From Acidithiobacillales bacterium SM1_46 (GTDB lineage Bacteria > Pseudomonadota > Gammaproteobacteria > Acidiferrobacterales > Sulfurifustaceae), in NCBI GenBank assembly GCA_001304215.1, contig LJVB01000015.1, forward strand, positions 1-43,338: a stretch of 43,338 nt of DNA. Reading direction: 5' to 3'. Both the position numbers and the translations under genes were made by a program. How positions within the stretch are numbered: the first letter of the stretch is position 1; each line of letters begins with the position of its first letter. This document shows positions 1-43,338 of the stretch, piece after piece. The notes under the pieces were generated by a model, which did not search any database, had not been told where the DNA came from, and worked only from the letters and a program-made list of their open reading frames with translations.

Positions 1-1719
1 CGGGACAACCTTGTCATCCAGGCCCTGGAGGAAAATCATCGGCCGGCCGAGCCGTTCGAAGTGATGAATCGGCGAACGCTCGACATAGCGATTGCGCTCC
101 GCGGGATACGGTCCAACAAGACGCTCCAGGTAACGCGCCTCGAACTTATGGGTATCCTGCGCGAGCGCCTCGAGATCGCTGATGCCATAATAGCTAGCAC
201 CGGCCGCAAACACGTTATGAAAGGTGAGCGCACACAGTGTCGTAAAGCCGCCAGCGCTTGAGCCACGGATCGCAAGCCGTGCAGGATCGGCGCGTCCCTG
301 CTGCACCAAATATTGCGCGCCACGCACGCAGTCTTCTACGTCAGCGATCCCCCAGCGCCCGTCGAGCGCGCGCCGATAGGTCCGCCCGAAACCGCTTGAT
401 CCGCGGTAATTCACGTCCAGCACCCCGAAGCCACGACTTGTCCAGTACTGCAGCCGCAGATTAAGCGTAGTGGTACTGGCGGAGGTCGGCCCGCCATGGC
501 TCACGACCAATAGAGGCGACAACTCGCCGACTGGAACGCCGACGTCGCGGTTGCAGGGCGGATAAAACATGGCATGCGCCATCTCCCCATCGCCCGTTGG
601 GTACGCCAGCATCTGCGGCTGCGAGAGATAGGCGGGGTTTATCGTAAGCGCGCTGGAAGTGCTCACTACTTCCGCGACCCCGCTCGCTGGATGCAGGCGC
701 ACGATCGCCGGTGCGCTCACTGACGAGCCGCCCACAAACCATGCCGCCCCTTCGCACGCGCACACGCTGGTCACGTCTGTATATGGGGTTGCGATCTCGC
801 GCAGTGTGCACGCGACCAGGTCGATCTCGCCAAGCCGCCAGCGGCCTTGCTCGCTGAACGCGCAGACGATCCGCTTGGGTGTGGTGAAGGCATAAGTGGA
901 CATGCCGAACACCCACTGCGGTACACCGAACTCGGCCTCGCGCGGCGCAAGTGCCTCAACGCCAGAATCGCCCAGCCGGTAGATATTCCACCAGCCGCTT
1001 CTATCGGAAATGAAATGAAGCGTACCGTCCGGCCCGAACTGTGGCTGGAATATCGACTCCCCGCTTCCACCTGCCACGCGCCGGGCATTCCGCGGGAGAC
1101 CGACCTGATCCAGCGACGCCACCCACAGTTCCGTGCTGTCCCACGGCATGTCCGGGTGTCGCCAACAAAGCCATGCGAGGCGTTCGTGATCAGGACTCAG
1201 TGTGGCAGACGCGTAGAAGTCCGCACCGGCGGCGAGCGTCGCAAGTTTGCCGCTCGCCACATCGATGGCAACCAGCGTGTTGATCGGTTCGCCATGCTCG
1301 AGGTGTTCTTCGCTCACGCACAGCAGCCGTCCGCGCCGGACATCCAGCAGGAGATCGGCGAAGCGCCGTGTGCCCGGCGTGGTGAGCGGCTCCGGGGTCG
1401 TCCCCACAACGAGACGGTAAATGCGGCCGTCGCCGTCGTGCACGAAATACACGGTTCCGTCATGCACGGTGAAGGCGCCACCGCCATACTCATGCACGCG
1501 GCTGCGCGCGTTGAACGGGGCCGGCAGAACGTCTTCGATAGTACCGTCTGCTCGCCGACGGCAGATCACGGTGCGTCCGCCCTCGCTGGGCCGGCCCTCG
1601 CTCCAGTAGAGATCGGCGTCGTCGGCGACGATCTGCCCGAGCGTAACCGTACCGGCCACGATCAGCTCGGCGGTAATGGGAGAGGACCAGGAACCGCACG
1701 GGGCGACGCGCGCAGCCAT
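1..1719 (-). CDS. S9 family (prolyl oligopeptidase-like) serine peptidase, 3' end outside the window
   Basis: The gene reads leftward off the window edge. 573 codons are visible and about 70-90 residues are missing compared with relatives of about 650. An N-terminal beta-propeller-type region (roughly residues 20-340, with the APCGSWSSPITAELI start typical of this family) precedes an alpha/beta-hydrolase domain. The domain shows an oxyanion-type HGGPT motif, a YRGSSGFG stretch and a GSSAGG nucleophile elbow with the catalytic Ser at about residue 488. The Asp (GLDDKVVP, about residue 568) is the last motif present, and the catalytic His would lie outside the window. The protein likely cleaves short peptides in the cytosol, because no signal peptide is seen. 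The ATG at 1719 was chosen because family similarity begins right after it. It lies 17 bases beyond the stop of the trypsin-like gene, so the two are probably co-transcribed. Confidence 0.9.
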   Translation of the reverse strand, partial: MAARVAPCGSWSSPITAELIVAGTVTLGQIVADDADLYWSEGRPSEGGRTVICRRRADGTIEDVLPAPFNARSRVHEYGGGAFTVHDGTVYFVHDGDGRIYRLVVGTTPEPLTTPGTRRFADLLLDVRRGRLLCVSEEHLEHGEPINTLVAIDVASGKLATLAAGADFYASATLSPDHERLAWLCWRHPDMPWDSTELWVASLDQVGLPRNARRVAGGSGESIFQPQFGPDGTLHFISDRSGWWNIYRLGDSGVEALAPREAEFGVPQWVFGMSTYAFTTPKRIVCAFSEQGRWRLGEIDLVACTLREIATPYTDVTSVCACEGAAWFVGGSSVSAPAIVRLHPASGVAEVVSTSSALTINPAYLSQPQMLAYPTGDGEMAHAMFYPPCNRDVGVPVGELSPLLVVSHGGPTSASTTTLNLRLQYWTSRGFGVLDVNYRGSSGFGRTYRRALDGRWGIADVEDCVRGAQYLVQQGRADPARLAIRGSSAGGFTTLCALTFHNVFAAGASYYGISDLEALAQDTHKFEARYLERLVGPYPAERNRYVERSPIHHFERLGRPMIFLQGLDDKVVP

Positions 1720-1735
1720 ACGCGTCACGAACGCA

Positions 1736-3049
1736 CTACTCGGACTGGCCGCCGATGAGACGAAGATTCGCTACTGGCAGCGGCCGCTCGATATATACGA
1801 ACAAACCATCCTCGATGTCGCCAAGGCGCAGCAGCCGCAACTTCACTTCCTTCTTTGCGGCCTGCGCCGCTTTCAGGCGCCGCTGCAGATCGTCCAGCTC
1901 GGTCACTGGCTGCCCGTCCACCGCCACCAGCAGATCGCCGCTTTCGATCTTCTGCGCGTCGGCGGCCGAGCCGCGCTCGACGTAATGCACCATGAGTGCG
2001 AGCCGAGTGTCAGCCAGATCGCCAAGATCGCGCCATGGCGTGGCGGCAACGAGCAGGCCGGAGGCGTAGGCGCCACGCCGGCGCGTGACCGATTCGGCTG
2101 CCGCAAAGCGGCCCGTGAGCGTTACGGCCGCGTCGTCACGCACGACGTGAAGTGACGCCTGATCAAGCCGCCCGCGCAACAGGTGAATGAGACGCCCCTT
2201 GCTCTCGACACTTTCCTCCTCCCCCTCCACCCCGCGAATCTCGTCGCCGACCTGCAGTTTCATATCATCGCGCTCGGCGTGCACTTGCGCGACACGCAAC
2301 TGCTTGCTCTCATCCACGTCCTTGTAAAACACCACCGGCAACTCCGGCGGCGAGGGATCGCGCCCGGCACGCAGCAGCTCAAGGACGCGGCAGGCCTGCA
2401 CCATCGGCACGGCGAAGTTGGTGTTCTGGCTGCTCTTGCGCGAGGCGGTGTTGACGCCTACCACCATGCCCGTTTTCAGACTGATCAGTGGTCCACCCGA
2501 ATTGCCGGGGTTGATCGGCGCATCCGTCTGCAACATCTCCAGTGCACCGCTGAACTTGGAGGTGACACCGGAAATGATCCCGCGTGTACCGGTATAGGAA
2601 AGATCCCACGGATGACCGAACGCCCCGACAGCATGGCCGATCGCAGGGAGCGCACGACAATCCAGTTGCGCCGCATTGAGCTTGCGCCTGTGCGCCTTGG
2701 GATCGACTTCGAGAATCGCAAGATCGACGTACGGATCGACAAACAGCTTCTTCGCCGGCACGAAGCCGTTGCCAAGAAACGACACCGACACCTTGGAGGG
2801 CGAGCGCGACACCACATGCGCGTTGCTCATGATCCAGCCGCGCTGGCTGTCGACGACAAACCCGGCGCCGATCGATGTACCCTTTCGATCACCGAAGAAC
2901 GGTAGTTCCACCTGCGTGCGGACCTTCACCGTATAGTGTTTGGCAACATCGAATACCTCCTCGTCACCAGCAGCATGCACCAGACCGACCGGATTGGTTG
3001 CGAGCAGGATCGTGAGAACACCAGCCAATACACGCGGAAAGCTTGTCAT
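1736..3049 (-). CDS. exported trypsin-like (S1C, DegP-type) serine protease with PDZ regions
   Basis: The 437-residue protein has a signal peptide (about residues 1-27, ending near HAAG) and a chymotrypsin-fold domain. The full triad is His78 (SNAHVV), Asp109 (DLAIL) and Ser184 (PGNSGGP). One degenerate PDZ-like stretch falls near residues 235-285 and a clearer PDZ (VERGSAADAQ, GDLLVAVDG) near 345-400. It is expected to act in the periplasm in quality control or regulated proteolysis. The frame stays open upstream to 3127, inside yjbQ. I chose the ATG at 3049 because it begins the signal peptide and does not run into yjbQ. No good Shine-Dalgarno is seen before it. It sits between yjbQ and the S9 peptidase on the same strand. 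The exact Deg subclass is uncertain. Confidence 0.88.
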   Translation of the reverse strand: MTSFPRVLAGVLTILLATNPVGLVHAAGDEEVFDVAKHYTVKVRTQVELPFFGDRKGTSIGAGFVVDSQRGWIMSNAHVVSRSPSKVSVSFLGNGFVPAKKLFVDPYVDLAILEVDPKAHRRKLNAAQLDCRALPAIGHAVGAFGHPWDLSYTGTRGIISGVTSKFSGALEMLQTDAPINPGNSGGPLISLKTGMVVGVNTASRKSSQNTNFAVPMVQACRVLELLRAGRDPSPPELPVVFYKDVDESKQLRVAQVHAERDDMKLQVGDEIRGVEGEEESVESKGRLIHLLRGRLDQASLHVVRDDAAVTLTGRFAAAESVTRRRGAYASGLLVAATPWRDLGDLADTRLALMVHYVERGSAADAQKIESGDLLVAVDGQPVTELDDLQRRLKAAQAAKKEVKLRLLRLGDIEDGLFVYIERPLPVANLRLIGGQSE

Positions 3050-3107
3050 TAGGGGAACTACCGGGAGATGCGGATAGCCAGAAGCGTAGCACAACCACGC
3101 GCAGCGC

Positions 3108-3515
3108 CTAGCTGCCGACATGCACAACTACCTCGCGCGCGCCACCCTGGCGGCGGTGCTCCCATAGATAGATTCCCTGCCACGCGCCAAGCGTCAGTTG
3201 GCCATCGGAGATGGGGATCGACAGGGACGTTGCCGTAAGCGCAGCCTTCACATGCGCCGGCATGTCATCCGGCCCCTCGGTGATGTGCGTATACAAGGCG
3301 TCACCTTCCGGCACGAGACGATTCAACCAGCGATCCAGATCGCGTCGCGCCGAGGGGTCGGCATTTTCCTGAATGACGAGACTTGCCGAAGTATGCCGGA
3401 TAAAGACGGTACACAGTCCCTCGCGAACGCTAGTCTCACGCACCAGCGCCGTCACTGCCTCGGTAAATTCGTACAGACCCTGGCCGCGTGTGTGCACGCT
3501 CAGGTGTTTTACCAT
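3108..3515 (-). CDS. yjbQ: YjbQ / UPF0047 family protein
   Basis: The 135-residue protein matches the UPF0047 family along its whole length. It shows FIRHTSASLVIQENADPS, an H-I-T-E-G-PDDMPAH block and a C-terminal LGAWQGIYLWEHR. In this family conserved histidines and acidic residues form a small metal/phosphate site. The E. coli member has weak thiamine-phosphate synthase activity, but the physiological role is unsettled. The start lies 2 bases after the stop of the SelW-like gene, which indicates translation from one message with it. The trypsin-like gene follows 58 bases downstream. Confidence 0.9.
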   Translation of the reverse strand: MVKHLSVHTRGQGLYEFTEAVTALVRETSVREGLCTVFIRHTSASLVIQENADPSARRDLDRWLNRLVPEGDALYTHITEGPDDMPAHVKAALTATSLSIPISDGQLTLGAWQGIYLWEHRRQGGAREVVVHVGS

Positions 3516-3517
3516 GG

Positions 3518-3802
3518 TTACTTCCGGTCGCTGTGACCAAGGTCCTTGCCCGGTGCGATGCGGTCACGAACCAATTGCTTGATCTCCTTCGGTTCGGGGT
3601 AGCGGCCCGCCTCCTTCTTGTTCCAGAGCTTCTCGCCATCGATTCGCACTTCGAAGATCCCGCCACTGCCTGGAACGAGCGCCACCTCACCCAGCTCTTC
3701 GCCGAAGGTCATGAGTAACTCCTGAGCCATCCAGCTGGCACGCAGAATAAACCTGCATTGCGCACAGTATTCTATTTCGACGCGCGCCTTCAGTTTCGCC
3801 AT
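3518..3802 (-). CDS. SelT/SelW/SelH (Rdx) family thioredoxin-fold protein, Cys form
   Basis: This 94-residue protein has a CxxC motif at residues 13-16 (YCAQCRF), where animal SelW has a selenocysteine. The FE(V)RIDGEKLWNKKEAGRYPEPKE segment is typical of bacterial Rdx proteins. The family is presumed to do cytosolic thiol-redox chemistry, and the partner is unknown. A GAGGAG ribosome site (reverse strand) precedes the ATG at 3802. The gene is first in a leftward group with yjbQ and the protease genes. A candidate promoter is at 3829-3858. Confidence 0.88.
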   Translation of the reverse strand: MAKLKARVEIEYCAQCRFILRASWMAQELLMTFGEELGEVALVPGSGGIFEVRIDGEKLWNKKEAGRYPEPKEIKQLVRDRIAPGKDLGHSDRK

Positions 3803-3828
3803 ATCACGGTGCTCCTCGGTTCATCTGC

Positions 3829-3858
3829 AGTATAGAAAATGCGCCGGGCGTGTGTCTC
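3829..3858 (-). promoter_or_regulatory. candidate sigma70 promoter for the SelW-like/yjbQ group
   Basis: On the reverse strand there is GAGACA (3853-3858, four of six matches to TTGACA), an 18-base spacer and a good TATACT -10 box (3829-3834). It lies 27 bases before the ATG at 3802. The -10 is convincing and the -35 is fair. It faces a divergent -10-like box for slyD only about 40 bases away. Confidence 0.5.
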
Positions 3859-3875
3859 GCACCGGCGAGTTGCGT

Positions 3876-3881
3876 TATAGT
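3876..3881 (+). promoter_or_regulatory. candidate -10 box for slyD
   Basis: TATAGT matches five of six bases of the sigma70 -10 consensus, 40 bases before the slyD ATG. No acceptable -35 box is visible at 16-18 bases upstream, so this is a weak call. The leader that follows is pyrimidine-rich and carries a GAGG ribosome site near 3909. Confidence 0.3.
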
Positions 3882-3920
3882 GGTGGCCTACTCATTTCTT
3901 TCTTCCCCGAGGTTGCCGTT

Positions 3921-4403
3921 ATGAAAGCCGCTCTCAACACAGTGGTTGCGATGCATTACACACTCACCGATGACAGCGGCGAGGTGCTGGACTCAAGCAC
4001 GGGTCGCGACCCACTCGCCTACCTGCATGGCCACAGCAATATCATCCCCGGGCTCGAGCAGGCCCTGGAAGGCAAGGAGGCCGGCTACAAGTCGAAGGTG
4101 ACTGTTGCGCCGGGTGAAGGATATGGGGAAAAGAACCCGGAGGCTGTTTTCGAGGCGCCACGGGAACATTTCCCGCCCGAGATGACCCTCGCCGTTGGCG
4201 AGCGCGTCTATGCCGACGGGCCGAATGGGCGAATCTCGTTCGTGATCGTGGAACTGACCGACACGGGCGCGGTGCTTGACGCCAATCACCCGCTGGCCGG
4301 CAAGACCCTGCATTTCGATGTGGAGATCATTGAGGTGCGCGCCGCCACGACCGAAGAGCTCGAGCACGGCCATGTACATGGACCCGGTGGCCACGACCAC
4401 TGA
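3921..4403 (+). CDS. slyD: SlyD-type FKBP peptidyl-prolyl isomerase / metallochaperone
   Basis: The 160-residue protein has a split FKBP domain (residues about 5-70 and 125-145: GEVLDSS, IIPGLEQALEG, GEGYGEKN) around an insert-in-flap chaperone domain (about 70-125). It ends in a short His-rich tail (HGHVHGPGGHDH) expected to bind Ni or Zn. SlyD catalyses prolyl isomerisation and, in enterobacteria, helps nickel delivery to hydrogenase. The tail here is much shorter than in E. coli. The reading frame is open to 3852, but the ATG at 3921 fits the family start and has GAGG 8 bases before it. The osmC-like gene follows 9 bases after the stop, so they probably share a transcript. Confidence 0.92.
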   Translation: MKAALNTVVAMHYTLTDDSGEVLDSSTGRDPLAYLHGHSNIIPGLEQALEGKEAGYKSKVTVAPGEGYGEKNPEAVFEAPREHFPPEMTLAVGERVYADGPNGRISFVIVELTDTGAVLDANHPLAGKTLHFDVEIIEVRAATTEELEHGHVHGPGGHDH

Positions 4404-4412
4404 GAACTCGCC

Positions 4413-4889
4413 ATGGCGCCGTCCGCCGCCGCACCTGAGGAGCGCAACTTCGAACTCGAGCTGACGCACGTCAGCGACTACGAGTTTCGTGTGAAGTTTG
4501 ACTGGCCGCATGTGCCAGATCTCCTGCTTGACGAACCGGCGCCGCTCGGCAGGGAAAACGGGCCCAACGCTTCGCGGCTACTGGCGGCGGCGGTCGCCAA
4601 CTGCCTGTCGGCTAGCCTGCTGTTCTGTCTCAACAAAACACATGCCGCCGCCCAAGGCCTGACGACACGCGTGCGCGGTACCTATACACGCAACGCCAAA
4701 GGGCGACTTCGAATCGGCGGCGTCGAGGTGACGATCGCGGTGCAAGTCGACCACGCCCAGCAACCCAGGCTGGAGCGCTGCACCCATCTGTTCGAGGACT
4801 TCTGCGTGATCACGCAAAGCGTGCGTCAGGGCATCCCCATCAAGGTGCGTGTCGAGGACGCCGCGGGCGCGCTGCTCTACGAAGCCTGA
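4413..4889 (+). CDS. OsmC/Ohr family protein
   Basis: The 158-residue protein has the OsmC layout, with two conserved cysteines: Cys64 in VANCLSAS and Cys131 in FEDFCVITQSVRQGIP. The spacing fits the thiol-peroxidase pair of this superfamily. OsmC and Ohr proteins reduce organic hydroperoxides, often with lipoyl or other dithiol reductants. The divergent N-terminus suggests a general OsmC-family member and not a classical Ohr. It directly follows slyD. Its stop is followed 1 base later by the stop of a convergent hypothetical gene. Confidence 0.82.
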   Translation: MAPSAAAPEERNFELELTHVSDYEFRVKFDWPHVPDLLLDEPAPLGRENGPNASRLLAAAVANCLSASLLFCLNKTHAAAQGLTTRVRGTYTRNAKGRLRIGGVEVTIAVQVDHAQQPRLERCTHLFEDFCVITQSVRQGIPIKVRVEDAAGALLYEA

Positions 4890-4890
4890 G

Positions 4891-5244
4891 CTACGTCAGC
4901 CGTTCCGGCTTGAGTTCCCCGAGCCCGAGCACCTGAATGGCGAGCGCCAGTGCCTGTGCCGCGAATGCATCTACATCGGACCAATCATTTGAGGAACCGA
5001 TCTCCTCGTTGAATGCAGCGCTGATCACGCGCAGCCGATGCGATCCCTCGGCCGCCAGTGATCGCGGATTCTTTTCGCAGCTCACGTAGAAGCCGGGCCT
5101 GCTCTCGCCGGCACGCACCAGCGCAAGGATATATTGATAACGAACGGCATCGGGACTCTCGATGTCGCCCAACACTACTGCCTGGTATTCGCCCAGCTGG
5201 TAGCGCTGCTTCGGTATAGCGGTGGTGATGCGGGGTGCCTGCAT
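4891..5244 (-). CDS. conserved hypothetical protein, 117 aa
   Basis: I do not recognise a named family. The protein is cytosolic-looking, with a beta-rich first half (YQAVVLGDIESPDAVRYQYILALV) and a C-terminal helical segment rich in Ala and Leu. There is no signal peptide, membrane segment or obvious catalytic motif. Codon use and the sensible amino-acid pattern support it as real, and its stop abuts the convergent osmC-like gene. It is probably monocistronic. The 72 bases to the divergent 5317 gene would hold both promoters, but no clear boxes are visible. Confidence 0.7.
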   Translation of the reverse strand: MQAPRITTAIPKQRYQLGEYQAVVLGDIESPDAVRYQYILALVRAGESRPGFYVSCEKNPRSLAAEGSHRLRVISAAFNEEIGSSNDWSDVDAFAAQALALAIQVLGLGELKPERLT

Positions 5245-5316
5245 GGGGTGGTAGAACTCGTGCGTCGCCCGGTGCAGCAGATTAGCAGAATCAACGCCAT
5301 GTCATAATCGGCGCCA

Positions 5317-6601
<1,285 letters not shown>

Positions 6602-6626
6602 TCCAGCCTTCACGGGGAGAACTGCC

Positions 6627-7928
6627 ATGAAATCAATTCGCGCTCTGGTCGCGGCGGCTGCCGCGCTTGTCCTACCGCTCGCGGCCCACGCCGCGGACGC
6701 TCAGCCAACCTTGAACGCGGCCGATACGGCATGGATGCTTACCTCTACCGCACTGGTGCTGTTCATGACACTGCCCGGGCTTGCACTCTTCTACGGCGGG
6801 CTGGTGCGCACCAAGAACGTGTTGTCGGTGCTGATGCAGTGCTTTGCCATCGCCGCGGTGGCCTCGGTGGTGTGGGTATTGTTTGGCTATGCAGTTGCCT
6901 TTGGCGATGGCGGCGTGCAGAACGCCTGGTGGGGCGGGCTCGGCAAGGCATTACTCGCCGGCATCGGCGTGAACACAGTGAAGGGAACGATTCCGGAAAC
7001 GGTGTTTGTCATGTTCCAAATGACGTTCGCGATCATCACGCCGGCACTCGTGGTAGGCGGCTTCGCGGAACGAATGAAGTTCTCCGCCATGCTGCTGTTC
7101 AGCCTGCTGTGGCTGGTGTTCGTTTACCTTCCGGTCTGCCACTGGGTATGGGGCGACGGCTGGCTGCAGAAGATGGGCTTGCTCGACTTTGCCGGAGGCA
7201 CGGTGGTGCACATTAATGCTGGCGTCGCAGCACTGGTTGCGGCGCTCGTGCTCGGGCGCCGACGCGGATTTCCTGAAACAGCCATGGCGCCGCACAACCT
7301 CACCATGAGCGTGACCGGGGCGGGCATGCTGTGGGTAGGCTGGTTCGGCTTCAACGCCGGCAGCGCGGTGGCGGCCAACGGCGCGGCAGGCATGGCCATG
7401 CTAGTCACGCACGTCGGCGCCGCTGCCGGCGCCGCGGCGTGGATGATCTGCGAGTGGGTGCGGTTCCGGAAACCCAGCGTACTCGGCATCGTCACCGGCA
7501 TGGTCGCGGGACTTGGTACCATCACGCCCGCCTCCGGTTACGTCGGTCCGCTCGGCGCGCTCGCGATTGGGCTTTCCGCCGGTGTCGTATGTTTCTTCGC
7601 CACCAACTTCATGAAGCGCGTGCTGCATATCGATGATTCTCTCGATGTGTTTCCGGTGCACGGAGTCGGTGGCATTCTCGGCACCACGCTCGCCGGTGTG
7701 TTCGCGGCGCCGTTCCTTGGCGGTGTCGGATTCGCTGAAGGCATGACGATGGGCAAACAGGTGGGCGTTCAGCTCACCGGAGTGGCGGTCACGATCGTCT
7801 GGTCGGCAGTGCTGACGCTTGTGCTGTTCAAGCTTGTCGACGCGCTCGTCGGTTTGCGGGTGAGTAGCGAGGAAGAAACCGAAGGCCTCGACACCGTGCT
7901 GCACAACGAAACCGGATACAACCTCTAG
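6627..7928 (+). CDS. amtB: ammonium transporter AmtB
   Basis: The 433-residue protein has a cleavable signal peptide (about residues 1-22, AHA-AD) and then eleven predicted membrane helices of the Amt/Rh fold. The twin pore histidines are His195 (GGTVVHINAG) and His345 (FPVHGVGGILG). FYGGLVRTKN and the Amt ADTAWML start are also present. It conducts ammonium across the inner membrane and is gated by the neighbouring GlnK. The frame is open upstream inside glnK. The ATG at 6627 was chosen because it begins the signal peptide and follows a GGGGAGA ribosome site at 6614-6620. A strong hairpin ends the transcript at 7944-7969. Confidence 0.95.
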   Translation: MKSIRALVAAAAALVLPLAAHAADAQPTLNAADTAWMLTSTALVLFMTLPGLALFYGGLVRTKNVLSVLMQCFAIAAVASVVWVLFGYAVAFGDGGVQNAWWGGLGKALLAGIGVNTVKGTIPETVFVMFQMTFAIITPALVVGGFAERMKFSAMLLFSLLWLVFVYLPVCHWVWGDGWLQKMGLLDFAGGTVVHINAGVAALVAALVLGRRRGFPETAMAPHNLTMSVTGAGMLWVGWFGFNAGSAVAANGAAGMAMLVTHVGAAAGAAAWMICEWVRFRKPSVLGIVTGMVAGLGTITPASGYVGPLGALAIGLSAGVVCFFATNFMKRVLHIDDSLDVFPVHGVGGILGTTLAGVFAAPFLGGVGFAEGMTMGKQVGVQLTGVAVTIVWSAVLTLVLFKLVDALVGLRVSSEEETEGLDTVLHNETGYNL

Positions 7929-7943
7929 CGGCACGTCGGCGCA

Positions 7944-7969
7944 GCGCACGGCGGCAGTCCGCCGTGCGC
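7944..7969 (+). terminator. hairpin terminator of glnK-amtB
   Basis: A perfect 11-base stem (arms 7944-7954 and 7959-7969) with a CAGT tetraloop lies 16 bases after the amtB stop. It is followed by CGTTTGCTTTC, a weak T-rich run. The stem is very stable. The T-tract is poor, so termination may be partly Rho-assisted. Confidence 0.6.
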
Positions 7970-7974
7970 CGTTT

Positions 7975-8154
7975 GCTTTCCGACCCGCCCGTCAAGAACG
8001 TGGTGTCGTCGTAGGCATGCCATTGACTGCCGGCGACGCGCGCGACACCGATTGTGAGGTTGAAGACGTCTGGCCCGCCGGCGAGCACGACGCGGGAACA
8101 GTTGACCGCCCGACACGCAAGCAGATGGCGTGCTGCCTCAATATCCTGCGGTAG
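7975..8154 (-). other. protein-like open stretch beyond the kinase stop; possible gene remnant
   Basis: In the same reverse frame as the histidine kinase, directly after its TGA, about 60 codons read as plausible protein. They start LPQDIEAARHLLACRA, continue through LTIGVARV and reach SQWHAYDDTTF. Beyond about 7975 the frame turns into Arg/Cys-rich low-quality sequence across the amtB hairpin. There is no good start of its own, only an internal GTG at 8088 without a ribosome site. The pattern LTIGV...WHAYDD loosely recalls transglutaminase-like folds, but I would not name it. It may be the remnant of a gene lost at both ends. Confidence 0.25.
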
Positions 8155-9522
8155 TCAGGCAACAGCTGCCGTCACGTCGTGGGGGCGCGGGAAGCGTACG
8201 CACACGCGCAGTCCAGGCGAATGGGGTGCGTCTTCGAAATTCACAGTCGCGGAGTGAAGTTCCGCGATCCTCTGGACGATAGAAAGTCCGAGGCCGGTGC
8301 CCGAGGCGCGCGTGTCGCGCATGCGGTAGAAGCGCTCGAGCACGCGCTGGCGCTCCTCCACTGGAATGCCAGGGCCGCTGTCCGTCACGGTCAGCATGAC
8401 GACCTCCGGGGCACTGTCAATCGCCACGTCGACGCGGGCATTTTCGTGGCTATGCTGAATGGCGTTATCCACGAGGTTTCGTACCAATACGCCGAGCAGC
8501 GCAGCGTCACCCCGCAGCGTGGCACGGTTGGTCTCGGTCACGCCAAGATCGATACGCCGCTCGATTGCGCGGCTGGCCAACCCGGCGACAGCCTCCGCCA
8601 CAACGTCGGCAAGCACGACCTCGCGGTATTGGCGTGCGGCGCTTTCCGGATCGAGGCGCGCAAGCTGCAACATCTGCTCCACGAGTCGCGTGGCTCGATC
8701 GACACCGCGAATCAATTGATCGAGCGCCTGACCGCGTTCGGTTTCCACAGTCGCGCGTTGCGCCACCTGAGCCTGCGCCCTGAGCGCCGCGAGCGGCGTG
8801 CGCAGCTCGTGTGCCGCGTTGGACGTGAACCGCCGCTCACTTTCCAGGGCTCCTCTCAGACGCCCGAGAAGCCCGTTCAGCTCATTCGCCAGTGGCTGTA
8901 TTTCCTCCGGCACGTCGCGCATGGCAAGCGGTTCGAGCGCCGAGGGTGTACGACGGCCGATCTCGCCTACCATCCGGCCCAATGGCGCGAGTCCCGCGCT
9001 GATGCCCGACCAGATAAGGACGGCGAGCAGAGGAAGCGCCAGCACCACCGGCAGCAAAGTAGTTCCCAGAATATCGTAGACGAGCTCGTTGCGAACCTCA
9101 TAGCGCTCACCGACGTTAATCGTAACCATGATCGCCTTATCGGTAAGCGCAAACGTGCGCCAAGCGGCACCATCAATCTCGCGATCGTGGAAGCCGTCGG
9201 AAGGCGACATGGGTATTGGCGGCGAATTGGCCGAGCGCAGCAGCAGATCACCGTCTTGCCAGATCTGAAAGGCAATCCTCTCTTCGTAGGGATGAGCCTG
9301 ACCGCCTATCAGTCCGGGCGCTACGCCGCTGTCTGAACTGTCCTCCTGCAGCTCATGGCGCGTCAGACCCAGCAACGCGCGAGCGGATTGGGACATTTCC
9401 GCATCAAACAACTTTTCAACCTCGTGACGTACCGCTGAGTAGGACAGCACAGCCAACAGCGCCCACGCCGCGGCGAACAGCGTAAGCAGCAACAAAAGCA
9501 GTCGATGGCGCAACGAGGGCAT
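8155..9522 (-). CDS. sensor histidine kinase, QseC/PmrB-like
   Basis: The 455-residue inner-membrane kinase has TM1 at about residues 8-28, a periplasmic sensor of about 125 residues, TM2 at about 152-175, then HAMP and HisKA domains. The phospho-acceptor is His238 (NAAHELRTPL), and the ATPase has its N-box (LVRNLVDNAIQHS, Asn353), G1 (DSGPGIP, 381-387) and G2 (GTGLGLS, 408-414). All catalytic motifs are intact. It is the partner of the response regulator immediately upstream, whose TGA shares one base with this ATG. The sensor domain does not reveal the ligand. QseC-like architecture is the closest description, and the signal is unknown. Confidence 0.92.
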   Translation of the reverse strand: MPSLRHRLLLLLLTLFAAAWALLAVLSYSAVRHEVEKLFDAEMSQSARALLGLTRHELQEDSSDSGVAPGLIGGQAHPYEERIAFQIWQDGDLLLRSANSPPIPMSPSDGFHDREIDGAAWRTFALTDKAIMVTINVGERYEVRNELVYDILGTTLLPVVLALPLLAVLIWSGISAGLAPLGRMVGEIGRRTPSALEPLAMRDVPEEIQPLANELNGLLGRLRGALESERRFTSNAAHELRTPLAALRAQAQVAQRATVETERGQALDQLIRGVDRATRLVEQMLQLARLDPESAARQYREVVLADVVAEAVAGLASRAIERRIDLGVTETNRATLRGDAALLGVLVRNLVDNAIQHSHENARVDVAIDSAPEVVMLTVTDSGPGIPVEERQRVLERFYRMRDTRASGTGLGLSIVQRIAELHSATVNFEDAPHSPGLRVCVRFPRPHDVTAAVA

Positions 9523-10181
9523 CAGCGGCCACGCGGCACGAGGTAACCGACCCCGCGGACTGTCTGGATCAATTCGCCGCCGAGCTTGCGACGCAGGTGA
9601 TGCACGTGAACCTCGATGGCGTTGCTGCCGACATCCGCTCCCTGCGGGTAGAGCAATTCCTCAAGCCGCGCGCGTGACAGCACGCGCCCACTATTCTCGA
9701 GCAAGGCCCGGAGCAACGCGAACTCGCGCGGCGTGAGTTCAACCGGCTGGTCCGCACGGGTGACACGATGCGCTTGCGGATCGAGCACCAAATCGGCGTG
9801 GTGCAGCAGATCGTGGGGGCCGCGGTGGCGCCGCATCAGTGCCCGCATACGCGCATAAAGCTCAACGAGATCGAACGGCTTGACGAGGTAGTCATCGGCA
9901 CCGCTGTCGAGTCCCTGCACGCGATCGGCAAGGGTGTCACGCGCAGTCAGCACCAGCACCGGCACCGTACGATGGTCGATGCGCAATCGCCGCAACACCT
10001 CGAGACCGCCGCGCAGCGGCAGATTGAGATCGAGCAGCACGATGTCAAAGTCACGTGCGAGCAGTACCGCCTCGGCCGCGTGCCCGTCCGTTACCCATTC
10101 GACCTCATAGTGTTCCTGCATGAGCCCGGCTCTGATGGCATCGCCGAGCAGTTCATCGTCTTCTACCAACAGCACGCGCAT
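9522..10181 (-). CDS. OmpR/QseB-type response regulator
   Basis: The 219-residue protein has a receiver domain (residues 1-115) with acidic pocket Asp8/Asp9, phospho-site Asp51 (IVLLDLNLP), Thr79 and Lys101 (LVKPFD). A winged-helix DNA-binding domain (about 125-217) contains ELTPREFALLRALL and the recognition stretch NAIEVHVHHLRRKLG. On phosphorylation by the downstream kinase it should dimerise and bind direct repeats near its target promoters. The ATG at 10181 follows, by 7 bases, the stop of a possible 29-codon leader ORF, and an AAGG stretch serves as ribosome site. Confidence 0.93.
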   Translation of the reverse strand: MRVLLVEDDELLGDAIRAGLMQEHYEVEWVTDGHAAEAVLLARDFDIVLLDLNLPLRGGLEVLRRLRIDHRTVPVLVLTARDTLADRVQGLDSGADDYLVKPFDLVELYARMRALMRRHRGPHDLLHHADLVLDPQAHRVTRADQPVELTPREFALLRALLENSGRVLSRARLEELLYPQGADVGSNAIEVHVHHLRRKLGGELIQTVRGVGYLVPRGR

Positions 10182-10188
10182 GCGGCCT

Positions 10189-10278
10189 TTATAGCGCAGT
10201 GTCTGCCCTAAAACGAGAGAGATCGCCAGGCGCGTGCTCCTGTAGCACGGACACCTGACGGTACATCTTGCGGGACAT
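10189..10278 (-). CDS. possible small leader ORF (29 aa) upstream of the response regulator
   Basis: An ATG at 10278 opens 29 codons that end in TAA at 10189, 7 bases before the regulator ATG. It is preceded by a strong GGGAGGAG ribosome site about 9 bases upstream. The peptide begins MSRKMYRQVSVLQEH and ends RADTAL. It is too short to recognise and has no membrane segment. The strong ribosome site and tight spacing suggest it is translated and couples to or regulates the two-component operon. It could instead be an alternative upstream initiation region with no functional peptide. Confidence 0.4.
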   Translation of the reverse strand: MSRKMYRQVSVLQEHAPGDLSRFRADTAL

Positions 10279-10409
10279 GGCCACCGCTCCTCCCGCTACC
10301 TCCAGGACGGTATGCGCCGAAACTCAAGTCCGATTTTCATCGAATCCCGACGCTGGCCGATTGTCGGGGCGCGTTACCCTTTGACCGGTCCATGGGCACG
10401 ACCGGTTTG

Positions 10410-10844
10410 TTAGGGATTGCCGAGGACAATCACCGCCACCCCGGCAAACACCAATCCGGCGCCAATCAGCACGCTGGCATTGAGGTTCATTTGCCGAAAT
10501 AGCAAGAACGCGAACAACACAACGAATACAGGGTAGGTAATCTCAATGAGACTGGCGAGCGTGGCATTCTTTCCGGAGATCGAAAGATAGAGCAGCACGG
10601 ACCCCGCGAGGCTGGTAAGCGCGAGGGCAAGGATTGGCACCCGCTCGCTCCAGCTCATGGCGCGCAACGTGGCGAGGTCGGCGTCCACGCCGCGCGTGAC
10701 GAACGGAAGGGCCAGGATCGGCAGCGCCGTCAGTAACAGCACGCCAGTCAATGAAAAGCGCTTGAGCGCGTGATCGACCAGCGGGTAATGGATTCCCCAA
10801 ACCAGCGCTGCGCCAAGCGCAGTTACGTACCACGGCAGATGCAT
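10410..10844 (-). CDS. half-size EamA/DMT-type membrane transporter
   Basis: The 144-residue protein has four to five hydrophobic helices and the EamA-repeat feel: ALVWGIHYPLVDHALK near the start, ASLIEITYPVFVVLFAFLLF and a terminal GAGLVFAGVAVIVL. It holds a single repeat, half of a usual 10-TM DMT permease, so it would work as a dimer, as small EamA relatives do. The substrate cannot be read from the sequence. It is isolated, with an intergenic gap on each side. Annotation as a small-molecule exporter is inferred from the family only. Confidence 0.75.
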   Translation of the reverse strand: MHLPWYVTALGAALVWGIHYPLVDHALKRFSLTGVLLLTALPILALPFVTRGVDADLATLRAMSWSERVPILALALTSLAGSVLLYLSISGKNATLASLIEITYPVFVVLFAFLLFRQMNLNASVLIGAGLVFAGVAVIVLGNP

Positions 10845-10890
10845 TGTTATTTCCCCCTAAAGAACTGCACCAACCCGTCACCGGACTGTC

Positions 10891-11142
10891 ATGCACCTTG
10901 CCTACTCTAACAAACACAACCAACGGAGAAACATAGATGCGATCGACACCGACTCCCGATGCCAGGGGCACGAGCAAAGCCACGCCAGGACGCTCGCCAG
11001 CGAGAAAGCCGCGCTCGAGGCGCGTCTCGCACGCCTCACTCAATCCGACGACAGCGCCTATGAAAAGGCGCTGATTCGCACTTACGAACAGCTGATCGAA
11101 ACATGCCGCGCCGAGTTCATGCCGCACACTGCCGCGCTATAA
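10891..11142 (+). CDS. small coiled-coil protein, start uncertain, possibly frameshifted
   Basis: The last about 52 codons (from 10984) encode a convincing alpha-helical protein with a short coiled coil (LASEKAALEARLARL, then YEKALIRTYEQLIETC). The first about 30 residues in this frame are unlike protein, and the ATG at 10891 has no ribosome site. A good GGAGA site at 10925-10929 instead leads to the ATG at 10937, which lies in another frame and gives a basic, Pro/Arg-rich 45-residue peptide. One base gained or lost near 10985 would join the two. This is either a disrupted gene, a sequence error, or a gene with an unusual start. Function unknown. Confidence 0.45.
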   Translation: MHLAYSNKHNQRRNIDAIDTDSRCQGHEQSHARTLASEKAALEARLARLTQSDDSAYEKALIRTYEQLIETCRAEFMPHTAAL

Positions 11143-11203
11143 TCCCGCCACGCCGCGTGCTGTGTCCTATTCGAGAGCGCGCGGATAAAACGGAAACTCG
11201 TGC

Positions 11204-11545
11204 GTGGCATTCCCGGTCCTTGATCAATTCCGGTTTCACCATGTGTTGGCGGAAACGCCCGGCACGGCACTGGTCATGTTTACGAGCGAGGGCTGCGGTT
11301 CCTGCGGTCACTGGAAACGAGTGCTGACGGAGTACCAGGCGCGCCACCCGGACCTCGCCATATTCGAAGTTGACGCCGGACATGATCTTGCACTGGCGCG
11401 CGAGTTTCACGTGTTTCATCTTCCGGCGTTGTTCCTGTTCCACAACGGACAGTTCCACGCATCGGTGCAAAGCGAGGCGCACCTGGAACGCCTTCGTGCA
11501 GCCATTGCACACGCGCTCGCCCAACCGGCGCAGGAGGCGCCATGA
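11204..11545 (+). CDS. thioredoxin-fold protein with a CGSC active site
   Basis: The 113-residue single-domain protein has the thioredoxin core: beta strand TALVMFTSEG, active site CGSC at residues 31-34 followed by GHWKR, and cis-Pro74 (HLPALFLFH). No signal peptide is present, so it should act in the cytosol on disulfides. The active site differs from the CGPC of canonical thioredoxin, which suggests a different redox potential and partner. It starts with GTG at 11204. The small coiled-coil gene ends 62 bases earlier and a cold-shock gene promoter lies just after its stop. Confidence 0.8.
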   Translation: MAFPVLDQFRFHHVLAETPGTALVMFTSEGCGSCGHWKRVLTEYQARHPDLAIFEVDAGHDLALAREFHVFHLPALFLFHNGQFHASVQSEAHLERLRAAIAHALAQPAQEAP

Positions 11546-11559
11546 GCGCCGACATTCTC

Positions 11560-11587
11560 TGTACAAGAAAACCGGTTTCGCTATACT
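11560..11587 (+). promoter_or_regulatory. candidate promoter of the cold-shock gene with a long leader
   Basis: TGTACA (11560-11565, four of six) and TATACT (11582-11587, five of six) are separated by 16 bases. Transcription would start near 11594, giving a leader of about 117 bases before the csp ATG. Long structured leaders are a feature of cold-inducible cspA-type genes. Confidence 0.5.
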
Positions 11588-11710
11588 GGCCAGCGGCCGA
11601 AAGGCCGTGGTTGTCGCCGTAGCGGTTCCTCGCCAGTCGCCCCGCGCGTCTCGAAGCGTCCGTCCACGCCAGCAGCCGCCGGTTCAATTCTTGAGCGAGG
11701 CAACTCCGTA

Positions 11711-11914
11711 ATGCGTACAGGTACCGTCAAATGGTTTAACGAAACAAAGGGATTTGGCTTCATCGCCCCGGAGGACGGGAGCGCCGATGTCTTCGTGCAC
11801 TATTCCGTCATTCAGGGCACAGGCTTCAAGAAGCTCGTCGAGGGTCAATCGGTGGAATTTGAAAGCCAGAAGGGCCCCAAGGGACTGCAGGCGACCGTCG
11901 TCAAACCGCTATAG
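11711..11914 (+). CDS. CspA-family cold-shock protein
   Basis: The 67-residue protein is one OB-fold cold-shock domain with RNP1 (KGFGFIAP) and RNP2 (VFVHYS). It starts with the typical [17 protein letters not shown]. It binds single-stranded RNA and DNA and melts secondary structure. Many bacteria hold several paralogues, so an exact cspA/C/D/E assignment is not possible. A long leader precedes it and a strong bidirectional terminator follows, so it is a stand-alone transcript. Confidence 0.93.
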
Positions 11915-11954
11915 CGGCGAACGGATTCATCCCGTCGGCAGTGCGCCGACATAA

Positions 11955-11983
11955 AAAACCCCGCCGTGCCACGGCGGGGTTTT
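11955..11983. terminator. bidirectional intrinsic terminator
   Basis: A 13-base perfect stem has arms 11955-11967 and 11971-11983 and a GCC loop. Four A's on the left and TTTTCTT on the right make it work in both directions. It ends the csp transcript. On the reverse strand it ends the membrane-anchored hypothetical gene whose stop is at 12009. Confidence 0.85.
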
Positions 11984-12008
11984 CTTGTTGACTCGACACG
12001 CTACTGCT

Positions 12009-13262
12009 TCACTTCTTCTTGGCCGCCTTGGCAACCTCGATCCTGCCGTTGTCGAAATTGATCTTTTCGTTCGCGCGCAAGGCACGCTCAATTTGCCAAC
12101 CCTTGGCCTTGTTGCGCAACAGATAGCTTATCTTGGTCGGCTCGGCAGCGCCCTCCAGCCGATAGCTCACTTCGCATTGCCCGATCTTGTACTTGTCCGC
12201 GATGCGGCTCTCGAAGCCTACGTCGTACACGCCCTTCTTCGGCGACCTCTTGGCAAGCTCGGCTTCCAACCGGCGGGCGGCGAGATATGGGAACAGCTCG
12301 GCATATGGTGCCTTGGCGCCCGGCGCCTTGACCGGATGCGCCTCGTCGATCTGCGTCAGCTTGAGCTGACCGCGGACCTTCCATTCACCCTGCGCCTTCA
12401 TGAACTGGTAGCGCTCTGCGGTGGGCGCGGCATCGCCGGCCCGATAACGCACCTCGAGATAGCCGGTCATCGCATCGCCACTACCGGCCAGGCGCTGGTC
12501 ATGGAAGGTGACATCAGCGATGTTGCGACCCGGATCGCCCTTCAGCAGCTCTTGCAGCGTGAGATATTCGAGCGTGTCGGTCGCGTCGGCCGACAAGTCC
12601 GGCTTGCCATTGACGATTCGGAACCCGCGCACCTCGGCATTGAACGTGCCGGCCACCGTGCTCTTCTGGTCATCGGGCAACGTGAGCAGCAGCTTGCCGG
12701 GGATCTTGCCGTCTTTCTCCTCCGCGCCCAGCTCGAGTTGCAGCGTGTAGTGGTCCTTGAATTCCCTCGACTGCGGCGCGCCATCGGCGTCGTCCTTCCA
12801 GCTGACTCGCACTCCCGGCGCGCTGTCAGCCTTGGTGTCTGCCGCCACTTTAACGTTCTTCCCGGCCGGCACATCCCAGGCCTTGGAAAGTCCGTGGATG
12901 CTGACGCCGGCGGTTGCCGGATCCTTGCCGGATAGCAGCACCAATACGCCGTTCTGTACATAGGCGCGTTCGAGCGAGAACGGTTTGCCGCTCACCATGC
13001 CTTTCACGGGCTCATTCGGAATGACGGGCGCCGCAGCCCGCTTGGGCTTGGCCGGTGCCGCAGCCGGCGCCGACGCGTCTTCACCGCGGCGCTTGATGGC
13101 TGGAGCTTTCTTGACCGTCGTGGCGGCGGGTTTGTCCTCGAATATACCGACGACCGAGTCGACCAGTGCGCCGCTATCAGGCAGGAGAAAGTACGCTGCA
13201 GCAGCCCCACCCAACACCACCAGTACCGCCAGCTGGATTACCGTTTTCTTGTCGAGCGCCAT
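12009..13262 (-). CDS. membrane-anchored hypothetical protein, 417 aa
   Basis: I do not recognise a family. One N-terminal membrane helix (residues about 8-27) is followed by a low-complexity linker rich in Ala, Pro and Lys (about 44-82). A long periplasm-facing mostly beta region follows (about 85-415) with repeated Lys/Asp-rich strands and a KKK end. The arrangement suggests an inner-membrane anchored protein whose body lies in the periplasm. No enzyme motif is seen. It is monocistronic, convergent with the cold-shock gene and sharing its terminator. The promoter would lie in the about 125 bases before 13262, where no clear boxes are visible. Confidence 0.8.
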   Translation of the reverse strand: MALDKKTVIQLAVLVVLGGAAAAYFLLPDSGALVDSVVGIFEDKPAATTVKKAPAIKRRGEDASAPAAAPAKPKRAAAPVIPNEPVKGMVSGKPFSLERAYVQNGVLVLLSGKDPATAGVSIHGLSKAWDVPAGKNVKVAADTKADSAPGVRVSWKDDADGAPQSREFKDHYTLQLELGAEEKDGKIPGKLLLTLPDDQKSTVAGTFNAEVRGFRIVNGKPDLSADATDTLEYLTLQELLKGDPGRNIADVTFHDQRLAGSGDAMTGYLEVRYRAGDAAPTAERYQFMKAQGEWKVRGQLKLTQIDEAHPVKAPGAKAPYAELFPYLAARRLEAELAKRSPKKGVYDVGFESRIADKYKIGQCEVSYRLEGAAEPTKISYLLRNKAKGWQIERALRANEKINFDNGRIEVAKAAKKK

Positions 13263-13387
13263 TGGATTCCCTGCCCTCCAGTCAAATCAGCCCTAAGAAT
13301 AGTCGCTTGCACCGCCGGCGCCAATTCGCCGAACGGGCACCCCGGAAACGGACTTGCGCAATTACCCGCCGCATTCGCGCAAGCACA

Positions 13388-14167
13388 TCAGGCAATGAGT
13401 TCGGCATCCCGCGCCTCGCGGTTCGCCCGAACTCCGAAATACAGGTAAGCCAGCACCACCGCCAGCAGTATCGGCACGGGAACCGAGTACCCGAGGGAGG
13501 CTGCGATCACCTCAAACCAGACCGACGGCGTGATGGCGACGGCAGCGATACGTACCAGCGATTGAAAAGGCAGCCCAGGCGGGCGGGCGCGGCCGAACAG
13601 CCATCCGATTCCGCCAAACACAAAGGCCTGGCCCATTCGGTAAAACGCCAGGTACAGCACCATAACCAGCGACATCACCGGAACCGAGACGAAACGCGAA
13701 AGCGCCACCCAGTTGGCAAGGCTTTCAGCATCGAGACGCACGCCGTCCAGATGGTCGAGCGAGTAGCGCTCAACCTCGTCACCATCGCGGACGATTAGCT
13801 CGGTCGCCGTCAGGAGAACCGGCGCTTGCGCCTGCTCGAGGTTCGTGATTGCGCCGCTGGTATCGAGCACGGCGAGCCGTACGTCGCGCCCACGCAGCGT
13901 GATGACGTAAGGCATGTCGGCCTCCACCCGGACACGACCCTGATCGACTCGCACCACCGGCATCTGTTCGACGATATGTGGCGCGTAATGCTCGGCAAAG
14001 TGCAGTACGGCGAGCTGCAGCCGAACCGCGGTCGGCAACCACGCCACGGCGACAAGCAGCAGCACGTAGGTGATTGCCACGCCCTTCCAGTTGCGGGCGA
14101 CATCGCGATAGAGCGCGCCGGAGAAGAACGCCAGGTACAGGGCCTGATAGATGCGAAATTGCGCCAC
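13388..14167 (-). CDS. DUF1189-like integral membrane protein
   Basis: The 259-residue protein starts FRIYQALYLAFFSGALYRDVARNWKG, followed by TM1 (about residues 29-47), a soluble loop of about 110 residues, and three or four C-terminal membrane helices (from about 160). This matches my memory of DUF1189, whose members begin with the short YxSLYRDV-like motif, but the assignment is tentative. The role is unknown. The gene lies between two other membrane-protein genes read in the same direction but separated by more than 100 bases, so an operon is not obvious. Confidence 0.75.
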   Translation of the reverse strand: MAQFRIYQALYLAFFSGALYRDVARNWKGVAITYVLLLVAVAWLPTAVRLQLAVLHFAEHYAPHIVEQMPVVRVDQGRVRVEADMPYVITLRGRDVRLAVLDTSGAITNLEQAQAPVLLTATELIVRDGDEVERYSLDHLDGVRLDAESLANWVALSRFVSVPVMSLVMVLYLAFYRMGQAFVFGGIGWLFGRARPPGLPFQSLVRIAAVAITPSVWFEVIAASLGYSVPVPILLAVVLAYLYFGVRANREARDAELIA

Positions 14168-14284
14168 AGTGCGGTATTGGCAGGAAACGCGGCAAGCGCC
14201 GCATGATGGTTGCGGCGCGATGGTACCAGAACCGTAGCGACGCGACAGCGGGTGCCTCGTTCGCGCGTTGGCGGGCGCGAGATG

Positions 14285-15031
14285 TCAGAAGCCTGCGAAA
14301 TACGCCGTCTCCAGCAATGCGATGGCATTCCAGAGCGCGTGCGTGGCAAACGGTAGCAACACCGAGCCGGTGCGCGCCCGCATCCAGCCCAGGTACAGCC
14401 CGCCGACAAGAACCTGCGAAAGATCGAAGAGATCGTATTGGGTGTGTATGACGGTCCAGATGAGCGCCGATACGACGATCGCTCCCGCGGGTCCGATACG
14501 CGAGTGCGCCAGCCCCGCATACAGGAATCCGCGGAAGAACACCTCCTCGAACAACGGCGCCACCATCACCACCGCGAGCGCAAGCAGTGGCAGCCAACCG
14601 GCCGTCTCATAGGCAAGCCGCATGAACTCCGGCACCGCAGGACGATCCGCAAGATAATTGGCCAGCTCCGCAACACCGACCAGCATGAGGCTTGCCGCGA
14701 ACCAGAACCGGAAGGTACGCCAACCTGCCCAACGCCAGGCGAGATAAGTCGCCGGACGAGCCCCCCGTCGGCCATGGATGATCACGATCAGCAGTGCGCC
14801 GCAGACGCCGGCCGTGGCATGTGTCGACAGCGCGAGCACGAGCCCAGCATAGCGCGCGAACACACTAGCGCCGGACGCAAGCTCCGGATCCCGCATCTGC
14901 ATGACGTCGGAGAAGACATGCCAGACGCCGTACTGAACGAGCATGAAAATGCCAAGCAGCAACACGCTCCAGCCGAGTGTGGCCCACGGTCCCCAGTACT
15001 CGTGGCGATCATTGCGACGGGCGATTGGCAT
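14285..15031 (-). CDS. CPBP-family (CAAX/Abi) intramembrane metalloprotease
   Basis: The 248-residue protein has about seven hydrophobic helices and the CPBP motif set: EE-x3-R in FEEVFFRGFLY (Glu162, Glu163, Arg167), His196 in VIHTQYD, and H-x3-N in THALWN (His231, Asn235). These form the zinc-type active site inside the membrane. Bacterial members cleave or modify small membrane or bacteriocin-related peptides, and the target here is unknown. The frame is open to 15100, but the ATG at 15031 starts just before the first helix and avoids overlapping the divergent MarR-type gene at 15099. Confidence 0.88.
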   Translation of the reverse strand: MPIARRNDRHEYWGPWATLGWSVLLLGIFMLVQYGVWHVFSDVMQMRDPELASGASVFARYAGLVLALSTHATAGVCGALLIVIIHGRRGARPATYLAWRWAGWRTFRFWFAASLMLVGVAELANYLADRPAVPEFMRLAYETAGWLPLLALAVVMVAPLFEEVFFRGFLYAGLAHSRIGPAGAIVVSALIWTVIHTQYDLFDLSQVLVGGLYLGWMRARTGSVLLPFATHALWNAIALLETAYFAGF

Positions 15032-15098
15032 CGAAGATTGGTTCCGGGGCTTGGGCCAAATGCTAGTCGAGTCGATATGGCTCCGATACCATCTGGTC

Positions 15099-15686
15099 AT
15101 GCCCGCCGACCGGCTCTACCGTGTGATCGAGCGTCTTGGCTATCTGTTACGGACTGATATCCAACGCGACCGTGACGGTCATGGTGCCCTGCAACCAGCC
15201 CAGCGTGCGGCACTCGAGTACCTGGCACGCTGCAACCGGCTAAGTAACACCCCGGCGGCGGTCACCGAGTTCCTGCAACTCACCAAGGGCACGGTTTCAC
15301 AGACGCTTGGCGTACTGGCCCGTCGTGGACTTGTCGAGAAACGACGCGACGGGACAGACCGTCGCGTGGTGCGTCTCGCGCTTACCCCCGCGGGTCGACG
15401 CGTCGTCGCGGTCCGTGGCCGGATCTGGCGGCGGGCGTGCGAGGCGCTCGATGCCAAGCAAATCGCACGGGCAGGAGCACTGCTGGAAGATGTGGTGCGC
15501 GGGGCGCAGCGTGCGAGCGCGACCCGCAGTTTCGGCGAATGCCATGACTGTCGAATGCTGGGAAGGGAGCGCGGCGGGCGCTATCGTTGTGGGCTCGTCG
15601 ACGAACCGCTTTCGGTCGCCGAGACTCGCAAGATCTGCCGCCAACATGCCCCACTGAATAGAAAGTCTCGGCCCAATCGGGGCTGA
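15099..15686 (+). CDS. MarR-family regulator with a C-terminal Cys cluster
   Basis: The 195-residue protein has a winged helix at about residues 30-100, with TEFLQLTKGTVSQTLGVLARRGLVEKRR as helix-turn-helix plus wing. The tail holds Cys148-x2-Cys151-x12-Cys164-x15-Cys180 and a nearby His183 (FGECHDC, YRCGL, KICRQH). Ordinary MarR proteins are about 140-150 residues and lack this. The spacing suggests a bound zinc or iron-sulfur site, so the regulator might sense metal or redox state. The ATG at 15099 is divergent from the CPBP protease gene, and the 67 bases between hold both promoters. The cfa gene follows downstream. A role in controlling either neighbour is inference. Confidence 0.8.
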   Translation: MPADRLYRVIERLGYLLRTDIQRDRDGHGALQPAQRAALEYLARCNRLSNTPAAVTEFLQLTKGTVSQTLGVLARRGLVEKRRDGTDRRVVRLALTPAGRRVVAVRGRIWRRACEALDAKQIARAGALLEDVVRGAQRASATRSFGECHDCRMLGRERGGRYRCGLVDEPLSVAETRKICRQHAPLNRKSRPNRG

Positions 15687-15838
15687 CATGACAGAGAAAG
15701 CGACCGTTGCGCTTCGGTTGCGACCGCGCCGACAAGGGTCGCCCCGGGGGATGCCGGAAATTGTAAGCGGCCGGGCGGAACGGGTAGGATTGACCCTCTC
15801 GTGGCGGCCCGCAGGTGCCGCGCTGTCAGGAGACGTCT

Positions 15839-17197
15839 ATGAACGACAAGAAGGTCCGTACCGCAACCCTCGATCTGCCCCTCGCGGAGGCAAGCCGCGA
15901 CGTCGCAACCGCGCCCGCCACGGCGACCGATCGCTGGCTGGCGCGCAAGATGCTGAAGGTGCTTGGCAATCCGCCGGTCACGGTCGTTCTGTGGAGCGGT
16001 GAGGAAATCGTCGCCTCGCAGGATACGCCCGTCGCCCGCGTGCGCTTCCGCGACCGTGGAGCACTGTTTCGCCTTCTGGTGAATCCGGATCTGCATTTCG
16101 GCGATCTCTACTCGATCGGACGGATCGAGGTGGACGGGAATCTCGTCGAGGTGCTCGAGGTCACCTACCGGGCGACAAACAGGCTTCAACAAGCCCGCGC
16201 TCTGAAGGAACTGCGCAGCGAGTATCTGACGCGTGCGCGACGCAACAGCCTTTCCGGTTCGCGCCAGAACATCCAGCACCACTACGATCTTGGTAACGAG
16301 TTCTACGAGCTGTGGCTGGACTCGGCCGGTATGCAGTACACCTGCGCTTACTTTCCCTCGCCCACGATGACGCTTGAGGACGCCCAGATCGCGAAAATGG
16401 ATCATGTCTGCCGCAAGCTCCAGCTCAATCCGGGCGACACCGTGGTTGAAGCGGGCTGCGGGTGGGGCGGTCTCGCGCGTCACATGGCGCGCCACTACGG
16501 CGTCAAAGTGCGATCCTACAACATCTCTCGCGAGCAGATCGCGTACGCGCGCGCCAAGGCCAAGCTCGAAGGACTGGCAGACCGTATTGACTACGTCGAG
16601 GACGACTATCGGAACATGGATGGCGACTACGACGTGTTCGTTTCCATCGGCATGCTTGAGCATGTCGGCTGTGATAACTACGCGAACCTCGGCGCCGTCG
16701 TCGACCGTGTCCTCAAGGAGGACGGCCGCGCACTGATCCACACGATCGGGCGCAATCGTCCCGAGAAGATGAATGCCTGGATCGAGAGGCGCATCTTCCC
16801 CGGCGCCTATCCACCGACGCTTCGCGAAATGATGGAGATTTTCGAGCCCAACGGCTTGTCGGTGCTTGATGTTGAGAACTTGCGCCTGCACTACGCCAAA
16901 ACCCTTGAGCACTGGTTGGCGCGCTTTGAATCGCACCGTGACATCATCGAGCGCATGTTTGACGCGAAGTTCGTTCGCGCCTGGCGACTGTACCTGGCCG
17001 GCTCGTTGGCGGCATTTACAACGGCCTCGTTGCAGCTCTTTCAGGTGGTATTCACGCGTGCCGAGAACAACAACCTTGCCTGGTCACGTGCACACCTTTA
17101 TCGCGGGGGACGCGCTGGCGAGCTGCACGATCGGGCTGATGAGTTGCTGCGCGGCGCCATGCCGCGTGCGCGCAAAACCAGCAAGACACCGCAGTAA
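15839..17197 (+). CDS. cfa: cyclopropane-fatty-acyl-phospholipid synthase
   Basis: The 452-residue SAM-dependent enzyme methylenates cis double bonds of membrane phospholipids. It has an N-terminal lipid-binding region (about residues 35-140), then IQHHYDLGNEFY (146-157) and MQYTCAYF with the conserved Cys169. The SAM-binding motif is VEAGCGWGGLAR (203-214), followed by VSIGMLEHVG. All core motifs are present. The ATG at 15839 has an AGGAGA ribosome site 5 bases upstream, and the alternative upstream start at 15815 is worse. It follows the MarR-type gene by 152 bases. Cfa genes are commonly stationary-phase induced, but nothing here proves that. Confidence 0.93.
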   Translation: MNDKKVRTATLDLPLAEASRDVATAPATATDRWLARKMLKVLGNPPVTVVLWSGEEIVASQDTPVARVRFRDRGALFRLLVNPDLHFGDLYSIGRIEVDGNLVEVLEVTYRATNRLQQARALKELRSEYLTRARRNSLSGSRQNIQHHYDLGNEFYELWLDSAGMQYTCAYFPSPTMTLEDAQIAKMDHVCRKLQLNPGDTVVEAGCGWGGLARHMARHYGVKVRSYNISREQIAYARAKAKLEGLADRIDYVEDDYRNMDGDYDVFVSIGMLEHVGCDNYANLGAVVDRVLKEDGRALIHTIGRNRPEKMNAWIERRIFPGAYPPTLREMMEIFEPNGLSVLDVENLRLHYAKTLEHWLARFESHRDIIERMFDAKFVRAWRLYLAGSLAAFTTASLQLFQVVFTRAENNNLAWSRAHLYRGGRAGELHDRADELLRGAMPRARKTSKTPQ

Positions 17198-17227
17198 TTT
17201 CGCCACCGCTGGCGTGACCGCGACCCG

Positions 17228-17267
17228 TCAGTAGCAGTGCTTATGTTCCTTTCGACGGCGTCCGGCG
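17228..17267. repeat. 40-base direct repeat, downstream copy
   Basis: This copy is 39/40 identical to 17329-17368, offset by 101 bases. On the reverse strand it spells the last codons of the S24-like gene with one change, so the coding tail KEHKHYY would read KEHKHCY here. It lies outside any gene, between the cfa stop and the S24 stop. Confidence 0.85.
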
Positions 17268-17328
17268 ATGTGCAGGGATGCACGAGTCCAGGCGCGCGGG
17301 ATGCGCGTTTGCGCCGCGTAAACCCGAC

Positions 17329-17368
17329 TCAGTAGTAGTGCTTATGTTCCTTTCGACGGCGTCCGGCG
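17329..17368. repeat. 40-base direct repeat, in-gene copy
   Basis: This copy forms the 3' end, including the stop codon, of the S24-like gene. Together with 17228-17267 it indicates a local tandem duplication or the remains of a second gene copy. Confidence 0.85.
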
Positions 17369-17697
17369 CGCTGCACCACCACGCCGCGCACGGTAAAGCT
17401 TGAAACGAGCTCCACCTCGGGAAAGACGGGATTGAGCGCCTTGAGATACTTGCGACCGTTCTCGACCACATACTGCCGGAAGGTTGTCTCGCCCGCGTAG
17501 TCGATTACCACATAGGCGCCGGAGTGCGGCGGCATGGCCGGATCGACAATGATTATGTGTCCATCAACGAACTCCGGCGCCATGCTGTCGCCAATCACCC
17601 GCAAGGCGTACGGCTCGGCGTCGGCGCAAGAGCTGATCTCGGCGTCCGCTATCGCGTGTTCAGTACTAATGGGTATGTTTTTGAACTTCTGACTCAT
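17329..17697 (-). CDS. S24/LexA-like protein without HTH domain
   Basis: The 122-residue protein is only the LexA/UmuD-like peptidase fold. Ser38 is in the GDSM motif (VIGDSMAPEF). Where LexA has its catalytic Lys (TVKRL), this protein has Arg74 (TTFRQY), so autocleavage may be lost. No DNA-binding domain is present. The tail is strongly basic (RAGRRRKEHKHYY). The ATG at 17697 begins the protein-like part. The frame is open to 17775, but that section is unlike protein. The gene overlaps the end of a broken TetR-type gene on the same strand, and a 40-base piece of its end is duplicated downstream. Possible roles in stress response are speculation. Confidence 0.78.
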   Translation of the reverse strand: MSQKFKNIPISTEHAIADAEISSCADAEPYALRVIGDSMAPEFVDGHIIIVDPAMPPHSGAYVVIDYAGETTFRQYVVENGRKYLKALNPVFPEVELVSSFTVRGVVVQRAGRRRKEHKHYY

Positions 17698-18285
17698 GGC
17701 GACCCCCCGAAGCCGCGCTGCGCAAGCGATCAGTACCGACGCCCGGAACCCAGCGCGCACAGGGCTCCGCGGCACTAAGCAGGCGGAACAGAAGCTCCCG
17801 TGTACGGCGTGACTGCTCCGAGTGATCCGACATCCAACAGATGAAGGTGGCGAGATAGATTGACGTAAGTGCGGTCTCTTCGAATGCCCGCCACGGAAAG
17901 GGCGCTCGGCGGCCGGCCGCTTCCCGCCACCATTGCACGGTTCGACTGATGCGCATCAATCCAGCCCACTGGAAATGCACATGACCGAACTCAAGCTTAC
18001 CGAGAATCATCTCACGCGTCGCGCGCCGGTGCGCGGCAAGCGCGCCCGATCGCGCGAAGGCAGGTCCGCGACCTCGGGCGCTGCCGCAGCCACTAACATG
18101 GCGTGATCCGCCCGGTCGAACCAGGCATCGACAATGTCTTCCTTTTCGCGAAAACACGAGCGCACGTCGCTCAGCCCGATTCCTAGTCGCCGCGCCACCT
18201 CGTGGAGTCGCACCTGCTCCCACGAGGATTCCTCGGCCAAAGCGAGTGCGGCATCTACAATGCGATCCTGCAGTAATGGGTCCAT
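17666..18285 (-). pseudogene. TetR-family regulator broken by a frameshift
   Basis: Frame one (18285 to 18007) encodes a TetR helix-turn-helix N-terminus: IVDAALALAEESSWEQVRLHEVARRLGIGLSDV. Frame two (open 18223 to 17666) encodes the matching C-terminal ligand domain, starting near FARSGALAAHRR and containing ISRTVQWWREAAG and TSIYLATFICWM. The join falls about 18045-18070. Compared with family members I recall, roughly ten codons are also absent at that point, so a small deletion is likely, not a single-base slip. The reading frame ends inside the S24-like gene. Either a true pseudogene or an assembly error would explain it. Confidence 0.7.
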
Positions 18286-18350
18286 GGCGGGGACTCGTAG
18301 CGCTCGAATTCTATGCCGTCGGGGCGCGGCCGGGACGTCGCCGCAGACAC

Positions 18351-19229
18351 CTAGCCGCGCGCCGGGTTTGCGGCCGAGCGACGCATGATCGCCTCGACCA
18401 TCGCCACCTTCACGAGATCAGGATTCAGCACCTCGGGTAGCAACTGGCGCAGATGATAGAGCTTCTCCGCCTGTCGGCAAGCGGCCTGTTCGAGGCGATC
18501 CCGCGTTCCGCGCGTCAAATTGCTGTGCGTCAGCAGTCCGGGTGCGAGCCAGTCATGATAATCGCGTATCAGGCCGCGTTCGGCCTCGGTCTCCCAGCGC
18601 TCGCTCACCAGCAACTCCGGAAACGCCTCACGAACCAGTCGTCGCCCGCGCAGAGCATCGCTGATTCCATTCCCGCCGAGTCCCATCCCGCTGCCGTCCT
18701 CGGATCGCACGAACCACTGCGCGCGCACGCGCACACCGGCCGCCTTCTGCACACAGCGGCTCACCAGTTCACGATGAGCAATGAGTGAAACGGTGTTGCC
18801 AGAACTGAAGGTACGTGAAACAAAGCTGTCGTCGCCGGCAAGCGCCGGGTGCCACTGCGGAGTGAATGTCGGCGGTGGAGCAGCACGTTCGAGCGTGCTG
18901 GTGAGCAGCGCAAGCGGTACCTGCTCGCGCCCATCCAGCAGCCAGAGTTCCTGTCGATCCGCAAGCGGAAATGGCAATACTGGCGCGCTCCGCATCGCGT
19001 CGAAAAACGCCCGCGTGCGATCAGTCTCAATCAGATTGCCACTACCGTCCGCGCGCCACACTGCCCGTCCCGCGAAGCGCGGGTAGCGGCTCTGCACGCG
19101 CACTTGCCACGTGATGCCATCCGGACTCATGGCCCGGAAGCCCGGAAGATCCACCACCTGGACGGTGCCTTGATAGGGCGAGAGCCGGCGCAGACTGTAG
19201 TAACGCACATCGTCCATACACATCATCAT
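18351..19229 (-). CDS. conserved hypothetical protein, 292 aa
   Basis: I do not recognise a family. It is a soluble-looking protein with a beta-rich first half (DVRYYSLRRLSPYQGTVQVV, GITWQVRVQSRYPR) and a helical C-terminus (about residues 220-285). No signal peptide, membrane segment or clear catalytic motif is seen. Several ATGs cluster at 19217-19229, and the first is used here. It lies 92 bases downstream of xerC on the same strand and could be co-transcribed. The balanced amino-acid pattern argues that it is real. Confidence 0.72.
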   Translation of the reverse strand: MMMCMDDVRYYSLRRLSPYQGTVQVVDLPGFRAMSPDGITWQVRVQSRYPRFAGRAVWRADGSGNLIETDRTRAFFDAMRSAPVLPFPLADRQELWLLDGREQVPLALLTSTLERAAPPPTFTPQWHPALAGDDSFVSRTFSSGNTVSLIAHRELVSRCVQKAAGVRVRAQWFVRSEDGSGMGLGGNGISDALRGRRLVREAFPELLVSERWETEAERGLIRDYHDWLAPGLLTHSNLTRGTRDRLEQAACRQAEKLYHLRQLLPEVLNPDLVKVAMVEAIMRRSAANPARG

Positions 19230-19321
19230 CGCGCTTTCCCGGGAACTTGGCGATCCCCGGATTGGCCGGCCCGTGGCGTCTGGCAGGCCCGCCAGCGGTT
19301 CTCCCGCCAGCGACGTAACGT

Positions 19322-20254
19322 CTATGAGACAGCTTTCTTGCGGCGCGCCCTCGGGTGCGCCTGGTCGTAGACGCGGGCGAGATGCTGAAAATCGAGATGG
19401 GTGTAAATCTGGGTCGTCGACAGATTGGCGTGACCGAGAAGCTCCTGCACGGCACGCAGATCACCGCTCGATTCAAGCAGATGCGACGCGAACGAGTGGC
19501 GCAACATGTGCGGATGCACGTGCCGGCCGAGGCCCTGGCGATGCGCGACGAGTGCGACGCGTTGCTCGATCGCCCGCCCCGACAGCCGCTCCCCGCGCTG
19601 ACTGACGAACAGGGCCGCCTCGCTGGTACCCGCGAGGCGAGCGCGCGCTGGTAACCACGCCCGAATTGCATCAGCGGCGGCGCTGCCAACCGGTATCACC
19701 CGCTCCTTGGCTCCCTTGCCAGTAACGCGCACGAGCGACTCGCTGAAATCCAGATCGACCAGGTTCAGCGCCGCGAGTTCGGCGAGACGCAGACCGGAGG
19801 AATAGAACAACTCGAGCATGGCGCGATCACGCCGCGCAATCGGACCATCGCCAACCGCCTCGACCAGACGAACCGCCTCGTCGGTGCTGAGCGCCTGGGG
19901 CAAGCGCCGCGGCGCGCGCGGTGCCGGCACTCCAACGGCCGGGCTGCGTCGCGCCAAGCCCTCGCGCACGAGGAAACGATAGAACGAGCGAGTCGCTGAG
20001 AGGATGCGCTGAATGCTCTTGGGGGCCAGCCGCGCATGATGCAGCGAGGCCACAAATTGACGCACATCGGGCGTTGTCAGCGCCGCCCAATCAGTTCGCC
20101 CATTGCGTGCGCAGAACTCTTCCAGCCGCACCAGGTCACGGCGATAACTCTCGACGGTGTGCGCGGCGGCACGCCGCTCATTCTGGAGATAACGGAGAAA
20201 CTGCCTGACCGCCGATTGGGAATCGACAGCGGCATGCTGGCGAACGCGGCTCAC
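19322..20254 (-). CDS. xerC: tyrosine recombinase XerC
   Basis: The 310-residue recombinase resolves chromosome dimers at dif together with XerD. The N-terminal SAM-like core-binding domain spans about residues 12-100 and the catalytic domain about 120-295. The active-site set is complete: Arg156 (SSGLRLAEL), Lys180 (VTGKGAKER), His249-x2-Arg252 (HMLRHSF), His275 (LLGHANLS) and Tyr284 (TTQIYTH). The ATG overlaps the stop of the DUF484 gene by 4 bases. The dapF-DUF484-xerC order is widely conserved in Gammaproteobacteria, which favours XerC over XerD. Confidence 0.95.
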   Translation of the reverse strand: MSRVRQHAAVDSQSAVRQFLRYLQNERRAAAHTVESYRRDLVRLEEFCARNGRTDWAALTTPDVRQFVASLHHARLAPKSIQRILSATRSFYRFLVREGLARRSPAVGVPAPRAPRRLPQALSTDEAVRLVEAVGDGPIARRDRAMLELFYSSGLRLAELAALNLVDLDFSESLVRVTGKGAKERVIPVGSAAADAIRAWLPARARLAGTSEAALFVSQRGERLSGRAIEQRVALVAHRQGLGRHVHPHMLRHSFASHLLESSGDLRAVQELLGHANLSTTQIYTHLDFQHLARVYDQAHPRARRKKAVS

Positions 20255-20955
20255 CGCAGGTAACGCACCAGCCCCTGCATCAGCAAGTCACCGAGCCGCG
20301 CAAGATACACCGTGCCCATGCCGGGGTGGAAACGATGTGGATCGTGGCTGCCGAGCGCGAGCACGCCACGCGGATTCTTGTCGCCGAGCGGGATGATCGC
20401 ACAGGAGCGGATATCCGCCACGCGCTCGCCAAACAGATAGCGCTGCAACCCTTCGTCAAACTCACCGCCGCAAAGAGGCTTGCCGCTCGCGAGTTCAGTG
20501 AACACCGCTGCAAGCCGGTGGTCATCTTCAAGCACCAGTTCCGGTCCGTTGGGTGACGAATCGGCGCGGCCGCGCAGGCGCACCACTACCGCTTCCAATC
20601 CGAATTCCTGGCGCAGCAACTCGCGCGCCGCCTCGATAGCATCCTCAAAGTTGCGCGCCTCCAGCAGCGCCAACGCGAATTGGTGCAGCCGCTTGCCAAG
20701 CGCGTCGTTTTCGCGTGCGATGCTTACCAACTCGCGCAACTGGCGTTGCAGGCCCTGCTCACGTTCGCGCAGCAGCTGTACCTGGCGCTCGATGAGGGAT
20801 ACCGCAGGCCCGCCCACCTCATGCGAAATCCTGATGCGAGCCAGCGCCTCGGGATGGCGATCGAAATAATCGGGGTGATCCTCCAGATAACGCGCGACCG
20901 CGTCTTCCCAGGAAAGTTCGTCCTGCGGATCGTCGTTCGAGAGCTTCTGTGTCAT
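20251..20955 (-). CDS. DUF484 family protein
   Basis: The 234-residue protein fits DUF484. An acidic N-terminus is followed by [21 protein letters not shown], a coiled-coil stretch (about residues 57-100) and a GAF-like C-terminal domain ([29 protein letters not shown]). The role is unknown, but the gene sits between dapF and xerC in many Gammaproteobacteria. Both ends overlap neighbours by 4 bases (ATGA with dapF upstream and with xerC downstream), indicating a tightly coupled operon. Confidence 0.9.
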
Positions 20956-21791
20956 AAATGGTCGAGATCCAACGTGCCTTCGAATACCGTACTGGCCGGG
21001 CCCGTCATCGATACCGCGTGCCCTTCGCCCTCCCAGGTCACGTGCAAGCTCCCCCCGGGCAGACCCACCTCTACAGTAGCATCAAGCAGTCCCCGTTGGC
21101 GACCGGCGACAACGGCGGCGCAAGCCCCGGTCCCGCAGGCCAGAGTCTCGCCCGCGCCGCGCTCATAGACGCGTAGACGGATGTGACTGCGATCGACCAC
21201 TTGCATAAAACCGGCATTAACGCGCCGCGGGAAACGCGCATGGCGCTCAATGCGCGGTCCGTCGTCCGCGACGTCGGCCCGCTCAACGTCCGGGACGATC
21301 AACACGGCGTGGGGGTTTCCGATCGAGAGCACACTCACCCGGACCATGCGACCATCGATGTCGAGGTCGTACTGCTCGGCGCGTGCCGGCGCGTCGAAGG
21401 GAATGTCGGCGGGTTCGAATCGCGGCGTACCCATGTCGACCGTTACCTGCCCATCGGGCTCAAGCCGCGGGCGGATCACACCGGCCAGTGTCTCCACCGC
21501 AATCTCCCGCTTGTGGGTAAGGTCCTTGTCATGCACGAAACGCACGAAGCAGCGCGCACCATTTCCGCACTGCTCCACTTCGCCGCCATCGGCATTGAAG
21601 ATCCGATAACGAAAATCTGTGCCCGGCGTGCTCGAGCGCTCAACCAGGAGCACCTGGTCGCAACCGACACCAAAGTGGCGATCAGCGATTCGTCGAACCT
21701 GCTCTGTCGACAGCCGGAGGGCCCTTGTCACGCCGTCCAGCACGACAAAGTCATTACCGAGTCCTTGCATCTTGCTGAACGGAATCAACAT
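20952..21791 (-). CDS. dapF: diaminopimelate epimerase
   Basis: The 279-residue enzyme interconverts LL- and meso-diaminopimelate for lysine and peptidoglycan synthesis. It has the symmetric two-half fold with both catalytic cysteines, Cys75 (EQCGNGARC) and Cys219 ([10 protein letters not shown]). It starts [15 protein letters not shown] as expected. It is first of the dapF-DUF484-xerC set. In many relatives lysA lies directly upstream. Here a methyltransferase gene and a small membrane-protein gene on the opposite strand intervene. Confidence 0.96.
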
Positions 21792-21847
21792 TAAAAAAGC
21801 TTACCATGCTTGCAGCAGGCGCCTGAAACCTGAAATAGTAAACAGGC

Positions 21848-22117
21848 ATGAAAGCGTACGTCCTCAATCACTTCAACACGCTGCGCACCTCGAAGAACCA
21901 CCGCCTGCGCAAGACGGTCGGCGTGCTGCTGGTCATCGGCGGCATGCTTGGCTTCCTGCCGGTACTGGGTTACTGGATGCTGCCACTTGGGTTGGCGTTG
22001 TTGTCTGTCGACTGGCCGTGGGCAAGGCGCATCTTCCGGCACCTGCGCATCGCCTGGGGGCGCAACTATCAGCGGGTCATGCGCTGGCGCGCGCGACTGT
22101 TGCCGAACCGCCACTGA
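21848..22117 (+). CDS. small PGPGW-like membrane protein
   Basis: The 89-residue protein has one or two hydrophobic helices (about residues 22-55) and the segment LGYWMLPLGLALLSVDWPWARR, resembling the PGPGW-type putative transmembrane family. The C-terminus is strongly basic. The role is unknown. It reads opposite to the lysA and dapF genes that flank it and is divergent from dapF, with 56 bases between the starts. Confidence 0.75.
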   Translation: MKAYVLNHFNTLRTSKNHRLRKTVGVLLVIGGMLGFLPVLGYWMLPLGLALLSVDWPWARRIFRHLRIAWGRNYQRVMRWRARLLPNRH

Positions 22118-22147
22118 CAGGCTGGTGACTGTGCCTACGAAACGCCG

Positions 22148-22813
22148 TCATGCACGCGGCATCATCCCATGAACAAGCAGATGCCGATCGCTGACGGTCT
22201 CGACCTTGAACGCCAACCCGGCCTGCCGCAACTGGACCCGCACCTCATCGGGCCGGAATGCAGCGCATAGCGAATTGGCGAAATCGCGCCGCAGAATCTC
22301 CGGCTCCGCCACCGCGTGGGCGGAAACCAGGGCATCCACCGCCTCGCGCGAGGGTGGACGAAACAGATCCATCACCAGCACCGCGGCGCCAGGCAGGGCG
22401 AGCGACTGAATGGCACGCCACATCACCGTCGGGTCGTGCAGATGATGCAAGAGACTGTTGCTGATTACCGTGTCGAAATCACGCGAGATTCCCGCGAGGT
22501 CCGGCAACCGGAGGTGATGCAGCACGATGCGCGCCTCGAGACCTGCGTCCCGCACCGCGGTCTGTGCGCAACGAAGCATCGCCGGCGCCCCATCAATGGC
22601 CGTGAGCTGCCCTTGTGGCCAGGCACGCGCAAAGCGCACGCTGATATCGGCGGCACCGCAGCCCAGATCGAGGATCCGGCGCGGCGCGTGGGCGGGAAAC
22701 AGGCGCCGAAAATGATCGACGAAGGCCTGGTGAGGTACGCTGAAGTCCGCCTGCGCGTAGGCCTCGGCCTGCGCCTGCTGGTCCATCAGCTCAGGCTCCG
22801 GCACGCGCTCCAT
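22148..22813 (-). CDS. class I SAM-dependent methyltransferase
   Basis: The 221-residue protein has the Rossmann methyltransferase core: motif I DLGCGAADI (about residues 49-57), acidic motif II end LTAIDGAPAM, a DTVISNSLLHHLHD motif IV and a late RQAGLAFKVE strand. The substrate is not predictable, though the N-terminal acidic and Gln-rich stretch is unusual. Its start follows the lysA stop by 12 bases on the same strand, so it should be co-transcribed as lptM-lysA-methyltransferase. Nothing ties it to lysine synthesis chemically. Confidence 0.82.
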   Translation of the reverse strand: MERVPEPELMDQQAQAEAYAQADFSVPHQAFVDHFRRLFPAHAPRRILDLGCGAADISVRFARAWPQGQLTAIDGAPAMLRCAQTAVRDAGLEARIVLHHLRLPDLAGISRDFDTVISNSLLHHLHDPTVMWRAIQSLALPGAAVLVMDLFRPPSREAVDALVSAHAVAEPEILRRDFANSLCAAFRPDEVRVQLRQAGLAFKVETVSDRHLLVHGMMPRA

Positions 22814-22825
22814 ACATGCTCCCGT

Positions 22826-24091
22826 CTAACCGGGAAGCAGCGACTCCGCTGCGAGCAACTCGTCGAGGCTTTCGCGCCGACGCACGACCTGGAAGCGATC
22901 GCCGTCGACCATGACCTCGGCGGCACGTGGGCGGGTATTGTAGTTCGAGCTCATCGCCATACCGTAGGCACCCGCCGAGGCCACAACCAGCAGATCACCC
23001 GCCTCGATGCCGAGCTCGCGATTGCGCCCCAGAAAATCGCCGCTCTCGCACACCGGTCCGACCACATCGTAAACGCGCGGTGTGCGCGGCGCATCCACTT
23101 TCACCGGCGCGATATCGTGCCAGGCGTCGTAGAGCGCCGGGCGCATGAGATCGTTCATGCCGGCATCCACGATCGCGAAGTTGCGCACTCCTCCCAGCTT
23201 CAGGTACAGCACGCGCGCGAGCAGCACGCCAGCGTTGCCAACGATGGCGCGCCCGGGCTGAATCATGAGTCGCAGGCGCTGGTAGCGCGACCCGAGACCC
23301 TGCAGGCGATTGAGGATAGCGAGCACATAATCATCTGGCTCGGGTGGGCTTTCGTCACGGTAGTTGATGCCGAGTCCGCCACCAAGATCGAGATGTTCAA
23401 GTTCGATACCGGCATCGCCAAGTTCGCCCACCAGCTCGACGACCCGTTCGAGGGCATCGACGAATGGATCCATGTCGGTAATTTGGGAACCAATATGGCA
23501 TCCCACGCCGGTGATCTGCAGGTGCGGAAGCGACTGCGCGCGCTGATAGATCGCGAGCGCGCGCTCGATCGGCACGCCGAACTTGCTTTCCTTCAACCCG
23601 GTAGAAATATAGGGGTGCGTAGCGGGATCGACATCCGGATTCACCCGCAGCGCCACCGGCGCGCGTTTGCCCATGCGGCCCGCGACCTCGTTCAATTGGT
23701 CGAGCTCAGGCTCTGACTCCACGTTGAAGCAGCCGATGCCGGCGGCGAGCGCAAGCTGCATCTCCTCGCGAGTCTTGCCGACGCCCGAGAACACCACCTT
23801 CGCGGTGTCGCCACCCGCGCGGCGCACGCGCTCCAGCTCACCACCCGAAACGATGTCAAATCCGGCGCCGAGTCGCACCAGCACATTAAGCAGCGCGAGC
23901 GTGGAATTGGCCTTGACCGCATAACAGACCTGATGCGCGCGCGTACCGAATGCCGCATCGAATGCCCGGTAACGCGCCTCGATCGCCGCCCGAGAATAGA
24001 TGTAGCACGGTGTGCCCACCTGCTCGGCAATCGCCGCGACGGGCACATCCTCGGCAAACAACTGCCGGTCACGGAAACCAAAAGGGTTCAT
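22826..24091 (-). CDS. lysA: diaminopimelate decarboxylase
   Basis: The 421-residue fold type III PLP enzyme makes L-lysine from meso-diaminopimelate. Lys60 (CYAVKANSTLALL) holds the PLP. HIGSQI, LDLGGGLGINY, IQPGRAIVGNAG and the GPVCESGDF active-site Cys block all follow in family order. The ATG at 24091 lies 6 bases after the lptM stop, and the methyltransferase gene follows. lysA with lptM next to divergent cyaY is a familiar gammaproteobacterial layout. Confidence 0.96.
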   Translation of the reverse strand: MNPFGFRDRQLFAEDVPVAAIAEQVGTPCYIYSRAAIEARYRAFDAAFGTRAHQVCYAVKANSTLALLNVLVRLGAGFDIVSGGELERVRRAGGDTAKVVFSGVGKTREEMQLALAAGIGCFNVESEPELDQLNEVAGRMGKRAPVALRVNPDVDPATHPYISTGLKESKFGVPIERALAIYQRAQSLPHLQITGVGCHIGSQITDMDPFVDALERVVELVGELGDAGIELEHLDLGGGLGINYRDESPPEPDDYVLAILNRLQGLGSRYQRLRLMIQPGRAIVGNAGVLLARVLYLKLGGVRNFAIVDAGMNDLMRPALYDAWHDIAPVKVDAPRTPRVYDVVGPVCESGDFLGRNRELGIEAGDLLVVASAGAYGMAMSSNYNTRPRAAEVMVDGDRFQVVRRRESLDELLAAESLLPG

Positions 24092-24097
24092 GCAAGC

Positions 24098-24244
24098 TCA
24101 GGGCCGGGAAGCCGCTTCCGGCGGTTTGCCGGCGTCCGGTGGCAAGTAGAGCGGCCCGCGCTTGCCGCATCCGCCTGCAAGCAGAAGAACGATCAGCAAC
24201 AGTCCGGCCAGGCGCCCGTAGCGCGAATCCATACGCGTGTCCAT
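24098..24244 (-). CDS. lptM: LptM (YifL-like) small lipoprotein
   Basis: A 48-residue lipoprotein has a signal peptide and lipobox LLLAGGC, then the family-typical GKRGPLYLPP. LptM assists oxidative maturation of the LptD/E outer-membrane translocon in E. coli. It is easy to miss because of its size. Starts at 24244 and 24232 are both possible. lysA begins 6 bases downstream, and the position beside lysA and divergent cyaY is the conserved one. Confidence 0.88.
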   Translation of the reverse strand: MDTRMDSRYGRLAGLLLIVLLLAGGCGKRGPLYLPPDAGKPPEAASRP

Positions 24245-24257
24245 GGTGTGGCCGCGT

Positions 24258-24286
24258 AGTGTAGCCTGCCACTGCTTTGCGATAAA
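24258..24286 (-). promoter_or_regulatory. candidate promoter for lptM-lysA
   Basis: On the reverse strand there is TACACT (24258-24263, four of six) as -10 and TTTATC (24281-24286, three of six) as -35, with a 17-base spacer. The -10 ends 14 bases before the upstream lptM start. Weak, but well placed. Confidence 0.35.
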
Positions 24287-24376
24287 CCGTATCCTTGAGA
24301 CACCATGACGCGCCTGTGGCGCTCCGGTAACATCGCGCCATCCCGACCATCGACACTAGTTACGGAATCCCGGAAC

Positions 24377-24697
24377 ATGAAGGACGCGGAATTCAAGCGC
24401 CAGTTCGACGCCACGCTGTTAGCGATCGAACAGGCGATCGAGAACAGCGACGCTGACATCGAGTTCGAGACTGCCAACGACATTCTGACACTCGAATTCC
24501 CCAACCGCAGCAAGATCATCATCAACGCCCAGTCGGCCGTCCGCCAGCTCTGGGTCGCGGCGCGCAGTGGCGGTTTCCACTATGACTTCGACGCCGCGAG
24601 CGGTACATGGCGCAGCCACCAAACAGGCGTGGAGCTGTTCGCGGAACTTTCACGCCTCGCAAGCGAGCAGGCCGGCGAGGCTATCCGCCTCGCTTGA
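24377..24697 (+). CDS. cyaY: CyaY, bacterial frataxin
   Basis: The 106-residue protein is full length for CyaY. An acidic first helix (MKDAEFKRQFDATLLAIEQAIE) is followed by the beta sheet (LTLEFPNRSKIIINAQ, RQLWVAARSGGFHYDF) and a helical C-terminus. It binds iron and modulates iron-sulfur cluster assembly through IscS. The frame is open to 24305, but the ATG at 24377 fits the family start. It runs divergent from lptM. Its 3' end overlaps the 3' end of lon by 17 bases on the opposite strand. Confidence 0.94.
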   Translation: MKDAEFKRQFDATLLAIEQAIENSDADIEFETANDILTLEFPNRSKIIINAQSAVRQLWVAARSGGFHYDFDAASGTWRSHQTGVELFAELSRLASEQAGEAIRLA

Positions 24698-27104
24698 CCG
24701 TGCGCTTGTCAAACACGACCTGCGCCACGTCGTCGTAGTGACGGGCGAAGTGTGCCTTCAGGCCGGCGCGGATATAGGCCGGCAACTCATCGAAGTCGCC
24801 TCGATTTGCTTCCGGTAGAACCAGCTCGCGGATTCCGGCGCGGCGCGCCGCAATTACCTTTTCCCGAATACCACCCACCGCCAGCACCTGACCGGTGAGG
24901 GTGATTTCGCCCGTCATCGCGATCGGGCGTGGCAGGCGCCGCCCACGCGCCAGCGATAGCAGCGCGCTCGTCATGGTGACCCCGGCGCTCGGGCCGTCCT
25001 TTGGCGTCGCGCCGGCCGGCACGTGCAAGTGCACGAACGCCTTGTCGAAGTATTCGCGCGGCGCGCCGTAGTGATCGCAGTGCGAGGCCGCGTAGCTGTA
25101 GGCGATCTCAGCGGACTCCTTCATCACCGCGCCGAGCTGGCCCGTGAGCTTGAAGCCGCGCCCCGCCTCATGCACGCGTGTTGCCTCCACATCCAGCGTG
25201 GCGCCACCGAGCGGCGTCCAGGCGAGCCCCGTGACGACGCCCACACCTCTTTGCGGAGGCTCGGGACGAAAGTCGGTCTTGCCCAGATAGGCCTCAAGGT
25301 CCTTCGCGCCCACGTGAACCGGCGGTTTCGTGCCTTGAAGGATCTTCACGACTACCTTGCGCGCAATTGTGCCGAGACGCTTCTCGAGATTGCGCACGCC
25401 GGCCTCGCGCGCGTAGCGCTCGATCACCTCGCGCACAGCCGCCTTGTCCATCCTGAGCTGGCCGCGTTTCAGGCCCGCGCGCTCCAGTTGACGTGGAATC
25501 AGATACTGCTGCGCGATTGCCACCTTCTCGGCCGTGAGGTAGCCGGAAAGCCGGATCAGCTCCATACGATCCAGCAGCGGCGCGGGGATGGTGTCGAGCT
25601 GGTTGGCGGTACAGACGAACAGCACCTTGGAAAGGTCGAAACGTACGTCGAGATAGTGGTCGAGGAAATCGCGGTTCTGCTCCGGATCGAGCACCTCGAG
25701 CAGGGCCGAGGCCGGATCACCCTGATAGGAAGCACCGATCTTGTCGATCTCATCAAGCATGATGACCGGATTGGCCACACCTACTTCCTTGATGGCCTGC
25801 ACAAACTTGCCGGGCATGGCACCGATGTAGGTGCGCCGGTGGCCCTTTATCTCGGCCTCGTCGCGCATGCCACCGAGCGAGAAGCGATAGAACTTTCGCC
25901 CAAGCGCATGGGCAATCGAGCGACCGATCGACGTCTTGCCAACACCAGGCGGGCCGACCAGTAACAGGATTGAGCCACTGACCTCACCCTTCATCGCCCC
26001 GACCGCAATGAATTCAATGATGCGATCCTTCACATCGGCCAGGCCATAGTGTTCCTCATCGAGAACCGCCCGTGCGCGCTGGAGATCGAGCTGATCGGGA
26101 GAGTGCTTGCCCCACGGCAAACTGGTCAGCCAGTCGAGATAGTTGCGGGTCACCGCATATTCGGGCGAGCCAACTTCGAGCACCGAGAACTTCTCCATTT
26201 CCTCATCGATGCGACGGCGCGCCTCGTCCGGCAAGGCGAGCGTGGCGATTCGCTCCCGGAACCGCTCGACCTCCGCGGTTCGGTCGTCCTTGGCCAATCC
26301 CAGCTCCTTCTGGATCACCTTCATCTGTTCGCGCAGCAGGAATTCGCGCTGGCGCTTTCCCATACTGGCCTCCACTTGCTTGTGGATGCTCATCTGGGCG
26401 CGCGCCACCTCGACTTCCTTCTTGAGCAGGAGCAGCACTTTTTCGAGCCGCTCACGGATGGCGACCGTCTCGAGCACGGCCTGCAGCTCCTCCTTGTTGG
26501 CCGAGGTAAGCGAGGCGGCAAAATCCGCAAGCCGCGAGGGCTCGTCAGGCCCGAAGCGATTGAGAAAATACTTGAGCTCCTCGCCGTACAAGGGGTTGAG
26601 TGGCAGCAGCTCCTTGATGGTGTTAATGACTGCAATCGTGTGTGGGCGCAGCTCATCGACGCCGCTGTAACTCTTCTCGGGGAAATAGCGTACGCGCACT
26701 ACAAACGGGCGTTCGCGCGACACCCAGGATTCGATCGCGAAGCGCTCGAGTCCTTCGACATACACCTGCAGCTTGTCCTCAATCGGCTCGACCTTGTGTA
26801 CGCGACAGGCGGTACCGGTACTGTAGTAATCGTCTGCCTGGGCACGAGTGGTGTCATCGCCGCGGATCAGCACCAGCCCCACTGCACGGCTCGGAGACTC
26901 GAGCGCGGTTTCGATGGTCCGCTGCCATGGATCGCGCTCGACCAGCAAGGGAATCAACTGTCCCGGAAAGAACGGACGGTTAGCGATCGGCAGGACGGGC
27001 AGATGCACAGGCAGCAAGTCGCCTGGCCGTGCCAAGACCTTCGCTTCGGAAACACTTCCGGCATCACCCGCCCCGCCAGGGCGGTTGGGGGTTTCCTCGC
27101 TCAT
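24681..27104 (-). CDS. lon: Lon ATP-dependent protease (endopeptidase La)
   Basis: The protein is about 807 residues from the chosen ATG at 27104. The N-terminal substrate domain (LPVLPIANRPFFPG) is followed by a long coiled coil, an AAA+ domain with Walker A GPPGVGKTS (384-392) and Walker B IMLDEIDK, and a protease domain. The catalytic Ser706 (DGPSAGVTM) and Lys749 (IREKVIAAR) are 43 residues apart, as in E. coli Lon. It degrades unfolded and regulatory proteins in the cytosol. The frame extends to a GTG at 27152 and has ATGs at 27125 and 27113, so the true start is unsure. The acidic, Gly/Pro-rich N-terminus before LPVLP is longer than usual. Confidence 0.95.
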   Translation of the reverse strand: MSEETPNRPGGAGDAGSVSEAKVLARPGDLLPVHLPVLPIANRPFFPGQLIPLLVERDPWQRTIETALESPSRAVGLVLIRGDDTTRAQADDYYSTGTACRVHKVEPIEDKLQVYVEGLERFAIESWVSRERPFVVRVRYFPEKSYSGVDELRPHTIAVINTIKELLPLNPLYGEELKYFLNRFGPDEPSRLADFAASLTSANKEELQAVLETVAIRERLEKVLLLLKKEVEVARAQMSIHKQVEASMGKRQREFLLREQMKVIQKELGLAKDDRTAEVERFRERIATLALPDEARRRIDEEMEKFSVLEVGSPEYAVTRNYLDWLTSLPWGKHSPDQLDLQRARAVLDEEHYGLADVKDRIIEFIAVGAMKGEVSGSILLLVGPPGVGKTSIGRSIAHALGRKFYRFSLGGMRDEAEIKGHRRTYIGAMPGKFVQAIKEVGVANPVIMLDEIDKIGASYQGDPASALLEVLDPEQNRDFLDHYLDVRFDLSKVLFVCTANQLDTIPAPLLDRMELIRLSGYLTAEKVAIAQQYLIPRQLERAGLKRGQLRMDKAAVREVIERYAREAGVRNLEKRLGTIARKVVVKILQGTKPPVHVGAKDLEAYLGKTDFRPEPPQRGVGVVTGLAWTPLGGATLDVEATRVHEAGRGFKLTGQLGAVMKESAEIAYSYAASHCDHYGAPREYFDKAFVHLHVPAGATPKDGPSAGVTMTSALLSLARGRRLPRPIAMTGEITLTGQVLAVGGIREKVIAARRAGIRELVLPEANRGDFDELPAYIRAGLKAHFARHYDDVAQVVFDKRTVKRGG

Positions 27105-27174
27105 CGATTCCATGTCGGGACCCATCGTTCCAACATGGGGATGCCCGGTCACGCTTCAAGCACCCCGCGGCACA

Positions 27175-27471
27175 TCAGAGCTTGCAGCGCTTGCGCAGCA
27201 CGTTGTTGTCCTTCTTCAGCTTGTCACGCTCGGTCTTCATGCGAACAAGCTTCTCGGTCTGCGTCTTAAGCTCGGCCTGTGTCTGCGCAAGATGCCCACT
27301 CACTTCGGCGAGTGCCTCATCGCGGGCGCTCAGATCTGCGCGGCTCGCCGCAAGATCCTGTTCCAGGCGAGTCACCCGGGCCTTCAATTCCAACACCTCT
27401 TTATTGCTGCAACCGGCCAAACCGGCCAGCCACAACGCCGCCAGCATTGCCACGGCGAAACGGGACTTCAT
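27175..27471 (-). CDS. coiled-coil lipoprotein, Lpp-like in shape
   Basis: The 98-residue protein has a signal peptide and lipobox LAGC (Cys21). It then forms one continuous heptad coiled coil (about residues 24-90) with Leu, Val and Ala at a and d positions. It ends RKRCKL with a free Cys. It resembles Lpp or coiled-coil envelope proteins, but homology to Lpp is not claimed. The ATG at 27471 has AAAGGAG 8 bases upstream. The in-frame GTG at 27480 overlaps that ribosome site and is less likely. It lies 70 bases upstream of lon's chosen start. Confidence 0.82.
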   Translation of the reverse strand: MKSRFAVAMLAALWLAGLAGCSNKEVLELKARVTRLEQDLAASRADLSARDEALAEVSGHLAQTQAELKTQTEKLVRMKTERDKLKKDNNVLRKRCKL

Positions 27472-27640
27472 GATTTGCACTCCTTTGGGAATGACTAGAA
27501 TCTAGAGAGATGGGTGCGCGCAGTGCGGTCTAGCCGCCGGTCGCGGTGCGGATGATAAGGAGCCGCACGGCGTGTCACAAGCGATGGTTGGGTGCGGCGA
27601 CAGCGCGCGCTAGCAGCCACGGGGACCGAGGAGGCAGCAA

Positions 27641-28168
27641 GTGAGGATCCCGACGCTTTACCAGTTCTTTCGGCATCAGGTGCAGCGTGGTCTCGATAAT
27701 TGCGGGATTCGCGAACCCGGTACCGTGGACTACGTGAGCGAAGTACTGACGCGCTTTGCCGAGACGCGATCCCTGCATGCCGTCACCGACCAAAACGGCC
27801 GCCCGATCGAGTACCTGGTCGATTTTCTCGCCGAGTACACCCACGCGGTCGATGCGCGCAACCGCGCTCGCGCCGAGGCGCTTACGCGCCATCTCGGCGA
27901 ATATGCTCTGTTCATGAGCGGATTCTTCCGCGACCGGCTGGCACGCCGCGGCGAACTGAACTATTACCTGGCACGTGGGGCGAGCGCCTACTGGGAGTGT
28001 GCCGACCAGGAGAGACACGTGGCCCGCCGCGAGGTGTTCCGGCGCGTGCACGAGAATTTTTCTCGTATCGCCAACACGCTGGACCACATGCGCCGGAACC
28101 AGCTTCTGCTGACCGCACGCCCTGGCGACGGCCCGCCGCACCCACTCGCGCCGTTTTGGCGACGTTAG
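27641..28168 (+). CDS. conserved hypothetical protein, 175 aa
   Basis: I do not recognise a named family. It is a soluble, mostly helical protein (FFRHQVQRGLDN, then an Arg/Ala-rich helical middle, ARRELNYYLARGAS, and a basic Pro-rich end). No signal peptide or catalytic motif is evident. It starts with GTG at 27641, preceded by a strong GAGGAGG ribosome site 6 bases upstream, which supports expression. It is divergent from the lipoprotein gene and followed by the large palindrome-bearing gap. Confidence 0.7.
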   Translation: MRIPTLYQFFRHQVQRGLDNCGIREPGTVDYVSEVLTRFAETRSLHAVTDQNGRPIEYLVDFLAEYTHAVDARNRARAEALTRHLGEYALFMSGFFRDRLARRGELNYYLARGASAYWECADQERHVARREVFRRVHENFSRIANTLDHMRRNQLLLTARPGDGPPHPLAPFWRR

Positions 28169-28467
28169 CCGGAAGTCAGGCTTGCGCGTCGATCCCTGCC
28201 GCTGCGCCGGTCCTTACGACTTGGGTCCCAGCGCATGATTCCGCGCCGGTCTTCTTTCATGCGTCTATCGCGGCCACTGCGGCGCTCGCCGGAGCGCGAC
28301 GACTCTAGCCCCGTTCCATCCCCTGCCCCAGACATCTGTCACCCCACCCGCCCCTCTTTCTGGCAATGTAGCACTAACGCCACCGAGCGGTCAGGTACCC
28401 GTCAACCAAACACGCCCGCATGCGCTATTCAGGCATGGAGATCGTAAAGCGGCGGAAACAATGGGGA

Positions 28468-28485
28468 TGGTCCGAAATCGGACCA
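28468..28485. repeat. inverted repeat, 8-base arms
   Basis: TGGTCCGA - AA - TCGGACCA is perfect. It could be a protein-binding operator or a short hairpin. It lies 63 bases beyond the stop of the MazG-like gene on its downstream side. Confidence 0.75.
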
Positions 28486-28494
28486 ATGCTTGAA

Positions 28495-28524
28495 CCGCAG
28501 GTGTCGCCCGGGCGACACCTGCGG
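28495..28524. repeat. 30-base perfect palindrome
   Basis: Fifteen-base arms meet at a central CCCGGG with no loop (left arm CCGCAGGTGTCGCCC). A length of 30 bases of perfect symmetry is far beyond chance. As RNA it would form a strong stem, which could end the leftward MazG/GGDEF/argH message, but no T-tract follows. As DNA it could be a dimeric protein site. Confidence 0.8.
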
Positions 28525-28547
28525 ACGCTGCTTCAATCAGCTCTCAC

Positions 28548-28892
28548 TCAAGTATGTCGCTTGTCGGAGCGACCGCGAACCTCGTGGGCCGGGTACTTCC
28601 GTTCGTTCAGGGTAATCTTGCGATTGGCAGCCTCGATCAGATCAATACCGAGCTGGTCGGCGAGGCGCACGAGATAAAGCAGCACGTCGGCCATCTCCAA
28701 CGCCACTGCCGAGCGCGTCTGCTCGTCGAGCGTGCGGCTTTGCCGCTCACTCAGCCACTGGAAATGTTCAAGCAGCTCACCAGCCTCGACAATTAGCGCC
28801 GCCGCCAGATTCTTTGGGGCATGAAACTGTTCCCAGTCGCGCGCATCCGCAAAGGCGCGTAATCGCAGTCGGAGCTCGTCGATTGAGTTCAT
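28548..28892 (-). CDS. MazG-like nucleotide pyrophosphohydrolase
   Basis: The 114-residue all-alpha NTP-pyrophosphatase has the MazG/dCTPase-type metal motif: EAGELLEHFQW (E-x2-E-like) and EMADVLLYLVRLAD, with Lys/Arg-rich ends. It resembles small house-cleaning enzymes that hydrolyse noncanonical nucleotides (XTP3/dCTPase group). The substrate is not predictable. Its ATG overlaps the GGDEF stop by 4 bases, so it is the last gene of the argH-GGDEF-MazG-like operon. Palindromes follow its stop. Confidence 0.85.
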   Translation of the reverse strand: MNSIDELRLRLRAFADARDWEQFHAPKNLAAALIVEAGELLEHFQWLSERQSRTLDEQTRSAVALEMADVLLYLVRLADQLGIDLIEAANRKITLNERKYPAHEVRGRSDKRHT

Positions 28893-30004
28893 TGACCAGC
28901 CTCCTCGGCCACCTGGATGCCACCTTTGCCGCTTAGCTGCTTGCTGCGGTACATGGCCTGGTCGACGCGTCGCACCAGGTCATCGAACGTCGATGCGTGC
29001 GGCGGAGCCACCCCGAGACCGATCGAGACGCTTAGGGCAGTGCCACCGGCGCGCGACCACCGCTGCACCGCGCCCTGCAGACGCTCGGCGGCGCCTCGCG
29101 CCGCAGCGAGATCCGTTTCCGGCATCAACACAACGAACTCATCGCCGCCGTAACGCGCTGCAACATCGCCGGCGCGTATGTTGGCAGTAATGAGACCCGC
29201 AATCTCACGCAGCACCCGGTCGCCGACCGCGTGTCCCTGTCCGTCGTTAACGGCCTTGAAACCATCGAGATCGGCGAACAGCAGCGCCACGGGATGCTGA
29301 TAGCGCACACCGGCTCGCATCAGTGACTCGGCGCGGTCCTCGAGGCCTCGCCGGTTGAGTAGCCCGGTGAGTACGTCCACGTGGCTCAGCGCTTCGAGCT
29401 GCTGGCGATTGCGTTCCAGCCGCGCCATGAGCGAGTAGCTATACAGCACTACGATGACGCCGAGCATCATGAAGAACAAGGTTCCCGGCGATAGCGCGCT
29501 AATGTACTCGGCGAACCGCAAACCGAAAATTACAAATCCCATCAGGAAGCTGCCGACTACTGCTTCGCCAAAGGCACGCATGCCGTAGCGCATGCCGTTA
29601 CCGAGGATGACGGCGAGGAAAACGAAGTAGGTCGGCGAGGCAACGTTAGCGTCCGCGACCACACAAGCCGAAATGCCAACGAGATCCGTCCACATCGCAA
29701 ACCGCCAGCGCCATACGGCGTTCGGCCTGCGCCAGGCATGAAAAAGGGTTGCGGTGGTCACCACGAAATAGACCGCTAGCGCAAGGTCAGCGAAGCGCAG
29801 GAATTCCGCGCTGCGCGCCACGTTCTCGCCGGCATGAAAATAGACGATGCCAAGCACCCAGAAGAGATAGCGCGTCAGGTACTGGGAACGCAGATCCTCC
29901 CAGGTCGCGGTGTGCAGCGAATCCCCGGCGCGCCGGAAGAAGGAACGGCGATCCAACTCCATGCGGCGGTCCGCCGTGCGGCGCCGGTCTGAAGACTCGC
30001 TCAC
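28889..30004 (-). CDS. membrane diguanylate cyclase (GGDEF)
   Basis: The 371-residue protein has five or six N-terminal membrane helices (about residues 45-190) and a cytosolic GGDEF domain (about 205-365). The active GGDEF motif is at 286-290, and an RxxD inhibitory site (RAGD, 277-280) lies five residues before it, so it should make cyclic di-GMP from GTP and show product inhibition. The basic N-terminus ([10 protein letters not shown]) is notable. It overlaps argH and the MazG-like gene by 4 bases each. Co-translation with argH suggests housekeeping-level expression. Confidence 0.92.
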
Positions 30005-31392
30005 TGCGGTTTGCTCGCCAGACGCTCGCGAGCGCGATGTATCGCCGCACGTACCTGAGCGGGCGCGGTGCCGCCAACATGATTGCGGGCCTGCACCGAA
30101 CCCTCCGGCGTCAGGACCGCGTACACATCTGCTCCAATTTGTGGACTGAATTGCTGCAGCTCATTCAGTGGAATCGCGGCGAGATCCCGGCGACTCTCGA
30201 TCGCCAACCGCACCGCACGCCCCACAACCTCATGCGCGTCGCGGAACGCTACCCCTTTGCGCACCAGATAATCAGCCAGATCGGTCGCGGTGGAAAACCC
30301 CGCGGCTGCCGCTTGCGACAGCCGTTCGCGACGCACCTGCATGGCAGGCAACATGTCTGTGTAAACGCGCAGACACCCGAGCACCGTGTCCAGCGTATCG
30401 AACAGCGGCTCCTTATCCTCCTGGTTGTCCTTGTTGTAGGCGAGAGGCTGGGCCTTCATGAGCGTGAGAAGCGCGACAAGATTACCCGTCACCCGCCCGC
30501 TCTTGCCACGCACCAGCTCCGGTACGTCCGGATTCTTCTTCTGCGGCATGATCGAGCTGCCGGTGCAAAACGCGTCCGAGAGCTCGACAAAGGCAAATTG
30601 GCTGGTCGACCAGAGGATCAGTTCCTCGGACATTCGCGACAGATGGGTCATCAACAGCGCGGCCGCGGCGGCAAACTCGATCGCGAAATCACGATCGGAC
30701 ACGGCATCGATCGAATTCTCAGCGACCGTTTCAAAGCCGAGCAGCTTCGCCGTATAGGCCCGATCAACCGGAAAGCTCGTACCCGCCAGCGCGGCACTGC
30801 CAAGTGGCAACACGTTTACGCGCCCGCGGCAGTCACGGAATCGCGCCGCGTCACGCACAAGCATCTCGAACCAGGCAAGGAGGTGGTGACCGAACGTTAC
30901 CGGTTGCGCAACCTGGAGGTGCGTGAAACCGGGCATGACCGTGTCAGCCTCGCGTTCAGCAACGTCGAGCATCGCGAGCTGCAGTCGCCGAATGGCCGCG
31001 AGCACCGTATCGATGCCATCGCGCAGATAGAGTCGGATATCAGTCGCCACCTGGTCGTTGCGCGAGCGCCCCGTGTGCAGCTTCTTGCCGGCGTCGCCGA
31101 TGCGATCGATGAGGCGCGCCTCGATGTTCATGTGCACGTCTTCAAGCGCCACACTCCAGGCGAACGCGCCGCTCTCAATCTCGGCCTCGATCTGTTTCAG
31201 GCCCTTCGCAATGGCATCGCGCTCGGTTTCCGTGAGCACACCGACATGCGCGAGCATTTGCGCGTGGGCAAGCGAGCCCAATATGTCATGGCGATAGAGG
31301 CGCTGGTCGAATCCGACCGAGGCGGTGAAGGTCTCGACGAAGGCATCGGTGGCTTCAGTGAAGCGACCGCCCCAAGGTTTGTCTTTGTTCAT
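30001..31392 (-). CDS. argH: argininosuccinate lyase
   Basis: The 463-residue fumarase-superfamily enzyme splits argininosuccinate into arginine and fumarate. It starts [16 protein letters not shown] and carries the signature [12 protein letters not shown] and the [14 protein letters not shown] loop. The frame is open to 31428, but the ATG at 31392 fits the family start. Transcription is leftward into the GGDEF and MazG-like genes. In Pseudomonas argH also lies next to algZ, as here. Confidence 0.96.
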
Positions 31393-31487
31393 GCGCTCCC
31401 ATGCACTCCCAGGCGCCGCCCGCCGCACGCAGATTTCGCGCGGCGCTGCCGCCTATCCGTAACCCGCCAACGATTATCGGTATGAGA

Positions 31488-31516
31488 TTGTGACGGCTGG
31501 CAGGCCACGCTAGTTT
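31488..31516 (+). promoter_or_regulatory. candidate promoter of the small RNA
   Basis: TTGTGA (31488-31493, four of six) and TAGTTT (31511-31516, three of six) are separated by exactly 17 bases. A start near 31523 would coincide with the first arm of the RNA structure. Weak by sequence alone. Confidence 0.35.
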
Positions 31517-31522
31517 GGGGAT

Positions 31523-31619
31523 GAGAGTTAGCCTGATTCGGACTCTCCTTTGTGCACCCCCACCCCGAATTCCGAATCAGGTCTTCGGTCCCCCCGGCAA
31601 CCCCGGGGGGTCTTTTTTT
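31523..31619 (+). ncRNA. candidate small regulatory RNA, about 97 nt
   Basis: The stretch carries two competing structures. Hairpin A uses arms 31523-31528 (GAGAGT) and 31542-31547 (ACTCTC). Hairpin B uses perfect 11-base arms 31532-31542 and 31571-31581. They cannot both form without a pseudoknot. The 28-base loop of hairpin B is strongly C-rich (CACCCCCACCCC), like target-binding loops of some proteobacterial sRNAs. A strong intrinsic terminator with a long T-run ends it. No protein-like frame fits. It could instead be a leader that attenuates the kinase operon, but the terminator lies about 195 bases before that gene. Confidence 0.55.
31590..31619 (+). terminator. intrinsic terminator of the small RNA
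   Basis: An 8-base GC stem (arms 31590-31597 and 31603-31610, CCCCCCGG / CCGGGGGG) with a five-base loop is followed by TCTTTTTTT. This is a textbook rho-independent terminator, oriented rightward, with no gene of its own upstream on that strand. That is the main support for an sRNA. Confidence 0.88.
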
Positions 31620-31633
31620 ATAGGCAATTGCGT

Positions 31634-31647
31634 TCAAGTATACTTGA
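31634..31647. repeat. 14-base palindrome (possible operator)
   Basis: TCAAGTATACTTGA is a perfect palindrome and contains a TATACT -10-like box. It lies 15 bases after the small-RNA terminator and upstream of the kinase operon. It may be a binding site for a dimeric regulator over a promoter. Confidence 0.5.
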
Positions 31648-31814
31648 GCGGTTACACAAAGAAATGGCGCCCCCACGCCAACGCCCGGCAGCAACGCGCT
31701 GATTTATTATACTTAGCCTCATTGTGAGCGCCCCGGCCAGCTGTCACGGCCGCGGTTCCGATCTGCCCGCCGTCTACCGCACGCAGGGGAACCGGCCTCA
31801 CTTCCAGCAAACTC

Positions 31815-32867
31815 ATGGCCAAGCCCTCCGTAACCCAGAAGAGTTTCTTGCCGGACTTCGGCTCGTTCGGCATGGCCATCCGGCTGGTGCTGCTCGCCGA
31901 GTTGCTCGCCATCATCATCACCATCGGGCGCAATGCGAGCTTTGACGAGAACGCCTGGCAGGACTTCAACCTGCTCGCCGCCTTCGCGCTGATCATCTCG
32001 TTCTGCAGCGTCCTGGTTCTCAAAATCGTGGCGCCGCTGCTCGCCCGACTGTCGGCGGCCATGAGCTCGGTAGTGGTTGTGCTCCTCGTGCTGGTGGTCA
32101 CCGCGCTCGGTACGGATCTGCTCATCTTTGCGCTGCACGACCTAGGACTGGTCGCCGAACGCTGGCCGCCCTGGCGACAGTCACTGATCGTTCGCTCTCT
32201 CATTATTGCAGCGGTGGTAACGGTCCTCGGACTGCGCTATCTGTTCCTGCAACACCAGAGCGAACTCGACAGCCGCTCGCGCCAGGAAGCAAAGATGCAG
32301 GCGCTGCAATCGCGCATCCGACCACATTTCCTGTTCAATAGCCTCAACAGTGTTGCCTCGCTGACACGCTCAGACCCCACGCGGGCCGAGGCAGTGCTGC
32401 ACGATCTGGCCGACCTGTTTCGGGTGCTGCTGGCGGACGCACGCAAGCTGGTACCAATCTCGGCCGAGCGCGAAATCTCGCGCCAGTACCTTGAAATCGA
32501 GAAGATCCGACTCGGCGACCGCCTGCAGATCAAGTGGAACGTTGCGGACATTCCCCGGTCTGCGCAGATCCCGGCGCTTACCCTGCAACCGCTGCTCGAG
32601 AATGCCATTTATCACGGCATCGAGCCGCGGTTCGCGGGGGGCATGATCCGCATTGACATGTGGGTCGAAGGCGACCTGCTGAACATCATGATCACCAACC
32701 CATTACCGGACGTGCGCAAGAACGTCCACGGCAAGGGCAACCGTCTGGCGCAGGAGAATATTCGCCAGCGGCTTGTCACCCAATTCGGCGAGCGTGCCAA
32801 CATGCAGGCCTTCGAGGAGGGCGGCATGTATCACGTCAAGGTCAAGATGCCAATCGTTCACGGATGA
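31815..32867 (+). CDS. LytS/AlgZ-type sensor kinase, first copy
   Basis: The 350-residue inner-membrane kinase of the His_kinase (PF06580) family has four membrane helices (about residues 22-140). The cytosolic part has phospho-acceptor His171 (SRIRPHFLFNSLNSV) and an ATP-binding N-box (LQPLLENAIYHGIEP). It should phosphorylate the LytTR regulator at 34015. The N-terminus FLPDFGSFGMAIRLVLLAELLAI is similar to AlgZ/FimS of Pseudomonas. A second kinase of the same family follows with a 4-base ATGA overlap. The ATG at 31815 was used, and no strong ribosome site stands out. Confidence 0.9.
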   Translation: MAKPSVTQKSFLPDFGSFGMAIRLVLLAELLAIIITIGRNASFDENAWQDFNLLAAFALIISFCSVLVLKIVAPLLARLSAAMSSVVVVLLVLVVTALGTDLLIFALHDLGLVAERWPPWRQSLIVRSLIIAAVVTVLGLRYLFLQHQSELDSRSRQEAKMQALQSRIRPHFLFNSLNSVASLTRSDPTRAEAVLHDLADLFRVLLADARKLVPISAEREISRQYLEIEKIRLGDRLQIKWNVADIPRSAQIPALTLQPLLENAIYHGIEPRFAGGMIRIDMWVEGDLLNIMITNPLPDVRKNVHGKGNRLAQENIRQRLVTQFGERANMQAFEEGGMYHVKVKMPIVHG

Positions 32868-34018
32868 GCACGCCGCCTGCCACGCTACCACCCTGGATCG
32901 CCCGCCTGCGCGAGCGTGCCGAACGGATCGAGGCCAGTCTCAACCGCCGGCTGTCTGCAGCCGCGCGTTCTGCGGAAGATGAGGGAGGCTTCCTGCCGAA
33001 CTTCTGCCGCGGTTGGGTGGTCTTCAATGCCGCGATTGCAGCTGAACTGCTCGCCGTCCTGGTCACTTTGCTCATGCCGCGGCAGATCCTTAGCGCGAGC
33101 GCCGGACAAGACCTGTTGCTGGTGTCGGTGTTCGTGCAGTGGGTCGCGTTGACCGGCACAGCGGTGCTGTGCCTCGCGCGCAAGACGCTCAACCGGTTGC
33201 CGAATATTCGGGCGCTGGGAGCGGCATTTCTGCTGCTGCTGCTCAACACCTTCGTGGTGAGTGAGCTCGCCATCTGGCTGCTCTGGCTGCTCGGGCAGAT
33301 AAAGACCGCGCGGCCGGACTGGTACACAGACTTCCATCTGCTCACGCTCACGGTAAGCGCCATTGCGAATGGCTTGCTGCTTCGCTATTTCCTCGCCAAG
33401 CATGAGCTGCGCCAGCGCGTGCAGTCCGAAGCTCGCGCCAGAATGCAGGCCCTGCAGTCGCGCATCCGGCCACATTTCGTCTTCAACACACTGAACATCA
33501 TCGCCTCGCTGACCCGCTCCGACCCGAAGAAGGCTGAAACGGCGATCGAGGATATGGCTGAACTCTTTCGCATGATGCTGTCTCAAGACGAAAATCTGGT
33601 ACCAGTGAAGAATGAAATCGACGTGGCCAACAAGTACCTGGCGCTCGAGCAGCTGCGCCTTGATAGCCGCCTGCAGGTACAATGGGACGTCGGCAAGTTC
33701 CCGCGCAAGGCGGTGATGCCGGTGCTGACGCTTCAGCCTCTGCTTGAAAACGCCATCCGCCATGGCATCGAGAACCTGGCGAGTGGCGGAACGGTCGAGG
33801 CGCGGCTATGGGAAAACGCCGACCGAATTCATATTCGCGTGATCAACCCGCTGCCGCCGCCGCGCACACGGCGCAATGTGCCGTCCCCCAGCGAGGGGCT
33901 CGATACCATCCGCCAACGCTTCCGCAATCAGTACGGAGAAGCGGCCACGCTCGAAACCGAGGAGCGTGAGGGACAATTTATTGTGAATGTGGTGCTGCCG
34001 ACCCGGGGAGACGAATGA
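32864..34018 (+). CDS. LytS/AlgZ-type sensor kinase, second copy
   Basis: The 384-residue paralogue of the preceding kinase has an N-terminal charged section (about residues 1-42), FLPNFCRGWVVFNAAIAAELLAV as first helix, and three further helices. It then has His204 (SRIRPHFVFNTLNIIASL) and an N-box (LQPLLENAIRHGIEN). Its core is closely similar to the first copy (ARMQALQSRIRPHF, LTRSDP). The ATG at 32864 was chosen because it overlaps the first kinase's stop. The frame's upstream part (to 32660) is not protein-like. It overlaps the regulator start too, so all three genes are translationally coupled. Confidence 0.9.
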   Translation: MSTPPATLPPWIARLRERAERIEASLNRRLSAAARSAEDEGGFLPNFCRGWVVFNAAIAAELLAVLVTLLMPRQILSASAGQDLLLVSVFVQWVALTGTAVLCLARKTLNRLPNIRALGAAFLLLLLNTFVVSELAIWLLWLLGQIKTARPDWYTDFHLLTLTVSAIANGLLLRYFLAKHELRQRVQSEARARMQALQSRIRPHFVFNTLNIIASLTRSDPKKAETAIEDMAELFRMMLSQDENLVPVKNEIDVANKYLALEQLRLDSRLQVQWDVGKFPRKAVMPVLTLQPLLENAIRHGIENLASGGTVEARLWENADRIHIRVINPLPPPRTRRNVPSPSEGLDTIRQRFRNQYGEAATLETEEREGQFIVNVVLPTRGDE

Positions 34019-34764
34019 TGAGAGTGCTGATCGTCGACGACGAGAAACTCGCGCGCGAGCGCCTGAAGGAGCTACTCAACGACATTGGTGGCTACACGGT
34101 TGTGGGTGAGGCCATGAATGGGGCCGAGGCGGTCGAAAAGGCTTCGGAGCTCAATCCAGATGTGCTGCTGATGGACATCCGCATGCCAGGAATGGATGGG
34201 CTGGAGGCGGCGATGCATTTGATGGGCATGGAGAATCCACCGAGCGTGATCTTTACCACCGCCTACGACCAACACGCGCTCGACGCATTCGAAGTCAATG
34301 CCGTCGACTATCTGCTGAAACCGATCCGAAAGGACCGGCTTGCCAACGCCCTTACCAAAGCGAAGAAACTCACGCAGAAGCAGGCGCGCGAGATTTCCCA
34401 GGCACGCGCGGAGCCGCAGGCACGCACCCACATCAGCGTGCATTTGCGCGGCAACATACGCCTGGTACCGTTGCCGGATGTTGTATATTTTCTTGCGGAC
34501 TCCAAGTACGTCGCCGTGCGCACCCGCGCCGAGGAGCACCTCATCGAGGACTCGCTGGTGAATCTCGAGAAAGAGTTTGGTGACCGCTTTCTGCGAATTC
34601 ACCGCAATGCACTGGTCGCCACCCAATCGATCAAAGGAATCGAGAAGAGCCCCGCTGGCACCTGGCAGGTATCGTTCAAGGAACTCGATACGCGACTCGA
34701 CGTGAGCCGACGACACACCGCCGCCGTGCGTCGCTGGGCCCGTAGCCGACCAAAGGGCGGCTAG
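34015..34764 (+). CDS. algR: LytTR response regulator, AlgR-like
   Basis: The 249-residue protein has a receiver domain (residues 1-120) with phospho-site Asp54 (VLLMDIRMPG), and a C-terminal LytTR DNA-binding domain (about 140-245; HISVHLRGNIRLVPLPDVVYFLADSKYV, FLRIHRNALV). It is the only regulator beside two AlgZ-like kinases. AlgR controls alginate, twitching and virulence genes in Pseudomonas. Here only the family and neighbourhood argue for the name. It starts at 34015 or 34018 (adjacent ATGs). Confidence 0.88.
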   Translation: MMRVLIVDDEKLARERLKELLNDIGGYTVVGEAMNGAEAVEKASELNPDVLLMDIRMPGMDGLEAAMHLMGMENPPSVIFTTAYDQHALDAFEVNAVDYLLKPIRKDRLANALTKAKKLTQKQAREISQARAEPQARTHISVHLRGNIRLVPLPDVVYFLADSKYVAVRTRAEEHLIEDSLVNLEKEFGDRFLRIHRNALVATQSIKGIEKSPAGTWQVSFKELDTRLDVSRRHTAAVRRWARSRPKGG

Positions 34765-34773
34765 GGCCGAGGC

Positions 34774-35268
34774 TCAGGGGCGTCGAGCTGTCTCGCGCCG
34801 AAGCTTGGCAACGGCGAGATCGATTGCCGCCTCGAGCTCTCCGAGATAGAAGTCGGCGGAGGAATAGCCCCGTAGCGCGGGTGCAAGCTCCTTGCCATCC
34901 GGACCATAGAACCGGATTGTCGGCGTGAATACCGCCGCCTCGCGGCGCGCAAACGCATCGTGCCGCGTCAGCTCGCCCGCGAAGTCGCGCAGCGGCTCGC
35001 TGCTTTCCACATAGACCACTCGCAACAGGACGCGCCGCACAAAGTCACCGTGCCCGTGCATCGGCCGAAGATAGAGATCCTCCACTTCCGCGCAGTACGG
35101 GCAATACCGCGAAGCGAAATAAACCATGATTGGCGTGCGATCAGCAGCTGCGAGGCGTGCGTCAGACTGCAGGTCACGGGCAATCGGGAGCGGTTCGGCA
35201 TTCGCGCACGCACTGACCAATACCACCACCGCCGCGAGCCAAGCTGTCGTGAGTCGACGTCCCATCAT
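34774..35268 (-). CDS. exported thioredoxin-like protein (SoxW/DsbE-type)
   Basis: The 164-residue protein has a signal peptide with possible lipobox VSAC (Cys21). It also has a thioredoxin fold with active site CPYC at residues 56-59 ([19 protein letters not shown]) and a cis-Pro region [12 protein letters not shown]. It likely works in the periplasm as a thiol-disulfide reductase. It reads opposite to its neighbours and lies between the AlgR-like gene and hemC, which are adjacent in Pseudomonas. Its stop comes 9 bases after the regulator stop. Confidence 0.85.
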
Positions 35269-35273
35269 ATAAT
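35268..35273 (+). promoter_or_regulatory. candidate -10 box for hemC
   Basis: A perfect TATAAT lies 54 bases before the hemC GTG, overlapping the start of the divergent thioredoxin-like gene. No clear -35 is seen at 16-18 bases upstream. It suggests that the hem genes have their own promoter and do not depend on the AlgR operon. Confidence 0.4.
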
Positions 35274-35327
35274 CTGCCCCGAGCCCTTCACCCCATACTC
35301 CCGCTCACTACTTCAGGTTCGTTCCGC

Positions 35328-36254
35328 GTGCATCGGTTACGCCTTGGCACCCGCAAGAGCCCGCTCGCACTGTGGCAGGCCGAGCATGTGCGCGCGCAGC
35401 TTATGCAGCGCCACCCGGGTTTGCAAGTTGAACTCATTACCATGACAACCGAGGGTGACCGGATCCTGGACCGCAGCCTGGCAAAGGTCGGTGGCAAGGG
35501 GCTCTTCATCAAGGAACTGGAGCAGGGCCTCGCAGCGGGAGAAATTGATCTTGCCGTGCATTCGCTCAAGGATGTGACCGTGACACTGCCCGCCGGAATG
35601 CACTTGTCCGCGTTCCTGGAGCGGGAGGATCCGCGCGATGCTTTCGTGTCGTCGCGTCACGCGCGCTTGCAGGAACTTGCGCCGGGGGCGCGCGTTGGCA
35701 CTTCCAGCCTGCGCCGACAATCGCAGCTGCGCGCGGCCTTTCCCCACCTTGAGATCGTTACTTTACGCGGCAACGTCAATACACGGCTGCGCAAGCTCGA
35801 TGAAGGAGAGTTCGACGCCATTATTCTCGCGGTTGCCGGGCTCAAGCGACTTGGATTCGGCGAGCGTATCCGAGCGCCGCTCACGCCGGAGGAAAGCCTA
35901 CCGGCGGTTGGTCAAGGCGTGGTGTGCATCGAGTGCCGCTCGGATGACGCCGCAACTACGCGCTTGGTGACAGCGCTCGACCATACACCAACGCGTACCT
36001 GCGTCGCCGCGGAACGCGCCATGAACGAAGCGCTTGAGGGCGGCTGCCAAGTGCCGGTTGCAGGCTATGCGATATTGAACGGCGCCGAGCTTCATTTGCG
36101 CGGCCTGGTCGGTGAACCGGACGGCAGCCGTGTCGTGCGCGGCGAGATGCGCGGGCCGGCGTCCGAGGCTGAATCGCTTGGCACGGCCCTCGCGCAGGAC
36201 CTGCTGGCCCGCGGCGCACGTGCGATCCTCGACAAGGTCTATGGCGGCACCTGA
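35328..36254 (+). CDS. hemC: porphobilinogen deaminase (hydroxymethylbilane synthase)
   Basis: The 308-residue enzyme polymerises four porphobilinogens for haem synthesis. It starts with GTG at 35328 ([17 protein letters not shown]). It contains Lys/Arg contacts in [10 protein letters not shown] and SSLRRQSQL, and Cys240 ([11 protein letters not shown]), which carries the dipyrromethane cofactor. It is full length. The hemD start lies inside its last 14 bases, so the two are coupled. Confidence 0.96.
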
Positions 36255-37035
36255 GGCCGGGTCGCTAAACGGTGTCGTGGTGCTGGTGACCAGACCTGTA
36301 TCCCAGGCATTGGGGATTGCATCGCTCATCAAGGACGCCGGCGGCCAACCAGTCCTCTTCCCCACGATCGAGATCGCGGAACCGGACGATCCGGCGCGGC
36401 TCGACGACGTCATCAATCGGCTCGGCGAGGCCAATATCGCGATCTTCGTCAGCGCGAACGCGGCACTGTACGCCGCAGAGCGGATACGCGCGCGTTGGCG
36501 CACCCTTCCGGAACACCTGGTACTCATCGCGGTTGGGCCAGCCAGTGCGCGAACGCTGACAGAACAGGGCCTCGGAAATGCCGTCTCACCGGCGGACGGC
36601 GCCAGCTCCGAAGCGTTGCTGGAATTGCCGCTGCTGACAGGGGTCGCCGGCAAACGGATCGTCATCTTCCGTGGACAAGGTGGACGCGAGCTGCTCGCCG
36701 AAACCTTGCACGCCCGGGGCGCCCAAGTCGAGTACGCCGAATGCTATCGGCGCGTGATCGCGCGCGTCGATCCCGCACCGCTAGTTGCGCGCTGGCGGCA
36801 AGGAAGAATCCACGTCGTGCTTATCGCGAGCGGCGAAGCGCTGGAAAACCTTCGCACGCTGCTGGGACCGGACGGTACGATGTTGTTGCGCCAGACGCCA
36901 TGCATTGTGGCAAGCGAGCGGATTGCCGGAGCGGCGCGCCTGTTGGGGATGCAGGCCACGGTTGCGCGCGCAGCCGACGACCGCTCGTTCGTCTCGGCCC
37001 TCGAGGAATGGCGGGCGCAGCAAAAATCCCTATAA
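36241..37035 (+). CDS. hemD: uroporphyrinogen-III synthase
   Basis: The 264-residue protein is of the low-identity HemD family. [15 protein letters not shown] opens it, FPTIEIAEP follows and the two-domain pattern closes with [16 protein letters not shown]. It closes and inverts the last ring of hydroxymethylbilane. The reading frame runs from 36112, but the ATG at 36241 gives the proper family start and a 14-base overlap with hemC. hemX follows. Confidence 0.9.
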
Positions 37036-37069
37036 TTTCACAATTGCCACTCGAATCTTTCCCCAATCC

Positions 37070-38101
37070 ATGGCTGATACCGAATCCAGTGCCACCACTC
37101 CTGCTGCCAAGGGTGAGGCGAAGCACACCGCCGTGTCGCCGCGCAGCGGTCGCGTGCGTGGTGGTCTCGCGCTGATCTTTTCGCTGATCGCACTGATCAG
37201 CGGTGGTTACCTGTGGTACATGCTGCTCTACGAGCGACCGGATCTACTCGCCACCGATGTCGTCGGCAAGCTAACCCGCATTGAAGGTGAAATGCAGGAA
37301 TTGCGCGGCGCCGTGACCTCGGTCGAGCAGGAAACCACAGCATTGCAGGAAAGCAGCACGACGATTCAGGCCGGTCTCGAAGGCATCCGCAAGGACCTGC
37401 TGAAGAACCGCGCTGACTGGGCGATGGCCGAGGCGGAGCAGCTCATGGTGATCGCCAATCACCGCCTGCAGCTTGCGCGCGATGTCGGCTCGGCATTAGC
37501 GGCGCTGCGCGCTACCGACCGTCTGCTGGAGTCCCTGGCAGACCCAAACTTGCTTCCGGTACGGCGAACCCTGGCGCGGGAGATTGCCTCGCTCGAGGCA
37601 TTGGAGAGGATCGATATCCCTGGCATGAGCCTGAGGCTTGTGCAGCTCGCCGAGCAAGCCGATCGCCTGCCGATGGCCGGCGCGGGCAGGGCGGCATCCG
37701 AGACCGTCGCGGTGAGCACGCCGGCCAACACGGACTGGCGTACTTCAGCGCATGACCTGTGGCAGGACCTCAAGAGCCTGGTACGAATCCGATACCACAG
37801 TGAAGGGCAGAAGCCGTTACTCGCGCCCGAGCAACATTACTTCCTGCGCGAGAATCTGCGCCTGATGCTCTTCGGCGCACAGAACGCGCTGTTGCAAGGC
37901 AATGTTCCGGTGTACCAGGAGAATCTCAAATCCGCGATCCAGTGGCTGCGCGACTACTACGATCTCACCAGTCAGGTGACAGTGGCAGCACTCGCCGACC
38001 TTGAAAAGCTCGCGACAGCGCGCGTCGTGGCCGAGATGCCCAACATCGCCGGCTCGCTGGCGGCACTACGCGACGTCAAGAGTCGTCGGGGCAGCACGTG
38101 A
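37070..38101 (+). CDS. hemX: HemX-like membrane protein
   Basis: The 343-residue protein has a charged N-terminus, one membrane helix (about residues 31-50), a coiled-coil stretch (about 65-105) and a long helical C-terminal region. This is the pattern of gammaproteobacterial HemX next to hemD. It is not a methyltransferase and its role in haem synthesis is uncertain. The frame is open to 36785, but the ATG at 37070 begins the protein-like part. Its stop overlaps the hemY GTG by 4 bases. Confidence 0.85.
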   Translation: MADTESSATTPAAKGEAKHTAVSPRSGRVRGGLALIFSLIALISGGYLWYMLLYERPDLLATDVVGKLTRIEGEMQELRGAVTSVEQETTALQESSTTIQAGLEGIRKDLLKNRADWAMAEAEQLMVIANHRLQLARDVGSALAALRATDRLLESLADPNLLPVRRTLAREIASLEALERIDIPGMSLRLVQLAEQADRLPMAGAGRAASETVAVSTPANTDWRTSAHDLWQDLKSLVRIRYHSEGQKPLLAPEQHYFLRENLRLMLFGAQNALLQGNVPVYQENLKSAIQWLRDYYDLTSQVTVAALADLEKLATARVVAEMPNIAGSLAALRDVKSRRGST

Positions 38102-39333
38102 AGCTGCTTGCCCTTGTCATCGCGGTGCTCGTCATCGCGACCGTCGTCACCCTCTCCGCAATGGAGGATCCCGGCTATGTGCTCATGGCGCGTGGCCCGT
38201 GGAGTGCGGAGATGGCGCTCACGGTTTTCATCCCGCTTGCGCTGCTCGCGTTTCTGGCGTTCGCGTTGGTGCTGTACGCCACCATCCGGCTACTGCGCAT
38301 TCCGCGCGATGTCCAGCGCTGGCGTACGCGCCGGCAGGCGCGGCGCGGGCGCGATTCGCTCCTCAAAGGGATGACTTATCTCGCCGAAGGCAGCTGGGTA
38401 GAGGCCGAAGCCGCGCTGCTCGCGGGCATGCGCCATAGCGACGCTGCGCTGCTCAACTGTCTGGGTGCTGCGTTCGCCGCCCAAGGCCAGGGAAATGTCG
38501 AGAAACGCGATGAGTACCTCGCTCAGGCCCAGCAACTTGCTCCCCAGGCCGGCTTCGCGATAGGGATGACCCAGGCTGTGCTGCAACAGCTAAATCAACA
38601 GGTCGAACTCGCACTCGCCACGCTTACCGAGTTGCGCGGCCAGCATCCACATCACAAGCAGTTGCTGAAACTGCTCGCACAGGTGGCGCGCGAGCTACGC
38701 GACTGGCCGGGCGTCATCGATCTCATGTCCGAGCTGCGCAAGAATCAGGTCATGAGTGCGCAGGATCTGGATGCCTTGGAGGTGCAGGCGCACCGCGAGC
38801 TGCTGACGCTTTCGCTGCCGGCGGGCTCCGGCGATGTGCTGCGCCAGGCCTGGAAGGCGGTGCCGAAACATCTGCGCAAACACCCGGTGCTGGTGGCTCC
38901 CTACGCGCGCCAACTCATCCTTCAGGGCGAGCATGGCGAAGCCGAGATAGTCCTGCGCGATACGATCGAAACCGAGTGGAACGAGACGCTGGTCGAACTG
39001 TTTGGGCGCCTGCGGCCAGCGCAAGCGGGTGAGGCAGTTGAGCTCGCCGAGACCTGGGCAAGCAGCCACCCCGACAATGCGCGTGCGCAACTCACCGCGG
39101 CGCGGCTGGCGGCCGCCGCTGCCCAGAAGGACAAGGCGCGCGGCTATTACGAGCGCTGCGTCGCCTTGCGCGGACCAATCGATGCTTACCGCGAACTGGG
39201 CGCCCTGCTCGAAGACCTTGGCGAACGCGAAAAGGCCAGCGAGTTCTATCGTCGCGGACTCGAGGCCTACAGTGACGAAGCGCGTAAGCCCGGCGGGCGC
39301 GCTCGCCCGATTCTGCAGCGCATTGCGCAATAG
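38098..39333 (+). CDS. hemY: HemY-like TPR membrane protein
   Basis: The 411-residue protein has two N-terminal membrane helices (about residues 3-22 and 40-64) and a long alpha-helical TPR region facing the cytosol (about 90-405). It is the gammaproteobacterial HemY (a TPR protein), not the protoporphyrinogen oxidase of the same name in Bacillus. It starts with GTG at 38098, overlapping hemX by 4 bases, and ends directly next to a convergent lipoprotein gene. Confidence 0.9.
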   Translation: MKLLALVIAVLVIATVVTLSAMEDPGYVLMARGPWSAEMALTVFIPLALLAFLAFALVLYATIRLLRIPRDVQRWRTRRQARRGRDSLLKGMTYLAEGSWVEAEAALLAGMRHSDAALLNCLGAAFAAQGQGNVEKRDEYLAQAQQLAPQAGFAIGMTQAVLQQLNQQVELALATLTELRGQHPHHKQLLKLLAQVARELRDWPGVIDLMSELRKNQVMSAQDLDALEVQAHRELLTLSLPAGSGDVLRQAWKAVPKHLRKHPVLVAPYARQLILQGEHGEAEIVLRDTIETEWNETLVELFGRLRPAQAGEAVELAETWASSHPDNARAQLTAARLAAAAAQKDKARGYYERCVALRGPIDAYRELGALLEDLGEREKASEFYRRGLEAYSDEARKPGGRARPILQRIAQ

Positions 39334-39546
39334 CTAGGGTTCGTTTCGCGATCCGCTGGATTGCTCGATTGCTGCGCGGTTGCGCGCAGCACCCTCCGCA
39401 AGACTGTTCTCGACCTCGCGCGCGTTCTTGAACGCCTGCAATTGCGGGTCGACAAAGGTCTTCTGTGGGGGCTTGCGATCACCGCAGCCGGCCAAAACCG
39501 CTGCAGCTGCGATCATGGTCAAAATTACTCTAGTTACGTATGGCAT
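39334..39546 (-). CDS. small lipoprotein, 70 aa
   Basis: A signal peptide with lipobox VLAGC (Cys21) is followed by a charged 49-residue tail (DRKPPQKTFVDPQLQAFKNAREVE). No wider family is recognised. The stop abuts the hemY stop on the opposite strand. It lies 3 bases after the reductase gene (39550-40650) on the same strand, so the two are probably co-transcribed. Confidence 0.72.
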   Translation of the reverse strand: MPYVTRVILTMIAAAAVLAGCGDRKPPQKTFVDPQLQAFKNAREVENSLAEGAARNRAAIEQSSGSRNEP

Positions 39547-39549
39547 GGC

Positions 39550-40650
39550 TTATCGATTGCGCGCGTGTTCGAAGGAATCATAGTACAAGCAGTCGTCCGC
39601 CAGGCCATGCCTCTTCACCACTTTCCGTAGAGCGTGGATCATTGCCGGCGGACCGCTGGCATAGACCTCGAAACCCCTGAGATCCGGATGGTCGGCAACG
39701 ACCGCCTCGTGCACCCATCCTGTGCGCCCGGTCCACTGATCGTCGGGTGTCGGTGCGGACAGCACTGGCGTGTAGCGGAAGCTTGAATAAGAGGCCTGCC
39801 AAGACTCGGCCAAGGCATGTCGGTACAAGTCGCGCCGGGCACGTGCGCCCCAGTAGAGATGCATGGGCCTGGCCTCACCGCGCCCGATAGCATCCTCGAT
39901 GATGCTCTTGATCGGTGCAAACCCTGTTCCGCCCGCGACCAAGATGATGGGCCGACTCTCGGCCGCCCCCGGCGTTCTCGGCAGTTGCGCCTCGCGCTGC
40001 GCCCTCCCCGCGATCCCGAGAGTCGCATCACCCTTTGCATCATCGGCGCGAAGAAAAAACGTACCGAGCGGTCCCTGAAAACGCAGCAGGTCGCGCTCTT
40101 TCATGCTGGTGAACACCTGCGTGCTAAACAAGCCGTCCGGGACGTGGCGAATGTGAAGTTCGAGGAACTCGTCGTCCTGCGGGGCATTCGCGAGCGAGAA
40201 GCTGCGACGCTTGTTGTCCTTGAGCAGGATATCCAGGTACTGACCGGCCAAGAACTCAAGGCGTGTACCCGCGGCGAGCTTGAGGCGGACGATCATCACG
40301 TCGTCCGCCGCACGCTCGAGTTGTACGACACGCGCCGGTAACATCCGGATGGGGATGTGGCTCGCCGCGGCCAGCTCCTTCGCCTCGACGACGAGATCGC
40401 TCTTCGGAACCGCCTGGCACAGTAGTACCTTCCCCACGGCCCTTTCCTGCGCGCTTAGTGCCGACTCATCATAGCTACCGTAGTCGACGCTACCTGATAT
40501 CAAATGACTCTTGCAGGTCGCGCAGGATCCGTTGCGGCAGCTGTAGGGAAGCGCATGACCCTGGCGCAGCGCGGCTGCCAGCACAGTTTCATTGGATTCG
40601 GCCATGAACTCCTGGCCGCTCGGTTCAAGACGAATGCGGAAACTCACCAC
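39550..40650 (-). CDS. 2Fe-2S / FAD / NAD(P)H reductase (ascD/ubiquinone-type oxidoreductase)
   Basis: The 366-residue electron-transfer protein has an N-terminal plant-type ferredoxin domain with Cys38, Cys43, Cys46 and Cys78 (SCRNGSCATC ... LLCQ). An FAD domain contains RRSFSLANAP, and a NAD(P)H domain contains VAGGTGFAPIKSII and ASGPPAMIHA. Relatives include CDP-6-deoxy-hexulose dehydrase reductase (AscD) and other 2Fe-2S ferredoxin reductases. The partner is unknown. A stretch of about 28 residues (DAKGDATLGIAGRAQ ... PGAAES, about residues 203-231) appears inserted between the FAD and NAD(P)H domains. The small lipoprotein gene follows 3 bases after its stop. Confidence 0.88.
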   Translation of the reverse strand: MVSFRIRLEPSGQEFMAESNETVLAAALRQGHALPYSCRNGSCATCKSHLISGSVDYGSYDESALSAQERAVGKVLLCQAVPKSDLVVEAKELAAASHIPIRMLPARVVQLERAADDVMIVRLKLAAGTRLEFLAGQYLDILLKDNKRRSFSLANAPQDDEFLELHIRHVPDGLFSTQVFTSMKERDLLRFQGPLGTFFLRADDAKGDATLGIAGRAQREAQLPRTPGAAESRPIILVAGGTGFAPIKSIIEDAIGRGEARPMHLYWGARARRDLYRHALAESWQASYSSFRYTPVLSAPTPDDQWTGRTGWVHEAVVADHPDLRGFEVYASGPPAMIHALRKVVKRHGLADDCLYYDSFEHARNR

Positions 40651-40751
40651 TCACGGCTCGCAATATTGACGGGCCGGTATTGTCGCTGATTCGACCGGCG
40701 CCGAGAATCTCGAAGAAGACTTGGGATGAGTGTGGGTTCGGGACCCGGAAA

Positions 40752-41360
40752 CTAGATCCAGGAGACACCACGCACGCGTTCAAAGATGCGCACCGCACGA
40801 TCAATGCGCTCGCTTTGAAGCGCGTCTTGCGCCACCTGTTGGCACTGCTCGGCCGTGCCACACTCAACGCCATCAACGCGATAGCGCAACTCGGCATTGG
40901 TGCGCTCGTAGGACTGACCGTTCCAGCGATAGTGGCTGATGATCGTGTCGCCCATGGTTAATGGCGCGCGCGCCTCAATGAGCGGATAGTCGGCGTCGGC
41001 CCGCACGGTCACCTGACCTTCCAGCGCAATCAACATGGCGAGGCGCTGATCGCTGCGCTCAAAGACCCAGGCACGGCAGGGCTGCTCGATACAGCCCGAC
41101 GCAGAAGTCAGAAACAGATCACCACGTGCCGAACGGCCCAGCCAGCGACTGACGAGTGTCGCACCTGCGCGACAATCGGACGCCGGTGAAGAACCGGCAG
41201 CACATTGCGCCAGCATCTCAAGCGGTAGCTCATTCATCATAAGCACCGGGTCGGAGCTCTCACCCACGCTGGTCCAACCGACCACGAGGCTCGCGGCGAG
41301 TGCTGTCACTGCGTAACGGAGCAATCGCAATCCGCGAGGTATGGTGAGCTTCGGGTCCAT
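40752..41360 (-). CDS. exported or membrane-anchored hypothetical protein, 202 aa
   Basis: I do not recognise a family. A hydrophobic segment (about residues 12-30, LLRYAVTALAASLVVGW) precedes a soluble domain with several Cys (CAAGSSPASDC, SGCIEQPC, VECGTAEQC), suggesting disulfides in the periplasm. The frame is open to 41663, but that upstream part is not protein-like, so the ATG at 41360 was used. It is divergent from the ABC transporter genes, with 281 bases between. Confidence 0.7.
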   Translation of the reverse strand: MDPKLTIPRGLRLLRYAVTALAASLVVGWTSVGESSDPVLMMNELPLEMLAQCAAGSSPASDCRAGATLVSRWLGRSARGDLFLTSASGCIEQPCRAWVFERSDQRLAMLIALEGQVTVRADADYPLIEARAPLTMGDTIISHYRWNGQSYERTNAELRYRVDGVECGTAEQCQQVAQDALQSERIDRAVRIFERVRGVSWI

Positions 41361-41604
41361 GATCCTGCTAAGGCATATTCTGTGCCACTGCGCTTCGAAC
41401 CCAGACAGACTTTCAGAACAACAAGTTACGCCCAGCTGGGCGGGTGATCGCCAGCGGCGACCGCCTAGTGGACCCAGATACAGTGCGCCTGGCCTGACAC
41501 GCCTGGGCAGCGCGACGCCCGCGCCGGTTGTGAATAGCGCACCCGGCAGCTCGACGCTATCCGCCAGCACGGGAGACGCCCTTCCCGAGCTGATCGGGCC
41601 GAAT

Positions 41605-41633
41605 TTGACAATGCGAAGGGCGCTCCCTTTAAT
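41605..41633 (+). promoter_or_regulatory. strong sigma70 promoter of the ABC operon
   Basis: TTGACA (41605-41610, perfect) and TTTAAT (41628-41633, five of six) have an exact 17-base spacer. The ATG of the ATPase gene is only 8 bases after the -10, so transcription should start at or next to the ATG. This indicates a leaderless mRNA. Confidence 0.8.
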
Positions 41634-41641
41634 GGCGCGCC

Positions 41642-42631
41642 ATGTCTGATGCGCACCCGGCAAAGGAGATCGCCGGCTCCTCCCCCACTGAACCGCTGGT
41701 CGAGGTCAGCCACCTCTCGCGTTTCTATGGTCCCTTGCAGGCGGTAAAGGACGTGAGCTTTGCGATCCGCTCCGGCGAGGTGTTGGGTTTCCTCGGGCCG
41801 AATGGCGCCGGCAAGACCACGACCATGCAGATCCTGTCGGGCAACCTCGCCCCCAGCGCTGGCACCGTGCGGATCGCCGGTCACGACATGCTTGCTGATC
41901 CGCGCGCTGCCAAACGCCAAATTGGCTATTTGCCGGAGCAACCACCGCTGTATCGCGAGCTCACGGTCGATGAGTTTCTCGATTATTGCGCCGCATTGAA
42001 CCGGATTCCCCGACCCGCGCGGCGTGACGCGCGCGAGGCGGCCAAGGACAAGTGCGGGCTCAGGGACAGCGGCCGCCGGCTGATTGGCAATCTCTCCAAA
42101 GGCTACCAACAGCGTGTCGGGATCGCGCAGGCCATCATTCATCTGCCGCCGCTCGTGGTCCTTGACGAACCGACCGTCGGACTCGACCCGATCCAGATCC
42201 GCGAGATTCGCGCGCTGATTCGCGAGCTCGGCAAGACGCATGGCGTGATCCTGTCCACACATATCCTGCCCGAAGTGCAAGCGGTTTGTGACCACGTGCA
42301 AATCATCAACCGTGGCGAGCTGGTACTGAACGAAAGCATCGCGGGTCTCGAGCGCCATCTCAAGTCAGCGTCGCTCACGATCGCGTTTCATCACCCGCCC
42401 GCAGTTGCTACGCTCGAGTCGCTGCCCGGCGTGACTTCCATCAAAACCGAGTCCGAAGGCCGCCTGCACGTCTTCCACGACATCGAGCGCAATCCGACCG
42501 AGTCGATCATCCGCCTGGCCGCGGAACAGGGCTGGGGCCTCTACGAAATCCGGCCGGGGCGACTGTCGCTCGAGCAATTATTTGTCGAGCTCACCACGGA
42601 CGATGCGGCGGCGCAGGACACCGGCACATGA
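41642..42631 (+). CDS. ABC transporter ATPase, GldA/CcmA-like
   Basis: The 329-residue ATP-binding subunit has Walker A GPNGAGKTT, Q-loop region, signature LSKGYQQR, Walker B VVLDEPTVGLDP and H-loop STHIL, all in order. A C-terminal domain of about 100 residues follows, as in GldA-type exporters. Its partner is the GldF-like permease starting at its last base (ATGA overlap). This pair resembles Gld/multidrug export systems, and the substrate is unknown. The start ATG sits directly after the promoter, so the transcript is likely leaderless. Confidence 0.92.
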   Translation: MSDAHPAKEIAGSSPTEPLVEVSHLSRFYGPLQAVKDVSFAIRSGEVLGFLGPNGAGKTTTMQILSGNLAPSAGTVRIAGHDMLADPRAAKRQIGYLPEQPPLYRELTVDEFLDYCAALNRIPRPARRDAREAAKDKCGLRDSGRRLIGNLSKGYQQRVGIAQAIIHLPPLVVLDEPTVGLDPIQIREIRALIRELGKTHGVILSTHILPEVQAVCDHVQIINRGELVLNESIAGLERHLKSASLTIAFHHPPAVATLESLPGVTSIKTESEGRLHVFHDIERNPTESIIRLAAEQGWGLYEIRPGRLSLEQLFVELTTDDAAAQDTGT

Positions 42632-43338
42632 TCGCGACGATTGCGCTGCGCGAACTGCGCACAATGTTTCTTTCACCGCTCGCGTGGACGGTACTCGCCG
42701 TCGTGCAGCTGATTCTTGGATTCCTGTTTCTCGCCAATGTCGAGATCTACCAGGTCTACCAGCCGCAATTGCTGGCGCTTGAGCAGGCACCGGGCGTCAC
42801 CGAGGTGGTGGTGCCGGATCTGTTCGGTAACGCCGCAGTCGTGCTGTTGCTGGTGGTGCCGCTGCTCACCATGCGCCTGATTGCCGAGGAGCGAAGGAAC
42901 CGCACGCTGCCGCTGCTCATGAGTGCGCCGGTGTCGATGACCGAGATCGTGCTCGGCAAATACGTTGGCGTGCTGCTGTTCCTGTTGACCGTGCTGGTGC
43001 TTGTTGGGCTCATGCCGCTCTCCCTGCTGATCGGTGGCGGACTGGACTTCGGCTTGCTTGCTTCAGCGTTGCTCGGGCTCGCACTGCTGCTCGCAAGCTT
43101 CACGGCGGTGGGACTGTTTATGTCCACCCTTACCCAACATCCGACGGTAGCGGCCATTGCCACATTTGGGGCGCTGTTGCTGTTTTACATTCTCGACTGG
43201 TCCGGTCAGGGCGCGACCAGCGGCAGCCTGCTTGCGTATTTCTCACTATTCAATCACTACAAGCCGTTCCTCGAGGGGATATTCTCGACCACGGATGCCA
43301 TTTACCACGTGTTGCTCAGCACGACGTTCGTGGTGCTT
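42628..43338 (+). CDS. ABC-2 type permease, GldF-like, 3' end outside the window
   Basis: 237 codons are visible before the window edge. It has a first helix after IALRELRTMFLSPLAWTVLAV, the ERRNRTLPLLMSAPVSMTEIVLGKY cytosolic loop and further membrane helices. This is the membrane half of the ABC transporter whose ATPase lies directly upstream (4-base overlap). GldF members usually run to 230-260 residues, so only the last part may be missing. Confidence 0.9.
   Translation, partial: MIATIALRELRTMFLSPLAWTVLAVVQLILGFLFLANVEIYQVYQPQLLALEQAPGVTEVVVPDLFGNAAVVLLLVVPLLTMRLIAEERRNRTLPLLMSAPVSMTEIVLGKYVGVLLFLLTVLVLVGLMPLSLLIGGGLDFGLLASALLGLALLLASFTAVGLFMSTLTQHPTVAAIATFGALLLFYILDWSGQGATSGSLLAYFSLFNHYKPFLEGIFSTTDAIYHVLLSTTFVVL

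Follow-up and report, generated by a model that had tools for sequence, protein, structure and literature searches.

Among the described bacterial sRNAs, the trans-acting sX13 of Xanthomonas (RF02232) offers the closest parallel to the locus analysed here. This RNA of about 115 nt carries C-rich loops through which it represses mRNAs that bear G-rich motifs close to their start, and its deletion raises the level of algR mRNA, among others (PMC3771888). A weak covariance similarity also exists to anti-hemB (Burkholderia RNA 7, RF02837), which likewise combines a hairpin with a GC-rich terminator. In Pseudomonas aeruginosa, transcription of RsmY and RsmZ rises upon over-expression of algR (PMC4064291), and these RNAs bind RsmA via GGA motifs. 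LytTR regulators recognise sites of two repeats of 9-11 nt with 11-13 nt between them, which share no common sequence (PMC4847170); in one class, the repeats are mostly 12 bp apart and often located ~10 bp upstream of the -35 element (PMC6193735).

The window, i.e. the whole stretch of 43,338 nt from Acidithiobacillales bacterium SM1_46, contains a candidate sRNA gene between argH and an algZ-algZ-algR operon (Table 1). Homology to sX13 is not detectable (11.1 bits, with the cut-off at 50), and whereas sX13 possesses three hairpins and lies at polA, the RNA described here has one main hairpin plus a terminator and resides at the argH-algZ junction in nearly all homologues, a neighbourhood that does not place it with sX13. 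The similarity to anti-hemB reaches 17.6 bits where the cut-off is 49.5, and the neighbourhood is not that of hemB. Unlike the Rsm RNAs, the loop contains no GGA. The promoter resembles the two-repeat promoters of LytTR regulators (the YpdB target, the LRS family) in its repeats of 21-bp period immediately upstream of the -35 element, but the output here is an sRNA and the double site is apparently the only one of its kind in the genome. A search of the window against Rfam 15 returned no match at the gathering score; the near-misses Hrs10, Phe_leader, Atu_C10, anti-hemB and sX13 fell far below their cut-offs and were treated as chance. The literature search yielded no sRNA described together with argH and fimS or algZ, so that, as far as these two sources reach, the original prediction of an undescribed sRNA is supported. 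The RNA is rated as a new family within a class already known, that of regulatory sRNAs with a C-rich loop, and its promoter is unusual. This apparently new family is all but universal in the window's order, the Acidiferrobacterales, environmental sulfur oxidisers that include the cultured Sulfuricaulis limicola (2,864,672 bp) and Sulfurifustis variabilis (3,958,814 bp) (PMC5024460).

Table 1. Features at and around the argH-algZ junction of the window.
Feature	Positions	Strand	Remarks
argH, argininosuccinate lyase, divergent neighbour	30001-31392	-	Pfam PF00206 and PF14698
Promoter repeat A, CCGCCTATCCGTA (consensus CCGCCYRTCCGTR)	31449-31461	+	conserved; precedes repeat B by exactly 21 bp
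Promoter repeat B, ACGATTATCGGTA (consensus CCGRTTATCGGTA)	31470-31482	+	conserved with repeat A
-35 element, TTGTGA (relatives TTGTTG or TTGAGN)	31488-31493	+	conserved; 17-bp spacer in most homologues
-10 element, TAGTTT (TATGTT in many relatives)	31511-31516	+	conserved
Predicted small RNA gene	31523-31619	+	transcript of ~97 nt; covariance-model match 31524-31619, 95.9 bits; start inferred from promoter
Main hairpin, 5' arm, CCTGATTCGGA	31532-31542	+	covaries with 3' arm
C-rich loop, 28 nt	31543-31570	+	alignment of order homologues
Shine-Dalgarno-complementary part of loop, CTCTCCTTT	31543-31551	+	
Near-invariant loop core, TGCACCCCCACCCCGAA	31553-31569	+	alignment of order homologues
Main hairpin, 3' arm, TCCGAATCAGG	31571-31581	+	covaries with 5' arm
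Intrinsic terminator	31590-31619	+	stem-loop conserved, its sequence varies
Promoter-like TATACT, possibly for algZ	31639-31644	+	consensus scan; downstream of terminator
algZ-like histidine kinase 1	31815-32867	+	Pfam PF06580
Candidate sRNA activator: algR-like response regulator carrying a LytTR DNA-binding domain	34018-34764	+	Pfam PF00072 and PF04397

Structure, conservation and distribution of the RNA

The predicted transcript folds with -40.9 kcal/mol (z -3.7), a value equalled by 1 of 200 shuffled sequences. The full interval of 132 nt (31488-31619) folds no better than its shuffles (z -0.5) because it includes promoter DNA. The original prediction described a perfect 11-base inverted repeat around a C-rich loop, and this repeat is indeed present, as is the terminator, a stem-loop (31590-31610) of the form CCCCCCGG-CAACC-CCGGGGGG with a GC stem of 8 bp, followed by the T run TCTTTTTTT. 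The terminator was described as following no gene on its strand, which is correct, since argH is encoded on the opposite strand and no forward gene ends there. A second, mutually exclusive hairpin (GAGAGU/ACUCUC) had also been proposed; it could form fully in 2 of the 36 aligned homologues and is not conserved.

In this alignment of 36 homologues from within the order, seven base pairs have changed on both sides, 97.6% of the cells are paired and none of 500 shuffles performs as well. Variation is concentrated in the paired arms, and the loop core GCACCCCCACCC is almost unchanged (nearly invariant as TGCACCCCCACCC across the alignment), a pattern that would be expected of a molecule whose functional part is the loop; the left loop half CTCTCCTT is altered to TTGTCCTT in family f7. 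Sequence searches with blastn detect the stem-loop in most relatives (E down to 9e-30), and the covariance search of relatives at the argH-algZ junction that was suggested with the original prediction succeeded, with covarying arms and matches in 53 of the 57 Acidiferrobacterales genomes (33 of the 34 good ones). In a class-wide sample of 369 genomes, 3 contain the exact core GTGCACCCCCACCCC, and each of these belongs to the window's own family. Nearly all homologues share the order of divergent argH, sRNA and algZ on the sRNA strand. Loci L037 and L007, which are interrupted by a contig end or gap, are exceptions, whereas genome G003, whose algZ seemed unlinked, was rejected as an exception owing to 100-N gaps beside both the sRNA and algZ.

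Related copies extend beyond the order. Most genomes of f64, a family of another order (G113, G249, G353 and others), carry two tandem copies at the argH-algZ junction, and a single copy is found at the same place in two of the four genomes of a third group, f116 (G379 and G427). On a separate contig (L024), a partial match lies directly upstream of algZ. The ACCCCC core is largely kept in the other groups, and adding those of f64 to the alignment strengthens the covariation (10 of 13 pairs changed on both sides). As a control, 23 argH-algZ junctions from other groups gave no match to the covariance model and no convincing hairpin plus terminator on the algZ strand, with a short T run flagged in one of them (L140). 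Among 299 genomes drawn from across the phylum, the search recovered only the genome of the window itself, along with two weak hits elsewhere; plasmid and phage records contained no match. Taken with the promoter described below, the structure, covariation, conserved terminator and homologues across the order and beyond support the sRNA reading. With its own conserved promoter and terminator and no conserved reading frame, the forward-strand segment looks like an independent sRNA gene.

The promoter module and its candidate regulator

The conserved promoter module was not part of the original prediction. It comprises repeats A and B, a gap of a few bp (5 bp in the window), the -35 element, 17 bp and the -10 element, in agreement with the transcription start proposed near 31523. 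Almost all of the 40 homologues checked within the order are preceded by the two repeats at a distance of exactly 21 bp from each other; in L041 and L042 the repeat module is unrecognised or poorly aligned. The whole module is located further upstream in families f2 and f6, which lengthens the predicted 5' tail. S. limicola was scanned over 2.4 Mb with a weight matrix built from the module: the sRNA promoter scored 36.6 bits and the next best site, which is intragenic, 20.1, and a half-site version of the matrix gave 29.6 versus 15.5.

In the other groups, most related copies are preceded, at a distance of ~80-95 bp, by a module with the same 21-bp spacing, which the matrix detects more weakly. 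It scores 24.1 in G379 and was recognised by eye in G427. In f64, the scores (about -2 to 13.6) overlap those of control loci, and the argument is carried by position instead, as the module mostly ranks first among the matches of its 3-kb locus, at a constant distance from each copy. None of the control junctions has the module at the corresponding position. A 21-bp period did not stand out in a generic autocorrelation test of the upstream regions; the period rests on the aligned repeats.

Direct repeats of this period so close to the -35 element follow the layout of LytTR sites. Combined with an AlgR that carries a LytTR domain and is encoded in the adjacent operon, this layout makes AlgR the first candidate regulator. 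The P. aeruginosa AlgR box CCGTTCGTC (PMC4064291) is poorly matched, the best half-site CCGATAATC agreeing by eye at 6 of 9 positions. This lowers the case for AlgR but does not exclude it, because LytTR sites have no sequence in common. On balance, control of the sRNA promoter by AlgR is a serious possibility whose chances are put at somewhat below even.

Ahead of algR, the operon encodes tandem AlgZ-like kinases (31815-34018) that are ~38% identical. Both are mostly present in families f1, f2, f3, f5 and f7, and one alone occurs in several f4 genomes.

The C-rich loop and its possible mode of action

In the proposed mechanism, the regulated promoter would give rise to an RNA with a short 5' tail, a long hairpin and a Rho-independent terminator, and the 28-nt loop would most likely serve as an antisense finger acting in trans. 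One loop half (CUCUCCUUU) could pair with Shine-Dalgarno sequences and the other (CACCCCCACCCC) with G-rich mRNA patches, thereby blocking a limited set of mRNAs at the level of translation in the manner of sX13. Transcription would probably be switched by a regulator bound to the two 21-bp-phased repeats, with AlgR as the leading candidate. Considered as a whole, an sRNA with its own promoter and a trans-acting antisense loop, probably switched by AlgR, is the best available explanation and is regarded as moderately probable.

The C-rich motif of the right half lies in the loop of a hairpin that is backed by covariation, and this half is complementary to GGGGTGGGGGTG. Targets were sought in S. 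limicola (2.4 Mb, 2144 genes predicted with a simple script). Complements of left-half 7-mers were found at 73 ribosome sites compared to 9 in coding controls, an enrichment that any anti-Shine-Dalgarno sequence would show. Complements of the right half (C5/C4) were not enriched at ribosome sites in the same 2.4 Mb, and the best duplex energies equalled those of shuffled loops. Pairing of the loop with the starts of algZ or argH gave no consistent signal. The suggestion that the RNA regulates G-rich ribosome sites is thus plausible by analogy with sX13, while the target search contributes nothing beyond the expected Shine-Dalgarno-like half.

A more specific and rather speculative version of the antisense account would make this RNA a dedicated output of AlgZR: AlgR, acting at a double site that occurs a single time in each genome, would drive one antisense sRNA with a C-rich loop, which would mediate a share of the system's regulation, in at least three gammaproteobacterial orders and with a duplication in one of them. 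The logic would be comparable to that of Gac-Rsm, but with antisense action. If AlgR control is true, AlgZR would have an RNA arm outside Pseudomonas and C-rich-loop silencing would extend to another gammaproteobacterial branch. The conserved and apparently single-copy control site makes both the regulator and the targets directly testable.

The near-invariance of a loop stretch of ~17 nt could alternatively signify protein binding. The loop may act as a decoy that titrates a protein specific for C-rich single-stranded RNA, as RsmY and RsmZ titrate RsmA; its core is more constant than expected for a finger that pairs with many mRNAs, and the S. limicola search produced no enriched mRNA partner. 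This possibility is considered unlikely: each RNA offers only one such site, and the lack of a GGA motif speaks against a decoy for RsmA/CsrA. It also counts against a decoy that, to our knowledge, no gammaproteobacterial regulator is specific for C-rich loops.

Less probable still is the other reading offered in the original prediction, a leader for the kinase operon. In this model, transcription would start at the sRNA promoter, and the terminator of a leader or attenuator preceding algZ-algZ-algR would be conditionally read through into algZ. Such a role would fit the conserved placement of the RNA, which immediately precedes algZ on its strand in nearly all homologues. However, the RNA has its own promoter and a strong, complete terminator with no conserved anti-terminator, given the poor conservation of the alternative hairpin. 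The stretch from the terminator to algZ also contains a promoter-like site, and in many homologues the corresponding position holds AGTATACT, which is similar to TATACT. Furthermore, each tandem copy in f64 has its own module and terminator, 23 other genomes have the junction without the sRNA, and algZ is absent within ~2 kb downstream in L038 and ~1.2 kb away in L043, both exceptions to the shared gene order. A short peptide with incidental RNA structure is extremely improbable even though mechanical open reading frames overlap the region (31515-31727, forward; 31389-31694, reverse), since length differences of 1-3 nt in loop and terminator break any frame around a fixed loop core and no conserved combination of start codon and ribosome site was apparent, in line with the earlier statement that no protein-like frame is present.

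Additional observations on C-rich RNAs and argH-algZ junctions

Weak model matches elsewhere in the class (24-30 bits, e.g. L060, L062 and L067) are not at argH-algZ and were excluded from the homologues. These three are near polA or a yihA-like GTPase gene and are perhaps independent sRNAs; Spot 42 and sX13 are located near polA or a yihA-like gene in other bacteria. Two genomes from another class of the phylum contain a hairpin with the loop CCCTCCTCCCCTCCC and a terminator away from argH (L274, 1501-1588, reverse strand; L275, 1501-1588, forward strand), possibly an unrelated C-rich sRNA. The window's own genome (G000) encodes Hfq, with two family matches over the cut-off (C82:21945-22133 and C69:2219-2392), which counts in favour of the antisense account. 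In G353, two argH-sRNA-sRNA-algZ loci are present on different contigs (L058 and L106/L107), for which a mixed assembly is more likely than a duplication. Finally, most short junctions of other gammaproteobacteria (L126-L151) show AGTATA close to the argH start, which is probably the -10 element of argH read on the opposite strand.
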